DNA from: Candidatus Blautia intestinavium
Lineage (GTDB): Bacteria; Bacillota; Clostridia; Lachnospirales; Lachnospiraceae
Assembly: GCA_019113745.1 (NCBI GenBank)
Contig: DXGV01000026.1
Coordinates: 51,944 to 115,943, forward strand
Direction of reading: 5' to 3'
DNA: 64,000 nt
Shown here: positions 1-64,000 of the stretch, piece after piece
Numbering within the stretch: the stretch's first letter is position 1
Layout: the number at the start of each line of letters is the position of its first letter
Notes under the pieces: generated by a model
The model's input: only the letters and a program-made list of their open reading frames with translations
Databases searched by the model: none
What the model was told of the DNA's origin: nothing
Program-made: the position numbers and the translations under genes

Positions 1-227
1 ACAGGAACACCTGCTTTGTCAAAATGGCCTTTTTCCGGTTTGTTCACCAGTTTTTCCCTGATCTCTCCATAACCAACCTGAACCGCCGCATATCCGTCGT
101 TCTCCTCGGTTTTCACCTGAGTAACCACGCAGGGACCAGCCTGTAAAACAGTTACCGGAATCAGAAGACCGTCTTCATTGAAGATCTGAGTCATTCCGAC
201 TTTTGTAGCTAAGATAGCTTTCTTCAT
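1..227 (-). CDS. rplC: 50S ribosomal protein L3, N-terminal part (runs off the window)
   Basis: Second gene of the S10 ribosomal operon. L3 binds 23S rRNA near the peptidyl transferase centre. The visible first 75 codons begin [20 protein letters not shown], the canonical L3 N-terminus. The ATG at 227 is preceded by AGGAGGAAGAA, a strong ribosome site. rpsJ lies 77 bases upstream on the same strand, the normal S10-operon order (rpsJ-rplC). Truncated only by the window edge. Confidence 0.96.
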
Positions 228-304
228 TCTTTCTTCCTCCTTATAGCGGATTACCATTAAGGCAATCATATAGTTAATAGCATAAATGCTTATGCAACCG
301 AAAA

Positions 305-622
305 TTATTTTGTCTTCATCTTGATATCAATGTGAACACCAGCCGGCATTTCCAGTCTGGAAAGCGCGTCTACCGTTTTCTGGGTAGGTGTCAGGATATC
401 GATGAGTCTCTTATGGGTTCTCTGCTCGAACTGCTCTCTGGAATCTTTGTATTTGTGAACAGCTCTTAAGATTGTAACAACCTCTTTCTTTGTAGGAAGC
501 GGAACCGGTCCGCTGACCTTTGCACCGTTTTTCTTAACAGTGTCGATGATTTTTGCTGCGGATGCATCTACTAACTGATGATCGTAAGCCTTTAATGTGA
601 TTCTCATTACCTGATTTGCCAT
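305..622 (-). CDS. rpsJ: 30S ribosomal protein S10
   Basis: First gene of the S10 operon. S10 is part of the 30S head and also the NusE partner of NusB in antitermination. The 105 residues match normal S10 length, with typical segments such as [13 protein letters not shown] near the N-terminus, GPVPLPTK mid-protein and a C-terminus ending HIDIKMKTK. The ATG at 622 follows a GGAGGA ribosome site. It is transcribed from a promoter about 230 bases upstream through a structured leader (see 623-845). Confidence 0.97.
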
Positions 623-845
623 AAAAAAAGTCTCCTCCTATTCGTACTCAATTATGCAGTACGACAAGCGGCGACTGTACACATCTCCGTGTGTGTCCTG
701 AGACATCTTTCCACACGCCCATCCCAAGATGGTTTCTGAACTTGTACAGTGACTTGTCGTCAGTTTCCTAACTTGACATTCGCTCCACGGAAAACCTGCC
801 ATACAGGCAGCAACCTCGCGCTTCACAGCTATCATGTCACAGCAG
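623..845 (-). promoter_or_regulatory. Structured 5' leader of the S10 operon
   Basis: About 220 noncoding bases lie between the promoter and rpsJ. Two helices nest: ACGACAAG (661-668) pairs with CTTGTCGT (753-760), and inside it ACTGTACA (674-681) pairs with TGTACAGT (743-750). Together they enclose smaller hairpins, CCATC/GATGG (719-732) and GTGTG/CACAC (689-716). A separate CTGCC/GGCAG hairpin is at 796-810. In E. coli the S10 leader is autoregulated by L4; whether this RNA does the same here is inference. A 73-codon ORF over this stretch does not look like a gene. Confidence 0.7.
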
Positions 846-850
846 ATATT

Positions 851-879
851 AGTATACACAAGGATTTCTCTTTATGCAA
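851..879 (-). promoter_or_regulatory. Vegetative promoter of the S10 operon
   Basis: Reading the minus strand, TTGCAT (874-879) is followed after exactly 17 bases by TATACT (851-856), close to the sigma-A consensus. Predicted start is near 844, giving the leader above. Confidence 0.8.
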
Positions 880-974
880 GTGTTTTTTTATTTTTTTTGT
901 ATTTTTTCCCATACATTTCTTTTATGTCTCCTGCCCGGAAAAAGGAAAGGCAGAGTCATGATACAACAGGGCAA

Positions 975-1027
975 TGCCAAAAAGAAAAGCACAGAGGAAA
1001 TACGTCTCTGCATCTCCTCTGCGCTTG
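975..1027 (-). terminator. Rho-independent terminator after the membrane protein gene
   Basis: On the minus strand AAGCgCAGAGGA pairs with TCCTCTGtGCTT across a short loop (987-1026), followed by TTTTCTTTTT. It lies directly after the stop codon at 1031, before the S10 promoter. Confidence 0.8.
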
Positions 1028-1030
1028 TTT

Positions 1031-2152
1031 TTATTCTTCCGCCTCTTCGTCTTCTGTACCAATGATATCAGAGTAATCAAAAAGGGTTACTTTTGTGATC
1101 GTATCTCTTACAATATCAGGCGTATCTCCCGCTCTTCTTGCTTTTTCCGCAAGCTGGGCGGCTGTGAAGGAAGGAATCGCCATTTTCTTTACTTCTTCCG
1201 GAGCCTGCTCCTCATCCTGCCACTCTTCTTCTTCGCGGCGCATCCTGTGTCTCTCGGCCTGAAGTTCCCGAAAACTGGGGAGCTGTTCTGTCAGATTATC
1301 CGGAACATCCATTGTAATCGCTTCTTCAGCCGTAGCGGCCGCGATTTCCTTTTTCAGAAGTTCATGCGCTTCGCTGGTAGCCACCTGCACATTTTCCTCT
1401 CTTCTTTCCGGGCGGCGGGAAGCTCTTTCCCGCTCATTCCTTTCATCTTCCAAATCGTCTTCATAGATCTCATCTACAAAACCGCCTGTACGGATTTTTT
1501 TCCGTCTCTCTTTTTCTTCTTTTTTCGCCTGTTTCCTGCGGGCTTTCTCTCCATAAAGAAGCTCCCTGTCCTCTTCCTGCATCCGCTTCTCTCTGGCTTT
1601 TTCTTCCATTTTGAGTTCCTTGCGGGTTTTCACATGTCTGCGGTCCCCACGGTAATCCTCGTACTCGTCCAGCGTTTCTTTATCTTTTCTGCAAAGTTCC
1701 GCGATCACATAGAGGATAATCAGGAACAGGATGATCAGGCCGAGAACGATCAGACCTTCAATGCTCTCTGTCGCCACCAGAAGGTAGCCGATCAGTCCCA
1801 CAGTCACCACGACCTTGGGAGCCCAGTTTTTCATTGAAACAACTATGGATTCCGATGGAGAAGAATTCGGATCCATTACGGTTCCCACATGATTTTCCGT
1901 ATCTATACTCATAAAATTGTAACGGTACGTCTTTCCCTCATCTTCTACCAGAAGCGGCGCTCCCGGCTCCAGATCCTCTACTTTTGTGGGAATGGCATAT
2001 GTAACAGACCCCAGAGGCAGATTCGTTGCCTTTTCCGAGCTGTCCACGATCACCGTATTAATTCCGAAAAACGGTGGAAGCGCCAAAGCCAGCACCAGTA
2101 TAATCGTACATACTATTACAAAATGTACAATAAACTTCAAAAATTTTGACAT
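1031..2152 (-). CDS. Membrane protein, possibly a degenerate S26 signal-peptidase relative
   Basis: Product not recognised with certainty. The 373 residues have a TM helix at about 7-27, an extracytoplasmic domain of about 85 residues (30-113), two more helices at about 114-153, then a long highly charged cytoplasmic tail (155-373) rich in E, R and K that is probably coiled coil. The small external domain resembles the core of SipW-like S26 peptidases, but I see no catalytic Ser-Met or Lys motif, so enzymatic activity is doubtful. The ATG at 2152 is chosen because GTGAGGGA just upstream serves as ribosome site; the upstream in-frame GTG would lie inside that site. Transcribed alone from the promoter at 2207-2235 and ended by its own terminator. 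Confidence 0.6.
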   Translation of the reverse strand: MSKFLKFIVHFVIVCTIILVLALALPPFFGINTVIVDSSEKATNLPLGSVTYAIPTKVEDLEPGAPLLVEDEGKTYRYNFMSIDTENHVGTVMDPNSSPSESIVVSMKNWAPKVVVTVGLIGYLLVATESIEGLIVLGLIILFLIILYVIAELCRKDKETLDEYEDYRGDRRHVKTRKELKMEEKAREKRMQEEDRELLYGEKARRKQAKKEEKERRKKIRTGGFVDEIYEDDLEDERNERERASRRPERREENVQVATSEAHELLKKEIAAATAEEAITMDVPDNLTEQLPSFRELQAERHRMRREEEEWQDEEQAPEEVKKMAIPSFTAAQLAEKARRAGDTPDIVRDTITKVTLFDYSDIIGTEDEEAEE

Positions 2153-2206
2153 TTCAGTATCCCTCACTTCTGTTTTTGTGGTGGTTGCATTTTATTCAGT
2201 GTTCTC

Positions 2207-2235
2207 ATTATACCCTGTTTTGTTCCTTCGGTCAA
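2207..2235 (-). promoter_or_regulatory. Vegetative promoter for the membrane protein gene
   Basis: Minus-strand TTGACC (2230-2235), 17-base spacer, TATAAT (2207-2212). About 50 bases upstream of the ATG at 2152. Confidence 0.8.
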
Positions 2236-2254
2236 CTTTCTTTTCCGAAAGAAC

Positions 2255-2306
2255 CCAAAAGAAAAAGCACTGCGCGGGAACTGGTCTTCTTTCCTGGCAA
2301 TGCTTT
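2255..2306 (-). terminator. Terminator of the murB-rapZ-whiA-crh operon
   Basis: On the minus strand AAAGCATTG (2298-2306) pairs with CAGTGCTTT (2264-2272), followed by a T-rich tail (2256-2265). Sits just after the crh stop at 2329. Confidence 0.6.
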
Positions 2307-2328
2307 CTGGTCAGCCGTATTTATTTAC

Positions 2329-2583
2329 TTACTGATTGCTTAAATATTTCTCTATACTGGACATCGCAGCTTCTTCGTCCTCTCCGTTTGCGGAAAGGGT
2401 AATCTGTTCTCCGGAATCCAGTCCAAGGGTCATCATTCCCATTATACTCTTCGCATTAACCTTTTTCTGTCCGATTTCTACATAAATCTCACTGTTAAAC
2501 TGGCTAGCCACCTGTACCAGTTGCGCAACCGGACGCGCCTCCAGCCCTGTAGTGAGCTGAATGGTGATTGGTTTTTTAATCAT
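2329..2583 (-). CDS. crh: Crh-like HPr-family protein without the catalytic histidine
   Basis: HPr-fold protein of 84 residues. Position 15, the phosphorylatable His of PTS HPr, is Glu (GLEARP at 13-18), so it cannot relay phosphate in the PTS. The regulatory Ser46 is kept in context (AKSIMG, 44-49). This is the pattern of Crh, whose Ser46-phosphorylated form is a CcpA corepressor in Bacillus. Its ATG overlaps the whiA stop as ATGA, so it is translationally coupled; whiA-crh adjacency is also seen in Bacillus. That it acts in catabolite repression here is inference, and the species' true HPr is elsewhere. Confidence 0.85.
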   Translation of the reverse strand: MIKKPITIQLTTGLEARPVAQLVQVASQFNSEIYVEIGQKKVNAKSIMGMMTLGLDSGEQITLSANGEDEEAAMSSIEKYLSNQ

Positions 2584-3527
2584 AATAACTCCTCCTTGTT
2601 GACCCGCAGCTCATCAGCGATACTGCTGAGTTTTCTCAGACGGTGATTCACTCCTGATTTCCCCACCTGCGGGTTTAACATCATACCTAATTCTTTTAGT
2701 GTAGCTTCCGGATACTGCAGCCTGAGCTCAGCGATTTCTGCAAGACCTTCATTCAGGTTATGAAAACCTATTCTGCTTTCAATCAGCTTTATGTCTTCGA
2801 TCTGCTTCACTGCCGCATTTACCGTTTTATTGATATTTGCCATTTCACAGTTTACCTTTCGGTTCACAGAATTGCGCATTTCCTTCAATATACGTATATT
2901 TTCCAAATTCATCAGCGCAACGTTCGCCTCCATGACAGCCAGCATGTCCACAATCTGCGCGCCTTCTTTCACATAGACCACATATGATTTTTTGCGCTGC
3001 ACGACCTTGGCGTCAATATGGAAACTGCGAATCAGCGTCTGGAGCTGTCCCGCCTTTCTCTCATCCGGACATACGATTTCAAAGTGATATCCCTTTTCCG
3101 GATCGCTCATAGAACCGGACGCAAGAAAAGCGCCGCGGATAAACGCTCTTTTACAACATGTCTGCTGTGTGATCAGACTGTTTTCCAGACAGAGCGCCGC
3201 CCCGTCCGCCCTGTCCACAGAAAGCTTGGCGCCAAGAAGCAATGTGCGAATCTGCTGCTCATCCACCAGTTCAACATAATACACATGCCCCTTCTTCATT
3301 TGGCGGCTCTCGCGGACGGCGATTTCTGTCTCTATATTAAATGTTTTTTTCAACAATGTAAAGTATTTTCTTATAACCGCGGAATTTTCCGTCTGCATCC
3401 GCAGTGTTTTACGGGCCGTCATTTTCCCGCAGGCGCTTAAAAGCGCCGCGGTTTCCGCAATATTACAGTGTCTCGCCGTACTTGTCTGTTTGGAAAGTTC
3501 TTCCTTCACCATCCCTGAAAAAGACAA
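2580..3527 (-). CDS. whiA: DNA-binding protein WhiA
   Basis: WhiA joins a degenerate LAGLIDADG homing-endonuclease-like domain (about residues 20-190) to a C-terminal helix-turn-helix (about 220-305) and affects division and sporulation-related processes in Gram-positives. The 315 residues match family length. The start is TTG at 3527: the encoded MSFSGMVKEEL matches the usual WhiA start and AGGAGAGA lies upstream; an ATG 15 bases further in is less likely. It follows rapZ by 47 bases and overlaps crh. In Bacillus, yvcK usually sits between rapZ and whiA; it is absent from this cluster. Confidence 0.94.
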   Translation of the reverse strand: MSFSGMVKEELSKQTSTARHCNIAETAALLSACGKMTARKTLRMQTENSAVIRKYFTLLKKTFNIETEIAVRESRQMKKGHVYYVELVDEQQIRTLLLGAKLSVDRADGAALCLENSLITQQTCCKRAFIRGAFLASGSMSDPEKGYHFEIVCPDERKAGQLQTLIRSFHIDAKVVQRKKSYVVYVKEGAQIVDMLAVMEANVALMNLENIRILKEMRNSVNRKVNCEMANINKTVNAAVKQIEDIKLIESRIGFHNLNEGLAEIAELRLQYPEATLKELGMMLNPQVGKSGVNHRLRKLSSIADELRVNKEELL

Positions 3528-3574
3528 TTTCCGTTCTCTCCTGTTCCATCCTGAATTTCCGCTTTCTGCGGGAT

Positions 3575-4453
3575 CTATTTTTTCAGCAGGGCGTCTTTGC
3601 CAATGTCCCGGTGTTCCAGCCGGATTCCATACTCTTTTGTTTCCAGCAGGCGGTCATAAAGCACTCTTGCCAGAGTGACAGAGCGGTGCTTCCCGCCGGT
3701 GCATCCAATGGCGATCACCAGGCTGGTTTTCCCTTCCTTTACATAGTTCGGAATTAAAAACTTCACCATATCCTCAAGTTTTACAGCAAATTCCTTTGCC
3801 ACCTGATTTTCCATTACATACTGATAGACATCCTCGTCCATTCCCGTATGGGGCCGGAGCTCGTCCACATAGTAGGGATTGGGAAGAAAACGGACGTCAA
3901 AAACAAGATCCGCATCTTCGGGAATTCCGTACTTAAAGCCAAAGGAAAGCACCGAGATCACCATGTTGCGGAATTTTCCATTGTCCACAAAGATCCTGTC
4001 TATTTCCTTACGCAGTTCCCTGGTGAGCAGATGAGTCGTATCAATGATATAATCCGCTCTCTCCTTGAGGAATTCCATTTTTTTCCGCTCCTGGCGGATT
4101 CCTTCGTCCACTCTCCCCGCCATTGCCAGCGGGTGGCTTCTTCTTGACTCTTTATACCGCTTTACAAGGACCCTGTCGTCCGCGTCCAGAAACAGGATTT
4201 CAAATTTCTGTCCCAGCCGGCTTAATTTGTCAAGCTCCACTTCCAGTTCATCTAACGCGCGTCCGCTTCTGGCATCGATTCCAATAGCCGCATTCTGCAC
4301 TTCTTCTCCCTGGCTTCCGGCCATCAGAGATACAAATTTCCCCATGAGAGGAATCGGAAGATTATCCACGCAGAAATAGCGCGCATCCTCAAGCATTTTC
4401 AGCGCAGTTGTTTTCCCTGCGCCTGATAATCCGGTAACAATCACAAGCCGCAT
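3575..4453 (-). CDS. rapZ: RNase adapter / nucleotide-binding protein RapZ (YvcJ)
   Basis: P-loop NTPase of 292 residues. Walker A GLSGAGKT is at 8-15, DARYFCVDNLP follows, and the C-terminal domain carries the conserved IGCTGGKHRSV segment. In E. coli RapZ steers RNase E to the GlmZ small RNA; in Bacillus YvcJ has a less defined role in competence, so the name reflects family, not proven function. Begins 3 bases after murB and precedes whiA, so the cluster is very probably one transcript. Confidence 0.93.
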   Translation of the reverse strand: MRLVIVTGLSGAGKTTALKMLEDARYFCVDNLPIPLMGKFVSLMAGSQGEEVQNAAIGIDARSGRALDELEVELDKLSRLGQKFEILFLDADDRVLVKRYKESRRSHPLAMAGRVDEGIRQERKKMEFLKERADYIIDTTHLLTRELRKEIDRIFVDNGKFRNMVISVLSFGFKYGIPEDADLVFDVRFLPNPYYVDELRPHTGMDEDVYQYVMENQVAKEFAVKLEDMVKFLIPNYVKEGKTSLVIAIGCTGGKHRSVTLARVLYDRLLETKEYGIRLEHRDIGKDALLKK

Positions 4454-4456
4454 ACT

Positions 4457-5377
4457 TTATCTCCTGTTAAAGTCCCCCAAAAATCTTACTTCCGGTTCCA
4501 GCGTCACGCCGAACTTTTCTTTTACGGTAGCGATGATATGATCCATCAGTTCCACCACGTCCTTCGCCGTAGCTCCTCCCGCATTTATGACAAATCCACA
4601 GTGTTTTTCCGATACCTGCGCGCCTCCGATACGGTATCCCCCCAGGCCGCTGTCCATGATCAGCTTTCCGGCAAAATATCCCTCCGGACGCTTGAAAGTG
4701 CTTCCGGCGCTGGGGTATTCCAGGGGCTGCTTTTCTATCCTGCGGTCAGCCAGTTCCTTCATTTTGGCCTGGATTTCTTCCTCCCGCCCTTTTTCCAGGG
4801 AGATTACGGCTTCAAGGACCAGATATCCCGCCGTTTTTATGATGCTGGTGCGGTATCCCATTTCCAGTTTATCCGCCGGAAGGACAATAATATCTCCCTC
4901 TGCATTCATAACTGTAACTTCTTTTAAGACGTCCTTCATCTCTCCGCCGTAAGCGCCGGCGTTCATCATAACGGCTCCTCCAAGAGTACCTGGAATCCCT
5001 CCGGCAAATTCAAAGCCGGTCAGAGAGGCTTTCTTCGCTGCAGCGGCAATGGAGGACAGAAGAGCCCCCGCGCACGCATGGATCTCATTGCCTTCCAGCC
5101 GGATTTCCCCCATATTACGGTCCATCTGGATAATCGCTCCGCGGTATCCGGAATCGCTTACCAAAAGATTGCTTCCATTCCCCAGAATAAAAAAGGGAAT
5201 CTTCTCTTCCCGGCACAGTTTCAGGATTTTCTGTATCTGCCCGTAAGATTCCGGAATCAGAAACACCTCCGCCGGACCGCCGATACGGAAAGTGGTATGG
5301 CGGCTCATGGGCTCCTCAAATAGCACTCTCTCTTTTCCAATTAACTCGCAAAATTTCTGTCTGATTTCTTCTTTCAC
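4457..5377 (-). CDS. murB: UDP-N-acetylenolpyruvoylglucosamine reductase
   Basis: Flavoenzyme that reduces UDP-GlcNAc-enolpyruvate to UDP-MurNAc with NADPH, a cytoplasmic step of peptidoglycan synthesis. FAD-binding motifs are visible: HTTFRIGGPAEVF near residues 27-39, LGNGSNLLVSD near 61-71 and GIPGTLGGAVMMNAGAYGG near 126-144. YPSAGSTFKRPEG carries the proton-donor Ser, and the C-terminal EPEVRFLG holds the conserved Glu. 306 residues, a type II MurB. The start is GTG with AGAGGATG upstream. First gene of murB-rapZ-whiA-crh. Confidence 0.95.
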   Translation of the reverse strand: MKEEIRQKFCELIGKERVLFEEPMSRHTTFRIGGPAEVFLIPESYGQIQKILKLCREEKIPFFILGNGSNLLVSDSGYRGAIIQMDRNMGEIRLEGNEIHACAGALLSSIAAAAKKASLTGFEFAGGIPGTLGGAVMMNAGAYGGEMKDVLKEVTVMNAEGDIIVLPADKLEMGYRTSIIKTAGYLVLEAVISLEKGREEEIQAKMKELADRRIEKQPLEYPSAGSTFKRPEGYFAGKLIMDSGLGGYRIGGAQVSEKHCGFVINAGGATAKDVVELMDHIIATVKEKFGVTLEPEVRFLGDFNRR

Positions 5378-5430
5378 AGATTTTCATCCTCTATCTTTCC
5401 ATTTTAATTTATGCAGAAAATCCCTTCTTT

Positions 5431-6180
5431 TTATACCTCCTTTTTCTGGAAGATCTGTGTTCTGGGATTGTCTGCCAGAAGATCTCTCACAACTTCCCCC
5501 GCGATCAGCATTCCTGCCACACTGGGCACAAAGGCAATGCTTCCCGCCGCAGGATTTTCTCCGTTTTCTCTTTTTCCATGTAAGTCCGGCAGTCTGCGGG
5601 GCCTTTCTCGGGAATACAGTACTTTCACCTTCCGTATTCCTTTTTTTCTGAGTTCTGTCCGCATGACTTTTGCCGCGGGACATGAGCTTATTTTTGAGAT
5701 ATCCCCGATCTCAAATCTGGAAGGATTCATTCTTCCTTCCGTACCAAGGCAGGAAATAACAGGGGTACGGCAGGCTTTCGCCTGCTGGATCAGGAGAATC
5801 TTCGACGATATTGTATCAATAGTGTCCACCACATAATCAAAAGCTCTCAGATCAAACATTTCCGCAGTATCTTCATTATAAAATGTCTCATATGTATGCA
5901 CCAGAATGTTTTCATCAATGTCCCTGATCCTCTCCTTCGCGATCTGCACCTTTTTTCTCCCAACGGTGGAATGCAGGGCAAAAAGCTGTCTGTTGATATT
6001 TGTGGCAGACACAGATTCATGATCTACTAATGTAAGGCTGCCCACACCGCAGCGCGCAAGCGCCTCCACAACATAAGAACCTGCTCCTCCAAGTCCGAAT
6101 ACGGCAATTTTTGCCCTTCCGAGACGGTCTACTCCCGCCTGTCCCAATAATAACTCCATCCGGGAAAATGCGTCGTACAT
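5431..6180 (-). CDS. tcdA: tRNA threonylcarbamoyladenosine dehydratase (TcdA/CsdL)
   Basis: E1-like ThiF-fold enzyme that cyclises N6-threonylcarbamoyladenosine at tRNA position 37 using ATP. Nucleotide-binding FGLGGAGSYVVEAL is near residues 28-41, NINRQL binds ATP, and DYVVDTIDTISSK and ISCLGTEGRMNPS are typical of the TcdA branch. The ATG at 6180 is chosen over the in-frame TTG at 6186 because AGGAGG lies 7 bases before it and overlaps the TTG. 249 residues. Divergent from the spoVA operon. Confidence 0.9.
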   Translation of the reverse strand: MYDAFSRMELLLGQAGVDRLGRAKIAVFGLGGAGSYVVEALARCGVGSLTLVDHESVSATNINRQLFALHSTVGRKKVQIAKERIRDIDENILVHTYETFYNEDTAEMFDLRAFDYVVDTIDTISSKILLIQQAKACRTPVISCLGTEGRMNPSRFEIGDISKISSCPAAKVMRTELRKKGIRKVKVLYSRERPRRLPDLHGKRENGENPAAGSIAFVPSVAGMLIAGEVVRDLLADNPRTQIFQKKEV

Positions 6181-6284
6181 ACGCAAACCTCCTGCACCAT
6201 ACTTTACTGTTCCTGAATTTCTTAAATTATTATACTATCCGCAGAAAGAAAAGTACAGGTTTTCATTCTTTTTTAAGATTTCGC

Positions 6285-6313
6285 GTATTTTTCCCTGATT
6301 TTTCCGCATAATA
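6285..6313 (+). promoter_or_regulatory. Candidate sigma-G promoter of the spoVA operon
   Basis: GTATT (6285-6289), 17 bases, CATAATA (6307-6313). This resembles the Bacillus sigma-G consensus (GHATR, 17-18, CATNHTA), and spoVA is a classic sigma-G target. The first ATG follows 25 bases later. Confidence 0.55.
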
Positions 6314-6338
6314 ACAAGCAATGAAAGGAGGTTTTCCT

Positions 6339-6752
6339 ATGTGGCAGCAGCTATTTCTGGGACTTCTCGGACTTTGTTCCGGTATCGTGATCGCCAGCGG
6401 CGCGGCCGGCCTTCTCATCGGACTTTCCATTGTTCCCCGCTATGCAGGGATCACTCATACAGGCGACCACGTCATGTTATATGAAGACGCTTCACTTTTG
6501 GGAATTATTTTCGGGAACCTGTTTGTGCTGTTTCATGTTTCCCTTCCTCTCGGCCCCTTCTTTCTGGCCGTTTTGGGGCTGTTCTTCGGTTTTTTCCTTG
6601 GAAGCTGGATTCTGGCCCTTGCGGAGGTTGCCGATATGTTTCCGGTTTTTGCCCGGCGCATCCGGCTTTCCCGGGGGCTTCCTGCCGTTATTATCTGTAT
6701 TGCCGCCGGCAAATGCATCGGAACTTTTATCTATTATCTCTATATGATATGA
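6339..6752 (+). CDS. spoVAB: Stage V sporulation protein AB
   Basis: Inner-membrane protein of the SpoVA complex, which moves dipicolinic acid into the forespore. 137 residues with about four TM helices (5-28, 47-65, 68-92, 112-135). LSIVPR near 28-33 and the ALAEVADMFPVFARRI segment match SpoVAB of Bacillus. The ATG at 6339 is used because AAGGAGG overlaps the earlier in-frame ATG at 6321. First gene of the operon here, although spoVAA precedes it in Bacillus. The 137 bases before spoVAC show no gene. Confidence 0.88.
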   Translation: MWQQLFLGLLGLCSGIVIASGAAGLLIGLSIVPRYAGITHTGDHVMLYEDASLLGIIFGNLFVLFHVSLPLGPFFLAVLGLFFGFFLGSWILALAEVADMFPVFARRIRLSRGLPAVIICIAAGKCIGTFIYYLYMI

Positions 6753-6889
6753 CCTTAGCGTTAATGTACAAGCGCCAACACGCTCCAATCCGCGTGACAG
6801 GCGCAGGACTTATTCATTATATGTACAATCAGCAGTATTGTCAAAAGAAAAATAAGAAAGATTTATTTTCAGCAGGAAAGGAAAACATT

Positions 6890-7360
6890 ATGACATCTGA
6901 AGACTATCAAAAAAATCCAAAAGAATATGAACAATATGTAAAAAGCGTCACTCCTTCTCACAGTCTTGCCGCAAATATGGCAAAAGCCTTTCTGACCGGG
7001 GGCCTTATCTGCACAGTCGGGCAGTGGATCTTAAATACCGCCCGGGAGCTGGGAGCAGACGCTGAAACAGCAGGAAGCTGGTGTTCTCTGATACTGATCT
7101 TTCTCAGTGTACTTCTTACCGGGCTGAATATTTATCCTAAAATCGGAAAATTCGGCGGCGCCGGAGGGCTTGTGCCTATTACCGGCTTTGCCAATTCTGT
7201 AGCGTCCTCAGCTATTGAATTCAGATCAGAAGGACAGATCTTCGGTATCGGGTGCAAGATCTTCACTATCGCAGGTCCTGTGATCCTGTATGGAATCCTC
7301 AGTTCCTGGGGGATCGGCATCATTTATTATCTATTTCATTTTCTGGAGGTGACAGTATGA
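6890..7360 (+). CDS. spoVAC: Stage V sporulation protein AC
   Basis: 156-residue membrane protein of the SpoVA channel; Bacillus SpoVAC acts as a mechanosensitive channel for dipicolinate release in germination. It contains the family segments AFLTGGLICTVGQW and GAGGLVPITGFANSV, the latter shared in pattern with SpoVAE. The ATG at 6890 is preceded by AGGAAAGGA; an upstream extension of 59 codons lacks SpoVAC similarity. The stop overlaps the spoVAD start as ATGA. Confidence 0.93.
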   Translation: MTSEDYQKNPKEYEQYVKSVTPSHSLAANMAKAFLTGGLICTVGQWILNTARELGADAETAGSWCSLILIFLSVLLTGLNIYPKIGKFGGAGGLVPITGFANSVASSAIEFRSEGQIFGIGCKIFTIAGPVILYGILSSWGIGIIYYLFHFLEVTV

Positions 7361-8451
7361 ATCCCGGAAAAACGCTTGGTTCATCCAGTATTTCCTTCTC
7401 CCGTCCTGTCTATATTGAAAGCGCGGCCTCTGTTGTAGGAAAAAAAGAGGGCGAAGGCCCTCTCAAAAAAAAGTTTGATAAAATATGCCGGGATCCTATG
7501 TTCGGTATGACGACCTGGGAAGAAGCAGAAAGTTCCCTTCAGAAAGAAACAGCCTCTCTCGCCATACAAAAAGCCGGGCTGAAAACTCAGGACATCCGCA
7601 TGGTATTTGCCGGTGATCTTCTTGCCCAGACCATCGCTTCTTCTTTCGGTATAGCGGACATGGGACTTCCTTATTATGGCCTTTACGGAGCCTGTTCCAC
7701 CATGGGCGAAGCGCTTTCCCTGGGCTCTATGGCCGCCGCAGCCGGTTATGGGGAACATATTTTATGCGCCACTTCCAGTCATTTCGCCACAGCAGAAAAA
7801 GAATTCCGGTATCCCTTAAGCTACGGAAACCAAAGACCTCTGTCCGCCACATGGACGGTTACAGGAAGCGGAGCCTGCATCATAAGTTCTCTTCCTCCAA
7901 GGGAAAAGCGGCTGTCCCACGGTCAATGTAAAGACGGCTGCGCTGTAATTACAGGAATTACCACTGGAAGAATCGTAGATTTCGGGTTCCGGGATTCTTT
8001 AAATATGGGCGGCTGCATGGCTCCCGCAGCCTGTGATACGATCTGCCGTAATCTTCGGGATTTTCACCGTACAGTTTCAGATTACGACGTTATCGTCACC
8101 GGAGATCTCGGCGAAGTCGGACAGAAAATCCTTTTGGAACTGTTATCCCGCGAAGGCTTTGACGCCGCCTCTGTCCATCAGGACTGCGGCCTCCTGATCT
8201 ATGATAATCAAACCCAGGATACACATTCCGGAGGCAGCGGATGCGGGTGTTCCGCAGCGGTCCTTGCCGCCCATATTCTGCCGGAGATAGCGTCCGGAAA
8301 CTGGAAACGGGTGCTTTTTGTTCCCACAGGAGCCATGCTTTCCAAAGTAAGCTATAACGAAGGCGCATCTGTTCCGGGCATTGCTCATGGTATTGTAATG
8401 GAACACAAGGACTTTCCCTGCCGTAAATCTGACGGCTGTACAGACGTCTGA
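7357..8451 (+). CDS. spoVAD: Stage V sporulation protein AD (dipicolinate-binding)
   Basis: Thiolase-fold protein, 364 residues, that binds dipicolinic acid and sits on the outer face of the forespore membrane. Thiolase-like features include YGACSTMGEAL near 108-118 and VTGSGACIISS near 167-177. Start ATG at 7357 follows TGGAGGTGACAGT and overlaps spoVAC by four bases, so translation is coupled. Length and sequence are typical of SpoVAD. Confidence 0.95.
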   Translation: MNPGKTLGSSSISFSRPVYIESAASVVGKKEGEGPLKKKFDKICRDPMFGMTTWEEAESSLQKETASLAIQKAGLKTQDIRMVFAGDLLAQTIASSFGIADMGLPYYGLYGACSTMGEALSLGSMAAAAGYGEHILCATSSHFATAEKEFRYPLSYGNQRPLSATWTVTGSGACIISSLPPREKRLSHGQCKDGCAVITGITTGRIVDFGFRDSLNMGGCMAPAACDTICRNLRDFHRTVSDYDVIVTGDLGEVGQKILLELLSREGFDAASVHQDCGLLIYDNQTQDTHSGGSGCGCSAAVLAAHILPEIASGNWKRVLFVPTGAMLSKVSYNEGASVPGIAHGIVMEHKDFPCRKSDGCTDV

Positions 8452-8470
8452 AAAATGGAGGATGAAAATT

Positions 8471-8827
8471 ATGGATTATCTAAATGCATTCTGGGTGGGC
8501 GGTGTAATCTGCGCTCTCGTCCAGATTCTTCTTGACAAAACAAAGCTGCTGCCGGGAAGGGTAATGGTGCTGCTTGTCTGCTCCGGAGTTATACTCAGCG
8601 CAGTGGGAATCTATCAGCCCCTGACGGAATATGCCGGAGCCGGCGCCTCTGTTCCTCTTCTCGGATTCGGCAATATTCTCTGGACAGGCATGAAAAAATC
8701 CATTGATCAGGACGGATTTCTCGGGCTTTTTACCGGCGGTTTTACCGCATGCGCGGCAGGCGTGTCCGCCGCACTTATTTTTTCCTATCTGGCAAGCCTC
8801 ATTTTCCGGCCTAAAATGAAAGAATAA
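8471..8827 (+). CDS. spoVAE: Stage V sporulation protein AE (SpoVAEb type)
   Basis: 118-residue protein with about four TM helices and the signature YAGAGASVPLLGFGN, closely parallel to the SpoVAC segment GAGGLVPITGFAN. Part of the dipicolinate-transporting SpoVA complex. The ATG at 8471 is preferred because GGAGG (8457-8461) lies 9 bases upstream and would abut an alternative ATG at 8462. It follows spoVAD by 19 bases. No spoVAEa or spoVAF follows. Confidence 0.92.
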   Translation: MDYLNAFWVGGVICALVQILLDKTKLLPGRVMVLLVCSGVILSAVGIYQPLTEYAGAGASVPLLGFGNILWTGMKKSIDQDGFLGLFTGGFTACAAGVSAALIFSYLASLIFRPKMKE

Positions 8828-8850
8828 ACTAATGGAAAGGACTTTCTGCC

Positions 8851-9492
8851 ATGAGCGATACACTGTATCTCCAACTGGACGCGAATATTGAAGTTCACCA
8901 TCCTCATGTATACCTGCAGGATATTGCAAAAATGTCCTGCACCAGTCCCAGGCTGCTGAACCGTCTCCGGGTGCTTCCTGTAATAAATCTTGATCCAGGA
9001 AAACCGGGACGCTATGTGATGTCTGTTATGGATCTGATTGAGCTGATACGGCAAAAGCAGCCTGATCTTGAAATCACGCCTCTTGGAGAGACCGACTTTA
9101 TCCTGACCTACGAAAAAGCAGCTCCCCGGCATCTTGTGATCCATTTTCTTAAAGTTGCCTTTATCTGTCTTGCCTCTTTTTTCGGAGCAGCCTTTTCTAT
9201 CATGACTTTTAATACAGACGCGGACGTAGCCACGCTTTTTTCCCGGATTTATACCCAGGTCACCGGGGAAAGCTCCGGAGGCTTCACCATTCTGGAAATC
9301 TCCTACTCCATTGGCCTGGGACTTGGCGTACTGTTTTTCTTCAACCATTTCGGGCACATGAAGATCACCTCTGATCCGACTCCCATGCAGGTACAGATGC
9401 GAAAATATGAAGACGAAGTAAACGCCGCCATTGTCGAGGACAGGAACAGAAAAAAAGCGGAGTCCCAAAATCCCTGTCACCGTTCCTCCTGA
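8851..9492 (+). CDS. spoVAA: Stage V sporulation protein AA, at the end of the operon
   Basis: 213-residue SpoVA component: soluble N-terminal domain (about 1-95) followed by two TM helices (about 96-115 and 148-168). The segment SYSIGLGLGVLFFFNH followed by a PTPMQVQMRKYE motif matches the C-terminal half of Bacillus SpoVAA. AAAGG precedes the ATG. In Bacillus spoVAA opens the operon; here it closes it. Its last 16 bases overlap the 3' end of sigF on the other strand. Confidence 0.85.
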   Translation: MSDTLYLQLDANIEVHHPHVYLQDIAKMSCTSPRLLNRLRVLPVINLDPGKPGRYVMSVMDLIELIRQKQPDLEITPLGETDFILTYEKAAPRHLVIHFLKVAFICLASFFGAAFSIMTFNTDADVATLFSRIYTQVTGESSGGFTILEISYSIGLGLGVLFFFNHFGHMKITSDPTPMQVQMRKYEDEVNAAIVEDRNRKKAESQNPCHRSS

Positions 9493-10199
9493 AACTTTTT
9501 CAGTCGTTTCAGAATCCTTTTTTCCATTCTGGATACCTGAACCTGAGAAACGCCAAGCCTGCACGCAATCTCCGTCTGAGTCATATCCTGAAAGTATCTC
9601 ATATAGATCAGCCGGCGCTCCCGGGCCTCCAGCTTTCCCAGGATTTCTTCCAGAAAAATCCTGTTCAGAATCCGTTCATGCCCGTTCTCCCTTTCAGGCA
9701 GCTTGTCTATCAGCGAAATTTCCGTTCCCTCTCCCTGGTAAACAGGGCGGTAAAGAGACTCAACCTCCGCTCCCGCTTCCAGGATCAGAGTCAGTTCCTC
9801 CGGCATGATCCCCAGGGCTTCTGACAGTTCCCCCACCGTCGGCTCTCTGCCCAGACTGTTTTCCAGTATTTCCCTTATCTGGTAAATCTTATAATGGTTT
9901 TCTTTGAGCGAACGGCTCACTTTCAGCATCCCGTCGTCGCGCAGGAACCTTTTGATCTCTCCTGCGATCATAGGCACCGCATAAGTGGAAAATTTCACCT
10001 GGTAGCCGGGATCAAACTTATCAACGGCTTTTAAAAGTCCTATACTTCCAATCTGAAACAGGTCTTCCATTTCCACGCCCCGTCCCAGGAACCGTTTTGC
10101 CACACTGTAGATCAGTCCTGTATTTTCCTCAAATAATGTATCTCTTGCCTTTTTATCCCCCTGGTGCGCCCGTCCGATCAGAGCAAGAGTATGTTCCAT
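9477..10199 (-). CDS. sigF: RNA polymerase sporulation sigma factor SigF
   Basis: Forespore-specific sigma factor, 240 residues, with region 2 (NTGLIYSVAKRF through DKFDPGYQVKFSTYAVPMI), region 3 (LGREPTVGELSEALGI) and region 4 helix-turn-helix (MTQTEIACRLGVSQVQVSRM). Held inactive by SpoIIAB until SpoIIAA releases it. Lies 10 bases after spoIIAB in the conserved spoIIAA-spoIIAB-sigF operon. Converges on spoVAA with a 16-base overlap. Confidence 0.96.
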   Translation of the reverse strand: MEHTLALIGRAHQGDKKARDTLFEENTGLIYSVAKRFLGRGVEMEDLFQIGSIGLLKAVDKFDPGYQVKFSTYAVPMIAGEIKRFLRDDGMLKVSRSLKENHYKIYQIREILENSLGREPTVGELSEALGIMPEELTLILEAGAEVESLYRPVYQGEGTEISLIDKLPERENGHERILNRIFLEEILGKLEARERRLIYMRYFQDMTQTEIACRLGVSQVQVSRMEKRILKRLKKFQEER

Positions 10200-10209
10200 T
10201 TTTTCACCT

Positions 10210-10635
10210 TTACCTCTGGATTGTTTTTTTCATGTGGACAGAAGTGCCCTCTCCTACTTTTGATTCTACAGTGACCTCATCCATAAAAGCTTCCATAAAT
10301 GTAAATCCCATTCCTGACCTGTCCTTTTCCGGTTTCGTAGTAAAAAGTGGTTCCATTGCCTTTTTTATATCGGCGATCCCGGTTCCCTTATCAGTAATAT
10401 CTACATAAAGATCACTGCCTTTCAGACGGAGATCCATACGTATCTTATGTACCTCTCCCTCATACCCGTGGATAATGCAGTTGGTCACCGCTTCGGACAC
10501 CGCCGTTTTTACATCCGCCACTTCTTCCAGCGTGGGATTCAACTGTGTAAAAAAAGACGCCGCCGCAACTCTCGCCAGGCCCTCGTTCACAGGGCGGCTG
10601 TCAAAAATCAAAGTCATTTCATTGGTGTTTTCCAT
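10210..10635 (-). CDS. spoIIAB: Anti-sigma F factor / serine kinase SpoIIAB
   Basis: GHKL-family kinase, 141 residues, that binds SigF and phosphorylates SpoIIAA. The N box is ETAVSEAVTNCIIHGY-like (AVSEAVTNCIIHGY near 46-59), and the G1/G2 boxes are DKGTGIADIKKAM and KDRSGMGFTFME. Its ATG shares one base with the spoIIAA stop (TAATG), so translation is coupled and stoichiometry likely controlled. Confidence 0.96.
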   Translation of the reverse strand: MENTNEMTLIFDSRPVNEGLARVAAASFFTQLNPTLEEVADVKTAVSEAVTNCIIHGYEGEVHKIRMDLRLKGSDLYVDITDKGTGIADIKKAMEPLFTTKPEKDRSGMGFTFMEAFMDEVTVESKVGEGTSVHMKKTIQR

Positions 10636-10964
10636 TATACTTTCCCCTCTTCCTGAATCTTTTCAATTTCGATATACCGGTGAACCCCGGAGAGATGCAG
10701 AAGCCTGTCTATATGACTACTGACCTGCACCGCACGGATACAGCCCTGACGCATCCCCAGAGCTCTGTACCTGCCCATTAAAAGACCGATCCCCGAACTG
10801 TCCATAAAGCATGTCTTACGGAAGTCAAACACCATTGTCCTGATATAAGTATCCGCCATAATTCTGTCAGACTTCCGTCGGATGAGATCCGATACCGGAT
10901 GATCCACCTCCACAGGCAGGCGGACTGTAAGCAGCGAGCCCTCCAGTTCAAAAAATTCACTCAT
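10635..10964 (-). CDS. spoIIAA: Anti-anti-sigma factor SpoIIAA
   Basis: STAS-domain protein, 109 residues. The phosphorylation site is in FMDSSGIGLLMGRY, with Ser57 matching Bacillus Ser58. The unphosphorylated form displaces SigF from SpoIIAB. First gene of the operon, preceded by AAGGGGG. The Bacillus operon uses a sigma-H promoter; I could not assign one convincingly here. Confidence 0.96.
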   Translation of the reverse strand: MSEFFELEGSLLTVRLPVEVDHPVSDLIRRKSDRIMADTYIRTMVFDFRKTCFMDSSGIGLLMGRYRALGMRQGCIRAVQVSSHIDRLLHLSGVHRYIEIEKIQEEGKV

Positions 10965-11042
10965 TCTACATTTTCCCCCTTATTTTTTATTCTATACCTG
11001 TTTTTCGGGACTATCCCCCGGAAATATCCGGTTTTCCAACTG

Positions 11043-11071
11043 AAAAAGGGATGTGCGTCTCTGCACATCCC
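11043..11071 (-). terminator. Rho-independent terminator after the TPR protein gene
   Basis: Perfect 9-bp stem GGGATGTGC/GCACATCCC (11048-11071) with a 6-base loop, then TTTTT on the minus strand. Insulates the folC operon from spoIIA. Confidence 0.9.
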
Positions 11072-11105
11072 CTGTCCGGAGGTTTCTCTTTTGTATGTTT
11101 TTTAT

Positions 11106-12404
11106 TCAATAGTCTTCCTCATAGTAGTCCTCTGAATAACTGTCCTCTGAATAATCTTCAGAATAGTCTTCCTCATAGCCGGTATCCTCATAACCGCTTT
11201 CGTCAGAAGACCCGTCCCCGCCGCTCTCATCATCAGAAGAAGCATCCTGCGTATCTCCAATTCCCGTCACTCCTGTAGCGTCCCGGACTGCTGTGTAAAT
11301 AGATCTGAGCTCATCCGGAAGGACGTCTACCTGTACCTTCTGTACGGCTACTGCCGCTTCGTCCAGGCTGTCCTGCTGCAGATAAGCATATGCCGTCAGA
11401 AGAGCTTCATAGCTCTGGCTTTTCGCCTGTTCCTGGGTAAGCTGCTCGGAAACGGCCTCTGCAGTATCGCCGGATTCCTGGGCCTCGCCCTGGGCTCTTG
11501 TCAGTTCCGCTCCCTGGGTGGCAAGAGATTCACTGTACTGTACGATCTGCTGGTTCGCCTCCTGGTAAATATTCTGCCGTATGGCAGGAACCGCCAGAAG
11601 CCAGAAAGCCACCGCCCCGGCCGCAATCCCCGACATGAGGAGCAGAAATACAGGAATTTTAGAATGCTCCCTGTATACCGGAGTCCGCACCACAAATTCG
11701 CTGTCCTCCGCATCGATATCCTGCGCTTTTTTGGATCCTGAATGAAAAATCCCCTTCTTTCCTTTTTCCAGCCGGGTAGGAACTCCTGTCTGCTCGTCTA
11801 CTTCCCTTAAAAATCTTAAAGTAGTCGTATTTGTCTTATCAATCTTTGCCGCCTTTCGCAAAGTCCTTCTCGCTCTGTTCCATTCCCCGTTCTTTATCTG
11901 GATCAGAGCCAGCAGGTGATATCCTTTGATCAGCTTCGGATTCTGAGTCAGGATCTTCCTGAGCTGTATCGCCGCCATATCTTCATGCCCTTCCCTGCAC
12001 AGGAGAAGAGCGTGATTATATTTGCGGATCGTTTTATTGATCGCCGTAAGCTTGTTGGAATTCGCCTGCAGAATCTGAATGTATTCCGTCGCAAGGTTTC
12101 TGCCTGGCTTAAGATTTTTGCTGATCACCCATTCGCTCAGAGCCGCCACTACCTCTCCTGTTTCAAAATATACCAGTCCCAGAAGATTTCTTGCCTGTAT
12201 ATTCTTTTTATCGTAAATAAGACTCTGCTTCAAATAAGCGATCGCCCCTGACAGATCCCGGATACTGGCTTTTTCCAGGCCCTGATTATAAAAGCTTTTT
12301 GAAAGATAGTCTACTTTTTTCTGAATCAGCACATTATACCCACAGCTTGGACAGTAATCCAGGTCCATATCTGTAAGAAAAGCGCCGCAGTTCATACAAT
12401 TCAT
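11106..12404 (-). CDS. Zinc-ribbon, TPR and single-TM protein with acidic tail
   Basis: Not assigned to a named family. 432 residues: an N-terminal zinc ribbon (CMNCG and CPSCG, residues 3-22), tetratricopeptide-like helices (about 35-205), one TM helix (about 252-275), an extracytoplasmic helical region (280-380) and an acidic Tyr/Ser/Asp/Glu-rich tail (about 385-432) with repeated YSED units. Scaffold or envelope-sensing roles are plausible but unproven. AAGGAGAT precedes the ATG at 12404. Follows the 50-codon gene by 11 bases, in an operon with folC. Confidence 0.75.
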   Translation of the reverse strand: MNCMNCGAFLTDMDLDYCPSCGYNVLIQKKVDYLSKSFYNQGLEKASIRDLSGAIAYLKQSLIYDKKNIQARNLLGLVYFETGEVVAALSEWVISKNLKPGRNLATEYIQILQANSNKLTAINKTIRKYNHALLLCREGHEDMAAIQLRKILTQNPKLIKGYHLLALIQIKNGEWNRARRTLRKAAKIDKTNTTTLRFLREVDEQTGVPTRLEKGKKGIFHSGSKKAQDIDAEDSEFVVRTPVYREHSKIPVFLLLMSGIAAGAVAFWLLAVPAIRQNIYQEANQQIVQYSESLATQGAELTRAQGEAQESGDTAEAVSEQLTQEQAKSQSYEALLTAYAYLQQDSLDEAAVAVQKVQVDVLPDELRSIYTAVRDATGVTGIGDTQDASSDDESGGDGSSDESGYEDTGYEEDYSEDYSEDSYSEDYYEEDY

Positions 12405-12415
12405 AGGTATCTCCT

Positions 12416-12568
12416 TTATTTTACGCGCCTGTTGCTTTTTGCCTCTCTTAAAACTTCCTGCAGTACGTCCAGAATATCGGTAAGCTCTCTTTCATAAATC
12501 GCGCCTTCCGTATCCTTAACATCCATACATGGCTCAAATTTCTTCAGTTCCTCCTCGTAATCGATCAT
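12416..12568 (-). CDS. Small acidic protein of 50 residues, translationally coupled to folC
   Basis: A short gene with TAAGGAGGAAAT before its ATG at 12568, which overlaps the folC stop as ATGA. The product starts MIDYEEELKKFEPCMDVKDT and ends REAKSNRRVK; it is predicted helical and charged, with one Cys at 14. The TPR gene begins 11 bases beyond its stop. The excellent ribosome site, overlap geometry and lack of stops support a real gene. Function unknown. Confidence 0.75.
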   Translation of the reverse strand: MIDYEEELKKFEPCMDVKDTEGAIYERELTDILDVLQEVLREAKSNRRVK

Positions 12569-13869
12569 ATTTCCTCCTTATTCTTTCGGAGCAGTTCTTT
12601 TATCTTTCCCACCAGGTACAGCGAACCTACGCAGAACAGGATCCCGTCTTCTTCTTTTTCTTTAAGTGCTTTCTGGAACGCCTCTTCCACATCGGCGCAG
12701 GCTTCTGCCAGGGGACAACCCTCCCGGCGGAAGATCTCTGCCAGCTCCTCTGCCGGCACTTTCCGGTAACCGCCTACCTGGGTTACGACCACATGCCGGA
12801 AATGTATCCTTCCAAGTATCGTCCTGATCATGTCTGTATAATCTTTGTCTTCCACTGCGGAAAACAGCAGCGTCAGAGGATATTCCTTCTGGAAGTGTTC
12901 CGCTGTTTCCACAAATTTTTCCACACCGTCTTCGTTATGCGCTCCGTCCACGATCACACCGGGCAGCACCGTTTCCATCCGCCCCTGCCATCTTGTCTCT
13001 GCAAGCCCTTTTTTTACCGCGTCTGCCGGGATCTCCGCCTGATTTCGCAGGACTTCCAGTGTCTTTACCGCAAGAGCGGCGTTCATTACCTGATATCCGG
13101 CGATAAAAGGTATGGAAAATATTGTGTTTTCATAATACCCATTCTTCATTGAAAAATCAATGCCCGTCCTGGTATTTCGCAGAATTTCCGTATTCTCTCT
13201 CTTTACCTCAAAGAACGGCGCTCCCAGTCTGACCGCCTGATCCCGGATCACCTCCGCCGCTTCCGGAGAATTTCCGTCATATATCACCGGCACTCCCGGA
13301 ACAATGATCCCCGCCTTCTCTCCGGCGATTTCCCGGATTGTATTTCCAAGATACTGCATATGGTCCATACTGACAGATGTGATCACACAGGCAATGGGAT
13401 CTTCCACTGCCGTCGTAGCGTCCAGTCTTCCGCCCAGTCCGGTTTCCAGCATCACATATTCCACACCCGCCTGGGCGAAGATCACCATTCCCATCAGAAA
13501 CAGCATCTCAAAATATGTGGGGTGGTAGCTGCCCTCTGACACCAGCTCATCTGCCAGCGACTTCACTTTACGGAAAGCTGCCAGAAAGGTTTCATCATCT
13601 ACATCCGTCTCATTGATCTGGAAACGTTCGTTGATCGTCACCAGATGGGGAGATGTAAAAAGGCCGCAGGAACGGCCTGCCGCTCTGAATACAGAAGCCA
13701 GGAAAGCGCAGGTGCTTCCCTTTCCGTTGGTTCCCGCCACATGGATGACCTTAAACGCCTTATGCGGATCGCCCAGTCTCCTGAGACATTCCTTTGTATG
13801 GGAAAGCTTGTTTTTTGTAGTAAATTTGGGAGTTTCTTCAATATATGCAACTGCTTCTTCGTAATTCAT
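12565..13869 (-). CDS. folC: Folylpolyglutamate synthase / dihydrofolate synthase
   Basis: Mur-ligase family enzyme, 434 residues, that adds glutamates to folates. Motifs: P-loop AGTNGKGST near 45-53, TSPHLVTINERFQIN near 74-88, MLETGLGGRLDATT near 141-154, and VDGAHNEDGVEKF mid-C-terminal domain. Translation starts directly behind a long hairpin (13877-13965); only weak GGTGG, part of that stem, resembles a ribosome site. Followed by an overlapping small gene. Confidence 0.95.
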   Translation of the reverse strand: MNYEEAVAYIEETPKFTTKNKLSHTKECLRRLGDPHKAFKVIHVAGTNGKGSTCAFLASVFRAAGRSCGLFTSPHLVTINERFQINETDVDDETFLAAFRKVKSLADELVSEGSYHPTYFEMLFLMGMVIFAQAGVEYVMLETGLGGRLDATTAVEDPIACVITSVSMDHMQYLGNTIREIAGEKAGIIVPGVPVIYDGNSPEAAEVIRDQAVRLGAPFFEVKRENTEILRNTRTGIDFSMKNGYYENTIFSIPFIAGYQVMNAALAVKTLEVLRNQAEIPADAVKKGLAETRWQGRMETVLPGVIVDGAHNEDGVEKFVETAEHFQKEYPLTLLFSAVEDKDYTDMIRTILGRIHFRHVVVTQVGGYRKVPAEELAEIFRREGCPLAEACADVEEAFQKALKEKEEDGILFCVGSLYLVGKIKELLRKNKEEI

Positions 13870-13870
13870 A

Positions 13871-13965
13871 AAAAATCCACCACTTCATCTATAATGTATT
13901 CGCAGCGGTTCCGGGAACTCCGGTTCCCGGAATACCGTTACGATATCATTATATATGAGTGGTGG
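13871..13965 (-). terminator. Long hairpin ending in T6 immediately before the folC start
   Basis: An imperfect 89-base inverted repeat: CCACCACT (13877-13884) pairs with AGTGGTGG (13958-13965) and the arms keep pairing to an apical GGGAAC/GTTCCC stem. On the minus strand it is followed by ATTTTTT and then the folC ATG. It fits a terminator of the LTA-synthase-like gene, or an attenuator that also hides the folC ribosome site. Confidence 0.75.
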
Positions 13966-14005
13966 AAGATGTCCAGTACTAATCGTAATCTTTTATTCGC
14001 CAGGA

Positions 14006-16027
14006 TTATTCATCATCCGCCGGAAGCTTCCATTTATTTTCGCTGTACAGCATATAACAGGACCGGTCGTAGCTCTTGCTGAGCGCCTTCCTGGTGGAAC
14101 TGTTGCTGCGCTGTACCACAGAAAGCCTGTCGAAATCGTCCAGCTCCGTCCCCGAGATCAGAAGGGTGGTCGGATTGACGTAAACGGTATCGTACCAGTC
14201 TCCGTTGAGTTTTACCTGGCTGGACGGCGTAAAGTTTGTTCCGGTGATCCGGTAGGTATAGTCGGCGGAAGAGACCAGCTCCAGGCCATCCAGAGTTACA
14301 TCATACAGACCAAGGCGCATTTTTGTCCTCTTATAAGGGTTCTCTCCTCCGTAGGAATACTGTTCTCCATAGAGCAGGTCGTACTGCAGAGTTTCCAGAT
14401 CCACCTGATAATTTCTGGTGTTCCGTCTCGCCTGGTGGTAACGGAAGATCGTGCCTTCATGTATTCCCACACGGTCCATAACTTCAGCGGCAATCTGATA
14501 GGACGCCAGATTGACGTCTTCTTTCTCCAGTCCGAAATTGTCCCAGATAACATATTCTGTCTGGAATAGATATTTGTTCTCCAGATCCTCCACCTTCAGA
14601 TCCATTGTGGGCAGATGATCGCCGTACAATACCAGGACCACGTCTTCCGGATAATCCTCCAGAGCTTCCACAAGCTCCTTGACAAAATCATCCATTTCGC
14701 GGATCTCATTCACATAGTATTCCCACTGGTTGTTCTTTGCCTCTGTAGGAGCTCCCGAGACAGTAATCTCCGGATCCTCCAGGACCGGCTCGTCAGGATA
14801 GGCTCCATGGCCCTGTACGGAAATCGTGTACACATAGTCCGGCTGATCCTCTGTGGAATCCAGACATTTTATGATCTCGTCCGTCAGCACCCGGTCCTTT
14901 GTCCAGCCCAACTCATTTTTGTCATTCTCCTCCGGCATGTACTCCGCTGATGTAAACGTATCGAAGCCCAGGTTGGGGAAGATGGATCGTCTTCCGTAAA
15001 AGTTTGCCTCGTTGTTATGTATCGCATGAGTGGAGTATCCAAGGCCGCTTAATATATAAGGAGCGCTTTCACAGGTGGTTTCCTTCAGGATACTCTTGTA
15101 TGGATATTCGCCAGGGCCGAAATAATGCATGCTCATTCCCGTAATGGACTCAAATTCCGTATTCGCTGTACCGGCTCCCACTGACGGCACTTTAAAATAG
15201 CCGGACGTATACTCTTCCATCAGACTGCGGAATGTAGGGATAGGATCTTCCGATATATCCAGATAGTTTACAAGGGTAGGATCAAAGAAAGATTCCAACT
15301 GTACAAAAATAATGTTCGGAAGATCCTCTGTCTTCGTTTCAGGAAGATCCTCCTCTGTTTTCTCAATGCGCGCAATCTCCTCCTCCGAATAATCTCTCGG
15401 ACAGCTGATTCCCGTATTGAAGATCGTTGTCGCCAGACAGTAAGGATATCCGTAATCTTCATAGGCGAAGGCGATGTTTCCAAAGTAATTGGAAAGAACT
15501 CTCTTTTCCAGGGCAAGCTGCGTGATTCCTCCAAACGCGGCCACCCCCGCCAATATAAGGGGAATATTGTAACGGTACTTCAGTTTCCCTTTATACCGCG
15601 GTCCCTTGATAAGCAGCGCCAGAAGCACCAGAGCAAGGAAGCCCAGCACCACCAGCGCCACCGTTACTCCCCAGGCCGGAAGATACTTTTCCAAAAGCGC
15701 CATTCCGTCTGTCAGAAGGTGAAGATCCGGTCCGGTAAAAGGCGTTACGCGGTTTGCAAGGATCACGCCGTTGATCACGCCCAGAAGAAGCCAGAAGATT
15801 GCCAGAAGGACACGCAGGAAGCATCTTCTGCGGAACAGGTACACGATCAAAGTCGTTGTGAAAATAAACGCTGTGTTATATGCAAATACCAGAGGCCTGT
15901 CTGTCATATAGGTCCATGCCTCTGAGAAAGAATGTCTGCTGATCGCTTCGATCAGGAAATATCCCACTGCGCTGAAAAGCGCATGAAGCAGCAGAGATAC
16001 CTTGTTGCACACATCATACCATTTCAT
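14006..16027 (-). CDS. LTA-synthase-family sulfatase-fold membrane enzyme
   Basis: 673 residues. About five N-terminal TM helices (10-28, 46-64, 70-92, 118-142, 153-172), then an extracellular alkaline-phosphatase-fold domain like LtaS. The putative nucleophile Thr is in GAGTANTEFE, metal ligands include IIFVQLESFFD and LYGDHLPTMD. Such enzymes transfer glycerol-phosphate or phosphoethanolamine to lipid or polymer acceptors; the exact substrate is not readable. The last 110 residues include an IPT/Ig-like segment (YRITGTNFTPSSQVKLNG) not usual in LtaS. Starts 15 bases upstream of valS (minus-strand sense: after valS stop). Confidence 0.85.
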   Translation of the reverse strand: MKWYDVCNKVSLLLHALFSAVGYFLIEAISRHSFSEAWTYMTDRPLVFAYNTAFIFTTTLIVYLFRRRCFLRVLLAIFWLLLGVINGVILANRVTPFTGPDLHLLTDGMALLEKYLPAWGVTVALVVLGFLALVLLALLIKGPRYKGKLKYRYNIPLILAGVAAFGGITQLALEKRVLSNYFGNIAFAYEDYGYPYCLATTIFNTGISCPRDYSEEEIARIEKTEEDLPETKTEDLPNIIFVQLESFFDPTLVNYLDISEDPIPTFRSLMEEYTSGYFKVPSVGAGTANTEFESITGMSMHYFGPGEYPYKSILKETTCESAPYILSGLGYSTHAIHNNEANFYGRRSIFPNLGFDTFTSAEYMPEENDKNELGWTKDRVLTDEIIKCLDSTEDQPDYVYTISVQGHGAYPDEPVLEDPEITVSGAPTEAKNNQWEYYVNEIREMDDFVKELVEALEDYPEDVVLVLYGDHLPTMDLKVEDLENKYLFQTEYVIWDNFGLEKEDVNLASYQIAAEVMDRVGIHEGTIFRYHQARRNTRNYQVDLETLQYDLLYGEQYSYGGENPYKRTKMRLGLYDVTLDGLELVSSADYTYRITGTNFTPSSQVKLNGDWYDTVYVNPTTLLISGTELDDFDRLSVVQRSNSSTRKALSKSYDRSCYMLYSENKWKLPADDE

Positions 16028-16042
16028 TCTATTGCTCCTTTA

Positions 16043-18697
16043 TTACTTTTCCATCTGTTTCAGCTGCATGTTTACCTTTTCCATCATTTCTTCATATTTC
16101 TGGAGTTTTTCTTTCTCCTGCTCCACCTTTGCCGCAGGCGCTTTGTTTACGAAATTAGGATTTCCAAGCATACCGCTGCAGCGGGCAATTTCTTTTTTCA
16201 GGCGCTCCTGTTCTTTTTTCAGACGCTCGATTTCTTTTTCTCTGTCTACCAGATCTTCCAGAGGCAGATATACAACCGCGTCGGAAACCACTACGGAAAC
16301 AGCGTCTTCGCCTACGCCTTCTTTTGTCTCCTGTACATGGATGTCGCTGGCGGAGGCCAGATTCACAAAGGATTTCCTGCATTTTTCATATCTTTCACAA
16401 ATCTCCTGATTTTTTCCCACGATGATAAGGCTGGTCTTTCTGTTCGCAGGTACGTTCATCTCTGTGCGGAGGTTTCTGATTCCTCTTACTGCCTCTTTAT
16501 ATCCCTCCACGGCTTTTTCCGCTTCCGGGAAACTTCTTTCCTCTCTGTACTCCGGCCAGGAAGAAATCATGATGGATTCCTCATCCGGAAGAAGCGTACA
16601 GTAGATCTCTTCTGTAATAAACGGCATAAAAGGATGCAAAAGCTTCAGCCCTTCTGTAAGAGCGGTGCGCAATGTCCACAGTGCCTCGCCTGCCGCATCC
16701 GGGTTTTCCTCAGCTTTCCACAGACGCACCTTCGCCATTTCAATATACCAGTCGCAGAGCTCGTCCCACAGGAAATCGTAAACTTTCTGAACGGCAATAC
16801 CCAGTTCATACTTATCCATGTTTTCCGTTACTTCCCGGATCACTGTGTTCAGGCGGGACAGAATCCACTGGTCTTCCGGACAGAGAGCCTTCAGATTTTC
16901 CGGTTCTTTCACCTGGCGTCCTTCCAGATTCATCATGATAAACCGGGAAGCGTTCCAGATCTTATTCGCGAAATTACGGCTGGACTCTACTCTTTCCCAG
17001 TAAAAACGCATATCGTTTCCAGGAGCGTTTCCGGTGATCAAAGTGAGACGCAGAGCGTCCGCGCCGTATTTATCAATGACTTCCAGGGGATCGATTCCGT
17101 TTCCAAGCGATTTGCTCATTTTCCTTCCCTGGGAATCGCGCACAAGCCCATGGATCAGTACATGATGGAAAGGAGCTTTTCCTGTCTGTTCCAGAGCGGA
17201 AAATACCATACGGATAACCCAGAAAAAGATAATGTCATATCCTGTTACGAGCACATCTGTAGGATAGAAATATTCCAGTTCCGGTGTTTTGTCCGGCCAT
17301 CCCAGAGTAGAGAAAGGCCAGAGGGCGGAGCTGAACCAGGTATCAAGGGTGTCTTCGTCCTGATGAAGATGGGCGCATCCGCATTTCGGACATTTCTTCG
17401 GCATCTCTCTGGCAACAACCACTTCCCCGCACTCGTCGCAGTAATAAGCGGGGATTCTGTGACCCCACCAGAGCTGACGGGAAATACACCAGTCGCGGAT
17501 GTTTTCCAGCCAGTGGAGATAAGTTTTTCCAAAGCTCTGGGGAACAAATTCCAGTTCTCCTGTATTCAGGACTTCTATAGCCGCCTTTGCCATCTCGTCC
17601 ATACGCACAAACCACTGAGGCTTGATCATGGGCTCTACCGTAGTTCCGCAGCGGTCATGGGTTCCGACGCTGTGGCTGTGAGGAACCACTTTTACCAGAA
17701 GCCCCTGCTCCTTTAAATCCTCCACCATTGCTTTTCTGGCCTCGTAGCGGTCCATGCCCGCGTATTTTCCACCAAGAGAATTGATGGTGGCGTCGTCGTT
17801 CATAATATTGATTTCAGGAAGATTATGGCGCTTTCCAACCTCAAAGTCGTTTGGGTCGTGAGCCGGAGTAATCTTTACGCAGCCGGTTCCGAATTCCTTA
17901 TCTACATATTCGTCGGCGATCACAGGAATCTGGCGGTCTGTCAGGGGAAGCTTCAGCATCTTTCCTACCAGATCCTTATACCGCTCGTCATCCGGATTCA
18001 CAGCTACAGCCGTATCGCCCAGAAGCGTTTCCGGACGTGTGGTAGCGATTTCTACAAAACGTCCTTCCTCTCCAACGATAGGATAATTGATATGCCAGAA
18101 GAAGCCGTCCTGATCCTCATGTTCTACCTCGGCGTCAGAAATAGACGTCTGGCATACCGGACACCAGTTGATGATCCTGGAGCCTTTGTAAATGTAGCCT
18201 TTTTCATAAAGTTTGATAAATACTTCCTGAACGGCTCTGGAGCACCCCTCGTCCATGGTGAACCTTTCTCTCTCCCAGTCCGCGGAAGCGCCCAGCTTCT
18301 TTAACTGATTGATGATCTTTCCGCCGTACTCTTCCTTCCAGGCCCAGGCATGCTTCAGAAATTCCTCACGGCCGATCTCATTTTTGTCAATGCCTTCTTT
18401 TTTCAGCTTTTCGATAACCTTAACTTCCGTGGCAATGGCCGCATGGTCTGTGCCCGGCTGCCACAGAGCCTCATATCCCTGCATTCTCTTGAAACGGATC
18501 AGAATATCCTGCATGGTCTCATCCAGGGCATGGCCCATATGGAGCTGCCCGGTAACATTGGGCGGCGGCATTACGATCGTAAAAGGTTTTTTGTCAGGAT
18601 TTACTTTTGCGTGGAAGTATCCGTTGTCCATCCATTTTTTGTACAGACGCTCTTCCAGTCCTTTCGGGTCATAAGTCTTTGCAAGTTCTTTGCTCAT
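16043..18697 (-). CDS. valS: Valyl-tRNA synthetase
   Basis: Class I synthetase, 884 residues. HIGH motif appears as PPPNVTGQLHMGHAL near 43-57, KMSKSLGNG near 523-531, editing domain between them, and a C-terminal coiled coil (about 815-884) that binds tRNA. Zinc-binding CDECGE and CPKCGC are near 405-430. The upstream T-box leader makes expression respond to uncharged tRNA-Val. The ATG is preceded by AAGGAGGAATTT. Confidence 0.97.
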   Translation of the reverse strand: MSKELAKTYDPKGLEERLYKKWMDNGYFHAKVNPDKKPFTIVMPPPNVTGQLHMGHALDETMQDILIRFKRMQGYEALWQPGTDHAAIATEVKVIEKLKKEGIDKNEIGREEFLKHAWAWKEEYGGKIINQLKKLGASADWERERFTMDEGCSRAVQEVFIKLYEKGYIYKGSRIINWCPVCQTSISDAEVEHEDQDGFFWHINYPIVGEEGRFVEIATTRPETLLGDTAVAVNPDDERYKDLVGKMLKLPLTDRQIPVIADEYVDKEFGTGCVKITPAHDPNDFEVGKRHNLPEINIMNDDATINSLGGKYAGMDRYEARKAMVEDLKEQGLLVKVVPHSHSVGTHDRCGTTVEPMIKPQWFVRMDEMAKAAIEVLNTGELEFVPQSFGKTYLHWLENIRDWCISRQLWWGHRIPAYYCDECGEVVVAREMPKKCPKCGCAHLHQDEDTLDTWFSSALWPFSTLGWPDKTPELEYFYPTDVLVTGYDIIFFWVIRMVFSALEQTGKAPFHHVLIHGLVRDSQGRKMSKSLGNGIDPLEVIDKYGADALRLTLITGNAPGNDMRFYWERVESSRNFANKIWNASRFIMMNLEGRQVKEPENLKALCPEDQWILSRLNTVIREVTENMDKYELGIAVQKVYDFLWDELCDWYIEMAKVRLWKAEENPDAAGEALWTLRTALTEGLKLLHPFMPFITEEIYCTLLPDEESIMISSWPEYREERSFPEAEKAVEGYKEAVRGIRNLRTEMNVPANRKTSLIIVGKNQEICERYEKCRKSFVNLASASDIHVQETKEGVGEDAVSVVVSDAVVYLPLEDLVDREKEIERLKKEQERLKKEIARCSGMLGNPNFVNKAPAAKVEQEKEKLQKYEEMMEKVNMQLKQMEK

Positions 18698-18736
18698 AAA
18701 ATTCCTCCTTAATCATCACTCTGCTGTAAAGGTATT

Positions 18737-19003
18737 AAAAAACCCTTCACACATTTCTGTGTGAAGGGCGATTTTCACCGCGGTACCACCTTCTTTATGC
18801 GGAATATCCGCATACCTCATTCTCCCTTAACGCGGGATACGTGAAAGCTTACCTGCATCTTTCTCAGCTTTCCGGCTCCAAAGCTACCTTCAGAAGCTTC
18901 TTCCTGAAAATCCCTTACAGCCCAGGGGGATTCCTCTCTGACAGGGAACGCTGCCTACTCCTCTTTTTCTCTGCCTTTCCGCTTTAATTGCTCATGATTT
19001 CAT
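18737..19003 (-). promoter_or_regulatory. T-box riboswitch controlling valS
   Basis: The conserved T-box GGTGGTACCGCG lies at about 18779-18790 (minus strand), followed by a terminator hairpin with 9-bp stem (18743-18768) and T6 (18737-18742). Stem I carries the AG-bulge region GAGTAGG and the CAGAGAGG loop. A GUA triplet (18885-18887) in GAAGGTAGC sits where the specifier is expected and would read valine; this triplet assignment is tentative. A competing antiterminator through the GGTGG bulge is implied by family knowledge. Confidence 0.93.
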
Positions 19004-19010
19004 GAAAATT

Positions 19011-19039
19011 ACTATAATCGCAATTCAGGCAGTTGTCAA
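19011..19039 (-). promoter_or_regulatory. Promoter of the valS T-box leader
   Basis: Minus-strand TTGACA (19034-19039), 17 bases, TATAGT (19011-19016). Predicted start near 19004. Confidence 0.9.
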
Positions 19040-19072
19040 GCAGGATTCCGCAAAATTCACAGATTTCCCACA

Positions 19073-22000
19073 TCATTCCACAGACTTCAGGGATTCCACC
19101 ATATTGATCTTCTTCATCTTTCTGTGCATAAAGATATTGACGATGACGGAAAAAATCCCGGTGATGGCAGCGCAGTAGAGAAAACTTACCGGACGTATCT
19201 CCCGCCCGAACATCACCGCGTCCACCTCCACTGTAACAATCACGTAACGGTGGAGCAGAACGCCCAGTCCCGCGCCGCACAGGATACCCCCTATGGTAAG
19301 GAGGATATTTTCCCTGAGCACATACTCGGAAACTTCCAGATCGTAGAAACCAAGCACCTTTAATGTGGCAAGCTCTCTCTGCCTTTCCGTGATATTGATA
19401 TTATTCAGATTATAAAGAACCACAAAGGCGAGCATACCTGCGGAAACGATGAGGACGACGATCACGATGTCCAGTGTTCCCAGCATACGGTCCACCTGAT
19501 CTGCCGTACTTGTAGTATAGCTGATACTTAAGGCAGCCGGATATTCTATGATCTTCTCTCCTACACGCTCCGCCTGATCCTTATATTCTTCCTTTACGGA
19601 AAAAACAATATCTTCATATTCCGGCTTTTCGCCAAAAGTCTGTTCATATACCGCCGGCGTCATATAGATATAATGTCCCATATAATTTTCCGTGATCACA
19701 GCTACCTTTGCCCGGTACTCCCTGTTGTCTTTTTCCAGTGTGATCTCATCTCCCACCTGGATTCCCATAAGAGTTGCTGTTTTTTCACTGATCGCCGCCC
19801 CTTCATCGGTAAGCTCATACTGTTCTCCGGTAACGCGGTTTCTCAGAGTTACATCCTGGCGGAAATTTTCCAGATTCTCCGGCACATATACATAAACGCT
19901 GATATTGGAATTCCCGGACTGGGCGGTAAGTTTTGTAAGCTGAACTTCCGTAAAACGCTGGATCTCCGGGCTGGATTGCAGATATGCGGTCAGTTCTTCT
20001 CTTTCTGCCGCGGTAGCGTCTTCATCGGAAATGATCGTTCCGTCATAATGCTGGAGTTCTTCGTATTGCTTGCGCGCAATATCAGAAATCGAGTCCTGAA
20101 GACCAAATCCAACCAGCATCAGGGCCATACTCCCGGCAATACCGAAAATCGTCATAAAAAGTCTCTTTTTATATCGGAACAGATTCCTTAAAGAAGATTT
20201 CCAGGTAAAATTCAAATGCTTCCACAAAATCGTGATCCGCTCCACCAGCACCCTCTTTCCTTCTTTTGGAGCGGGAGGCCGCATCAGAGAAGCCGGCGTC
20301 TCAGCCAGGGCTCTGTAGCATGAAAATACCGTGGCGCCTACAGTACACACAACAGCCGCCACAGAAGCGGTCATTGCGTACTTCCACTCATAATGGATCC
20401 TCAGGGTTCCTTCCACATTGTGATACATGATCCCATAAGCTTTGATGATAATATAAGGAAGCAGCTTTTCTCCTATAAGAATGCCGGCGGCGCTTCCTCC
20501 TACAGTAGCCAGGAAAGCATAGTTCAGATACTTGGAAGCAATGGCGTATTTTCCATATCCAAGAGCCTTCAGTGTTCCTATCTGCGTCCTCTGCTCCTCT
20601 ACCATTCTTGTCATGGTGGTAAGACTGATAAGAGCTGCCACCAGGAAAAAGATTACCGGGAATACTTCGCCGATGCTCTTGATCCTGTCTGCATTATCGC
20701 CGTAATCGGAATATTCGGGAAGATCTGTTCTGTCCGTAATAATCCATTCCGGAACCTCGATTTCGTTTAAATCTTCTCTGGCGTCCGCGATCTCTTTTTC
20801 GCCGTCCGCGATCTCTTCCTCAGCTTCCTTTTCTCCGTCCCGGTATTCCTTCCAGCCGTCCTCAAGCTCCTTTTCTCCGTCTTCAAGCTCTTTCTCTGCG
20901 TCTGCAAGTTTCTGTTCATTTGCCGCGATTTCCGCTTCGCCATCCGCAATTTTCTGCTCATTTGCCTGGATCTGGGCTTCTCCGGAAACGAGCCGCTGTT
21001 CGTTTGCCTGAATCTGGGCTTCTCCGGAAGCCAGTTGCTGCCGTCTGGCGTCTATTTCCGCCTGTCCCTGCTGAAGAAGCTGAAGCCCTTCTTCCAGTTC
21101 TTTCTCGCTGGCCTGTATGGTCTTTTCATTTTCCGCGATCTCCTGCTGGGCAGGAGCGAGCTTTTCTTCCTGAGCGGCAATCTCCTGCTGCGCGGGAGCA
21201 AGAAGAACCTCCTGTTCTTCCAGCGACTTTCTTCCCTCATCAATAGCAGTCTGCCCCTGCTGAATCTGGACAAGATTCTGTTCCAGTTCTTCCTTTTTCG
21301 CTTCCGCCTGGGCGATCCCGTCCCGGACAGAAGCCAGACTGCTTTCCAGCCCGGCTTTTGATCCGGCTGTCTGGCTTGCGGCGTCAAAGGCGCTCTGAGC
21401 GTCTGCCTCAGCGCTCTGGGCCGAAGCCAGCTCTCCGCTGGCGGCGCTGACAGCCTCTTCATAAGGAGCCAGATCTTCTTCTGTCAGTTCTCCGGCTTCC
21501 ACCTGGGCCTTCGCCGTCTCCAGAGCCGCCTGGGCGTCTGTAAGTGCCGCCTGTTTTTCTCCTGTTACCGCCTGGGCGTCTGTAAGTGCCTGCTGAAGTC
21601 CGGGGAGCTGGGCCTGGGCTTCATCTGCCTGGACGATCCCGGCTTCTATCTGGGGAATCTGTTCCTGAAGCTGGGCGGTCTGCTGGGTGATCTCCTGCTG
21701 GGCGCTCTGTATCGCGGCGACTCCCGCGTCAAGTTCCTGCTGTCTGGCGTCCAGCTCCGCCCTGCCCTCTTCAATCTGGGCCCGGCCAGACTCCAGCTCC
21801 TTTTTAGCGTTTTCAATCTGGGCTTTCCCTTCTTCCAGCTCTTTTTTTGCCTGAGCAAGCTGAGCTTTTCCATCATCCAGTTTTTCTTTTCCGCTGTAGT
21901 ACTCCTGCCATTTTGCCGCAAGTGTGTTTTCCGCAGCCTCAAGCTGGGCTTTTCCATCATTCATCTGGGCCCTGGCGGAAGCAATCTCATTCCATCCGTT

Positions 22001-22993
22001 AGAGATCGTCTGTCTGGCCGAAGCAATCTCCTGCCGTCCGTCTTCAAGTTCCTGTCTGGCATCCGCAAGTTCCTGCTTTCCGTCCTCATATTCCTGCCGT
22101 CCGTCCTCAAGTTCCTTTTCTCCGTCCTCAAGCTCCTGTCTGGCGTCCGCAAGTTCCTCCTCAGCTTCTTTCCTGCCGTCCTCAAGCTCTTTTTCCGCAT
22201 CGGCTATTTCTTCTTCAGCTTCCGACATCACATCGTTATAACGGATTTCGCATCGCTCTTTTTGTATTCCCTCCACGTTTTTCCGGAGCCGGGCAATCAG
22301 ATTATCATAAGCGTCTGTATAGCTTGTGGTCTTTTCCACCCCATGGGCCCGTATATAAATCTGGGTATAGACTTCCTGGTCAAAATCTCCCGGCAGAATA
22401 TAGGCAAAACCGTTCACCTCTCCGGAGCCCAGCGTGGAATTTCCCCTGTTAAAAGATATGTAAAGAGGGCTTTTTCCGGTTCCTACAACAGTAAAAGTCT
22501 CTGATTTCAGGTTATTCTGATCTTCCGGTTCCTGAAAGACGATCCTGCTTCCTACCTCATATCCCTGGTTCTGCGCAAAAGCATCGTCAAGGAAACACTC
22601 CCCGTTTTTTTCCGGCAGCCTTCCTTCTGTTACAGTAAGCTGATTTGTCTCCTCCGTCATGGATTCCACGTGGAGTACTTTTAAGGAGCCTTCCTCGCCG
22701 CAGAGAACATCGGTGGAGTAAGAGCCTTCCGCAGTTTCCACTCCTTCTGTGTTTTTCAGCGCCTGTACGTCCCCGTCTGTAAGACCCAGGGTTCCCATGA
22801 CCTTCAGATCCATCAGCTTTGTCTGCGTATAATATGCGTCGCCGGAGAGCCTCATATCCGGAGACGCCGCCTGGATGCCTGAAAAGAAGGCCACCCCAAG
22901 GGTCACAATACAGAAAATGGAAATAAAGCGCGCTTTGTTCTTCTTTATTTCCATCCAGAAATCTTTATGTAATGCTTTTTTCACCGGCTTCAC
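19073..22993 (-). CDS. FtsX-family ABC transporter permease with a very long coiled coil
   Basis: 1306 residues. N-terminal TM helix (about 20-42), periplasm-type MacB-like domain (43-240), then an enormous heptad-rich region (about 245-750) of repeated EDGxxELxDA and AQIQANEQ units, followed by two FtsX cores (about 775-900 and 1170-1300), each with about three or four TM helices. The GTG start directly abuts the ATPase stop. Substrate unknown; similar permeases export peptides or lipids or act mechanically in cell-wall control. The predicted external coiled coil of over 500 residues could span the cell wall. Confidence 0.85.
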   Translation of the reverse strand: MKPVKKALHKDFWMEIKKNKARFISIFCIVTLGVAFFSGIQAASPDMRLSGDAYYTQTKLMDLKVMGTLGLTDGDVQALKNTEGVETAEGSYSTDVLCGEEGSLKVLHVESMTEETNQLTVTEGRLPEKNGECFLDDAFAQNQGYEVGSRIVFQEPEDQNNLKSETFTVVGTGKSPLYISFNRGNSTLGSGEVNGFAYILPGDFDQEVYTQIYIRAHGVEKTTSYTDAYDNLIARLRKNVEGIQKERCEIRYNDVMSEAEEEIADAEKELEDGRKEAEEELADARQELEDGEKELEDGRQEYEDGKQELADARQELEDGRQEIASARQTISNGWNEIASARAQMNDGKAQLEAAENTLAAKWQEYYSGKEKLDDGKAQLAQAKKELEEGKAQIENAKKELESGRAQIEEGRAELDARQQELDAGVAAIQSAQQEITQQTAQLQEQIPQIEAGIVQADEAQAQLPGLQQALTDAQAVTGEKQAALTDAQAALETAKAQVEAGELTEEDLAPYEEAVSAASGELASAQSAEADAQSAFDAASQTAGSKAGLESSLASVRDGIAQAEAKKEELEQNLVQIQQGQTAIDEGRKSLEEQEVLLAPAQQEIAAQEEKLAPAQQEIAENEKTIQASEKELEEGLQLLQQGQAEIDARRQQLASGEAQIQANEQRLVSGEAQIQANEQKIADGEAEIAANEQKLADAEKELEDGEKELEDGWKEYRDGEKEAEEEIADGEKEIADAREDLNEIEVPEWIITDRTDLPEYSDYGDNADRIKSIGEVFPVIFFLVAALISLTTMTRMVEEQRTQIGTLKALGYGKYAIASKYLNYAFLATVGGSAAGILIGEKLLPYIIIKAYGIMYHNVEGTLRIHYEWKYAMTASVAAVVCTVGATVFSCYRALAETPASLMRPPAPKEGKRVLVERITILWKHLNFTWKSSLRNLFRYKKRLFMTIFGIAGSMALMLVGFGLQDSISDIARKQYEELQHYDGTIISDEDATAAEREELTAYLQSSPEIQRFTEVQLTKLTAQSGNSNISVYVYVPENLENFRQDVTLRNRVTGEQYELTDEGAAISEKTATLMGIQVGDEITLEKDNREYRAKVAVITENYMGHYIYMTPAVYEQTFGEKPEYEDIVFSVKEEYKDQAERVGEKIIEYPAALSISYTTSTADQVDRMLGTLDIVIVVLIVSAGMLAFVVLYNLNNINITERQRELATLKVLGFYDLEVSEYVLRENILLTIGGILCGAGLGVLLHRYVIVTVEVDAVMFGREIRPVSFLYCAAITGIFSVIVNIFMHRKMKKINMVESLKSVE

Positions 22994-23710
22994 CTACCAT
23001 TCGATTTCTTCCACCGGAGTCGGACGACTGTTCTGTGCCATGGAAGAAACTTTTCCGTTTTTTATACGAATGACTCTGTCTGCCATAGGGGTCAGCGCCG
23101 TATTGTGGGTAATGACGATCACCGTCATTCCTCTGTTCCTGCACATGTCCTGCAGAAGCTTCAGAATCGATTTGCCCGTCTGATAATCCAGCGCGCCGGT
23201 AGGCTCGTCGCAGAGCAGCAGCTTGGGATTTTTTGCGAGAGCTCTGGCAATAGATACTCTCTGCTGCTCTCCTCCGGAAAGCTGGGCGGGAAAATTTCCC
23301 ATTCTTCCTTTCAGTCCTACTTCCTCCAGCACTGTCCTGGCGTCCAGCGGATCCCGGCAGATCTGCAGGGCCAGCTCCACGTTTTCAAGCGCAGTCAGAT
23401 TCGGCACCAGGTTATAAAACTGGAACACAAATCCGATATCTTCTCTTCTGTATCTGGTAAGCTGCCTGTTTGAATACCCGGCAATATCGTTTCCGTCCAC
23501 AAGTATCCTGCCGGAACTTGGCTTATCCATTCCTCCCAGTATATTCAGAACTGTAGTTTTTCCCGCGCCGCTTGGTCCTACGATGATCACGAACTCCCCC
23601 TTCGTGATCTCAAAGCTGATCCCGTCCACAGCGACAATTTTCACTTCCCCGGAGCCGTAAATTTTCGATACGTTTTCTAATTTCACATAAGATTTTTTTT
23701 GACTCCTCAT
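22994..23710 (-). CDS. ABC transporter ATP-binding protein (MacB/LolD type)
   Basis: 238 residues. Walker [10 protein letters not shown] near 44-52, Q-loop [16 protein letters not shown], signature [15 protein letters not shown], Walker [13 protein letters not shown], and H-loop VITHN. It powers the downstream permease, which starts at the next base, so the two form one transporter. Upstream lie a sigma-A promoter and a 5' UTR hairpin. No accessory membrane-fusion protein is present. Confidence 0.93.
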
Positions 23711-23748
23711 AGGCTTCTCCTGTCAGTTCACTTTTCACGTTCTGTTTT

Positions 23749-23785
23749 GAAGAGACCAGGGGAAAACATTCGCCCGGGTCTCTTC
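23749..23785 (-). other. 5' UTR hairpin upstream of the ABC exporter
   Basis: GAAGAGACC (23749-23757) pairs perfectly with GGTCTCTTC (23777-23785) in the leader between the promoter and the ATPase start. No T-run follows on the minus strand, so it is not a plain terminator there; it may stabilise or regulate the mRNA. Confidence 0.55.
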
Positions 23786-23797
23786 TTCTTAGATATA

Positions 23798-23826
23798 AGT
23801 ATAACAGTTTTATACAATTTATTCAA
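23798..23826 (-). promoter_or_regulatory. Promoter of the ABC exporter operon
   Basis: Minus-strand TTGAAT (23821-23826), 17 bases, TATACT (23798-23803), with AT-rich upstream DNA. Confidence 0.75.
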
Positions 23827-23874
23827 TTATTGCCTGTGAAAAAAGTGTGAAAAAGCCTCCATCTCCCTCTTTTG

Positions 23875-25197
23875 TCAGAATAATTCCACCCCTTCCTGGG
23901 AAACTTTTCCAAAAATCAGTTTTTCTGTTTTGGGACGCTCTTCCGATATCTCCACCGCCTCGCGGAATTTTTCTGCCGCGTCATGGAACAGTTCCTCTTT
24001 CGAGGCAAAAAGCACAGCCATTACCTCGCCCCTGGCCACCCGGTCTCCGGGCTTCTTTTTCAGGATAATCCCCGCTCCGTAATCCAGAGCGCTTTCTTTT
24101 GTCTCTCTGCCGGCTCCTAAAAGTACAGAGGCAATTCCGCATTTTTCTGTATCAATATGGAAAATGTAGCCCTCTTTTTCTGCCTTTACCTCCCGGCGCA
24201 GCGGCGCGGCAGAAAGCTTGTCCGTATCCAGAATACATTCTTCATCCCCGCCCTGGGCTTTGACCATGGCAAGGAACCTCTCCAGAGCCCGTCCGCTGTT
24301 CAGCGCTTCCTCAGCCTGTTTCAGACATTCCTCCGCGCTGCCCTTTCCGGCCAGCTCCAGCATACCTGCGGCAAGCCGGAGACTTAGCTGTCTTAAATCA
24401 GAAGGGCCTCCGCCTTTGAGCACCTCCACGGCTTCCTTTACCTCCAGAGCGTTTCCGATATAATTGCCCAGAGGTTCGTCCATATTGGTGATAAGGGCCG
24501 CCGTCCTCTTTCCTGCGGCCTCTCCGATAGCTACCATACATCTGGCTAACGCCGCAGAGTCCTCCAGAGTCTTCATAAAAGCGCCGCTTCCTGTTTTAAC
24601 GTCAAGCAGGATACAATCGCTGCCCGACGCAAGCTTTTTCCCCATAATAGATACGGCGATCAGCGGAATGCTGTCTACTGTGGCGGTTACATCTCTAAGA
24701 GCGTACATTTTTTTGTCCGCCGGAGCCAGATTTCCCGACTGTCCGGCAATACTCAGCCCCGTCCTGTTCGCCACGTCTATGAATTTCTCTTTTGACAGAG
24801 AGGTGCTGAACCCGGGTATGGATTCCAGTTTGTCAATCGTGCCTCCTGTATGCCCCAGACCTCTTCCTGACATTTTCGCCACTTTTACCCCGCAGGCTGC
24901 CGCCACGGGAGCCACGATCAGAGTTGTTTTGTCACCCACGCCTCCGGTGGAATGTTTGTCCACTTTTATTCCCTGTATTCCGGACAGATCCACAATATCC
25001 CCGGAATGGGCTACTGCCTGTGTCATAACTGCTGTTTCCCGGTCCGTCATTCCCCGAAAGTAAACTGCCATCAAGAAGGCGGCCATCTGGTAATCCGGAA
25101 TCTTTCCGGATACATAAGAAGAGATCATGTAATGGATTTCTTCTTCCGTCAGCTCTCCGCCGTCCCTTTTTTTTGCAATACAATCGTATGCCCGCAT
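23875..25197 (-). CDS. pdp: Pyrimidine-nucleoside phosphorylase
   Basis: 440 residues, thymidine/pyrimidine phosphorylase family. Splits uridine, thymidine or deoxyuridine with phosphate into base and (deoxy)ribose-1-phosphate. Phosphate-binding KHSTGGVGDKT near 81-91 and SGRGLGHTGGTIDKLESI near 110-127 are diagnostic. The C-terminal domain has the alpha/beta hammerhead typical of the family. cdd ends 15 bases upstream, forming a nucleoside salvage pair: deaminated cytidine becomes the phosphorylase substrate. Confidence 0.95.
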   Translation of the reverse strand: MRAYDCIAKKRDGGELTEEEIHYMISSYVSGKIPDYQMAAFLMAVYFRGMTDRETAVMTQAVAHSGDIVDLSGIQGIKVDKHSTGGVGDKTTLIVAPVAAACGVKVAKMSGRGLGHTGGTIDKLESIPGFSTSLSKEKFIDVANRTGLSIAGQSGNLAPADKKMYALRDVTATVDSIPLIAVSIMGKKLASGSDCILLDVKTGSGAFMKTLEDSAALARCMVAIGEAAGKRTAALITNMDEPLGNYIGNALEVKEAVEVLKGGGPSDLRQLSLRLAAGMLELAGKGSAEECLKQAEEALNSGRALERFLAMVKAQGGDEECILDTDKLSAAPLRREVKAEKEGYIFHIDTEKCGIASVLLGAGRETKESALDYGAGIILKKKPGDRVARGEVMAVLFASKEELFHDAAEKFREAVEISEERPKTEKLIFGKVSQEGVELF

Positions 25198-25212
25198 AAC
25201 AACACCTCTCTT

Positions 25213-25641
25213 TCAGTGGTCTTTTTCCATATCTTTTCCCGTAAAGCTTAAGGGAAGCAGTTCTTTCAGCTTATAGCGCCTGTACTCCTCTTCACTTTTC
25301 GCAAGAATGATCTCAAATTTTTCCGGATCGCAGAATTCCGCCATCACCTGACGGCAGATGCCGCAGGGCGGGCAGTAATCATAAACATCCGCGTTCTTGG
25401 GTTTTCCTACGATCACTATAGCGTCAAAATCCCTTTTCCCCTCATATACCGCCCGGAAAAGGGCTGTCCTCTCCGCACAGTTGCATGCTCCGTAGGAAGC
25501 GTTTTCTATATTGCACCCGCCATAAACGCTTCCGTCTCCCGCAAGAAGGGCCGCTCCTACTTCAAATCCGGAATAGGGAGCATAAGCTTTCTTCTGTGCC
25601 TGAAACGCTTTTTTTATCAGTTCCTTTCTGTCTGTGTCCAT
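25213..25641 (-). CDS. cdd: Cytidine deaminase
   Basis: 142-residue zinc enzyme converting cytidine and deoxycytidine to uridine forms. Catalytic CAE (Cys55-Glu57) and PCGICRQ (Cys93, Cys96) give the three zinc ligands and the proton-shuttle Glu57. ATG at 25641 is chosen; an in-frame GTG 9 bases upstream lies within the GAGGGTGA ribosome site. Coupled in an operon with pdp. Confidence 0.95.
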   Translation of the reverse strand: MDTDRKELIKKAFQAQKKAYAPYSGFEVGAALLAGDGSVYGGCNIENASYGACNCAERTALFRAVYEGKRDFDAIVIVGKPKNADVYDYCPPCGICRQVMAEFCDPEKFEIILAKSEEEYRRYKLKELLPLSFTGKDMEKDH

Positions 25642-25695
25642 ATTTCTCACCCTCTTCTATGATAGCACAAAAGGGGCTTTTTTGATAACCTGTTT

Positions 25696-25893
25696 TCAGG
25701 CGCCTTGTTCCTGTTTTTTTCTTCGTGTCATCAAGCCGCCGATGCGCCCTGTTTCTTTTGCGGACAGACTTCTCCATCCTCCTTCGATAACTTTATCCAG
25801 AACGCCCAGCTCTCCCGCGATCTCGTATTTTATCTTCTCTTCCTCCGTCAGTTCGCCCCGCAGATATGCCTGAACTTCTTTGTCTTTATTCAA
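25696..25893 (-). CDS. Small acid-soluble spore protein, alpha/beta-type relative
   Basis: 65 residues from a TTG start at 25893 with AAAGGAGTGA upstream. The segment IKYEIAGELGVLDKVIEGGW and the SAKETGRIGGLMTRRKK tail follow the two conserved blocks of alpha/beta SASPs (KxExAxELG and TSRxxGxVGGxMxRR), which coat forespore DNA. The second block is divergent, so a minor family member is likely. Longer upstream-start versions do not fit. A sporulation promoter is expected but I could not assign one. Confidence 0.75.
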   Translation of the reverse strand: MNKDKEVQAYLRGELTEEEKIKYEIAGELGVLDKVIEGGWRSLSAKETGRIGGLMTRRKKQEQGA

Positions 25894-25988
25894 TGTCTTC
25901 ACTCCTTTACTATAATCAGCGTCACTGTACAAAGGACAATACGCTATGGAGAGTATTGACATTTCCGGAGAAATTATACTTTCCCGCC

Positions 25989-26174
25989 TTATTTCCGCGG
26001 AATAATAATGGCAGCCACGATGTAGGCCAGAATGCCGGAGCCTCCAAAGAAAGTCAGAAGCACCCATCCCAGGCGCACCAGGGTAGGATCAATATCAAAA
26101 TATTCCGCTATGCCGCCGCATACGCCGCAGAGCATACAGTTTTCTGATGATTTATAAAGTCTCTTATTGCTCAT
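25989..26174 (-). CDS. PspC-domain membrane protein
   Basis: 61 residues consisting of just the PspC domain: LYKSSENCMLCGVCGGIAEY, DIDPTLVRLGWVLL and one TM helix ending IIIPRK. Last gene of a four-gene operon; its ATG overlaps the DUF4097 stop as ATGA. PspC-type proteins in Firmicutes accompany envelope-stress regulators. Confidence 0.88.
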   Translation of the reverse strand: MSNKRLYKSSENCMLCGVCGGIAEYFDIDPTLVRLGWVLLTFFGGSGILAYIVAAIIIPRK

Positions 26175-27073
26175 ATTTCTTCTACCTCTTTAAAATTTAC
26201 GCAGACGGTTCCCAGTCCGCAGTCAATTTTCATTTTGCGGGAAGCTTCAGCGTTGTCAATCTTTTTTACAGTTCCCAGGCCGCTGTATTCCTCGTCGCCA
26301 ATCTTTACTTTTCCGGCTCCGCAGGAAAGACTGCAGCTATAGTCCGCCTGTTCCCCTGCCACTTCCAGATTCATGGTTCCCAGGCCGCAGTCCGCCTGAA
26401 TATTTTCCGCGTCCAGTCCGTAAAAATCAAGAGTTCCTGTTCCTACCTTGGCTTCCACCTCTGAGGCGGCTATAGAGTCCGTATTAGAAAACACACCTGC
26501 GTCGACTGCCACGCTCAGCTCATGAACCTTCAGACCGTTTTCCACTGATACGGCTCCCGCATCTACTTCAATGTCGATTTTCCGGAACTCCATACCCGAA
26601 GGACAGGAAACAATAATCCGTCTGTCTTTTGCTTTTTTCTGACTTTTAATCCTGACCACCCTGTTATTTTCATGCACTTTTACATTTCCGTTTTCATCGC
26701 CTGTAACCTCTATCTGAAGTTTCTCGCCGTCGTATTCCCGGAAGGTCAGCGCGTCGCAGGAAAGTTCGATATCCAGATCCTCCGGATTTTCCACAGTATA
26801 TTTCTTTCCTTCCTTTCCCGTGTATTCCACAGAAGTCGCCGTTTCATTCCTGCCGGAATAATGCTCCGCTTCGTCTTCATGACGCTCTTCTTCCCAGCCG
26901 TCGTCGTCCCAGTCCAGCCATCTTTCCAGAATGCCCGGATGGGTGCCGTCAGGATGTGTCAGCATATCCAGTGTAAAGGAAGCCCCCATTGCCACGCCTC
27001 CTACAGACAGACCGATTCCCGCAACTCCCAGAACCGCCGCCGTGATCAGGACAATCTTGGAAAATTTTCTCAT
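26171..27073 (-). CDS. DUF4097-family beta-repeat protein
   Basis: 300 residues: N-terminal TM or signal anchor (about 7-30), an acidic linker rich in D, E and H (45-80), then a beta-helix-like array of short repeats (DAGAVSVENG, VGTGTLDFYGL, DCGLGTMNLEV, DCGLGTVCVNF) typical of the DUF4097/LiaG-like family. Probably extracytoplasmic. Coupled by ATGA overlaps to DUF1700 upstream and PspC downstream. Confidence 0.82.
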   Translation of the reverse strand: MRKFSKIVLITAAVLGVAGIGLSVGGVAMGASFTLDMLTHPDGTHPGILERWLDWDDDGWEEERHEDEAEHYSGRNETATSVEYTGKEGKKYTVENPEDLDIELSCDALTFREYDGEKLQIEVTGDENGNVKVHENNRVVRIKSQKKAKDRRIIVSCPSGMEFRKIDIEVDAGAVSVENGLKVHELSVAVDAGVFSNTDSIAASEVEAKVGTGTLDFYGLDAENIQADCGLGTMNLEVAGEQADYSCSLSCGAGKVKIGDEEYSGLGTVKKIDNAEASRKMKIDCGLGTVCVNFKEVEEI

Positions 27074-27693
27074 ACGTCCGCACCTCCCCTTCTGTTTTTA
27101 CTCAGCAGTCTGTTGCATAAATCTGTAAACCACCGCAAAGCTCCGGGCAGCAGCCGGCTTACAAACCATACGACAAACACAAGCCCCACAAGAGCGGCTG
27201 CCGCCAGAATACATCCTACTCCGATACTTAATACGCCCACAGCGGGATTTACCGCACATGTGCCGATCCCGGCAGCTACCGCCGCAACGCCGCCGATAAA
27301 AAGTCCCGCTGCCGCGCCTCCCACTCCAAGGATCACAATAAGGGGAAACAGGATAATAACCGCCAGAATCCCGCCGATACCTTCAGGCAGGAAAGGCGTC
27401 AGAAAAATCAGAAGAATAATGATCAGGGCAGCTATCCCGGCTCCTCTTTTTGGTTTTTGGCGGTATTCACGCTCTGAATCTTTTACACTTTCCTCTCCCT
27501 GTCCTTTTAAGTCCTCCTTAATGCTGGCCGCCACCTTTTCCGGACTTCCCAGCTCCTGGATCACCGAGGCTTCCTTCTCCGGTCCGGCTTCGTCAAAATA
27601 GCTTTCGTAATATTCCAGTGCTTCCCTCCTCTCTTCTTCTGAGATGTCAGAAAGCAGTTTTTCCAGTTGTTCCATAAACCGCGCTCTGTTCAT
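27070..27693 (-). CDS. DUF1700 membrane protein
   Basis: 207 residues. The N-terminal DUF1700 part (1-60: MNRARFMEQLEKLL, EYYESYFDEAGPE, VIQELGSPEKVAASI) precedes several glycine- and alanine-rich TM helices (about 85-185). DUF1700 proteins usually follow PadR regulators, as here, and may act as membrane partners of the envelope response. Overlaps both neighbours by four bases. Confidence 0.87.
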   Translation of the reverse strand: MNRARFMEQLEKLLSDISEEERREALEYYESYFDEAGPEKEASVIQELGSPEKVAASIKEDLKGQGEESVKDSEREYRQKPKRGAGIAALIIILLIFLTPFLPEGIGGILAVIILFPLIVILGVGGAAAGLFIGGVAAVAAGIGTCAVNPAVGVLSIGVGCILAAAALVGLVFVVWFVSRLLPGALRWFTDLCNRLLSKNRRGGADV

Positions 27694-28013
27694 AACCGCA
27701 GCCCTCCCTCAAATAATCTGGTGATTTTAGAGGAATAGTTTTTCCACTCCACCTTATATAAATTCAACTGCGCGGTTCCTTTTTCCGTCAGCTTGTAATA
27801 TCTGCGGTTTCTTCCCGCATAAGCCATATCGTAGGTTTCCAGACAATCGTCCTTCTTAAGCCTGCGAAGCACCGGATACAGAGTAGATTCCGATACGTCC
27901 AGAACACCGCGGACTTCCTGGGTGATCTTATAGCCGTAGGTTCCTTCCTCCTCTTTTGACACAACCGCAAGAACAATCGCATCCAGAAGAGCTGCTCCTG
28001 TATTGAATACCAT
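27690..28013 (-). CDS. PadR-family transcriptional regulator
   Basis: 107-residue winged helix protein; YGYKITQEV, LDVSESTLYPVLRRLKKDDCLE and NRRYYKLTEKG are the family pattern. First gene of PadR-DUF1700-DUF4097-PspC. An imperfect palindrome AATATTG-N9-CAATAAT overlapping its promoter is a likely auto-operator. Start ATG at 28013 follows GGAAGTGAGAGG. Confidence 0.92.
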   Translation of the reverse strand: MVFNTGAALLDAIVLAVVSKEEEGTYGYKITQEVRGVLDVSESTLYPVLRRLKKDDCLETYDMAYAGRNRRYYKLTEKGTAQLNLYKVEWKNYSSKITRLFEGGLRL

Positions 28014-28030
28014 CCTCTCACTTCCTGTTT

Positions 28031-28080
28031 AATATTGTTTTATTAGCAATAATATATATTATATAATATAGTTTTGTCAA
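28031..28080 (-). promoter_or_regulatory. Promoter and candidate PadR operator
   Basis: Minus-strand TTGACA (28075-28080) with TATATT 18 bases on (28051-28056). The imperfect palindrome AATATTG (28031-28037) and CAATAAT (28047-28053) overlaps the -10 end. A binding assignment to PadR is inference. Confidence 0.6.
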
Positions 28081-28173
28081 TAGTATTTCACATTTTCTGC
28101 TGATATTTTATACTCTGAGAAGGCAATCATGCTTATACTCTCAAACAGATTTCCATAATTGTTGGAGGTTATT

Positions 28174-29586
28174 ATGACAGATCAGAATCGCTCCCCGTAT
28201 CTTCCGGAAAATTTTCTGATACGGATGAAAGAAATGCTGGGAGAAAAAGAATATGAAGACTTTCTCAAAAGCTATGAAAAGCCCCGCACCTTCGGCCTGC
28301 GGCTGAACACGGCAAAAATAAGCCCGCAGGAATTTGAAAAGCTGGTTCCTTTTCCTGTGACGCCCATTCCGTGGATAAAAAACGGCTATTTCTATCCGGC
28401 CGACGTCAGGCCTTCCAAATGTCCGTTTTATCAGGCAGGACTTTACTACCTTCAGGAACCAAGCGCAATGACTCCGGCTTCCTGTCTTGAAATAGAACCG
28501 GGAGATCTCGTTCTGGATCTCTGCGCCGCTCCCGGAGGAAAAGCCACCGCCCTGGGCGCCGCCTTAAAAGGAGAAGGGCTTCTCGTCGCCAATGATATCA
28601 GCGCCTCCAGAGCAAAAGCCCTTCTCAGGAACATTGAGCTTTTCGGCATCGCAAATGCCTTTGTGGCAAATGAAACACCATCCCGGCTTCTGGATATGTT
28701 TCCGGGATTTTTTCACAAAATCCTCCTTGACGCCCCCTGCTCCGGCGAAGGGATGTTCCGGAAAGATGAAGCCCTGGCAAGAGACTGGTCAGAGGAAAAA
28801 TCCCGGGAGCTTGGCCGCATCCAGAGAGAGCTGATCCTTCAGGCAGCCGATATGCTCCGTCCCGGAGGGCTCCTTCTCTACTCCACCTGCACTTTTGCCC
28901 CTGAAGAAGACGAAGGCACCGTCTCCTATCTTCTGGAAAAACGAAGGGACATGACGCTTCTTGAGCTTCCCCACCGTCCTGGATTTTCTTCTGGCGTACC
29001 CAAATGGGGCGGCGGCGACCAGCGTCTGAAGCGCTGCGTCCGGCTCTTCCCCCACAAAATCGACGGAGAAGGCCATTTCATGGCTCTTTTCCAAAAGGAA
29101 GGAACTTCCGGCCATGTACACGAGCCATCCCGGATTCGCTCTGATCCCAATACGGAAAAATGGCTGAAAGCCTTTTTTGATGAGATCGGCCTGCGCTCTC
29201 TCGGAGGCAGACCTTTTGAATGGAACAGGGTGGAAACAAGAAGAGACAAGGTTTACTATCTTCCCCCGGTAAACACAGCCTTTCGCGGTCTGGCATTTCT
29301 CCGGAACGGACTGTATCTTGGAGATCTTAAGAAAAACCGTTTTGAGCCTTCCCAGGCCTTTGCGCTGGCCCTTCATAAAGGCGATGTAAAGTCGGTTCTC
29401 TCTCTTCCTGTTGCCGACGAACGGCTGGCCCGCTATCTCCACGGAGAAACTCTTACCGTCTCTCCGGGTGAAGCCGCCCGGGAAAAGGGATGGCATCTTC
29501 TCTGTGTGGAAGGTTATCCTCTGGGCTTTGGCAAACTGGTCGGACAGACCCTGAAAAATAAATATCCTGCGGGATGGCGGCTATAA
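28174..29586 (+). CDS. RsmF-like 16S rRNA (cytosine-C5)-methyltransferase
   Basis: 470 residues, NOL1/NOP2/Sun family. SAM-binding LDLCAAPGGKAT near 116-127, catalytic DAPCSGEGMF near 184-193 and STCTFAPEEDEGTV near 235-248 give both cysteines (PC and TC). C-terminal RsmF-type domain with ...FGKLVGQTLKNKYPAGWR ending. ATG at 28174 follows TTGGAGGTTATT; the in-frame TTG at 28159 is inside the ribosome-site region. Divergent from the PadR operon. Confidence 0.9.
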   Translation: MTDQNRSPYLPENFLIRMKEMLGEKEYEDFLKSYEKPRTFGLRLNTAKISPQEFEKLVPFPVTPIPWIKNGYFYPADVRPSKCPFYQAGLYYLQEPSAMTPASCLEIEPGDLVLDLCAAPGGKATALGAALKGEGLLVANDISASRAKALLRNIELFGIANAFVANETPSRLLDMFPGFFHKILLDAPCSGEGMFRKDEALARDWSEEKSRELGRIQRELILQAADMLRPGGLLLYSTCTFAPEEDEGTVSYLLEKRRDMTLLELPHRPGFSSGVPKWGGGDQRLKRCVRLFPHKIDGEGHFMALFQKEGTSGHVHEPSRIRSDPNTEKWLKAFFDEIGLRSLGGRPFEWNRVETRRDKVYYLPPVNTAFRGLAFLRNGLYLGDLKKNRFEPSQAFALALHKGDVKSVLSLPVADERLARYLHGETLTVSPGEAAREKGWHLLCVEGYPLGFGKLVGQTLKNKYPAGWRL

Positions 29587-29608
29587 AAGCTGCCTCCGCA
29601 GGATTTTT
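29564..29608 (+). terminator. Terminator between the RNA methyltransferase and addA, possibly bidirectional
   Basis: ATCCTGCGG pairs with CCGCAGGAT, with an inner GGCGGC/GCTGCC stem. The left arm overlaps the coding end. TTTTT follows on plus; ATATTTATTTTT on minus, so it can serve addA too. Confidence 0.85.
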
Positions 29609-29610
29609 CT

Positions 29611-32600
29611 TTATATCTGATCCCGACGCTTAAGAAGAATCGGCTTTTTAAGAGCAAAGGAATAGATATAACATTCTTTCACTTTCTTTTTCAGCATCCT
29701 TTCCAGCGCCCTGGCATAATCCTCAAGCTGGCTGTGATAAAGATTTATAAGCGTTTCTTCTGCTCCGGGCTCCACACGGTCTGTCTTATAATCTACCAGG
29801 ACAATTTCTTCTCCCTCTAAAAAATAAGCGTCAATGATTCCCTGGACAAGAACGGTCTCCTCTCCTGTCCATTCCGGCCGGATTTCTCTCATCTTCACAG
29901 AAATCACAAAGGGCTGCTCTCTGAACAGCATTTTCTCCCCAGCCGCTTTTCCCATTCTTTTTCCTAAACCGCACCGGGTAAAGCCCAGGATATCTTTCAA
30001 ATATATACTGGCGCTTTCCTCTTTTGTCATTTTTCCCTCTTCCACAAGCTTTTGGATCTGTTCCCGTATCTCCCCCACAGAATCCGCATGCGTATAGTCC
30101 AGACACTCCATCAGCCGGTGGTAGGCGGTTCCTCTGGCGGCTCCCGTATAAGCCTCCTCTTTCCCGGCAATGAAAGGAGGGATCAAGGGCACGATGTCCG
30201 GCTCGTAGAACAGAGCCTCCTCTTTCTCCATTTCTCCCTGGCGGCTCCTCTTTTTCAGTTCGGAAACACTGACCTTTACCGGCATCTCTCTGAGATAATC
30301 ATAAGGGTAGACAAAAGAAAATCTTTCCTCCAGAACATCCCTTATTTCCTTATCATACACTTCTTCGCAGTCCCAGTTCTTCAGAAGCTCTTCCCGGATC
30401 TGGGCGTCAGAGAGGCTGACAATCCCTTCCTGAATAAGATCGGACGCGGTGATCTTTCTCACCACGAACTCTGCTCCCTCGTCCACGCAGCCCTTCTCCG
30501 CCACCGCGATCCCGTTTTCCAGATAAAGCGATGTCATGGCGCTGTGTTCTGAAAGAGCAGGCAGAATATATGACCAGAAATTCCGTGCCGCTCCCCGCGC
30601 GCCCAGCGGGAGCAGCACTTCCTCCCGTCCGCGGAAGCGGGCAAGAGAGAGCATCTGCTTTTCGATTTTTCCAAGAGTTCCTGTAATGTAGAGTTTCTCT
30701 TTCGCCCGGGTAAGAGCCACATAGAGTACCCGCAGCTCCTCTCCCAGACTTTCTCTTTTCAGCGCCCGGCGGATCATCTGTTTCTGCAGTGTGGGAACGA
30801 TCAACCGCTTTTTTGCAAACACGGCGTCGGCTCCGAAGCCCAAATCCGGATGAAGCAGCAGCCGCGCGTTAATGTCCTGGAAATTGAACTGTTTTCCCAT
30901 TCCTGCCGCAAATACCACCGGAAATTCCAGACCTTTACTTTTGTGAACCGTCATGATCTGCACAGAGCCGCTTCCCGCTCCGGAAAGATTCACTTCTCCA
31001 AAATCCACCTCGTATTTCTGCAGGCTTTCTATATAGCGTACAAAATTAAACAGACCTCTGTAGCTGGTTTTTTCATAGTCCATAGCTTTTTCCACCAGCA
31101 TATGGAGATTGGCGCCTCTCTGACTTCCTCCCGGAAGGGCTCTTGCATATTCCTCATAACCCGTTTCTTCTAAAATATATAGAATAAGCTGATGAACCGG
31201 CGTATAAGGCGCCATATCCCGGACTTTCTGAAGACGCTCCAGAAAATCCCTGAGCTTTGCCTTCAGTTTTTCCTCTTCATTCTCCTCGGGGAAAAGTACC
31301 ATCTGCCCGTCCTCCACATAAGCGCAGACGCTCTCATAAAGAAGGCCTTCCGGATACTTCCCCCGTATCATTGCCAGTTCCTGGGAAGTGCATCCGCCGA
31401 TAGGAGAACGGAGTACTCCTGCCAGGGGAATATCCTGAAGGGGATTGTCGCAGACTCTCAGATAATTCAGGACAGTCACCACCTCCACGGCGGAAAAATA
31501 TCCGGTCCGGGATGCAGTATACGCCGGAATCCCTCTGGACGCCAGAACCTGTGAAAATGTTTCCGCCCATCCGCTGGCAGTGCGCAGAAGGATCACAATG
31601 TCCCCGTATTCCACCTTCCGGTACTGTCCGGATTCCCTGTCCAGTATCTCTTCCTTTCCCACGATCCTGCTGATCTCCGAGGCCACAGCCAGGGCTTCCA
31701 GTTCCTGATCTGTCTGTCCCCCTTTTTCTTCTTCCAGCTCCTCTCCGTCCTTTTCCACCAGAAGGATTTCTGTTTTCCTGAATTCCCCGCTTCCACCTTC
31801 CGGAAAAGAAGCCCCCGGATAAAGGGCGCTGCTGCTGTCGTAGGCGATTCCGCCCAGATCCTCGCCCATGATACGGCGGAAAATATAGTTGACGCTTTCC
31901 AGAACCTGAGGACGGCTTCTGAAATTCCTGTGGAGGTCGATCCGCTGCTCCCGGCTGTCTTCCAGCGAATAGGTCCTGTACTTTTCCATAAAAAGTTCCG
32001 GTCTGGCAAGACGGAAACGATAGATACTCTGCTTAACGTCGCCTACCATAAAAATATTTTTCCGCCCGTCGGCCCAGCCGGAAACCATAGTTGCGATCAT
32101 CTCCTGGACATAGTTGCTGTCCTGATATTCGTCGATAAGAACCTCGTCGTATTTCTGAGAAAGTTCCCGGGCGGCCTGAGTGGGCGACAGCTTTTCTCCC
32201 TCTTTGCGCACCAGAATATTAAGAGCAAAATGTTCCATATCTGTGAAATCCAAAAGATTTTTCCCCCGCTTTTTCTCAGAAAAACGCTCCTGAAAGGAAA
32301 GAGTAAGCTCTACGAGGCTTTCCATGGGCTTTTTGCAGCAGGAGAGCAGTTCCAGAAGAGAGCTCTCCCTCCAACAGAAATACCTGGCGGATAATTCCTT
32401 CAGAATATTCTTTTCTTCTTCACGGAGAGACTTCGCCAGCTCCTTCTTTTTTTCTTCCGCCTCAGGCTGCTTTTTCCCTGACAGTCTTGTAAAGGAAAGG
32501 TTTCCCAGAAGCTCCGCCATTTTGTCATAGTCTTTTTCTTCTGCGGTCTTTCTGGCTGCGGAAATAAGAAGAAGATCGTCCTCCAACGCCTCCTCGTAAA

Positions 32601-33336
32601 GAGCGGGTCCCCCGGGTTCCCGGCACACTGCCGCCCCCTCCCGTGCAAGGGTCTCCGCCTGATCCAGCTCTTCCTCCACAGCTTCCCACAAAAGTTTCAT
32701 CCAATCCTGCTCCCGAAGCTTTTCCGCACTGTCCGCCTGGTAGACCTCCAGGCACCGGTCGAGCCACTCTTTTGGGAAAGGATGACTCGCGGCCGCCTCA
32801 TAAAGCTTCAGTATCATTTCCTTTATATTATCGTCTGTTTTTCCCGGAGCATAGCACTCTACCAGTTCCACAAATTTTGCATCTTTTTCCCGGTAAGCGT
32901 CCTCCAGAAGCTCCTTCAGAACGTCCTCCCGCAAAAGCTTCAGCTCTCCCTCCTCGGCAGTACGATAGCCGGGGTCAAGATCGATCATATGAAAATAATT
33001 CCGGATAACATAGGAGCAGAATCCGTCAATGGTTGTGATCTGGGCCGTATGGATCAGCGTCATCTGTTTCTGAAGATGATCGTTGTCCGGATCCTCGTAA
33101 ATCGCCTGCTCCAGAGCCGCCGTAATACGCTCTTTCATCTCTCCGGCGGCCGCCCTTGTAAAAGTCATGATCAGCATCCGGTCGATGTCCACGGGATGAG
33201 TCTCGTCCATGATCTTACTTAAGATCCTCTGCACCAGCACGGCAGTCTTTCCTGAGCCGGCGGCCGCAGAGACGAGAATATTCCTGTCCCGGAGAGAAAT
33301 CACCTTCTGCTGTTCTTCTGTCCATGTCACTCCCAT
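29611..33336 (-). CDS. addA: ATP-dependent helicase/nuclease subunit A
   Basis: 1241 residues from the ATG at 33336. UvrD-type helicase with Walker A SAAAGSGKTAVL near 26-37, DEYQDSN Walker B region, and a C-terminal RecB-like nuclease motif (VLVDYKTDRVEPG near 1190). With AddB it resects double-strand breaks to recombination hotspots, the Gram-positive counterpart of RecBCD. AAGGAGGTGC precedes the chosen ATG, one base beyond the addB stop; a longer in-frame start is less likely. Confidence 0.95.
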   Translation of the reverse strand: MGVTWTEEQQKVISLRDRNILVSAAAGSGKTAVLVQRILSKIMDETHPVDIDRMLIMTFTRAAAGEMKERITAALEQAIYEDPDNDHLQKQMTLIHTAQITTIDGFCSYVIRNYFHMIDLDPGYRTAEEGELKLLREDVLKELLEDAYREKDAKFVELVECYAPGKTDDNIKEMILKLYEAAASHPFPKEWLDRCLEVYQADSAEKLREQDWMKLLWEAVEEELDQAETLAREGAAVCREPGGPALYEEALEDDLLLISAARKTAEEKDYDKMAELLGNLSFTRLSGKKQPEAEEKKKELAKSLREEEKNILKELSARYFCWRESSLLELLSCCKKPMESLVELTLSFQERFSEKKRGKNLLDFTDMEHFALNILVRKEGEKLSPTQAARELSQKYDEVLIDEYQDSNYVQEMIATMVSGWADGRKNIFMVGDVKQSIYRFRLARPELFMEKYRTYSLEDSREQRIDLHRNFRSRPQVLESVNYIFRRIMGEDLGGIAYDSSSALYPGASFPEGGSGEFRKTEILLVEKDGEELEEEKGGQTDQELEALAVASEISRIVGKEEILDRESGQYRKVEYGDIVILLRTASGWAETFSQVLASRGIPAYTASRTGYFSAVEVVTVLNYLRVCDNPLQDIPLAGVLRSPIGGCTSQELAMIRGKYPEGLLYESVCAYVEDGQMVLFPEENEEEKLKAKLRDFLERLQKVRDMAPYTPVHQLILYILEETGYEEYARALPGGSQRGANLHMLVEKAMDYEKTSYRGLFNFVRYIESLQKYEVDFGEVNLSGAGSGSVQIMTVHKSKGLEFPVVFAAGMGKQFNFQDINARLLLHPDLGFGADAVFAKKRLIVPTLQKQMIRRALKRESLGEELRVLYVALTRAKEKLYITGTLGKIEKQMLSLARFRGREEVLLPLGARGAARNFWSYILPALSEHSAMTSLYLENGIAVAEKGCVDEGAEFVVRKITASDLIQEGIVSLSDAQIREELLKNWDCEEVYDKEIRDVLEERFSFVYPYDYLREMPVKVSVSELKKRSRQGEMEKEEALFYEPDIVPLIPPFIAGKEEAYTGAARGTAYHRLMECLDYTHADSVGEIREQIQKLVEEGKMTKEESASIYLKDILGFTRCGLGKRMGKAAGEKMLFREQPFVISVKMREIRPEWTGEETVLVQGIIDAYFLEGEEIVLVDYKTDRVEPGAEETLINLYHSQLEDYARALERMLKKKVKECYIYSFALKKPILLKRRDQI

Positions 33337-33337
33337 C

Positions 33338-36300
33338 TCAGCGCACCTCCTTTTCCATTTCCCGCCATATTTCTTCATCTGCGAACTGTTTCAGTCTCCG
33401 GTATTCGTAGCCCGGAATCTTTTTGTCAAAGCCGCAGACGCCCTGATAGGGACAGTAGGTACAGGCGTTTTTCTTTCCCAGCTCATAAGGAGACACCTCC
33501 GCGTCTCCGGAAAGGATCTCTCCCCGGATATCCGAAATTTTCTTCTTCACATAAGCGTTCAGAAGCCGGAACTGTTCCCTGGTAGCCACAGAAGAGTTTT
33601 TCCGGAAGCTTCCGTCTTTATTAAAGGAAACAGGCAGAGAAGCCAGCGTTCTGTCCATCTTCCGGATGAGCCCGGAATCCGCTGCCAGAAGACCGTTCAT
33701 TTTCAGTTCCTTAAGAAGCTGCGGCGCCACCGCTTCCATATCCGCCTCCATATTTGCCTGGATCATGGGGTCTTTCACGTTATAATAAAAAATTCCCGCC
33801 GGCTCCGCCTGACATTCCGGATACTTTTTCTGCTCCGCCAGAACAGCCGCGTCCATATATACCACAAGCTGGAGCTGAAGTCCGTGATAAAGGCTTACAA
33901 GGTCAAAGGAAGTATTTCCCGTTTTATAGTCAATGATCTTTACATAAACCCGGTTATCCTCTTTCAGCACATCCATCCGGTCGATCCTTCCGCCTCCTAT
34001 GGAAACTTCAAATCCCTCCGGGCGGAATTCTCCCTGCTTCAGCTGTTCCTGAAGGGCCCATACCGTCCTTTTTAAGATTCTTCCGGTTCTCTCGATCATA
34101 TACTGGTTTCTGGCGCTGCTTTTTAAAATGGTATTTCCGTAATCCGCAGTTACCTTCTCAAGGCATTCCTGGGCGATACTGTCCCGCTCCTCCGGTTTCA
34201 GAGTGCTCCAGTCCAGTCCTCTTTTTCTCACCTGGGCGGCAAATTCCTCCAGCGCCTGATGGATCACATTTCCCATATCCATGGCTCTGAACTCATATTC
34301 CGCCCGTTCCGTCACCGACAGACCGTACCTGAGGAAATGGGCAAAGGCACAGGAAGCGTACCGTTCCAGCCGGGTGGCGCTGTGAGGCGACACTTCCCCG
34401 TAAAGAACTTTCGCCACACTTTCACTGATACGGTCCGCAGGCTTTCTGAGAAAAGCCGCCTCTGTAAGCCGTTCTATGAGAGTCCTGTATTTCGGACTTC
34501 TTAGATACCAACTATAGAGCTCCCTGAATACCGTATCATTTTCTCCAACGATCTCCTCTCCGATTCTGTCCAGAAAATAATCCAGCGCCGTATCCGGCGT
34601 CTGCAGAAGCTCTATCTCCTGTTCTCCCGCCTCTGTCACTTCAAGTCCGGGATACAGCCGTTTCACTGTATGGATCAGATAGGCGGGACTGACCGCCTCC
34701 CCTTTGGCGTTGGAATGGCTGTAGGAAAGGCAGAGGTATTCTCCTGGCTTTGTCATATTCAGATACAGATAAAACCGCTGCATATTCATCAGTTCTTTTG
34801 GTCCCGGAGCCAGCTCTACCCCCTGCTCCTGGAAAAATTCCCGGTCCATTTCCGTAAGGATTCCTCCTCCGTCCGTATTTTTCGGGATGTTTCCCTCATT
34901 TACTCCTACAAAAAACAGGGCCCGGACGTCTTTCAGACGTGTTCTTTCCATGTCTCCTACAAGAACCTGATCCATACTGGGCGGGATCAGGGCTACCTTG
35001 GCCTCCGTCATTCCCGTTTCCAGGATCTGCCTGAATTCTTCCGGAGTCACTTTTTCCCCACCGAGGATTTCCGCCATTTTATCGAGGAGTTCCATAACGA
35101 TCCCGTAAATCTGGGCATACTCCTTCTCCATGGCCTTTTCTCCCCGCCTCCGGAAAATCTCCTCCTGTCTTTTCAGTTTTTTCTGGATATCGCTTCTCAC
35201 AATAAAGGCATAAAGGCAGCGACAGTATTCCTCTACCGTCTTCTTTCTTCCGGAAAATCCTTCCGCAAGCTCCCTCACTTCTTCCACAAAACGCTCCCGT
35301 ATCTTATTCAGCTCCAGAATGGACTCCTCTTTCATTCCCCGGTAGATACGCACCCACCGTTCTTTCCAGGCAGAAAACCCGCGGATTCCAAGGGCGATCA
35401 CGTAGTTCTCCAGCCAGTCCGTCTCCTCCCTGGCAATATCGGACATCCCGCACCGGAGATAGCGGAACACACTTTCATAAGTAAAATTCTGAGCTGTCAT
35501 TTCCAGCACTGCCCGGACATACTCCACAAAAGGATTCATTAATATAGAATGTTTTTCATCTATAAAATATGGAATTCCTGACGCCTCAAATACCCGGCGG
35601 GCTATGGAACCGTATTCCTCCAGGTTTCCGGTGATCACTGCGATCTCCCCGTAACGGTATGCCTTGTCCCTGATCAGCCGTACGATCCTCCTGGCAGTCT
35701 CCTCCATCTCCTTCTTTGGACTGGCGGCACAGAATACGGCGACTTCCTCCTGCTCTTTCCTGTACGTTTCCTTTCTGTAACGGAAAAGATTCTGTTCCAG
35801 AAAGTTCAGCGCAGGCGCCTTTGCAAAACGTGAATGCGCCCCCGGCTTTATCCACAGAGGCTCCTCCATATCTTTTGTCAGTTCCGACAGAGTCCTGATC
35901 ATTTTATGGCTCATATAAAAAAGCTGATGCGGCTTTTCCCTGCCGAAAAGGGCCTCTCTTACGTCCATGGTAACTGTTATGGAAACCTCCCGGCATACAG
36001 CCAGAAGTTCTCTGACCACCACGTTCTGTATTGGAGTAAATCCGGTAAAACCGTCCAGCACCATCACGCTGTCCTTCAGTTTCCTGGAAAAAGGGATTTC
36101 CTTTGCCAGTATCTCCAAAATCTCCTCTCCGGTCACATAGTGCCCGGAAAGATATTCCCGGAAAGCGCGGTACAGTACGGAAACATCTCTGAGTTTCAGT
36201 TCAAGAAGCGTTTTGTCCGACGCTTTTTCAAGCATTTTTTCCAGAGCTTCTTCCCCTACCTCATACTGCATAAATTCCGAGATAAGAGATTTCACCTCAT

Positions 36301-36658
36301 CCAGGCTTCCAGGCTTCTTAAGCTGGCTTTGCAGGTATACAAGCTCCTTCCGGCAGCTCTGGACAAGTTTTTGAAGAACCATATTTTTTCCTGTTTCCTC
36401 CAAAACTCTCCTAGTGTCTCCCCCCGCCTCTTCCAGAACGCGGTATGCCAGCCTGTCAAAGCTCAGTACGTCGATGTTCAGGATTCCTCTGTCCGGGTGC
36501 ATCTCTACCAGGGTTTTCTGTGTCTGCATGGTAAACTGCTCCGGCACGATCACATAGTACATCTGTCCCGAGTGTTTCCCGGCCTCTTCAATGATGTGTG
36601 AAAAAGCCGTATATGACTTTCCTGAACCGGAATTGCCGATTATAAAGCGAAGTGACAT
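33338..36658 (-). CDS. addB: ATP-dependent helicase/nuclease subunit B
   Basis: 1106 residues. Walker A GNSGSGKS near 6-13, inactivated helicase core, and a C-terminal nuclease (IIDYKTGN) with a 4Fe-4S cluster: one Cys in YASCAFAHF and three near the end in CTYCPYQGVC. Start ATG at 36658 has GGAGGAAATT upstream; the upstream 57-codon extension is not AddB-like. Coupled to addA. Confidence 0.95.
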   Translation of the reverse strand: MSLRFIIGNSGSGKSYTAFSHIIEEAGKHSGQMYYVIVPEQFTMQTQKTLVEMHPDRGILNIDVLSFDRLAYRVLEEAGGDTRRVLEETGKNMVLQKLVQSCRKELVYLQSQLKKPGSLDEVKSLISEFMQYEVGEEALEKMLEKASDKTLLELKLRDVSVLYRAFREYLSGHYVTGEEILEILAKEIPFSRKLKDSVMVLDGFTGFTPIQNVVVRELLAVCREVSITVTMDVREALFGREKPHQLFYMSHKMIRTLSELTKDMEEPLWIKPGAHSRFAKAPALNFLEQNLFRYRKETYRKEQEEVAVFCAASPKKEMEETARRIVRLIRDKAYRYGEIAVITGNLEEYGSIARRVFEASGIPYFIDEKHSILMNPFVEYVRAVLEMTAQNFTYESVFRYLRCGMSDIAREETDWLENYVIALGIRGFSAWKERWVRIYRGMKEESILELNKIRERFVEEVRELAEGFSGRKKTVEEYCRCLYAFIVRSDIQKKLKRQEEIFRRRGEKAMEKEYAQIYGIVMELLDKMAEILGGEKVTPEEFRQILETGMTEAKVALIPPSMDQVLVGDMERTRLKDVRALFFVGVNEGNIPKNTDGGGILTEMDREFFQEQGVELAPGPKELMNMQRFYLYLNMTKPGEYLCLSYSHSNAKGEAVSPAYLIHTVKRLYPGLEVTEAGEQEIELLQTPDTALDYFLDRIGEEIVGENDTVFRELYSWYLRSPKYRTLIERLTEAAFLRKPADRISESVAKVLYGEVSPHSATRLERYASCAFAHFLRYGLSVTERAEYEFRAMDMGNVIHQALEEFAAQVRKRGLDWSTLKPEERDSIAQECLEKVTADYGNTILKSSARNQYMIERTGRILKRTVWALQEQLKQGEFRPEGFEVSIGGGRIDRMDVLKEDNRVYVKIIDYKTGNTSFDLVSLYHGLQLQLVVYMDAAVLAEQKKYPECQAEPAGIFYYNVKDPMIQANMEADMEAVAPQLLKELKMNGLLAADSGLIRKMDRTLASLPVSFNKDGSFRKNSSVATREQFRLLNAYVKKKISDIRGEILSGDAEVSPYELGKKNACTYCPYQGVCGFDKKIPGYEYRRLKQFADEEIWREMEKEVR

Positions 36659-36813
36659 AATTTCCTCCATAAATAAAATGATAAACACAGGTTTCCATGG
36701 GACATAGCAGATTTTATTCATAAACGGGGCCGCCTCATAATAAGATATATAGAGAATATCCCACTGTCTTTCTGCTCCTGCAGATGCCAGCAGTAAATCA
36801 GGAGGCGCGTACC

Positions 36814-37251
36814 ATGAGTTCCAAAACAAAAATTGTTGTCCTTCACATGAAAGAAATCATCTATACAGGTATTTTTCTGCTTTTCCTGGTGATTTTAGGA
36901 ATACTGATGTTTTTTATGTTCGGACCCGGAAAAACTATGACGGCCTCTACCGGCGGCACAGATCTGTACATACCCGGAGTTTACCGGACTTCCGTGGATC
37001 TGAACAACAATACCTTTGACGTGGAGGTAACGGTGGATTCCGACCGGATACAGTCCATCAGGCTCAGCAACTTAAGCGAAACCACCGCGGCCATGTTTCC
37101 GCTTGTAGAACCTTCTCTGGATTCTCTTGCAGACCAGATCTGTTCCACCCAGTCTCTGGAAAATCTCGATTACTCCAGCGATCAGAAATATACCTCCATG
37201 ATGCTGATAGACGCTATTGAATCTGCTCTGGAGAAAGCCCGGACAGAATAA
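36814..37251 (+). CDS. Membrane-anchored protein with a distant FMN-binding-like fold
   Basis: Not recognised with confidence. 145 residues: one TM helix (about 17-38), then an extracytoplasmic domain starting YIPGVYRTSVDLNNNTFDVE. Alternating beta strands and a C-terminal Ala/Leu-rich helix recall the FMN-binding domain of RnfG/NqrC-type proteins, but the SGAT flavinylation motif is missing. AGGAGGCGCG precedes ATG 36814. Monocistronic, divergent from addB, followed by a terminator. Confidence 0.6.
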   Translation: MSSKTKIVVLHMKEIIYTGIFLLFLVILGILMFFMFGPGKTMTASTGGTDLYIPGVYRTSVDLNNNTFDVEVTVDSDRIQSIRLSNLSETTAAMFPLVEPSLDSLADQICSTQSLENLDYSSDQKYTSMMLIDAIESALEKARTE

Positions 37252-37267
37252 TTCCTTCCGGGCTTTT
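37234..37267 (+). terminator. Rho-independent terminator, probably bidirectional
   Basis: AAAGCCCGG (37234-37242) pairs with CCGGGCTTT (37258-37266), then TTCTC. Overlaps the end of the coding region and also faces the nadE 3' end. Confidence 0.85.
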
Positions 37268-37286
37268 CTCTACAAAATATTTTTCG

Positions 37287-39236
37287 TTACTGACATTTTA
37301 TCTCGTCCAGCTCCCTGAGCCAGAGATCCGCGCAGGCGTCGCTGGGCATCCTGAGATCTCCTCTGGGAGATACCGCCACGCTTCCCACCTTTGGTCCGTC
37401 CGGCAGACAGGAGCGCTTGAACTGCTGCGTAAAGAACCGTCTGTAAAAAGTTTTCAGCCATTTCAGAATCACTTCGTCGCTGTATTCGCCTTCAAAAGCA
37501 AACTTTGCCATGCGGAAAATCTTTTTCGGCGGGAAGGTCCAGCGCAGCATATAATAAAGGAAAAAGTCGTGAAGCTCATAGGGTCCCACCAGATCCTCCG
37601 TTTTCTGCGAGATCACCCCGTCCTTTGGCGGAAGCAGTTCAGGGCTTACCGGAGTATCCAGAATATCCAGAAGAATGGCGTTCAGCTTCTGATCCCCGCA
37701 GGTGTCCGCATAATATTTAACCAGATGACGGACTAATGTTTTGGGGACAGAACAGTTTACCGCGTACATGGACATATGGTCTCCGTTATAGGTAGCCCAC
37801 CCAAGCGCAAGCTCCGAAAGATCTCCTGTGCCGATCACGATCCCTCCGGACTGATTTGCGATATCCATCAGGATCTGTGTCCTCTCCCTGGCCTGCCCGT
37901 TTTCGTAGGTAACGTCGTGCGTCTGGGGATCATGTCCGATATCCCTGAAATGGAGATTCACCGCCTCCCGTATATTCACCTCGCGAAGCTCCGTTCCAAG
38001 ACAGCGGGCAAGCTGGCAGGCGTTCTGATAAGTCCTGTCCGTAGTTCCAAAACAGGGCATGGTCACTGCCGTGATCTTTTCTCTTTCCATTCCCAGCATA
38101 TCGAAAGCTCTTACTGCCACAAGAAGCGCCAGGGTGGAATCCAGTCCTCCCGAAAGACCGATCACCACATTCTGGCAGTGGATATGGGCAAGACGCTTCT
38201 TAAGCCCCATAGCCTGGATATTCAGGATCTCGTCACAGCGGCGTTCTCTTTCTTCTCTCCCACCCGGAACAAAAGGACGGGAGTCGAATTTTCGGGTCAG
38301 CTCTGTCTCTTCAGGATCCAGATGGAAAATAACTTCCGTGTAATGAGCCTCTTCTGAAGAGATATCCGGAGCGAACCGGCAGGTCGTCATCCTCCGGCGT
38401 TCATTTACCAGTCTCTGGATATCCAGTTCCCCGTAAATGGCGCCGTTTAAGAATCTGCGGCTCTCAGCCAGGACCGTTCCATTTTCAGCGATCATATTCT
38501 GGCCTCCGTAAACCACATCCTGAGTAGATTCCCCCTCTCCCGCCGTTGCGTATATATATCCGCAGAGAAGTCTGGCCGACTGTCCGCTTACCAGGCTTTT
38601 CCGGTAGGAATCCTTTCCCACCACCTCGTCGCTGGCGGAAAGGTTGACGATCACGTTGGCCCCATGATAAGCATGGCTGACGCTGGGAGGACTTAATACC
38701 CAGAGATCCTCGCAGATCTCCGCCGCAACATGAAGCTTCGGAAATTCAGGGCAGGTAAAGATCATCCTTGTGCCAATAGGCGCTTCACACTCTCCATTAT
38801 CCGCCTGCATCAGATATACCGTACCTTCCACATCTTTTCCTGATGTAAAATATCTTCCCTCATAGAACTCATTATAATTGGGAATATGGATCTTGGGTAC
38901 AAAGCCCAGAATCTCCCCTCTGCCGAGGCCTGCCGCCACATTGTACAGCTTTCCGTTATATTCCAGAGGCAGACCCACAAAGATCAGTCCGTCCACGTCC
39001 TTCGTTTCCTCTGCGATGCGGAAAAGCTGTGTTTTCGCCTCTTCCAGAAGGTTTTCCTGCCAGAAAAGATCTCCGCAGGTGTAGGCGGTAATACACAGCT
39101 CCGGAAACACCATTATTTTCGCCCCATGGTTCTCCATCTCTCTGACCATGGAAATAATCTTTCCGGCATTATACGCACAGTCCGCCACCCTTACTTCCGG
39201 ACTTCCCGCGCTGACTTTTATAAACCCGTCTTTCAT
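37287..39236 (-). CDS. nadE: Glutamine-hydrolysing NAD synthase
   Basis: 649 residues. N-terminal nitrilase-type glutaminase with Glu in FPELCITAY (near 44-52), Lys in VPKIHIPNY (near 113-121) and catalytic Cys in AAEICEDLW (near 168-176); C-terminal synthetase with P-loop IGLSGGLDS near 357-365. Converts nicotinate adenine dinucleotide to NAD with ammonia channelled from glutamine. Ends opposite the terminator; 15 bases downstream of hslO's stop. Confidence 0.95.
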   Translation of the reverse strand: MKDGFIKVSAGSPEVRVADCAYNAGKIISMVREMENHGAKIMVFPELCITAYTCGDLFWQENLLEEAKTQLFRIAEETKDVDGLIFVGLPLEYNGKLYNVAAGLGRGEILGFVPKIHIPNYNEFYEGRYFTSGKDVEGTVYLMQADNGECEAPIGTRMIFTCPEFPKLHVAAEICEDLWVLSPPSVSHAYHGANVIVNLSASDEVVGKDSYRKSLVSGQSARLLCGYIYATAGEGESTQDVVYGGQNMIAENGTVLAESRRFLNGAIYGELDIQRLVNERRRMTTCRFAPDISSEEAHYTEVIFHLDPEETELTRKFDSRPFVPGGREERERRCDEILNIQAMGLKKRLAHIHCQNVVIGLSGGLDSTLALLVAVRAFDMLGMEREKITAVTMPCFGTTDRTYQNACQLARCLGTELREVNIREAVNLHFRDIGHDPQTHDVTYENGQARERTQILMDIANQSGGIVIGTGDLSELALGWATYNGDHMSMYAVNCSVPKTLVRHLVKYYADTCGDQKLNAILLDILDTPVSPELLPPKDGVISQKTEDLVGPYELHDFFLYYMLRWTFPPKKIFRMAKFAFEGEYSDEVILKWLKTFYRRFFTQQFKRSCLPDGPKVGSVAVSPRGDLRMPSDACADLWLRELDEIKCQ

Positions 39237-39251
39237 GGTGTTATCTCCTTC

Positions 39252-40130
39252 TTATTTACATCTCCTGAGGATTTCCTTCAGTTCTTCCACGCTGAACACA
39301 TAGTTTGTATTACAGAAATGACAGTTCAGTTCCGCCGGCCTGCCCTCCTGGATAAGCTCCCGCAGATCCTTCTTTCCAATACTGATCAGCGCCTTCTCCA
39401 CTCTCTCTTTGCTGCAGTTGCAGTAAAATTCCGTGGAAATCTGATCAGTGATCTCTATGTCAAATCCTTCCAGGACTTTTTCCAGAAGACTTTCCGCCGT
39501 ATGTCCCTCCTCCAGAAGAGCTGTCACAGACTGTATCTTCTGGACATTTTCTTCCAGCTTTGCGATGGTGCTTTCCTCGGCGAATGGCATTACCTGGATA
39601 ATAAAACCGCCTGCCTGACGGACAGTATTATCCCTGTTCATCAGCACTCCGAGGCCTACTGCGGAAGGAACCTGTTCGCTGACCGCAAAATAATAGGTCA
39701 GATCCTCCGCGATCTCACTGGTCTGGAGGGCGACCTGGCCGGAATAAGGTTCTTTCAGCCCCATATCCTTAATGACATTTATGATCCCATGGCCTACTGC
39801 CCCGGCCACATCCAGCTTACCTCTGGCGTTTGGCGGGAGCATTACATCAGGGTTTCCCACATATCCTTTCACTCTGCCCCGGGAGTCCGCAGTTACGGTG
39901 ATTCCTTTAAGGGGCCCGTCTCCCTGGACCTGAAGCGTAAGGATATCTTTTTCTCCCTTCATCATTACCCCCATCATGGCTCCGGCCGTAAGAAGACGCC
40001 CCAGAGCCGCCGTCGCCACCGGGCTGGTATTATGCGCCTTTCTCGCCGTCTCCACAACGTCTCTTGTCACTGCGGCAAAGGCCCTTATCTGGCTGCCTGC
40101 CGCTGTTGCTCTTACAATATAATCTTTCAT
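39252..40130 (-). CDS. hslO: Hsp33 redox-regulated chaperone
   Basis: 292 residues. The C-terminal zinc switch is CNC (about 235-237) and CHFC (about 266-269), which release zinc and form disulfides under oxidation to turn the holdase on. N-terminal core has GRLLTAGAMMGVMMKG. Located directly upstream of nadE and probably co-transcribed. A GC-rich hairpin without T-run lies just upstream at about 40151-40172. Confidence 0.95.
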   Translation of the reverse strand: MKDYIVRATAAGSQIRAFAAVTRDVVETARKAHNTSPVATAALGRLLTAGAMMGVMMKGEKDILTLQVQGDGPLKGITVTADSRGRVKGYVGNPDVMLPPNARGKLDVAGAVGHGIINVIKDMGLKEPYSGQVALQTSEIAEDLTYYFAVSEQVPSAVGLGVLMNRDNTVRQAGGFIIQVMPFAEESTIAKLEENVQKIQSVTALLEEGHTAESLLEKVLEGFDIEITDQISTEFYCNCSKERVEKALISIGKKDLRELIQEGRPAELNCHFCNTNYVFSVEELKEILRRCK

Positions 40131-40184
40131 CTTTCCTCCTGAAATTGTCTGCCGGGGATAATCTCCCCGGTCTTAATATCTTAC

Positions 40185-40949
40185 TTATTTCTGGACCTGC
40201 TTTCCATGCTCTCTGGCGATAAAAAGCAGTCTTTCGCTGTCCTTCGAGGCAGGTTTGTCCGTGTATGCCTCATAGACTCCTTCTATTTCCATTCCGGCCT
40301 CTTTAAGCAGATTTTCTATTTCCGTCTTCTCATATCCTCTCTGGCAGTGAAGCTCCTCACACTTTTCATAAAGTCCGTCTTCCCTGGGCAAAAAAACCGC
40401 CAGCTCATATGTGTTGATCCGGCTCTCCGGATCATAACTGTTCTCCCAGATAAAGCTGGCCTCCTCCCTGTCCTCGGCAATGGTGGTATCTCCCAGCACA
40501 TCCCGGTACTTATGGACAGTATTGACGTCAAACAGGAATAGTCCGCCCGGATCCAGATAGTTATTCACCAGACGAAATACCTGCTTTAACTCCTCCGGAT
40601 CCGTAATATAATTCAGACTGTCGCAGACGCTGACTGCGGCGCGGACAGTTCCATAAAGCTCAAATGCCTGCATGTCCTGCAGAAGATAGAGGATATCAAG
40701 GCCGGACTCCACTTTCTTTTCCATCGCTTCCGCAAGCATTTCCTCTGAATTGTCCACACCAATCATATCATATCCTTTCTGCGCAAGCAATCCTGTCATT
40801 GTTCCTGTGCCGCAGCCCAGCTCCAGTACCAGGCCTTCCTCAATCCCCTCTGTTTTCAGGCGTTGTTCCAGATAATCCGCCCATCTTTCATAGTCCACAT
40901 TATCCATAAACAGATCGTATACCTGAGCAAATTTTCCATAGCTCTCCAT
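40185..40949 (-). CDS. Class I SAM-dependent methyltransferase
   Basis: 254 residues. SAM motif I LELGCGTGTMTGLLA near 39-53, acidic loop GVDNSEEML, and motif II-III region AVSVCDSLNYITD. The C-terminal part has LFIAREHGKQ. The substrate is not deducible; the family includes small-molecule and protein methylases. AGAGGAGAAA precedes ATG 40949; the 36-codon upstream extension is Arg-rich and unlikely. Confidence 0.85.
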   Translation of the reverse strand: MESYGKFAQVYDLFMDNVDYERWADYLEQRLKTEGIEEGLVLELGCGTGTMTGLLAQKGYDMIGVDNSEEMLAEAMEKKVESGLDILYLLQDMQAFELYGTVRAAVSVCDSLNYITDPEELKQVFRLVNNYLDPGGLFLFDVNTVHKYRDVLGDTTIAEDREEASFIWENSYDPESRINTYELAVFLPREDGLYEKCEELHCQRGYEKTEIENLLKEAGMEIEGVYEAYTDKPASKDSERLLFIAREHGKQVQK

Positions 40950-41017
40950 ATATTTTCTCCTCTTTGGAACCGGCGTCCGTCTTTTCCGGCTACAGGACAG
41001 ACGCCTTTTTCTCTGAT

Positions 41018-41046
41018 AAAAAGGCAGATGATCTCTCACCTGCCTT
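41018..41046 (-). terminator. Terminator of the lipoprotein gene
   Basis: On the minus strand AAGGCAG pairs with CTGCCTT over a short loop (41021-41046), followed by TTTTT (41018-41022). Confidence 0.75.
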
Positions 41047-41081
41047 AAAATATTCACGTATCTTCAGTTATCCTGTACTGT

Positions 41082-42176
41082 TTACTGAACAGGCATGTAA
41101 TAAACGTCCGCGCCTTCTCCATGCCAGTAGTAGCTGTTGCCTTCCGCATCATAAGCGTCCTGCTCACCGGTAAAGGTATAGGTATTTCCATCAAAATCTA
41201 CCCAGTTTCCGTTTCCGTCCGGCTGGATAACCAGCGGATGCCCGTCAGAATTGCGATAGATCGTTCTTGTCTGGTTCGTATCTGTAAGCTGTTCGTCCGT
41301 AAATCCTGCTGAATTCGGAATCGTGGTAGATCCGCCTGAACCGTCTCCTGAAGAAGTGTCCGCAGTTCCATCCGTTCCGGCTGCCGCATCTGTACCTGCA
41401 TTGGCATCTGTTCCGGCCGCCGCGTCCGTGCCTGCATTGGCATCTGTTCCAGCCGCCGCGTCCGTACCCGCATTGGCGTCTGTTCCAGCCGCATTATTAT
41501 CTGTGGAAGCCGCTGTTCCGGGAGCCGCCTCTTTCAGCGTAGAGTTCCCAAGGATCTGGAAGGAATCCACCGCCGCCTGTACTGACGCCAGCGCTTCTTC
41601 CGTCTTCACAGAAGCCTCGATACTATAGTATTCTCCTGCATTGGCAAATACCTTATGGATCACATACAGGTTTCCGTCGCTCTTTTCTGTATTCAGCATA
41701 TGCGTCACATAACTGTACACGCCTATGCCGTTTACGTCGTTGGCAGTATAATTCTGTATTTCAAAATCTGTTCCCTGCACCTTGTCATTGTCTGCCTGTT
41801 CCAGAGACACAGCCATATCCTGTGTGCTGGGGATCACTGTAGCAGCCATTGTCTCTTCGCCCTGGCCATGCAGGATCAGAATATTTCCCACATTTGGAGA
41901 TTCAAAGCTGAGCGTGTTCGTCTCATCTGTCTTATTGGCCCAGGTAGCATCCGGAAGTTTAATGGAGACGCTTCCATCTGCGGAAGTATAAGTTGTATCC
42001 TGTACGTCCGGAGCAACTGTCGGCGTTGCCTCTGGCGTAGGAGTTGCTTCCGGAGTAGGCGTAGCAGTCACTTCAACCTGCTCTTCCGGTTCATCTCCGC
42101 CAAAGCCGCATCCTGCCATCAAAACAGAGGCAGATACTGCAAGCGCTAATACCGCAAGTAATTTTTTATTTTTCAT
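41082..42176 (-). CDS. Lipoprotein with Thr-Pro linker and Ala/Asp tandem repeats
   Basis: 364 residues. Signal peptide (1-22) with lipobox LMAGC, so Cys23 is the lipidated residue. Follows a TPTPEATPTPEATPT linker (about 38-53), a compact domain of about 150 residues (60-215) resembling PsbP/DUF-type beta proteins seen in such lipoproteins, a repeat (about 231-266, unit GTDANAGTDAAA), and a C-terminal domain with WHGEGADVYYMPVQ. Function unknown. Promoter at 42222-42250. Confidence 0.8.
   Translation of the reverse strand: MKNKKLLAVLALAVSASVLMAGCGFGGDEPEEQVEVTATPTPEATPTPEATPTVAPDVQDTTYTSADGSVSIKLPDATWANKTDETNTLSFESPNVGNILILHGQGEETMAATVIPSTQDMAVSLEQADNDKVQGTDFEIQNYTANDVNGIGVYSYVTHMLNTEKSDGNLYVIHKVFANAGEYYSIEASVKTEEALASVQAAVDSFQILGNSTLKEAAPGTAASTDNNAAGTDANAGTDAAAGTDANAGTDAAAGTDANAGTDAAAGTDGTADTSSGDGSGGSTTIPNSAGFTDEQLTDTNQTRTIYRNSDGHPLVIQPDGNGNWVDFDGNTYTFTGEQDAYDAEGNSYYWHGEGADVYYMPVQ
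41379..41486 (-). repeat. Three 36-bp tandem repeats inside the lipoprotein gene
   Basis: The unit encodes GTDANAGTDAAA, three times, with only a few silent or near-silent differences between copies. Unit number could vary between strains by slipped-strand change. Confidence 0.85.
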
Positions 42177-42221
42177 GATATCCTCCTTAAAATTCTGATT
42201 ATACCCAAAACCCTCTTGTAT

Positions 42222-42250
42222 AGTTTACAATTTTATTACATAAGTGTCAA
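42222..42250 (-). promoter_or_regulatory. Promoter of the lipoprotein gene
   Basis: Minus-strand TTGACA (42245-42250), 17 bases, TAAACT (42222-42227). Confidence 0.65.
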
Positions 42251-42347
42251 TGAAATTTCCACTCCGTAATGTGAAAATACTATGAAAAAGCTGTAAACAT
42301 CTAAGAAACTTTCTTATGGAACTTTCCGGAAAAGCATCTCCGCTCTT

Positions 42348-44399
42348 TTACCTTCTTCCGGAAACCGTATACATTACGAGTTCGTGAAGCGCTCTGGTAG
42401 CCGTGATATATCTGCCCTGCCTTTTCAGAGGCTCGTCCTCTTTTCCGGAAAAAATACCGTAAACTCTGTCAAACTCCAGTCCCTTCGCCAGATAAAAGGT
42501 TGTGACGGTCAGTCCTCTCCGGAAGTTCCGGCTGTTTCTGTCCATATAGGAAATATTATTTTTCTTATCTCCCGCTTTTTCCATAAGATACCGGGCCGCC
42601 TCTTTGGCTTCTTTTTCGGTAAAAAAAATAACCGCCGCTGTTTCCAGCCGTTCTTTATCTTTATTCCATGACGCCCAGACTCTGGCAAGCGCATCCTGTA
42701 CGCTGGAAACTGTCTCCTCCCGGACCGGGGCCCCGTGCCGTTCAAAAAGATCCATGTTTTTGATCCCGGCAATTTTGTTGGCATATTCCGCGATCTCCAC
42801 CGTATTCCTGTAGCTTCGGTTCATATGGATGATTCTGATATCCCTTCCAAATATCCTGGGGAGAAAGGCAAGCACATCCTGCTGCCTGTCCTCCATGGTC
42901 TGAGCTTTGTCGCCAAGGATTGTCATCCTGCATGGGAACAGCCTTTTCAGAAGCAGATACTGCACCCAGGTATAGTCCTGCATCTCGTCCACAACCAGGT
43001 GTTTGATCTCTTTATTTTCTCTGCTTCCTGTAAGACAGTTTTTCAGATAAAGAACAGGGTAAACGTCCTCGTAGAACAGCTTTCTTTTTTCCAGAGGACG
43101 CTTCGGCAGCGGAGGATATCCCTCTCTTTCCAGAAAACGGCTGTACAGCAGGTAAAAATCTTTTGTTTCATACATTCTGGAAAATTTTTCCTCCGCCTCC
43201 GCCCGCTCTTCCTCTGAAAGATCCCTCTGCCGCAGTGTTTCCAGTTCGTCGATGAAATATTCCGCAACGGCGTCCATCCTGGAAAGCAGGGGGATTTCTG
43301 AAAACTTAAAATAAAAAAGGCTGATAAGTTCTGATTCCGTTTTATGAAATCCCCGGTATTCCACATCCTGGAAATTCATCAGCCCGTCTTCCAGCTCCAT
43401 CATAAAGCGATCCAGGCGGGAAATAAATTCCGGCGACTGCTTTTCCCGAAACCGCTCCATAACCGACGGATCCTGAACCGCCCGCTCAATAAGATCATAT
43501 TTATCCTCACAGTCCGCCACCGTATCCTGAAGATTCCGGTAAGCAAACAAGTCGAAACTCATCTCCCGGATATTCTCTTCTCCCAGTTCCGGAAGGATAT
43601 GGGAAATATAATCAGAGAACACGCTGTTTGGAGAAAGTATCAGGATATTGGAGGATCTGAGATTCTTTCTGTCATGGTAAAGAAGATAGGCAATGCGGTG
43701 AAGGGCCACCGAGGTTTTCCCGCTGCCGGCTGAGCCCTGTATCACCATAATCCTGTCCTTTGTATTGCGTATAATGGCGTTCTGTTCTTTCTGGATCGTG
43801 CGGATGATATTCTTAAGCTGAACCTCTCCGCTGCTGCCAAGCTCTGCTCCCAGAATTTCGTCATCAATCTTAATGTCGCTCTCAAATTCATAAACCATAC
43901 GGCCCCGGCGGATCTTATACTGCCATTTTGACTCTATCAGCCCCTTAAATACGCCTGACGGCGCTTCATATTCCGCCGGGCCTCTGTCATAATCGTAAAA
44001 GAGGCTGCTGACCGGAGCCCTCCAGTCGTAAACAAGAGGACTGCTCCCGGCCCGCCGCGCAAAATTACCGATACCGATATAAAACTCCTCCGGTTCGTCT
44101 TCTCCGTCGTAGGTAAAATCCACCCGCCCGAAAAAGGGAGAATCCAGCATTTTTCGAAATCTTCTGAGAAGCTGCCGCTGCTCTTCATTTGCATTCACCT
44201 GCTGAAGAAGCGCCTGCCGGTTATCGAATTCCTCATACCCGTACTGGTCCATCTCTGTGTAATTTTCCCAGTAATAGTCGTGCATGTCCTCGATTTCTTT
44301 TGCACCGGTTTCCAGAGCCTCCTGCACTTCACAAAGTCTTTGTCTCAGACATTCCAGCACATATTCCAGATATTCTCTGCCGCTTTTTCTTTCTGCCAT
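42348..44399 (-). CDS. HelD-like UvrD-family ATPase
   Basis: About 683 residues. Long N-terminal coiled arm, Walker A GSAGSGKTSVALHR near 222-235, DEMQDYTWVQ (Walker B) and RSYRNTVEIA motifs, and a C-terminal YITATRAL(HEL) motif VI. The domain order fits HelD, which removes or recycles stalled RNA polymerase, or more generally the UvrD/Rep group. ATG 44399 is used; an in-frame TTG at 44417 is an alternative because neither has a clear ribosome site. Follows ybjQ closely. Confidence 0.82.
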   Translation of the reverse strand: MAERKSGREYLEYVLECLRQRLCEVQEALETGAKEIEDMHDYYWENYTEMDQYGYEEFDNRQALLQQVNANEEQRQLLRRFRKMLDSPFFGRVDFTYDGEDEPEEFYIGIGNFARRAGSSPLVYDWRAPVSSLFYDYDRGPAEYEAPSGVFKGLIESKWQYKIRRGRMVYEFESDIKIDDEILGAELGSSGEVQLKNIIRTIQKEQNAIIRNTKDRIMVIQGSAGSGKTSVALHRIAYLLYHDRKNLRSSNILILSPNSVFSDYISHILPELGEENIREMSFDLFAYRNLQDTVADCEDKYDLIERAVQDPSVMERFREKQSPEFISRLDRFMMELEDGLMNFQDVEYRGFHKTESELISLFYFKFSEIPLLSRMDAVAEYFIDELETLRQRDLSEEERAEAEEKFSRMYETKDFYLLYSRFLEREGYPPLPKRPLEKRKLFYEDVYPVLYLKNCLTGSRENKEIKHLVVDEMQDYTWVQYLLLKRLFPCRMTILGDKAQTMEDRQQDVLAFLPRIFGRDIRIIHMNRSYRNTVEIAEYANKIAGIKNMDLFERHGAPVREETVSSVQDALARVWASWNKDKERLETAAVIFFTEKEAKEAARYLMEKAGDKKNNISYMDRNSRNFRRGLTVTTFYLAKGLEFDRVYGIFSGKEDEPLKRQGRYITATRALHELVMYTVSGRR

Positions 44400-44403
44400 G
44401 GGA

Positions 44404-44724
44404 CTAACGGACCACAACTGCCGTTCCGCTGGCAGTCACCATCAGCATACCGTTATCGGCGCCCAGCACTTCATAATCAATATCCACGCCGATCACCGCG
44501 TTGGCTCCCTTCTGGGCCGCCCTCTCCTCCATCTCATGGAGCGCTTCTTCTCTTGCCGCTGTCAGTTCATTTTCATAAGACTGGGATCTGCCGCCGAAAA
44601 AGTTTCTCATTCCCGCCGCAAAGTCCTTCAGCACATTCACGCCGGTGATCACCTCTCCGAAAACGATTCCTTTATATTCCTCTACCTTTTTTCCTTCTAT
44701 ATAGCTTGTCGTTGTAACGATCAT
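44404..44724 (-). CDS. YbjQ-family (UPF0145) protein
   Basis: 106 residues, matching the family size. Typical segments: [18 protein letters not shown] near 4-21, VNVLKDF and [16 protein letters not shown] near 72-87. A TATAAT-like -10 occurs about 70 bases upstream but without a good -35. Function of the family is not settled. Four bases separate its stop from the HelD-like start. Confidence 0.88.
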
Positions 44725-44857
44725 CTTGTTTCCCTCCTGTTTCGTAAATTATATGTGCAATTATACAGGATTCCCTTCTGGAATCTGTAAAATTCATTAT
44801 AGCAGACGGAGAAAGGCAAGTCCAGATTTACGGGAAAAGTGAGGGAAGAGATGTGTA

Positions 44858-45034
44858 GGAAGAAAACAGCGGCTGCGGATATGTTGATTTTCTTAGTTTT
44901 GCTCCGCCGCCTTTTGTATGACAAAAATCATAAACTCGTCCCTTCGGTTCTCAAACAGATGATTTTTGTCATACGCTATGCTCGCAAAACTGTGAAAATC
45001 TGCCAAATATCCGCAGCCGCTGTTTTCTTCTTCC
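44858..45034. repeat. Imperfect 177-bp palindrome, MITE-like or long hairpin RNA
   Basis: The arm AGAAAACAGCGGCTGCGGAT (44861-44880) is repeated inverted at 45009-45028; further inside AGTTTTGC and GTATGACAAAAATCAT also have inverted partners (ATGATTTTTGTCATAC and GCAAAACT). The whole segment can fold back on itself. No gene lies in it. It sits between ybjQ and the mobile relic, in a 500-base stretch otherwise without features. Confidence 0.8.
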
Positions 45035-45073
45035 ATACTTCTGATGTATATATGTAATTTCTTGTTTTGTATT

Positions 45074-45089
45074 TGATGTTTTATAATTT
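45074..45089. repeat. Left 16-bp direct repeat (candidate attachment site)
   Basis: TGATGTTTTATAATTT, identical to 47426-47441. Flanks the relic element, consistent with site-specific integration. Confidence 0.75.
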
Positions 45090-45105
45090 ATTGTTTTATA
45101 AAGTA

Positions 45106-45122
45106 CAGTTTACAAAGGACTA
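45106..45122 (+). repeat. Left imperfect terminal inverted repeat of the relic
   Basis: CAGTTTACAAAGGACTA, matching the reverse complement of 47400-47416 with few changes. Confidence 0.6.
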
Positions 45123-45262
45123 TACAGGGTAACGGTCTGACGGAAGGTGTGCCGCCCGTCCCGTATATCCGAAAGGTAGGAAATCTCCCCGTTTCCACGC
45201 TCTTGGAACTGTGGTAGAATGATATACATGGATTAAGAAACTCGGATTTTAAGGTGATGAAT

Positions 45263-45451
45263 ATGCAGAAGAACTCTAAAAAAAGCAATGATGATATATT
45301 AGCAATGTATGTAGCCATTGGCGTGATCATTGGTGCGGCAGTAGGTTTATTATTTGATAACATTGGAATTGGATTGTCGGTAGACGCTGGTATTGGAGCG
45401 GCTATTGGAGCCATTTGTAATTCAAAGAAAGGAAATGATGATGACGAGTAA
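45263..45451 (+). CDS. Small glycine-zipper-like membrane protein
   Basis: 62 residues. AAGGTGA precedes the ATG at 45263. Two hydrophobic stretches hold a glycine-every-fourth pattern (VAIGVIIGAAVGLLF and VDAGIGAAIGAIC), framed by charged ends SKKSNDD and SKKGNDDDE. Role unknown; similar small proteins occur on accessory DNA. Lies in the relic element. Confidence 0.6.
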   Translation: MQKNSKKSNDDILAMYVAIGVIIGAAVGLLFDNIGIGLSVDAGIGAAIGAICNSKKGNDDDE

Positions 45452-45492
45452 TAGAGACTGAATTATTTCATTGAACAGACAAGAGAGACGGC

Positions 45493-45961
45493 ATGGCCTT
45501 AACCATTCAAGAACGTCTAAAAGACCTGCGTGTGAAGTGTGGTCTGACGCTGGAGCAGCTTGCGGAAAAAACCACCTCTCCAAGTCTGCTTTAGGCAGTT
45601 ACTATCAGGTGCAGAGTGCAAACACCATTGTGGACGCTGTGAGCGCAACGATTATGAAACAGCATAATCCCGGCTTGACCGACCCGCAGTTAAAGTAGCT
45701 TATCGCTGCTCACATTGATGATGACATCTTTTGCCACTATGTGGATACAGCAGGACATAAGCAAGATAGCCCTTGACCTTCGGGAAGCTCATAAGGACGA
45801 TTTCTTCAGTGACTCGTAACAGGCGGTGATGGCGTTTATCTGCAGGCGGCTCAAGCTGAACTATGGGAATCGGTCCGGGGAAGAAAAAAAAGTGGTTGAA
45901 ACGGATTGCACAGAAATCAGATTTACTGAAAAATCCAAAGCCACAGCGAGGTAGAAAATAA
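45493..45961 (+). pseudogene. XRE-family regulator of an integrative conjugative element, broken
   Basis: Begins MALTIQERLKDLRVKCGLTL, a helix-turn-helix start like regulators carried on clostridial conjugative elements. A frameshift follows at once, then SKSALGSY in another frame, a large internal deletion, VQSANTIVDAVSATIMKQHN, a stop after DPQLK, and further pieces (LIAAHIDDD, LREAHKDDFF, KWLKRIAQKSDLLKNP) in shifting frames to TAA at 45961. Over half the central sequence is missing, so it is non-functional. Confidence 0.75.
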
Positions 45962-45995
45962 AAGAACAGCAAATCAAAAGTTGGAGGAGAATATT

Positions 45996-46364
45996 ATGGA
46001 AATCAAAAAAATTCATCAAGAATTTTCAGTATGTCAGGTAGAAGATTATTCACTTGTAAATTTGGATTCCGAGTATAGTTTTATCGGAAAGACTGACGAA
46101 GAGAAGTCACTTGTTTGTATCACAAGCGAAATCCCATCCAATGTAATTCAACGTGATGATGGCTGGAAGGCACTTCGCATTCAAGGTGTTTTGGAATTTT
46201 CGTTAATTGGAATACTATCTAAAATTGCAGCTATTTTAGCAGATAATAATATTTCAATTTTTGCGGTATCCACTTATAATACGGACTATTTTCTAATAAA
46301 AAAGGAAAATTATGAAAAGGCGATAAAGACACTTGAAAATGCAGATTACAAGATTATACCGTGA
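45996..46364 (+). CDS. ACT-domain protein
   Basis: 122 residues with an ACT-like C-terminal fold: LEFSLIGILSKIAAILADNNISIF followed by STYNTDYFLIKKENYEKAI. Such domains sense small molecules, often amino acids. ATG 45996 follows GGAGGAGAATATT; the in-frame TTG at 45981 is within the ribosome-site region. Cargo of the relic, with an AT-rich codon use unlike the chromosome around it. Confidence 0.8.
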   Translation: MEIKKIHQEFSVCQVEDYSLVNLDSEYSFIGKTDEEKSLVCITSEIPSNVIQRDDGWKALRIQGVLEFSLIGILSKIAAILADNNISIFAVSTYNTDYFLIKKENYEKAIKTLENADYKIIP

Positions 46365-46474
46365 TAGCTTCCAAATTATCGAGGGGGAAAGCCCTAAAAT
46401 GGCTTCCCTCCCATTTCAATTTTGAGAACAAATGATTTATACAATGTTAGCGTCAGTGTACAAGGGGTAACTAA

Positions 46475-47167
46475 ATGAAGAAAATAGGACTTGTCGGAGG
46501 GATTGGCCCCGCTTCAACAATAGAGTATTATTTGGGAATTATACAAAAAAGTTTGAATGAGCAAAATAACAGCGTATATCCAGAAATTGTGATTGATAGT
46601 GTAAATATGCTTAAACATGATGTGGCGCTCGAAAATGGCGACTATTCAGTTTTAGGAGAATATTTACTTTCCAGCCTCACTAATTTGAAAGCGGCTGGTG
46701 CAGAGATTGCTGCTATTACTGCAAATACAGAACATATTGTGTGGGATAAAATATGCAATAATTTCCCGCTACCTGTAATTAGCATTGTGGAGGAAACCGT
46801 TAAGGAATTTAAACGGCTTCGTTTCAAAAAGGCACTTATTTTTGGCACAGAATCAACTTTGCGTAGCGGTCTTTACGAAAAAGCATTAACAGCCAACGGG
46901 ATAAAAGCGGTTATCCCATCTAACGCAGAAATATCTCTATTAGGGAAGCTGATATACCCCAATTTAGAGAATGGCATAGTAATTCCAAGCGATAAAGAGA
47001 AAATGATTGCACTAGCAAATAAATATATTGAAAAAGAAAATGTAGATGCACTCATTCTCGGCTGTACGGAGCTGCCATTTGCCATAAAACCCGAAGATGT
47101 TAATGTTCCAATCGTAAATACACTCCAAGTACATATCAACGCAATTTACAAATATGCAATTCGATAA
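46475..47167 (+). CDS. Aspartate/glutamate racemase-family protein
   Basis: 230 residues. N-terminal GLVGGIGPASTIEYY and C-terminal ILGCTELPF are the family signatures. The second catalytic Cys is present (Cys197), but the first, normally in CNT, is Ala83 in ITANTEH. Some family members work with Thr in that place, so activity is uncertain. Follows the ACT gene after 110 bases; AAGGGG precedes the ATG. Amino-acid racemisation or isomerisation is the likely theme. Confidence 0.85.
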   Translation: MKKIGLVGGIGPASTIEYYLGIIQKSLNEQNNSVYPEIVIDSVNMLKHDVALENGDYSVLGEYLLSSLTNLKAAGAEIAAITANTEHIVWDKICNNFPLPVISIVEETVKEFKRLRFKKALIFGTESTLRSGLYEKALTANGIKAVIPSNAEISLLGKLIYPNLENGIVIPSDKEKMIALANKYIEKENVDALILGCTELPFAIKPEDVNVPIVNTLQVHINAIYKYAIR

Positions 47168-47425
47168 AAATAGCAAAGTCATCCGAGCCAGTCAACGGTC
47201 AAGGCCGGGTGCAAACCCGTCCATTTCAGCCTTGACAGTTGCCCACTGTCCTGCTACTTTTCCGGGAATGTGGCCACAACTTCGGGACATTTTGTCCACA
47301 AATCGGTGCGTAGGACGAGGGACGGGGCTTTCATATACCTGCCGCCGTTCTCTGAAAACAGGACGCATAAAGCACCGCAGCCCGTTTCACGGTCTGCGTG
47401 TAGTTCCTTGTAAACTGACCTAATC
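47168..47425. other. GC-richer noncoding right end of the relic element
   Basis: 258 bases without a credible gene, more GC-rich than the rest of the relic, with several short inverted repeats (TCAAGGC.../GCCTTGA at about 47200-47240; GGGACATTTTGTCC near 47284). Looks like a retained backbone segment, perhaps an old transfer or recombination region. Ends in the inverted repeat at 47400-47416. Confidence 0.4.
47400..47416 (-). repeat. Right imperfect terminal inverted repeat of the relic
   Basis: Reverse complement reads CAGTTTACAAGGAACTA, mirroring 45106-45122. Confidence 0.6.
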
Positions 47426-47441
47426 TGATGTTTTATAATTT
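47426..47441. repeat. Right 16-bp direct repeat (candidate attachment site)
   Basis: TGATGTTTTATAATTT, identical to 45074-45089. Contains the stop codon of the acetyltransferase gene at 47433-47435. Confidence 0.75.
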
Positions 47442-47891
47442 CTTTCGCAGATATATCATATCTGTCAGGAGTGTGCCGCCTTCAAAGATCGGATGGTCGT
47501 AGTGCTCTGTAAAGAAACCGGGGATGATATGGGACCGTGCAAAGCCGCAGGCTTCATAGAAGGGGACAGTCAGCGGACTGTCCCCTGTTCCAACCTGCAG
47601 GATCTCATATCTTCCCCGGTATGTTTCCTCCAGAAAGCGGATCATCTGTCTTCCATATCCCCGCCGCTGACATTCCGGCGCCACAGCCAGATTTTTGATC
47701 TCCAGGATTCCGTCTCTTTCATTTGTTACCACGCACTCCGCTTTCACTCCGTTATCCTCGAGGATATACATCGTTCCCCGCTCCAGATAACGGTCGATCA
47801 TGTCTTCCTGCTCATCGGCCAGAAGAAGCAGATCCAGATATTCTTTTTTGTTTTCCGCCACACGGCGGATACCGCCTGTCTGTTTTTGCAT
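47433..47891 (-). CDS. GNAT-family N-acetyltransferase
   Basis: 152 residues. Acetyl-CoA motif A appears as AVAPECQRRGYGRQMIRFL near 71-89, then DSPLTVPFYEACGF. Substrate unknown. Its last codons lie in the 16-bp repeat, so the relic was inserted at its 3' end without disrupting it. Fic gene ends 21 bases upstream. Confidence 0.88.
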   Translation of the reverse strand: MQKQTGGIRRVAENKKEYLDLLLLADEQEDMIDRYLERGTMYILEDNGVKAECVVTNERDGILEIKNLAVAPECQRRGYGRQMIRFLEETYRGRYEILQVGTGDSPLTVPFYEACGFARSHIIPGFFTEHYDHPIFEGGTLLTDMIYLRKKL

Positions 47892-47912
47892 GTTTCACAT
47901 CCCGTAATAATA

Positions 47913-48698
47913 CTACGAAATTGTCTCCGATTTCTGTTTTTCCCGGTCCCGGGCAAATTTCTGTGCCAGGTTTCGGACTCTGTCAAAAGAATCCAGTTCG
48001 CTTTTTAACAAGACATAAACCATTTCTGAGAGGTCTTCACTTTTGTCATACCTTCTGAATGCTTCTCTGTACTTTCCGGTGGGCGGGATTGAAACAGGCA
48101 GAAAACCACTATTGATCAGCTGCTGATTCACGATCATCCGCCCGGTCCTGCCGTTTCCATCTGAAAAAGGATGGATGCGCTCGAACCGGACATGACTGGC
48201 CGCGATTTTTTCAAAAAGCTCTTTCACTGTGGCCGCTTCTATATTGGCTTCTCTGACCCATCTTTTCATAAGTTGTGGGACATCCTGCGGGTCCGGCGGG
48301 TAGTATATGGCTTCCGACAGGTTTCCAATATAAACTGTCCTGTCTCTATACTCGCCCTGCATATGTCTGATATAACCATTCGCCTTCCTGATCCACTCTT
48401 CCTCAATAGTTTTTTTCTCAAATGGGATCAGCATTTTTCGAATTGCATAGTAAGCATTTTTCGCATCTGTATACTCGGAATAGGTATGATTCGACCTTAC
48501 CTCATCGTAATCGATCACTGCAATCGTTTCTTCCAGTGACAGAGTATTACCCTCAATCGCGTTCGTACTCCATGAGAACCTTCTGGCAAAGTCCTCTGTA
48601 AACGGCTGACTGATCAGCGGGTTTTTCAAATATTGAAAAATTTCTTCTTTTTCTGTTTCAATCTGTAAAATCCGTTTTTCATTGTCAAACAATGGCAT
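47913..48698 (-). CDS. Fic-family protein (AMP-transferase fold)
   Basis: 261 residues. Fic motif HPFSDGNGRTGR near 176-187 with upstream VRFERI is complete, so it should move AMP or another nucleotide part onto protein hydroxyls. An N-terminal inhibitory helix motif STNAIEGN (44-51) marks a class II, self-inhibited Fic. No separate antitoxin gene adjoins. Probably intracellular signalling or stress-related. Confidence 0.9.
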   Translation of the reverse strand: MPLFDNEKRILQIETEKEEIFQYLKNPLISQPFTEDFARRFSWSTNAIEGNTLSLEETIAVIDYDEVRSNHTYSEYTDAKNAYYAIRKMLIPFEKKTIEEEWIRKANGYIRHMQGEYRDRTVYIGNLSEAIYYPPDPQDVPQLMKRWVREANIEAATVKELFEKIAASHVRFERIHPFSDGNGRTGRMIVNQQLINSGFLPVSIPPTGKYREAFRRYDKSEDLSEMVYVLLKSELDSFDRVRNLAQKFARDREKQKSETIS

Positions 48699-48964
48699 GG
48701 CATCTGCCTCCCGTCAAATCCAGAGTATTTTTGAGTCAACCTCAGTATATCATACAACTTCCTGCTTATCTATTGAAAAAATTGTATATATATTTTCCTG
48801 TTCACTAGCCGGAAAAAGCAGATTCATACTGCTTCACCCTCCCCGTAAAATTCTGTCCATCTGCCCCGATACACCACGCAGGGCATTTCCGGATGAGGCG
48901 TTCCGGGAAGCTCTCCGTTTTTTTCAAACCGTCTTCATTGCCGGATATTTTCGCTTCTGTTCTT

Positions 48965-49480
48965 TCAAATCTCTTTCATATAGAACCGGTCCATGGTACT
49001 GTGCACCACAGTTTCCGGTCTCTCTATCAGTTGAAATCCATATTTTTCATACATATGCATAGCCGTCTTCAGGTTGGAATGGGTTTCCAGGTAGAGACTT
49101 TTAAATCCTGCTTCCCGGGCGCATTCCTCTACGGTCTTGAGCAGCAGTTTTCCGTATCCTCTGCCTTTCCATTCATCCGCCACATAAAGCTTCTGAATCT
49201 CCACGCATTGTTCAAAACCGGGAAATTCCGCAAGTCCTGCTCCGCCGATCACTTCACCGGTCTCATCTGCAAGGATAAAGTATGCCCTTTGTTCCGGGTT
49301 TCTGTCATAGTATTCGCTCAGATGATCAAGTTCCGGATCAAAATAGGCTGTACCCGGAATGTCCAGATGATATTTTTCCAGATTTGTCCGGACGATCTTC
49401 GCGATCGCACTGTCGTCTGCTTCTGTGATCAAATGCATATTTTTATTTTTCAGGTAAGACTGTACTTTTTTCCTGTCCAT
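48965..49480 (-). CDS. GNAT-family N-acetyltransferase
   Basis: 171 residues. VADEWKGRGYGKLLLKTVEE holds the acetyl-CoA loop R/QxxGxG/A, followed by LETHSNLKTAMHMYEKYGF and a C-terminal MKEI. Substrate unknown. About 270 bases separate it from the Fic gene; that gap shows no gene. Not similar enough to the GNAT at 47433 to be a recent duplicate. Confidence 0.88.
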   Translation of the reverse strand: MDRKKVQSYLKNKNMHLITEADDSAIAKIVRTNLEKYHLDIPGTAYFDPELDHLSEYYDRNPEQRAYFILADETGEVIGGAGLAEFPGFEQCVEIQKLYVADEWKGRGYGKLLLKTVEECAREAGFKSLYLETHSNLKTAMHMYEKYGFQLIERPETVVHSTMDRFYMKEI

Positions 49481-49508
49481 GTTTTTTCTCTTTTCTCTTA
49501 AAAATATC

Positions 49509-50042
49509 TTACAGGGCTGTGCCCTTCTTCGGGAAGAAAAAATGCTCTGTATCCGCCTTCTCCAGCGACAGCAGTTTCATTTTTCTCTCAATACCGCCCG
49601 CATACCCGGTAAGACTCCCGTTCGTCCCGACGACACGGTGACAGGGAACTATGATTGAAATTTTGTTATGTCCTACCGCTCCTCCCACAGCCTGGGCGGA
49701 CATACGGGAAACGCCCCTTGACGCGGCAATCCGTTCTGCGATCCCGCCGTATGTCATAGTCTGTCCATAAGGGATTGTACAGAGGATTTCCCACACCTCT
49801 TTCTGAAAATCAGTTCCGATAAAATGCAGCGGCACAGAGAAATCCGGTTCTTTTCCTGAAAAGTAGATGTCAAGCCACTGCTTAGCGGTTTCAAATAAAG
49901 GAATTTCTTTTTCTTCATGTTCTTTGTCCAGATCTGCGGCATAATATTTCTGGTCCTCAAACCACAGTCCGGTAAGGCCGGCTTCGTCAGCTGCCAGTAG
50001 TATATTCCCCAGCGGGGATTCATAATGACTTATGTACTGCAT
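49509..50042 (-). CDS. ogt: Methylated-DNA-protein cysteine methyltransferase
   Basis: 177 residues. Active site IVPCHRVV with acceptor Cys134, helix-turn-helix TDFQKEVWEILCTIPYGQT and RAVGGA-like SAQAVGGAVGHN. Removes alkyl groups from O6 of guanine by suicide transfer. ATG 50042 has GGAGGGATAAA upstream and lies one base after the blaR-like stop, so ogt is part of the blaI-blaR operon. The 66-codon upstream extension is not part of the protein. Confidence 0.93.
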   Translation of the reverse strand: MQYISHYESPLGNILLAADEAGLTGLWFEDQKYYAADLDKEHEEKEIPLFETAKQWLDIYFSGKEPDFSVPLHFIGTDFQKEVWEILCTIPYGQTMTYGGIAERIAASRGVSRMSAQAVGGAVGHNKISIIVPCHRVVGTNGSLTGYAGGIERKMKLLSLEKADTEHFFFPKKGTAL

Positions 50043-50043
50043 T

Positions 50044-51513
50044 TTATCCCTCCGTTTCACACAGCGCCCGTACATATTCCCAATCCAACGGCTCCACGAA
50101 ATGATACTGTACCGTCTGACCGGCGCAACCGGAATCATATATTTCCAGGTAATCGTCGTGAATATAGAATATCTCGCCTGCGGTTCCCATTTTTCCATAC
50201 AGAGTATTTTCGCCTTCCAGCGGACTGTTTCCTGTTCCATAGGAAGAGAGAACTGTTTCCATTTGCAGTCCGGACAGATAAGATGAGAGACTCTTCACAT
50301 CCCTGATCTCACAGGATTCTTCACTGCCTCTTCCAAAACCGGCAGACGCTTCCGTAAGATCCGTCATGTTCAGACCCGTGATCTCTCCTGTGGTTCCCCT
50401 CTCCGTGGCAATCGCGATCTTTCCCACAGCGAGAGAACTGACAAACATGACTGTAAATAAAAGGATGAATCCAGCTCTTCTCTTTCTTGCTGTCTGTGTT
50501 TCTCTCAGACGATACCGGAGCGTCTTCGCAGATGCGGACAGGCAGGTAGTGTACCCTCTGGATTCCCCTGCTGTTGACAGCAAAAGTTCCGCATATCTCC
50601 TGCGTTCAGCGCCGTCTGCGTTTTTCAGTACGATCTCATCACAGGCCAGTTCCAGATCAGCCTCCGCCTTCTTTACCGCCGCCCATACAAGGGGATTGAC
50701 CCACCCCAGAGCGTTGCAGAATTTCAGGAAAAATTTTGTGTGAGTGTCATTTCTCTGTACATGATACAGTTCATGAGAAAAAATCAGTTTCAGTTCTTCT
50801 TCTGTATATTCCCTCTCCGGCAGATAAGTAACTCTTTTCTTTTTTCTCAGGCTTACGGTAAGGGGCGTAGTCAGCGCCGGGGAGTACCGCAGTCTGGAAG
50901 ACGGCCTGCAATTCATCTCTTTTCTCACAGATTCCCACTTTGCCAGAAGTTCAGGGGCTTCCACCGGATAGGAATTCCGTTCCAGTTCACTGGCAAAAAG
51001 AATATGTGAAATCACCTGCATAGCCAGAATAATCCCGAAGCCTGCAATCCAGACACTGAAACATATTCTGAGGATTTCCCCGGGAATATACAGGATCGCG
51101 GTCGCAGGAAGGGGTGCTGAGATAAACATTATATTGGGCTGATAATACAGCAGCATGGGGATCAGCCATAAAGCGACGCAGGTTCTCGCTGTATAATGCT
51201 TCCGCAGAACGGGAAGAAAAAGAATCAGAAGGGTAAAATAAATACAGATAAACAGAAAGATATCTGTAATCATGGCAAGAAGATACACTGCCCCCTTTTC
51301 CCTCCACAGAATCAGATACAGAAATGTACACAGCGCAAGCAGCATTGGGAAAAGAGCCGGATCAAGAGATATCACCGCGGTGTCCTCTCTGACGCCTGAA
51401 TAATCTTTTATATTTTCCGCCTTCCAGGAACATCGGAATCCCCATATGAGCATAAAGCTCAGAAAAAGCGCCCAGAAAATACGGTATGTATAAACAAGAA
51501 CGGTCTCCGACAT
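50044..51513 (-). CDS. BlaR1/MecR1-type M56 metallopeptidase, short sensor
   Basis: 489 residues. Four TM helices, zinc-protease motif SHELYHVQRND with a downstream Glu (ELACDEIV), then a last TM (about 353-372) and an external domain of only about 115 residues. Full BlaR1 carries a penicillin-binding domain of about 250 residues at this place; here none is seen. It should cleave or inactivate the BlaI-type repressor on an unknown signal. Starts directly after the blaI stop. Confidence 0.88.
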   Translation of the reverse strand: MSETVLVYTYRIFWALFLSFMLIWGFRCSWKAENIKDYSGVREDTAVISLDPALFPMLLALCTFLYLILWREKGAVYLLAMITDIFLFICIYFTLLILFLPVLRKHYTARTCVALWLIPMLLYYQPNIMFISAPLPATAILYIPGEILRICFSVWIAGFGIILAMQVISHILFASELERNSYPVEAPELLAKWESVRKEMNCRPSSRLRYSPALTTPLTVSLRKKKRVTYLPEREYTEEELKLIFSHELYHVQRNDTHTKFFLKFCNALGWVNPLVWAAVKKAEADLELACDEIVLKNADGAERRRYAELLLSTAGESRGYTTCLSASAKTLRYRLRETQTARKRRAGFILLFTVMFVSSLAVGKIAIATERGTTGEITGLNMTDLTEASAGFGRGSEESCEIRDVKSLSSYLSGLQMETVLSSYGTGNSPLEGENTLYGKMGTAGEIFYIHDDYLEIYDSGCAGQTVQYHFVEPLDWEYVRALCETEG

Positions 51514-51897
51514 TTACAGTTCTCCTTTCTCAAGCAGCTTCTTCAGTTCCTCCACTTCCTCTTTCGTAATCCCGCTGTCGCAGAGCGCCGCGGCGAATCC
51601 CGCCACAGATCCGTGGAACAGCCTGTCCAGAAACGCTCTGCTCTCTGCCGCCAGATATTCTTTCTCTGAAATCAGAGGCACATACAGATTCATACGGCCG
51701 TCTTTCTCCATAGAAAGAAATCCTTTGCCGCAAAGACGAGTCAGAAGGGTAAGGATCGTGGTAGGCGCCAGGGAATGCGCTTTCTGCAAGGCGTCTTCCA
51801 CAGTCATCCGGGAGACGGGCGGCGTTTCCCGCCAGATGATCTGCATGATCTCAAGTTCCCTCTCCGGAAGACGTTTCATAATGTGATCGTCCTTCAT
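51514..51897 (-). CDS. BlaI/MecI/CopY-family repressor
   Basis: 127-residue winged helix: ERELEIMQIIWRETPPVSRM, APTTILTLLTRLCGKGFLSMEKDG and a C-terminal dimerisation helix pair. Represses its own operon through twin operators at 51939-51980. Partner of the protease encoded next. AAAGGAG precedes ATG 51897. Confidence 0.92.
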   Translation of the reverse strand: MKDDHIMKRLPERELEIMQIIWRETPPVSRMTVEDALQKAHSLAPTTILTLLTRLCGKGFLSMEKDGRMNLYVPLISEKEYLAAESRAFLDRLFHGSVAGFAAALCDSGITKEEVEELKKLLEKGEL

Positions 51898-51938
51898 GGC
51901 AGACTCCTTTCTCGTTTATTTATCCTATCTCAATATTT

Positions 51939-51986
51939 TTTCTACTGTTGTAGAATTATTATATTCTACAACAGTAGAAATGTCAA
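51939..51986 (-). promoter_or_regulatory. Consensus promoter embedded in two BlaI-type operators
   Basis: Minus-strand TTGACA (51981-51986), 17 bases, TATAAT (51958-51963), the exact consensus. Two arms, TTTCTACTGTTGTAGAAT (51939-51956) and its perfect inverse (51963-51980), each hold CTAC-N4-GTAG. One arm fills the spacer, the other the start region, so a bound repressor would block polymerase. Confidence 0.9.
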
Positions 51987-52014
51987 TAAAATATCTCCTC
52001 CTTGCTAATGAGAT

Positions 52015-52899
52015 TCAACCAGTTATTTTTTTTAACGCACAATCCAGAATTAATTCCTTTCGCTTCATCAATACAGTGGTATAAAATTTTTTTTGCAGAT
52101 TACTGATAAAAGGAGTATTTTCAATAATCTGGATAATTTGCGGCATATTAATTCTTGGCACTATTCTTTGCAACGCAAGACAACAATTCTGATTTTGAAG
52201 GGACGATATAAAATCATAATACTTAATTTTCTTTCCGTTAAACATAATTGCAGATGTCGGAATTTCATAAATACGATAAAGCATTTCGTCTGCATTTGTC
52301 AGAACTGAATTCATAATCATTTCATCTGCCTGTGGATAAAGACAACTGCCGCAGTCGTATACCGGAGCCAATTCCATAGAATCTGTTTCCGCATTATATA
52401 GAAATCCCCAGTTTCCATTATGCCGATCCCAATTTCCTATCAAGGCATCAACAATAAACATATCCCAAAAACGTTCTGTTAAAATCCGGGAATCTATTGC
52501 CGTCTGTTCTTCAAAAGTCTGCACAATATCCAAAAGTTCTGTGCCATATCCATTTCTCTCCGAATCAATCATCTGGTTTTTCAAAGAAGCAAAATCCTGC
52601 AGTGTTATCCCAGGGCTGGTAAAATCACCACACGCCACTACAATTTTTTCTTTTCCCTTTACCATATATTTTCCAAGTATCGTTTTCTGTACGGGCACAC
52701 CAATGCTTTCATAAATTTTACATCCCAAATATTCAGAAAAGCAACTGTTACTGTAACTCATATCATGATTTTGTCTTGCTCTGGGCGGAAATTTTAGCAT
52801 ATATGGCTTACCTTCATATATCACACAGATCTTATTGCCATTTGCACCGGCATACATTTTATTACGTCTCGGTAAATAAGTAAAATCAATAATCTGCAT
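52015..52899 (-). CDS. HipA/CtkA-like protein kinase
   Basis: 294 residues. Kinase features: Lys in YMLKFPPR (about 33-40), catalytic loop LIGNWDRHNGNWGF (about 153-166) and metal-binding Asp in APVYDCGSCL (about 178-187). The HipA/CtkA group phosphorylates proteins such as tRNA synthetases or acts as a stress effector. Four bases follow the upstream HTH gene, forming a toxin-antitoxin-like pair. AT-rich, unlike the flanking chromosome. Confidence 0.8.
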   Translation of the reverse strand: MQIIDFTYLPRRNKMYAGANGNKICVIYEGKPYMLKFPPRARQNHDMSYSNSCFSEYLGCKIYESIGVPVQKTILGKYMVKGKEKIVVACGDFTSPGITLQDFASLKNQMIDSERNGYGTELLDIVQTFEEQTAIDSRILTERFWDMFIVDALIGNWDRHNGNWGFLYNAETDSMELAPVYDCGSCLYPQADEMIMNSVLTNADEMLYRIYEIPTSAIMFNGKKIKYYDFISSLQNQNCCLALQRIVPRINMPQIIQIIENTPFISNLQKKFYTTVLMKRKELILDCALKKITG

Positions 52900-52903
52900 A
52901 TTT

Positions 52904-53350
52904 TCACCTTCTCTCCATTCTTAAATACTTTTCTCTGAGATACCACGCCTGCTCACTACTGATCATCTGATTAACTTCCGCAGTATTAATAGCACTTTGC
53001 AAATCGCAATAATCACAATCCCATCTCAGATACTTTTCTCCGGCGTCCAGCTTCCGCCATGCTTCTTCCATTTTATCCACAGAATTTTTTAGAAAATCAG
53101 GCAGACCACACTCAAGGTATTCTGTATCTGAATTTATTCTATCTCCTGCCTGCTCATTTGAAAGCGCCATAATCTCTTCCATAGAACAACCCAGTGCTTT
53201 TGCCAGCTGTTGTACTGTTTTGGCGCTGCATCGCTCAATGCTGCTCCGTCCGGCGCATATATCCAGTATTGTAGTTTTAGGTATCCCACTGATTTTAGAA
53301 AGTTGGTATTTTGTAATTTTTTTTCTGTTAAGGTAGTTTTGTAATGTCAT
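52904..53350 (-). CDS. XRE-family HTH protein, HipB-like antitoxin
   Basis: 148 residues. N-terminal helix-turn-helix TKYQLSKISGIPKTTILDIC near 13-32, then a Cys-containing helical tail. Pairs with the kinase gene next door and probably represses the shared promoter via the TCGGTATACCGA palindrome. ATG 53350 is preferred to an in-frame GTG 9 bases earlier. Role as antitoxin is inference from the pairing. Confidence 0.8.
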   Translation of the reverse strand: MTLQNYLNRKKITKYQLSKISGIPKTTILDICAGRSSIERCSAKTVQQLAKALGCSMEEIMALSNEQAGDRINSDTEYLECGLPDFLKNSVDKMEEAWRKLDAGEKYLRWDCDYCDLQSAINTAEVNQMISSEQAWYLREKYLRMERR

Positions 53351-53382
53351 ATTTATCACATCTTTTCTTATGTATTTCTTTC

Positions 53383-53411
53383 ATGATATCGGTATACCGA
53401 CCTTTTGTCAA
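53383..53411 (-). promoter_or_regulatory. Promoter with 12-bp palindromic operator for the HipB/HipA-like pair
   Basis: Minus-strand TTGACA (53406-53411), 17 bases, TATCAT (53383-53388). The spacer contains the perfect palindrome TCGGTATACCGA (53389-53400). Confidence 0.8.
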
Positions 53412-53445
53412 GGACCTATCCCCTGATTTCTACAGTTCCATTTCC

Positions 53446-53964
53446 TCATAACTTAAAAACGACTTCCAGAACCAGCCCGACCACTTCCTCAAGTCTGTCC
53501 GGATCCAGATTTTCTATCATATCTGAGCTGTCGTTTACACTTAATCCATTTTCCCAGTCCTGGACTATGGAAACAGCCGGAATGTTCAGCAGGAAAAAGG
53601 GATAATGATCGCTGTTCATCGCCATCGTCAGGCGGAATCTTTCATTTTCCATAAATAAATCAGATATTTCATTTTTATTTTATTCAAATCTTTGATTTTC
53701 GATATCCTGATATCCCAGATCCTCAAAACACTTTACAATATATTCTTTTACGTTCTGGATCTGCTCTGAATTTACCGGGCGGGGCGCGGCCGATATATCC
53801 CGTATGATGTCAAGCATCCTCTCCTTTGATATCTCTGATTTTATATCTGCCCCTGATGAAAAATCCTGACTGTTGTTTCCTTCTGCTATATCAGGTGTAA
53901 AAAGGCATAGCGCTATCATCCCTGTTATTGCGCAGATTCGTCTCCACTTATATTTCATTTTCAT
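53446..53964 (-). pseudogene. Truncated M28-family aminopeptidase
   Basis: Two pieces remain. The N-terminal piece (53680-53964, 94 codons) has a signal peptide and MLDIIRDISAAPRP, as in secreted M28 peptidases, then stops. The C-terminal piece (53446-53652) carries NSDHYPFFLLNIPAVSIVQD, the zinc-ligand His region and end of the fold. The catalytic middle is missing, so an internal deletion and frame loss have destroyed the gene. Confidence 0.75.
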
Positions 53965-53985
53965 CCCTCCTGTTATTGAAAAAAA

Positions 53986-54435
53986 TCACTTTTTTCCAAT
54001 TATTTTCCTGATAAGTAGTAGTAACAAAAAATAAATCACGCATAACGCAATTCCTGCAACACAGCACCACAAAGCCAATATATACCAAAGACTTTTCACT
54101 CTTTCAATTTGATAAACGGCTATCTCTCCCCGTTCAAGAACCATAAGCCCCAATATGGCAATCGGAGCACATGCACCCAAAACAAAGGCTATCACCGCCC
54201 CAAAAGCCGTCAGCATTTTCTGATAAAATTTTACCTTTTTCAAGGGATTACTCTTTAATTCAACATCAGTGCTTTGAACATCTATCTGCATTTTCATTGC
54301 CAGCAACTTTTTTCGGCACTCTTCGCATCCGCTTAAATGTCGGTCAATGTCTTTTTTCGTTTGTTCTGATAATATATCATCCTGATATAACGGTAACAAA
54401 TCAGAAATAACATAGCAAGGAATTTCTTTATTCAT
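53986..54435 (-). CDS. Zinc-finger anti-sigma factor
   Basis: 149 residues. N-terminal zinc anti-sigma domain with HLSGCEECRKKL (about 33-44) and Cys7, then two TM helices (about 75-98 and 113-141). Restrains the ECF sigma factor whose stop overlaps its ATG as ATGA. The signal is unknown. Confidence 0.85.
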   Translation of the reverse strand: MNKEIPCYVISDLLPLYQDDILSEQTKKDIDRHLSGCEECRKKLLAMKMQIDVQSTDVELKSNPLKKVKFYQKMLTAFGAVIAFVLGACAPIAILGLMVLERGEIAVYQIERVKSLWYILALWCCVAGIALCVIYFLLLLLIRKIIGKK

Positions 54436-54911
54436 CTTTTCAAAGTCTCCTTTACAATTTTTTGTTTTCCTCTATAAAAAGTTACTCTTGTCCAATTTTC
54501 GGTTTTGCCGATTATTTCTCCGATTTCAGCAAAAGTTAAGTTGCTGATCAGCCTTAAATACATTACTTCCCGAACCGGCTCATCCATACCATGTATCAAC
54601 TGTAAGATTTCTTTTTGTTCCCATTGAACATCCATGTGTTCTTTATTCGTTATTTCCGGGATATTATCCTCTATAGATACGGTTTTCTGGCGTTTTCTTA
54701 AATCTTTCAGCCAGACGTTTTTGGCGATTCCACATAACCAGGTCAATATGGAACTATTTCCCTTAAACTTATCAATACATTGAACAGCCTGAAAGAAAGT
54801 TTCCTGAGTAAGTTCCTCTGCAATATCCTCATTATTTGTCTTACTTAATAAAAACAAAAAAACTTTTCGCGAATACATCTTATATATTTCTTCAATCACT
54901 TGCTCTGTCAA
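54432..54911 (-). CDS. ECF-family RNA polymerase sigma factor
   Basis: 159 residues with region 2 (NNEDIAEELTQETFFQAVQC, then SSILTWLCGIAKNVWLKDLRKR) and region 4 (REVMYLRLISNLTFAEIGEI). Acts with the anti-sigma next to it. A TGTAAC-N16-GTACTA element upstream suggests autoregulation. AT-rich. Confidence 0.92.
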   Translation of the reverse strand: MTEQVIEEIYKMYSRKVFLFLLSKTNNEDIAEELTQETFFQAVQCIDKFKGNSSILTWLCGIAKNVWLKDLRKRQKTVSIEDNIPEITNKEHMDVQWEQKEILQLIHGMDEPVREVMYLRLISNLTFAEIGEIIGKTENWTRVTFYRGKQKIVKETLKR

Positions 54912-54927
54912 CCTCCTTTCTACTCGT

Positions 54928-54955
54928 TAGTACCAAGTTTTTTAATTTTGTTACA
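54928..54955 (-). promoter_or_regulatory. Candidate ECF auto-promoter
   Basis: Minus-strand TGTAAC (54950-54955), 16 bases, GTACTA (54928-54933); resembles ECF promoters (AAC -35), located just before the sigma gene. Confidence 0.4.
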
Positions 54956-54966
54956 ATCTTTCATAA

Positions 54967-55012
54967 CAAAAAAACCTTGAATATGTTATATAAAATTATA
55001 ACATATTCAAGG
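54967..55012 (-). terminator. Strong terminator of the CooC operon
   Basis: Perfect 16-bp stem CCTTGAATATGTTATA (54975-54990) with its inverse (54997-55012), then TTTTTTT on the minus strand. Confidence 0.92.
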
Positions 55013-55081
55013 CTCGATTTCGTCATACAGTATTTTGATTCTCCTCATTTTTAATAAGAGACAGAATAACATCAGCAAGCT

Positions 55082-55297
55082 CTACTTTGTTCTTCCCGGA
55101 ACGTTGTCTTCCAGAAACAGATCCAGCACTACCCCTTCCGGTATGGTATACCCGCACTTATCGCATACGCTGTCTCCCACAGTCTGGTTTTCTCGCTCAA
55201 ACACCTCTATTCCGTCTCTGGCTCCACATGCCGGACAGTTGATTTCTCTGATCACCGTCATTTTTCTGACGTCCTGACAGTCTGCAAATGCGATCAT
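55082..55297 (-). CDS. Small zinc-ribbon protein linked to CooC
   Basis: 71 residues. Cys pairs CPAC (about 21-24) and CDKC (about 45-48) form a zinc ribbon; the tail is acidic and hydrophobic (GVVLDLFLEDN). ATG 55297 overlaps the CooC stop as ATGA and AAGGCGGAAA precedes it. Translational coupling to a nickel-insertion ATPase suggests an accessory metal role, which is inference. Confidence 0.7.
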   Translation of the reverse strand: MIAFADCQDVRKMTVIREINCPACGARDGIEVFERENQTVGDSVCDKCGYTIPEGVVLDLFLEDNVPGRTK

Positions 55298-56082
55298 TTT
55301 TCCGCCTTCTTTCCAACTATATCTGAATCAAACTTTCTCTTGATCTCCCGGATTTCATCTGTAGCCGCCTTGCTGAATCCGAAGGGAGAAATCCCTTCCC
55401 TGTCCGCCTCTGCCACCTCCGGATTATAATGTACGCATCCCAGAAAGTCCTCCGCCGGAATTCTGGATTTTACAAACTCTTCATCCTTTTCATCCCTGAC
55501 TTTATTTGCAATGACCTTTACCTCTTTCACCCCCAGGCCTTCTGCCAGACGTTTCACATTCCTGTAAGTCTGTACGCTTCTTGCGCCGGGTTCGATCACT
55601 ACGATGAACTGATCCATGCCCTCTGTAGTCCCCCGCCCCAGATGTTCCAGTCCTGCTTCCATATCAAGTATCACAATATCGTTCCTGTGCAGGACCAAGT
55701 TATTGATAATCCGCTTCAGCATCACATTTTCCGGACATACGCACCCTCCACCTGCTGTTTCTACAGTCCCGAGAACCAGCAGCCGGACGCCGTTACATAC
55801 TTTTCCATATTTTTCAGGAATATCATCTACTTTTGGATTCACTTTATAAAAAGTGTTGCTTCTGTCAGCGCCCGTTCTTTCCTCCACCAGTTTCCGCATC
55901 TTGCTGACAGGAGTGATACTTTCCAGTTCTTCCTCTGAAAATCCCAATGCCAATCCCAGATTGGCGTCCGGATCCACGTCTACCGCATACACATTTTTTC
56001 CTTCTTCTGCGTACAGTCTTGCCAGCACGGCTGTAATCGTAGTCTTTCCCACGCCGCCTTTTCCGGTTACCGCTATCTTCAT
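55294..56082 (-). CDS. CooC-family nickel-insertion ATPase
   Basis: 262 residues, MinD/ParA-like. Deviant Walker A GKGGVGKTT (7-15), VDVDPDANLGLAL, and a CxC motif in GGGCVCPENVM, which in CooC proteins binds nickel at a dimer interface. CooC matures the nickel-iron CO dehydrogenase. No CODH gene is within the window. Starts 25 bases after the other CooC. Confidence 0.88.
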   Translation of the reverse strand: MKIAVTGKGGVGKTTITAVLARLYAEEGKNVYAVDVDPDANLGLALGFSEEELESITPVSKMRKLVEERTGADRSNTFYKVNPKVDDIPEKYGKVCNGVRLLVLGTVETAGGGCVCPENVMLKRIINNLVLHRNDIVILDMEAGLEHLGRGTTEGMDQFIVVIEPGARSVQTYRNVKRLAEGLGVKEVKVIANKVRDEKDEEFVKSRIPAEDFLGCVHYNPEVAEADREGISPFGFSKAATDEIREIKRKFDSDIVGKKAEK

Positions 56083-56107
56083 ATGTCTGTTCCTCCGCCC
56101 GTTTATG

Positions 56108-56878
56108 CTATAATCCCAGTTTCTCTATGATTCCTTTCAGTGCGGACCTTACCGGAGAATCCTTGGGAAGCTGTACGGTAGGACGGCCTTCGCAGTCGAA
56201 GCGGTAAACGTCCTCGTCCTGGGGAACCACGCCCAGAAGCTCCAGATTCTGCTTTCTCACTTCCTCCATAGTTCCTTCATCCAGCTTTCCTTCCGGCGCG
56301 CGGTTGACGATCAGCCCTACCTTCTTCGGATGAAAGTCCAGTTCTTTCATCAGCGCCGCGATCCTTCCCGCCGCCTGTACGCCTCTTCTGGAACAGTCGC
56401 TTACCAGAATGGCGATCTCCATATTGGGAAGGATTCCCCTGCTGATATGTTCCATCCCAGCCTCGTTATCCACTACAATATAGGGATAATGGCTCTGCAG
56501 TTTCTGAATCTGAGTCTGCACGATCCCATTTACATAACAGTAACATCCCTGACCCTGGGAACGCCCCATGATCATCAGATCATAGTCGTCTTCTTCTGTC
56601 AGCGCGTCGTCCAGCCTGCATTCCAGCCAGGCGGCCTTTGTCATTCCCGCGGGAATTTTATACCGGGGATCCGTTCCGGCCCGCTCTATCTCTTCCCGTA
56701 GTTCTCCAAGAGTCACTCCTGCTTCCACACCCAATACTTCGTTAAGATTGGAATTGGCGTCCGCGTCCACCGCAAGCACCGGCTTCTTGCCGGACTCACA
56801 GAGATACTGGATCAATAAACCGCAGAGTGTTGTTTTTCCTACTCCGCCTTTTCCTGATACTGCAATAATATGTCCCAT
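56108..56878 (-). CDS. CooC/AcsF-family nickel-insertion ATPase, second copy
   Basis: 256 residues. Walker A GKGGVGKTT (9-17), VDADANSNLNEVLG, and CYC in QGCYCYVNGI. It differs clearly from its neighbour, so these are two paralogues, as in acetogens that mature CODH and acetyl-CoA synthase separately. First gene of the operon; promoter at 56984-57012. Confidence 0.88.
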   Translation of the reverse strand: MGHIIAVSGKGGVGKTTLCGLLIQYLCESGKKPVLAVDADANSNLNEVLGVEAGVTLGELREEIERAGTDPRYKIPAGMTKAAWLECRLDDALTEEDDYDLMIMGRSQGQGCYCYVNGIVQTQIQKLQSHYPYIVVDNEAGMEHISRGILPNMEIAILVSDCSRRGVQAAGRIAALMKELDFHPKKVGLIVNRAPEGKLDEGTMEEVRKQNLELLGVVPQDEDVYRFDCEGRPTVQLPKDSPVRSALKGIIEKLGL

Positions 56879-56957
56879 AATGTCCTCCTGTCGATTCAGA
56901 TCTGCAGCAGTTCATCCCTGAGGCAGAACTGTTATGCACACCCGGTAAATTTATGAA

Positions 56958-56967
56958 CAACATGTTG
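56958..56967. promoter_or_regulatory. Palindromic operator candidate between cooC and tetR
   Basis: Perfect CAACATGTTG in the divergent region, inside a larger TATGAAC...GTTCCATA frame; a plausible site for the adjacent TetR protein. Confidence 0.4.
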
Positions 56968-56983
56968 ATTTTCTATGTTCCAT

Positions 56984-57012
56984 ATATTATGATAAATACA
57001 CCGGAAATTCAA
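56984..57012 (-). promoter_or_regulatory. Promoter of the CooC operon
   Basis: Minus-strand TTGAAT (57007-57012), 17 bases, TAATAT (56984-56989). Confidence 0.6.
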
Positions 57013-57082
57013 TCATCAGATTTACCAGACTGTACGGTTCCTGAACAGATCCGGAAATCTGTCTTGAAAAGGGGGATTTTGA

Positions 57083-57667
57083 TTGAAGAGTAAAGAAAAA
57101 AATCAGGGGACGGACCGCCGCACCCGATATACAAGAAATGTGATCCGGGAATCGCTTCTTTCAATGATGCGACAGAAGCCCTTTTCCAAAATCACAGTCA
57201 CAGAGATCTGCAAGCTGTCAGAAATTAACAGGGGAACTTTCTATCTTCATTATTATGATCTGGATGATGTGCTGGACGATATTATAGACATGCTTGTGCA
57301 GGATACCACGAAGGTCTACGACCATGTGATGTGTCCGGAAAAGACAAGATGCACCTATCCTTTCTGTCAGAAGGTACAGGAAAATCCGGAATACCGTATT
57401 CTTTTCTTTGATGAGATCGCCTCCGCCCGCTTCCTGGACAGACTCTGCGAGCTGTCCAAGGAAGATTTCGTTACCCGGCTCATGCAGAACAGCCTCCTCT
57501 CCTATGAGCAGGCGGAAGCTGTCCTGTATTTCCAGATGAACGGATGTCTGGCGATCAATAAACGTATGCTGAAAAACAACTGTCAGGACTGGACCCGGAT
57601 CCAGCAGGCCATCGATCAGTTCATACGGGCAGGGCTGGAGAGTTACCTTATCCATGACGGAAGGTAA
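57083..57667 (+). CDS. TetR/AcrR-family regulator
   Basis: 194 residues. N-terminal HTH with RESLLSMMRQKPFSKITV, TEICKLSEINRGTFYLHYYD. TTG start with GGGGGA upstream. Divergent from the two cooC genes, so it probably regulates them or itself. Cys-rich stretch VMCPEKTRCTYPFC (about 82-95) is unusual and could bind a metal; inference. Confidence 0.88.
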   Translation: MKSKEKNQGTDRRTRYTRNVIRESLLSMMRQKPFSKITVTEICKLSEINRGTFYLHYYDLDDVLDDIIDMLVQDTTKVYDHVMCPEKTRCTYPFCQKVQENPEYRILFFDEIASARFLDRLCELSKEDFVTRLMQNSLLSYEQAEAVLYFQMNGCLAINKRMLKNNCQDWTRIQQAIDQFIRAGLESYLIHDGR

Positions 57668-57676
57668 GCCTTGTTA

Positions 57677-58486
57677 TCAGTGATTTCCCGCGCAGCCCTG
57701 CTTATCTTCGCCACAGTGATGACCGTCGCCATGGCCGCCGCAGTTGTGGCCTTCTCCATGATGTCCGTTTCCGTGATGGCTGCACTGGATATCCGGATTA
57801 AAGGCAAGATTTCCGGCCAGGAGCGCTTTTACCGCTTCATCCGCGTTTCCGGTCACGCCGCCGTAAAGCTCGATGCCGGCGTCCGCAAGGGCATTCTTGG
57901 CTCCCATTCCGATACCGCCGCAGATCAGCGTGTTCACGCCCATCTCTTTCAGGAAGCCTGCCAGAGCGCCGTGTCCGCTGCCATTGGTATCCGCAACCTG
58001 CTCTTTTACAATACCGCCGTTCTCCACATCATAGAGCTTAAACTGTTCTGTGTGTCCAAAGTGCTGAAATACATTCCCTTTTTCAAATGTTACTGCAATT
58101 CTCATCTCATGATCTCCTTTCAACCTGACTGAGGCAGCTATCCGGGGAATACCGGACACCCTGCCGCATCTTTTCCGGCAGAAATGAACCGCTGAGCCGT
58201 CGCAGAGGCGGTAATCGCCGCCTTCTATGATCAGCCGCTTCCCATTCACAATGCTGTCTGCGATCTTCTCACGGGCGCTTTCATAAATCTCTGTCACCGT
58301 GGTCCTGGAAATATCCATCCGCTTCGCGCACTGCTCATGAGTCAGCTTCTCCAGATCGATCAGCCGGATCACCTCGTATTCGTCTACTGCGAGGGTCACG
58401 GTTTCACTGCAGGGAATCCCGTCCGGCATAAAACTGCTGTAATCCGGTTCCGAACAGACTCTTCTGCATCTTCTTGGTCTTGCCAT
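57677..58486 (-). CDS. DUF134 - NifX/NafY-like fusion with His-rich tail
   Basis: 269 residues. DUF134 (about 1-100) holds an HTH-like segment LTHEQCAKRMDISRTTVTEI and Cys residues CDGSAVHFCRKRC (95-107). The second part (about 128-232) is a dinitrogenase iron-molybdenum cofactor-type domain (MRIAVTFEKGNVFQHFGHTE). The end (236-269) is His-, Gly- and Cys-rich and likely metal-binding. An internal AAAGGAGAT stands 7 bases before the codon for Met128, so a separate NifX-like product may also be made. Confidence 0.85.
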   Translation of the reverse strand: MARPRRCRRVCSEPDYSSFMPDGIPCSETVTLAVDEYEVIRLIDLEKLTHEQCAKRMDISRTTVTEIYESAREKIADSIVNGKRLIIEGGDYRLCDGSAVHFCRKRCGRVSGIPRIAASVRLKGDHEMRIAVTFEKGNVFQHFGHTEQFKLYDVENGGIVKEQVADTNGSGHGALAGFLKEMGVNTLICGGIGMGAKNALADAGIELYGGVTGNADEAVKALLAGNLAFNPDIQCSHHGNGHHGEGHNCGGHGDGHHCGEDKQGCAGNH

Positions 58487-58525
58487 AGTGACACCTCCGT
58501 TTCATTTCCGTCATATGTCGAAAAT

Positions 58526-58554
58526 AATATAACACACTTTTCCGAAAAATGCAA
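58526..58554 (-). promoter_or_regulatory. Promoter of the DUF134-NifX gene
   Basis: Minus-strand TTGCAT (58549-58554), 17 bases, TATATT (58526-58531). Confidence 0.7.
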
Positions 58555-58587
58555 CTCAAAACATTTGATTACTCAAAACATTTGATT
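58554..58587. repeat. Two tandem 17-bp repeats at the sirtuin 3' end
   Basis: ACTCAAAACATTTGATT (58554-58570) is repeated exactly at 58571-58587, reaching into the sirtuin stop codon. Confidence 0.85.
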
Positions 58588-59422
58588 AATTGCCACAGTC
58601 TGTAGCAACCCTGTGAAGGATCTCCCCCAGATCGCCGTCCAGTCCACAGGACTTCCCGCTGATCTCCTGGGGGATAAATATTTCGCCCAGATTGACCGTC
58701 ACATAAAAAGCCTGGGGCTCTCGCTCTGCCAGACGCATGAGCGGCGCCTTGATCAGCTGATTTCTCCAGCCGATCCCCAGTTCCAGGATCAGCAGTTTCT
58801 TTTCATGATACTGTTCCAGAAAACTGTCCAGCCGTTTCTTGCTCTCTGTATCAGGAATAAAATTCCCGTCCATCGCCATATGAACCTGCACCGGCCCGCC
58901 GCAGACAGGGCAGCGGGGAACAAGATCCGCCGGGATTTTTCCTCCCCGCTCCATCTCAGCCATTTTCTCCGCGAGATCTCCCCACGGATAAACGCTGTCA
59001 TGACACCGGGAGGCGCACTGCATGGTCAGCCAGTTACCCTCTATCTCGTAAATCTTCTCCGGCGAAAAACCGCACATCTCAAAATGGCATTCCCCATTGG
59101 AAGTGACCACAAAACAGTCTTTTCCACCTATGACTGTTTTCAGGTCGGCCATCACCTGGGTTTCCCGGTATTCTTTACAGTAATGACGGACAAGGCGGCT
59201 CCAGAACCCCCATTTTTCTTCTTCGGAAGGCCATTTCGCGCCCATGCCATGAAGAATACATGTAAGACCATACTTTCTTTTCAAATCTCCGAACAGATCC
59301 TCAAAGGCCTGGTTACAGGCAAAAAGATGCAGTCCTTCCGTAATGGACAGTCCGTTGCTGGCTCCGATCAGCAGGGCGTCTGCTTCTCTTATTTTTTCTG
59401 CTGTTTCTTTTATGATATCCAA
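58586..59422 (-). CDS. Divergent Sir2-like protein
   Basis: 278 residues. NAD-binding LIGASNGLSITEG near 18-30 (GAxxS type), VVTSNGECHFE for the TQNID box, and a zinc ribbon with CASRC and CPVCGG. The catalytic His of classical sirtuins is Glu in YEIEGNW. TTG start with AAGGAGGGGA. Follows the SirTM-like gene by 31 bases. Deacylase, ADP-ribosyl transferase and inactive NAD-binder are all possible. Confidence 0.85.
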   Translation of the reverse strand: MDIIKETAEKIREADALLIGASNGLSITEGLHLFACNQAFEDLFGDLKRKYGLTCILHGMGAKWPSEEEKWGFWSRLVRHYCKEYRETQVMADLKTVIGGKDCFVVTSNGECHFEMCGFSPEKIYEIEGNWLTMQCASRCHDSVYPWGDLAEKMAEMERGGKIPADLVPRCPVCGGPVQVHMAMDGNFIPDTESKKRLDSFLEQYHEKKLLILELGIGWRNQLIKAPLMRLAEREPQAFYVTVNLGEIFIPQEISGKSCGLDGDLGEILHRVATDCGN

Positions 59423-59453
59423 AAAATCCCCTCCTTCCGGCGCTTTGGCTTAC

Positions 59454-60446
59454 TTATTCCGTCTGGACTCTATCGGTATTTTCCGCTTTGGCCGCTTTCA
59501 CCGCATCCCTCAGCACGTTCCCGATATCTCCCACGATCACCATACCCTTATCCTCGATCTCTTTCGGCAAAAAATCATATCTGTCATTTACCGCGATATA
59601 CCTTGCCTCCGGAAAACTCAAAGTCAGGTTCCAGAACGGCTCCTGAATAAACATAGGCGTCAGTCTTCCCACGCCGAGTTCCAGGAAAAGAATTTTTTTA
59701 TCTTTGTGCTCCAGCACATAGCGGGATATCTTCTCATACTGTTCTTCATATTTTTTCCCCTGAAGGAAATTCCCGTAACCCCGCACCCAGGGAAAAGCTT
59801 CCTCACCGCAATGGGGACAGCGGGGTATCAGTTCTTCTGGAACAGCCGTGCCGTCTCCCATGGCTTCTATCATTTGCTCCACCGGCTTCACCGCATCCCA
59901 GGTATCATCTGTACAGCACTTCGCGCACTGAAAAAAGCGGTGGTCTCCCTGGATCTCCGCCACTTTATCTTCCGGATAGAGCTTTACAAACTGGGTGTCC
60001 TGGTTGGTGGTAAGAATAAAGAAATCTTTTCCCTGCAGAAGATAATCCAGATTCCGGTAAGGCTCCCGAATTCCAGACGTCTGGGTAGTGTGCAAAAAAG
60101 TTGCCAGATAACCCCAGAATTCCTGACGGTCATCCCAGGGACGCATCATCCCGTCAAAAGCGCCTTTAAAATGATATTTCTCTGCATATCTGCCGAAATA
60201 TTTTCTATAGGAAGCATTGTCCTCATAATAAAAATCTCCCCCGCCTGCGGCCGACAGACCGGAGGCCCCGCCCACGATCACACAGTCCGCTTCCTTTATC
60301 TCCCAGAGCAGGGTCGCGATCTGTTCCGTATAGGAAACCGGTTTTCGCTCCGCCAGCTGATAGGGTGTTTTTCCCGCCGCATACAGACTGTAATAACGGG
60401 AATAATTCATCTGTGTCTGCATTACAAGATCTTCATAGAAACTCAT
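59454..60446 (-). CDS. Class M (SirTM-like) sirtuin
   Basis: 330 residues. VGGASGLSAAGGGDFYY near 57-73, LTTNQDTQF near 151-159 and AEIQGDH where classical sirtuins have His: Gln here, as reported for macrodomain-linked SirTM ADP-ribosyltransferases. Zinc ligands CAKC and CPHC. Known SirTMs sit beside macrodomain and lipoate-pathway genes; none is next to it here. Ribosome site CTGGAGGATG. Confidence 0.88.
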   Translation of the reverse strand: MSFYEDLVMQTQMNYSRYYSLYAAGKTPYQLAERKPVSYTEQIATLLWEIKEADCVIVGGASGLSAAGGGDFYYEDNASYRKYFGRYAEKYHFKGAFDGMMRPWDDRQEFWGYLATFLHTTQTSGIREPYRNLDYLLQGKDFFILTTNQDTQFVKLYPEDKVAEIQGDHRFFQCAKCCTDDTWDAVKPVEQMIEAMGDGTAVPEELIPRCPHCGEEAFPWVRGYGNFLQGKKYEEQYEKISRYVLEHKDKKILFLELGVGRLTPMFIQEPFWNLTLSFPEARYIAVNDRYDFLPKEIEDKGMVIVGDIGNVLRDAVKAAKAENTDRVQTE

Positions 60447-60476
60447 GTTTTTTCATCCTCCAGTATACAGGAAAAA

Positions 60477-61094
60477 TCAACTCTGTCTTTCCTGCAGTTT
60501 TTTCTGTATTTCTTCCAGAAGAAGCGTTCCCACTGTCACCGCGTCCTCCACAGAAAGGAAATGTTCTGCGCTGCGATCCAGGAACATTCTTCCGGTTCCG
60601 GCGATTTCTTCGTCCGAAAACCAGATTTTCAGCGTCACCGGATAATACGGGAGAAAAGGAAATACGATTCCCAGATCAGCATTGCAGGATATGATTTTGC
60701 CGCCCAGTGCCAGACATGCTTCTTTCACCGCTTCTTCCGGACAGTTTCCCATGCTGCGGCTGACAGTCTGCTCACAAAGTCTGTCAAATCCGCCTCCCCG
60801 TACCATTCCGCCCGGCTGTTCTCCGAAACTCATCAGCTCGCCGGTCAGACTGCTGCCGTCCGCCGTGTCCATATAATGAAGGATTGCCAGATGGTGCCAC
60901 TGGTTCAGTTCCGGCTCTATTTTGCATTCCGGCCAGGAAACCACGATGTCCTGTCCCATGGAGGTCAGACGGAATTGCGAGGTCTCCGGCACAAAGACAA
61001 TCCCGGTATTTTTTTGTATTTCTTCAGGATCTCTTCCCGCCAATCGTTCAAGGGCCGTCATCCTCATGTTCTCAAAAGCTCTGTTTTCCTTCAT
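60477..61094 (-). CDS. DUF3786 protein
   Basis: 205 residues. Contains QDIVVSWPEC near 48-57, ILHYMDTADG, and a C-terminal FLSVEDAVTVGTLLLEEI. DUF3786 proteins occur in anaerobes, often beside corrinoid or metalloprotein genes; function is not settled. First gene of a DUF3786-SirTM-Sir operon from the promoter at 61141-61169. Confidence 0.75.
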   Translation of the reverse strand: MKENRAFENMRMTALERLAGRDPEEIQKNTGIVFVPETSQFRLTSMGQDIVVSWPECKIEPELNQWHHLAILHYMDTADGSSLTGELMSFGEQPGGMVRGGGFDRLCEQTVSRSMGNCPEEAVKEACLALGGKIISCNADLGIVFPFLPYYPVTLKIWFSDEEIAGTGRMFLDRSAEHFLSVEDAVTVGTLLLEEIQKKLQERQS

Positions 61095-61140
61095 AACATT
61101 CTCCCGTATTTATTGTAATTTTATATTTAACATCAATTCC

Positions 61141-61169
61141 AGTGTAACATTCCCTTGCAGACATGTCAA
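61141..61169 (-). promoter_or_regulatory. Promoter of DUF3786-SirTM-Sir operon
   Basis: Minus-strand TTGACA (61164-61169), 17 bases, TACACT (61141-61146). Overlaps the oppositely directed Rrf2 promoter. Confidence 0.8.
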
Positions 61170-61183
61170 TATGCTGTTATAAT
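61155..61183 (+). promoter_or_regulatory. Promoter of the Rrf2 gene
   Basis: TTGCAG (61155-61160), 17 bases, TATAAT (61178-61183). Shares DNA with the divergent DUF3786 promoter. Confidence 0.8.
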
Positions 61184-61211
61184 TAAATTAACATTTGAGG
61201 AGGAACGACTT

Positions 61212-61658
61212 ATGAAATATTCCACAAGAGTCAGCGACGCAGTCCATATTATGGCCTTTATTGTTCTGAATCCCAAGGGTTCCCTGTCCAGCAACAGCAT
61301 CGCGGAAAGCCTACACACGAATCCCGGGTGCGTGCGGCAGCTTATGTCCGCCCTTCGCCGGGCGGGACTGCTCTCAAGCGTACAGGGACACCCCACACCG
61401 TCTCTGACGGCCGCCCCGTCTGCCATCACTCTGCTGGATATCTATAAAGCTGTGGAAGGAGACAAGCCCCTGCTCCATCTGGATACCCATACCAATCCGG
61501 AATGCGGCGTGGGAATCTATATCCAGCTTTCTCTTCAGGATTACTTTGTCAGAATACAGGAGACTGCGGAAAAAGAAATGAAAAAGATCACACTGCAGGA
61601 TATCCTTGACCGCTATCAGGATAAAATTTCTCTTTCAGTCTGTCCAAACCCAGATTAG
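61212..61658 (+). CDS. Rrf2-family regulator
   Basis: 148 residues. Winged helix with KYSTRVSDAVHIMAFIV, SSNSIAESLHTNPGCVRQLM and LRRAGLLSSVQG. Only a few Cys (NPGC, NPEC), short of the usual three for an iron-sulfur cluster, so a redox sensor is uncertain. ATG 61212 follows GAGGAGGAACGA. Divergent from the sirtuin operon and likely its controller through the overlapping promoters. Confidence 0.88.
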   Translation: MKYSTRVSDAVHIMAFIVLNPKGSLSSNSIAESLHTNPGCVRQLMSALRRAGLLSSVQGHPTPSLTAAPSAITLLDIYKAVEGDKPLLHLDTHTNPECGVGIYIQLSLQDYFVRIQETAEKEMKKITLQDILDRYQDKISLSVCPNPD

Positions 61659-61672
61659 ATCCTTTTGATTTG

Positions 61673-62242
61673 TCAGATCCGCCGTATAACCCTGCATGGA
61701 TTTCCCACCGCCACACTATTTTCCGGTATAGAGTGTGTGACAACACTCCCGGCGCCAATGACGCTATTTTTCCCTATCGTCACGCCGGGAAGAAGAATCG
61801 CCCCGCCGCCGATCCATACGCCGTCTTCAATCGTAACCGGTTTGGCAAATGTCCGGAAAAAAGTAGTTCCTTTCTCCTTCCAGTCAGTAACCAGCCGTTC
61901 CTGCGGCAATACAGGATGACCGGAGGTATAGATCTGCACATTGGAAGCGATCAGTACCCTGTTTCCAATATGTATGAGACGATTGTCTATAAATGTACAG
62001 TTTATGTTAATGATTACATCATTGCCGATAAAAATGTTTTTTCCGTAGTCGCAGTAGAACGGCGTATCGATTTCTACATTTTCTCCAATACTGCCGAACA
62101 ACTCCCGCAGCACTGCTGCCCTTGCTTCTGTATCACCGTGTTCAATCCGGTTGTATTTTCGTGTCAGTTCCCGCGTTTTCGCAATCTGTTTTAATGTCTG
62201 CGGACCTGCTGTTTCCAAAAAGTCCTGCTCGTTATATTCCAT
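61673..62242 (-). CDS. Maltose/galactoside O-acetyltransferase family protein
   Basis: About 189 residues. Left-handed beta-helix hexapeptide repeats: FIGNDVIININCTFID, IHIGNRVLIASNVQIYTSGHP with catalytic His, and VWIGGGAILLPGVTIGKNSVIGAGSVV. Transfers acetyl from acetyl-CoA to sugars. ATG 62242 (AAAGGAGAGG upstream) is preferred; an in-frame ATG at 62278 is the alternative. Converges on rrf2 with 14 bases between. Confidence 0.87.
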   Translation of the reverse strand: MEYNEQDFLETAGPQTLKQIAKTRELTRKYNRIEHGDTEARAAVLRELFGSIGENVEIDTPFYCDYGKNIFIGNDVIININCTFIDNRLIHIGNRVLIASNVQIYTSGHPVLPQERLVTDWKEKGTTFFRTFAKPVTIEDGVWIGGGAILLPGVTIGKNSVIGAGSVVTHSIPENSVAVGNPCRVIRRI

Positions 62243-62293
62243 TGTTTTAATCCTCTCCTTTATATCCCGTCTCTGCATTAACCCTTGCCGACC

Positions 62294-64000
62294 TTAAAGA
62301 CTGTTTTCTACTGCGCCCGGAAGCAGGTTGTAAATCGACCCCTTCATTTTCTCCTCAAAATCTGCTTTGATCTCCAGCACTTTCTTCCATCTGTCGACTG
62401 TGTGGGGATGGACGCCATAGCGGATCTTCACGTCCACAAAACGCTTTTCCAGGATGCAGAAACCGGTAGGCAGCGCCAGTGCGTCGCACAACTGCACAAG
62501 GCGGTCATAATCATCATAGGCAGCAGTTTTAATGAACTTTTCCATAAAACAAAAATCTTCTTCCGTGACATCAAAGGTTCCGATAGACGTGTGGATGTCC
62601 TGGATCATGAAAGCGTGAGAAATGCAGATTTGCGCTGCTTTTTCCCATCCCTTTTCCATACAGAAACGATAGCCGTCTATCAGATGGCGTTCGGAACTCA
62701 CCCCGGCATATCTTCCTATATCATGCAGGAGTCCGAAACAGTATGCCTGATCAGCGTCCATAGCAATCTCTTTGATGCTCTCCCACAGGTCGATCCAGAA
62801 CTGCCGGAACTCTTCACAGTTATTCCAGAGATAAATAAACGCCGCCACCAGAGCAACGATCGCCGCTATAATCAGCACATACGGATTCGCCGCACATACC
62901 GCATTGAAAGCTGCAAATACACCCTTCGCTGCATTGATCACGCCTGCCAGCTTCGGCACCAGAGTCATAATAGTACCGACCGCAGAGATGACTTTACCGA
63001 CTATGATCAATACCGGACCGATCGCAGCCGCCACCAGGGCAATCGTCACGATCACCTTCCTGGTACCCTCATCCATCGAATTGAGCCAGTCCACAAACTT
63101 CTGGATCCAACCCACAATGGTTCGGATCGCGGGCATCAACAGTTCACCAAAAGAAATCGCCAGCTCTTCCAGTTGGGACTTCAGGATCTGCAGCTGACTG
63201 GCAAGGTTATCATTCATGGTCTCAGCCATACTTGCCGCAGAACCATCGCAGTTATCAATCGCACTGGAAAGCTTGTTGATATCCGCTTCTCCGGCGTTCA
63301 TCAGAGCCAGAAATCCGGACATCGCATTTTTGCCAACCAACGATTCAGCCGCTGCCGCCTTCTCTGATTCAGATAGACCTGAAAATGCCGTTCGGCAGTC
63401 AGCCAGAATGTCCGACAGATCCCTCATGGAGCCATCTGCATTGGTCGTTGCAATCGTTACCTCTCCGATTGCGGATCCGCAGATCGTCACATCCCCGGAC
63501 AGATTATTCATGATCGTTCTGAGAGAAGTACCTGCCTGGGATCCCTTGATACCGGCATTGGCCATCAAACCGATCGCTTCCGCTGTATCCTCCGCAGAGA
63601 ATCCCAGAGCACCTGCAATCGGAGCGCAATACTTAAAGGTCTCACCCATCATGGAGACATTCGTATTCGCGTTACTGGAAGCAGCCGCCAGGATATCCGC
63701 AAAATGCCCGGAATCCTTTGCCGTAAGTCCGAACGCTGTCAGAGCATCTGTCACGATATCAGAAGTGGTAGCCAGATCCTCACCGGAAGCTGCAGCCAGG
63801 TTCATGACACCTTCGATACCGGAAAGCATATCCTCTGTCTTCCAGCCGGCCATCGCCATATAGTTCATGGCTTCCGCAGCCTCGGATGCAGAGAACTTTG
63901 TCTTCTCACCCATCTCACGGGCTTTATCCCTTAAGGCTTCAAGATCAGAGCCAGTCGCACCGGATACCGCCGCCACCTTGCTCATGGCGGAATCAAAATC
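62294..64000 (-). CDS. Phage tail tape-measure protein joined in frame to the end of an HD hydrolase (partial)
   Basis: The frame is open to the window end. Most of it is TP901-type tape measure: NYMAMAGWKTEDML, MGETFKYCAPIAGALGF and TSLRTIMNNLSG, then hydrophobic helices. After EFRQFWIDLWESIKEI (about 62765) the sequence becomes the C-terminal part of an HD-domain hydrolase: DADQAYCFGLLHDIGR, ERHLIDGYRF, ending GAVENSL. The N-terminal half of the HD protein is missing. Gene fusion by deletion of a prophage, or a chimeric assembly, would both explain it. Confidence 0.8.
   Translation of the reverse strand, partial: DFDSAMSKVAAVSGATGSDLEALRDKAREMGEKTKFSASEAAEAMNYMAMAGWKTEDMLSGIEGVMNLAAASGEDLATTSDIVTDALTAFGLTAKDSGHFADILAAASSNANTNVSMMGETFKYCAPIAGALGFSAEDTAEAIGLMANAGIKGSQAGTSLRTIMNNLSGDVTICGSAIGEVTIATTNADGSMRDLSDILADCRTAFSGLSESEKAAAAESLVGKNAMSGFLALMNAGEADINKLSSAIDNCDGSAASMAETMNDNLASQLQILKSQLEELAISFGELLMPAIRTIVGWIQKFVDWLNSMDEGTRKVIVTIALVAAAIGPVLIIVGKVISAVGTIMTLVPKLAGVINAAKGVFAAFNAVCAANPYVLIIAAIVALVAAFIYLWNNCEEFRQFWIDLWESIKEIAMDADQAYCFGLLHDIGRYAGVSSERHLIDGYRFCMEKGWEKAAQICISHAFMIQDIHTSIGTFDVTEEDFCFMEKFIKTAAYDDYDRLVQLCDALALPTGFCILEKRFVDVKIRYGVHPHTVDRWKKVLEIKADFEEKMKGSIYNLLPGAVENSL

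Follow-up and report, generated by a model that had tools for sequence, protein, structure and literature searches.

The island at positions 55082–61658 of the window, the 64,000-nucleotide stretch of Candidatus Blautia intestinavium DNA analysed here, is tentatively read as two separately controlled operons that have been joined, namely a copy of the CooC nickel-maturation genes and a DUF3786-SirA-SirB ADP-ribosylation switch, a reading to which we give not quite an even chance. In broader terms, it would combine a nickel-maturation copy with a mobile two-sirtuin stress module, between which we infer a shared function. The observations behind this reading come from sequence and its comparison across genomes: the CooC copies, the presence of DUF3786 and CooC in the genomes that have acs genes, the intact active site of SirA and the altered one of SirB, the recurrence of that pair and the conserved paired sequences separating Rrf2 from the gene opposite. 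All nine genes of the island lie in the window sequence where the initial annotation had placed them, and their families were checked with HMMs of Pfam and NCBIfam.

The CooC operon, on the reverse strand, comprises CooC2 (56108–56878), CooC1 (55294–56082), spaced 25 bases from it, and, as its last gene, a small zinc-ribbon protein, ZnR (55082–55297). Both ATPases match the solved CooC 3kje (CooC1 at 1.3e-53, CooC2 at 1.3e-13) and combine the sequence GKGGVGKTT with a CXC motif (CVC in CooC1, CYC in CooC2); a deviant Walker A and the two Cys of CXC are the CooC hallmarks given in PMC6006190, and the naming of both as CooC-type nickel ATPases is thereby borne out. The coupling claimed for the zinc-ribbon gene is evident in its 4-base overlap with CooC1; ZnR, with five Cys kept in 8/8 rows, also accompanies CooC in relatives. 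The same genome has the genes to form acetate from CO2; its acs cluster is whole and encodes formate-THF ligase, AcsV, AcsE, AcsC, AcsD, AcsB, CODH and two CooC proteins, to one of which CooC1 is 78% identical and to the other CooC2 is 68% identical, so that the island holds a second CooC copy. This genome has two CODH genes, that is, a nickel CODH is present, and the predicted role of the CooC pair in the window is nickel loading of CODH/acetyl-CoA synthase. While this pair is like the CooC/AcsF nickel-insertion ATPases of CODH and CODH/ACS in the deviant Walker A, the CXC motif and its closeness to the acs-cluster pair, it differs from them in lying outside the acs cluster, accompanied by ZnR and the Cys-rich TetR. 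Some relatives (L041, L044 and L045) have a CobS-like AAA gene and a CobT-like VWA gene between the two CooC genes, and genes with AAA_5 and CobT_C domains adjoin CooC in these loci and in L087. The likeness to CobS/CobT-type AAA-VWA chelatases or MoxR-VWA maturation pairs is limited to these relatives: AAA/VWA genes between the CooC genes are absent from the window island, and the nearest homolog in this genome, 46% identical, is on another contig.

Divergent from CooC2, on the forward strand, lies a TetR-type regulator (57083–57667). At 16.9 bits it falls short of its Pfam cut-off of 24, and its name comes from a TetR/DhaS-like match that is weak; its description as Cys-rich holds, with Cys43 conserved in 33/34 rows and Cys95 in 34/34 (Cys84 and Cys90 in 17/34 each). 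The gap between the two genes contains TCAACA-N3-TGTTCA (56954–56968, reverse strand), a putative TetR operator present in 8/8 TetR/CooC2 divergent regions, which has one exact match genome-wide and occurs within the window at 56954 only; CooC2-CooC1-ZnR are putatively under TetR control. Beyond the TetR gene, on the reverse strand, the fusion of DUF134 with a NifX (Nitro_FeMo-Co) domain and a His-rich tail (57677–58486) passes the Pfam cut-offs, in agreement with its earlier naming. It is a variable passenger, being found in 7/80 SirA loci and missing from the nearest relative's otherwise matching locus.

The two sirtuin genes, SirB (58586–59422, with a TTG start codon) and SirA (59454–60446), are both on the reverse strand and have zero matches among Pfam models. 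The best solved relative of both is the class M sirtuin 5a3a (SirA 1.3e-38, SirB 7.9e-37), on which the predicted model of SirB superposes with a TM of 0.86, and by this comparison both are class M sirtuins (SirTM). In 5a3a, Gln stands at the position of the catalytic His of other sirtuins, and the catalytic set is Asn118, Gln137 and Arg192 (PMC4518038). The absence of the classical catalytic His from both proteins, already noted in the initial annotation, is in keeping with this class, with Gln at the position in SirA and Glu in SirB. The Asn/Gln/Arg set is retained in 95/95 SirA rows (rows not deduplicated), whereas SirB has the Asn and the Glu in 70/70 rows and Arg192 in 0/70, with identical changes in its Paenibacillus, Mesobacillus and Lactiplantibacillus counterparts. 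In place of the class motif GVGx[NT]TP, SirA mostly displays GVGRLTP or GVGRMTP and SirB a GIG.RNQ-type sequence. SirA forms one side of a tree branch with a support of 99. Compared with SirTM such as that of Streptococcus pyogenes (5a3a), the island proteins are alike in sequence, fold and, for SirA, catalytic residues; they differ in that two paralogs are adjacent, one with an altered site, and in that their loci usually have no macrodomain nearby and possess a divergent Rrf2 or TetR regulator. SirA is likely to be an ADP-ribosyltransferase acting on other proteins, and SirB, with its altered active site, is likely its partner.

DUF3786 (60477–61094, reverse strand) is the first gene of this Rrf2-linked operon and matches PF12654 well above the Pfam cut-off (129.2 bits against 27; 1.6e-37), with a predicted model of pLDDT 95.4. 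Among 250 genomes of the family, DUF3786 is found in 33 and CooC of at least 57% identity in the same 33; an acs-type CODH (581–660 bits) is present in 32 of these and in none outside them. At the level of the phylum (368 genomes), DUF3786 occurs in 98 and AcsB (CdhC) in 103, with both in 86, DUF3786 without AcsB in 12/98 and AcsB without DUF3786 in 17/103. The Fisher p values leave kinship uncorrected, and the lists had been viewed before the score bands were set. In these distributions, DUF3786 tracks the CODH/acetyl-CoA synthase pathway. A SirA ortholog is missing from 22/33 DUF3786 genomes, and several DUF3786 copies adjoin neither acs nor island genes; in 16/80 named loci, in varying order, DUF3786 and a sirtuin gene share a strand and are less than 250 bases apart.

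The Rrf2-type regulator (61212–61658, forward strand) probably starts at the ATG at 61212 behind GAGGAGG, rather than at the TTG at 61155 assigned before. It matches PF02082 at 4.1e-28, above the cut-off, while the closest NCBIfam models, HypR and CymR, both score below theirs. One Cys is kept in 46/46 rows and other Cys in at most 22. Rrf2 proteins of the IscR type bind an Fe-S cluster through three Cys; with a single conserved Cys, the island regulator was not placed among them. It shares PF02082 with the family (IscR, CymR, HypR) and a resemblance to HypR and CymR, but is distinguished by the one invariant Cys and a palindrome of its own, TGTWA-N9-TWACA. This pattern matches two putative operators, O1 on the DUF3786 side (61114–61132) and O2 overlapping the -10 box of the Rrf2 gene (61175–61193). 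Such pairs are seen in 44/45 regions against a shuffled expectation of 0.08, the pattern having been derived and counted on the same regions, which had themselves been selected by a core overlapping O2. Genome-wide the pattern occurs at 6 places and its reversed control at 12; the pairing rather than the count stands above background. Within the window, the putative sites are at 61114 and 61175 only, none being shared with the TetR operon. DUF3786-SirA-SirB are putatively under Rrf2 control, and the differing putative operators of the two operons agree with the earlier view that these are separate.

The initial annotation had also proposed a single module for maturing or protecting a metalloenzyme. 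The metalloenzyme link stands for CooC and DUF3786, which both lead to CODH/acetyl-CoA synthase, but not for the island as one module, and comparison of neighbourhoods, raised earlier as a check on whether the operons are scattered in relatives, gives a mixed answer: the genes recur as neighbours, but the sirtuin pair is separate and widespread. These same observations bear on what we consider the next most probable reading, though a distinctly weaker one, in which independent accessory operons have accumulated in a plastic region, CooC serving CODH/ACS and the sirtuin cassette being unrelated to it. The locus is indeed a mosaic, its CooC side being 95.4% and its sirtuin side 85.1% identical to the nearest relative, which lacks the intervening NifX gene. 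Moreover, SirA crosses phyla, CooC2 is near it in 22/80 loci and lacking in 58/80, 6/17 SirA genomes are without DUF3786 or a close CooC, and the operators differ. Against mere independence, CooC2 and SirA are 2.6–5.6 kb apart in 6/8 family genomes having both, despite changes in gene order (in G118 they are on different contigs); DUF3786, which within the family sample is restricted to genomes of the acetogen type, adjoins sirtuin genes as described above; and CooC, ZnR, DUF3786 and the DUF134-NifX gene are found in 0/24 other SirTM loci of the same family (L049–L072, fetched stretch). The recurrence of the genes together with changed order, along with their absence from these 24 loci, argues that the grouping is more than chance.

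The pair recurs widely, in Lachnospiraceae and as far afield as Desulfovibrio, Paenibacillus and Lactiplantibacillus. A less probable alternative is a general heavy-metal or thiol-stress switch, for which acetogenesis would be one of several hosts' uses. The single-Cys Rrf2, the partners (zinc, cupin and HD) that accompany the pair in other hosts, and P1B-type heavy-metal ATPase/HMA genes in 20/80 loci, ArsR in 14/80 and a radical SAM pair in 17/80 are consistent with it; however, these metal-gene counts are uncorrected for the rate of such genes near random genes, and 36/80 loci, many on short contigs, have neither acetogen-type nor P1B/HMA genes. The heavy-metal ATPase/HMA genes do not point to CODH. 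NAD-consuming sirtuin folds are common in phage defence, and the spread of SirA over phyla, with plasmid-borne cases, could suit a SIR2-type anti-phage NADase system. We regard this as very improbable: PADLOC models matched 0/5 proteins (SirA, SirB, DUF3786 and the AAA and VWA proteins of relatives), the pair has its own putative Rrf2 control, and in Paenibacillus and Mesobacillus it is followed by a nicotinate phosphoribosyltransferase and an isochorismatase-family hydrolase, with an HD protein, such a dedicated NAD-salvage pair being expected if the sirtuins use up NAD. Least credible of all, and disfavoured, is an ordinary SirTM system ADP-ribosylating lipoylated GcvH or GcvH-L, notwithstanding the SirTM-type fold and SirA active site. 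The single target described for known SirTM is lipoylated GcvH-L, with the mark removed by a macrodomain (PMC4518038, PMC11490716). GCV_H was found in 0/11 SirA genomes searched (6 of all 17 lay outside the search), against 10/14 control genomes by the same search, with no GcvH-L-bearing genome among the named controls. A Zn-macrodomain lies within 3 kb in only 2/97 sirtuin loci, the window not among them (tblastn, one query), and in both it stands beside another SirTM.

Under the preferred reading of two joined operons, the Rrf2 protein, with its one invariant Cys, would sense redox or metal state and let go of both operators, upon which SirA would use NAD to mark a protein other than GcvH. 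SirB may bind NAD or SirA without catalysing the SirTM transfer, and so tune or target SirA, while DUF3786 would be an acetogenesis factor by which the switch reaches the nickel enzyme or the maturation of that enzyme; the supply of CooC would be tuned separately by TetR. A bolder and rather improbable proposal is a two-component sirtuin system, with SirA as the writer of ADP-ribose and SirB, re-tooled with an invariant Glu in its active site, as an eraser or gatekeeper replacing the macrodomain, the target in acetogens being CODH/ACS maturation via DUF3786. If true, this would place an NAD-dependent switch on carbon fixation. DUF3786, for which a full-text search listed a single paper, emerges as a concrete candidate for a factor of the Wood-Ljungdahl pathway. 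The same active-site replacement recurs in SirB from Lachnospiraceae to Bacillales and Lactobacillales, and the existence of so widespread a pair without GcvH or a macrodomain suggests that ADP-ribosylation by sirtuins has other targets and, probably, another form of control.

Every one of the nine genes that the initial annotation had placed in the island (55082..61658) is present by sequence and family checks. On the minus strand, the genes for DUF3786 and the class M sirtuins (SirTMs) SirA and SirB follow in this order, separated by 30 and 31 bases, and the DUF134-NifX gene lies 99 bases beyond SirB. A third group, comprising the two CooC-type nickel ATPases and the small zinc-ribbon protein ZnR, has the order CooC2-CooC1-ZnR, with a 25-base gap followed by a 4-base overlap. 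TetR is divergent from CooC2, as is Rrf2, whose start is most likely the ATG at 61212, from DUF3786. The host genome is an 82.7% complete draft of 2.73 Mb in 60 contigs, and the window spans bases 51944-115943 of contig C2, its right end being that of the contig. There, a single minus-strand frame (62294-63985) joins a TP901-type phage tail tape-measure protein (2e-73), the part matched by phage records, to a weak HD-domain piece that sequence comparison found unrelated to the HD protein following SirB in other hosts; the frame is either a genuine fusion or the product of a chimeric contig end.

The best named match of SirA, among the best 80 of 233 relatives in GTDB genomes, is from Candidatus Blautia intestinipullorum (L121). 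Window 53678-57664 is 95.4% identical in DNA to this locus, and identity drops to 85.1% exactly at the DUF134-NifX gene, which is missing from L121 and occurs near SirA in 7 of these 80 loci; this gene is the variable part of the island.

The host also carries a complete CODH/acetyl-CoA synthase (acs) cluster on contig C60, in the order formate-THF ligase (partial, at the contig end), DUF3786, AcsV, AcsE, AcsC, AcsD, AcsB, CooC, CODH catalytic subunit and CooC, and a second CODH gene on contig C17. Since CooC1 shares 78% identity with the CooC encoded between AcsB and CODH, and CooC2 68% with the one beyond CODH, these identities firmly point to the island carrying a second copy of the acs CooC pair. 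Island-type CooC2 (at least 77% identity) occurs in 13 of 250 Lachnospiraceae genomes, a sample that includes the window's own; four of these (G090, G102, G118 and G223) have one CODH match each, so that the acs CODH is their sole CODH candidate. Four related loci (L041, L044, L045 and L087) also encode an AAA_5 protein and a CobT-like VWA protein, located between the CooC genes or next to them. Of the 250 genomes, 28 have strong VWA relatives, all within the 33-genome DUF3786/CooC set described below, with weaker matches in 11 further genomes; the host's own VWA gene (46% identical) is located elsewhere. By eye, a truncated peptidase frame (53680-53964, minus) and an ECF sigma factor paired with an anti-sigma-like protein (53986-54911, minus) lie just past the CooC operon, an ECF sigma gene adjoining CooC in L121 too, and a 109-residue His-rich protein resembling the nickel-binding CooJ type adjoins the host's acs CooC (L081:13849-14178).

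DUF3786 firmly tracks acetogenesis genes. It is found in 33 of the 250 family genomes, the identical 33 that carry CooC (at least 57% identity); CODH matches of 581-660 bits occur in 32 of these and in none of the others, although CODH at large spreads wider (53/250). Among 368 genomes at the phylum level, DUF3786 is present in 98 and AcsB (CdhC) in 103, both in 86, DUF3786 without AcsB in 12 and the converse in 17, giving an odds ratio of 107 with kinship ignored. Genomes that have it bear one to six copies, and many of those other than the acs and island copies share no common neighbour. The structure of the island protein was modeled with a mean pLDDT of 95.4, with no clear relative among known structures, and a full-text search found a single paper mentioning the family. 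In L162 and L164 (Lachnoclostridium An138 and An131), SirB and a DUF3786 gene are separated by genes for fumarate-reductase-like FAD and Fe-S subunits.

Both sirtuins have the solved Streptococcus pyogenes SirTM (5a3a) as their top match (SirA, 1.3e-38; SirB, 7.9e-37), placing them in class M, and the SirB model superposes on it with a TM of 0.86. Rack et al. (2015; PMC4518038) give Asn118, Gln137 (His in other sirtuins) and Arg192 as required for SirTM activity. With rows grouped by phmmer score and not deduplicated, all three are retained in 95/95 SirA rows, whereas all 70 SirB rows retain Asn, have Glu for Gln and lack Arg (0/70); a further 28 rows were left ungrouped, of which six have Glu at the Gln137 position and one is unreadable there. 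Most SirA rows have the motif GVGR[LM]TP and most SirB rows GIG.RNQ. A phylogeny of 103 sampled rows, which has several long branches, separates SirA from all other rows at a branch with support 99 and places SirB in one group except for two rows unassigned by the score rule. A third paralog with intact residues lies between the two in Faecalibacterium, Gemmiger and others.

Some SirTM relative occurs in 130 of the 250 family genomes and a SirA ortholog in 17. SirB accompanies SirA in 14 of 16 fetched ortholog loci (window excluded), one of the remaining two stopping at a contig end and the other being a fragment. In the best 80 of the 233 GTDB loci, SirB is found in 67, Rrf2 in 58, TetR in 36 and CooC2 in 22, the hosts including Blautia, Faecalibacterium, Gemmiger, Desulfovibrio (isolate An276) and Collinsella. 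On plasmids of Paenibacillus sp. 37 and Mesobacillus foraminis, the pair, with the usual Gln (SirA)/Glu (SirB) split, precedes an HD protein, a nicotinate phosphoribosyltransferase and an isochorismatase-family hydrolase, the last two separated by one small gene in M. foraminis; Lactiplantibacillus plantarum has a SirB-cupin fusion, again with Glu. The HD gene comes directly after SirB in 8 of the 97 loci; two of the 97 have a macrodomain no more than 3 kb from a sirtuin gene, in both cases adjoining a separate SirTM. GcvH was found in none of the 11 SirA genomes searched (of 17) and in 10 of 14 named controls, though a very divergent GcvH-L could escape this search because none of the controls is known to contain one. 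SirA-SirB is firmly a module of its own, a conserved two-sirtuin cassette without the known SirTM partners. The host's usual SirTM-macrodomain locus (C24:2230-3337, L049), where a macrodomain-like gene lies beside a short SirTM fragment whose match contains one in-frame TGA and an open frame of 131 residues, looks broken, while SirA-SirB is intact. Radical SAM and DUF5131 proteins occur in SirA-SirB loci L132, L137, L144, L146, L192, L194, L198, L199 and others, often accompanied by a gene of the flavin-reductase-like, HxlR or MarR type.

As to the linkage of this cassette with the nickel genes, SirA and island-type CooC2 co-occur in eight family genomes and lie 2.6-5.6 kb apart in six, the exceptions having them on different contigs (G118) or both near contig ends (G204). 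Among the same best 80 of 233 loci, 16 have DUF3786 co-oriented with a sirtuin gene and no more than 250 bases from it, its position relative to the pair being before, between or after. Acetogen-type genes (CooC, DUF3786, AAA, VWA, ZnR) occur in 29 of the 80, a P1B ATPase or HMA gene in 20, both kinds in 5 and neither in 36, as raw counts uncorrected for background. Against such linkage, 6 of the 17 SirA genomes do not belong to the DUF3786 set, and a SirA ortholog is missing from 22 of its 33 members.

The 45 non-redundant regions upstream of Rrf2 share a promoter core. TGTWA-N9-TWACA occurs in 44 of them, against 1 or 0 for other spacings and a shuffled expectation of 0.08 regions; it lies on the divergent-gene side in 33, over the Rrf2 -10 box in 40 and at both in 29. 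As the regions were chosen by a core overlapping the second site, the first is the independent evidence, and because the pattern has 6 places genome-wide versus 12 for a reversed control, only the pairing of sites is notable. The arrangement is the same with DUF3786 (window, L121 and L130) or SirA as the gene facing Rrf2, which argues that Rrf2 controls both. Between TetR and CooC2, TCAACA-N3-TGTTSA is present in 8/8 divergent regions, with a single occurrence in the whole host genome. With separate Rrf2 and TetR sites, the two operons thus have a putative switch each. What might join these parts, in a tentative reading to which we give a little under an even chance, would be an NAD-dependent mark on the nickel enzyme or its maturation, triggered by redox or metal.
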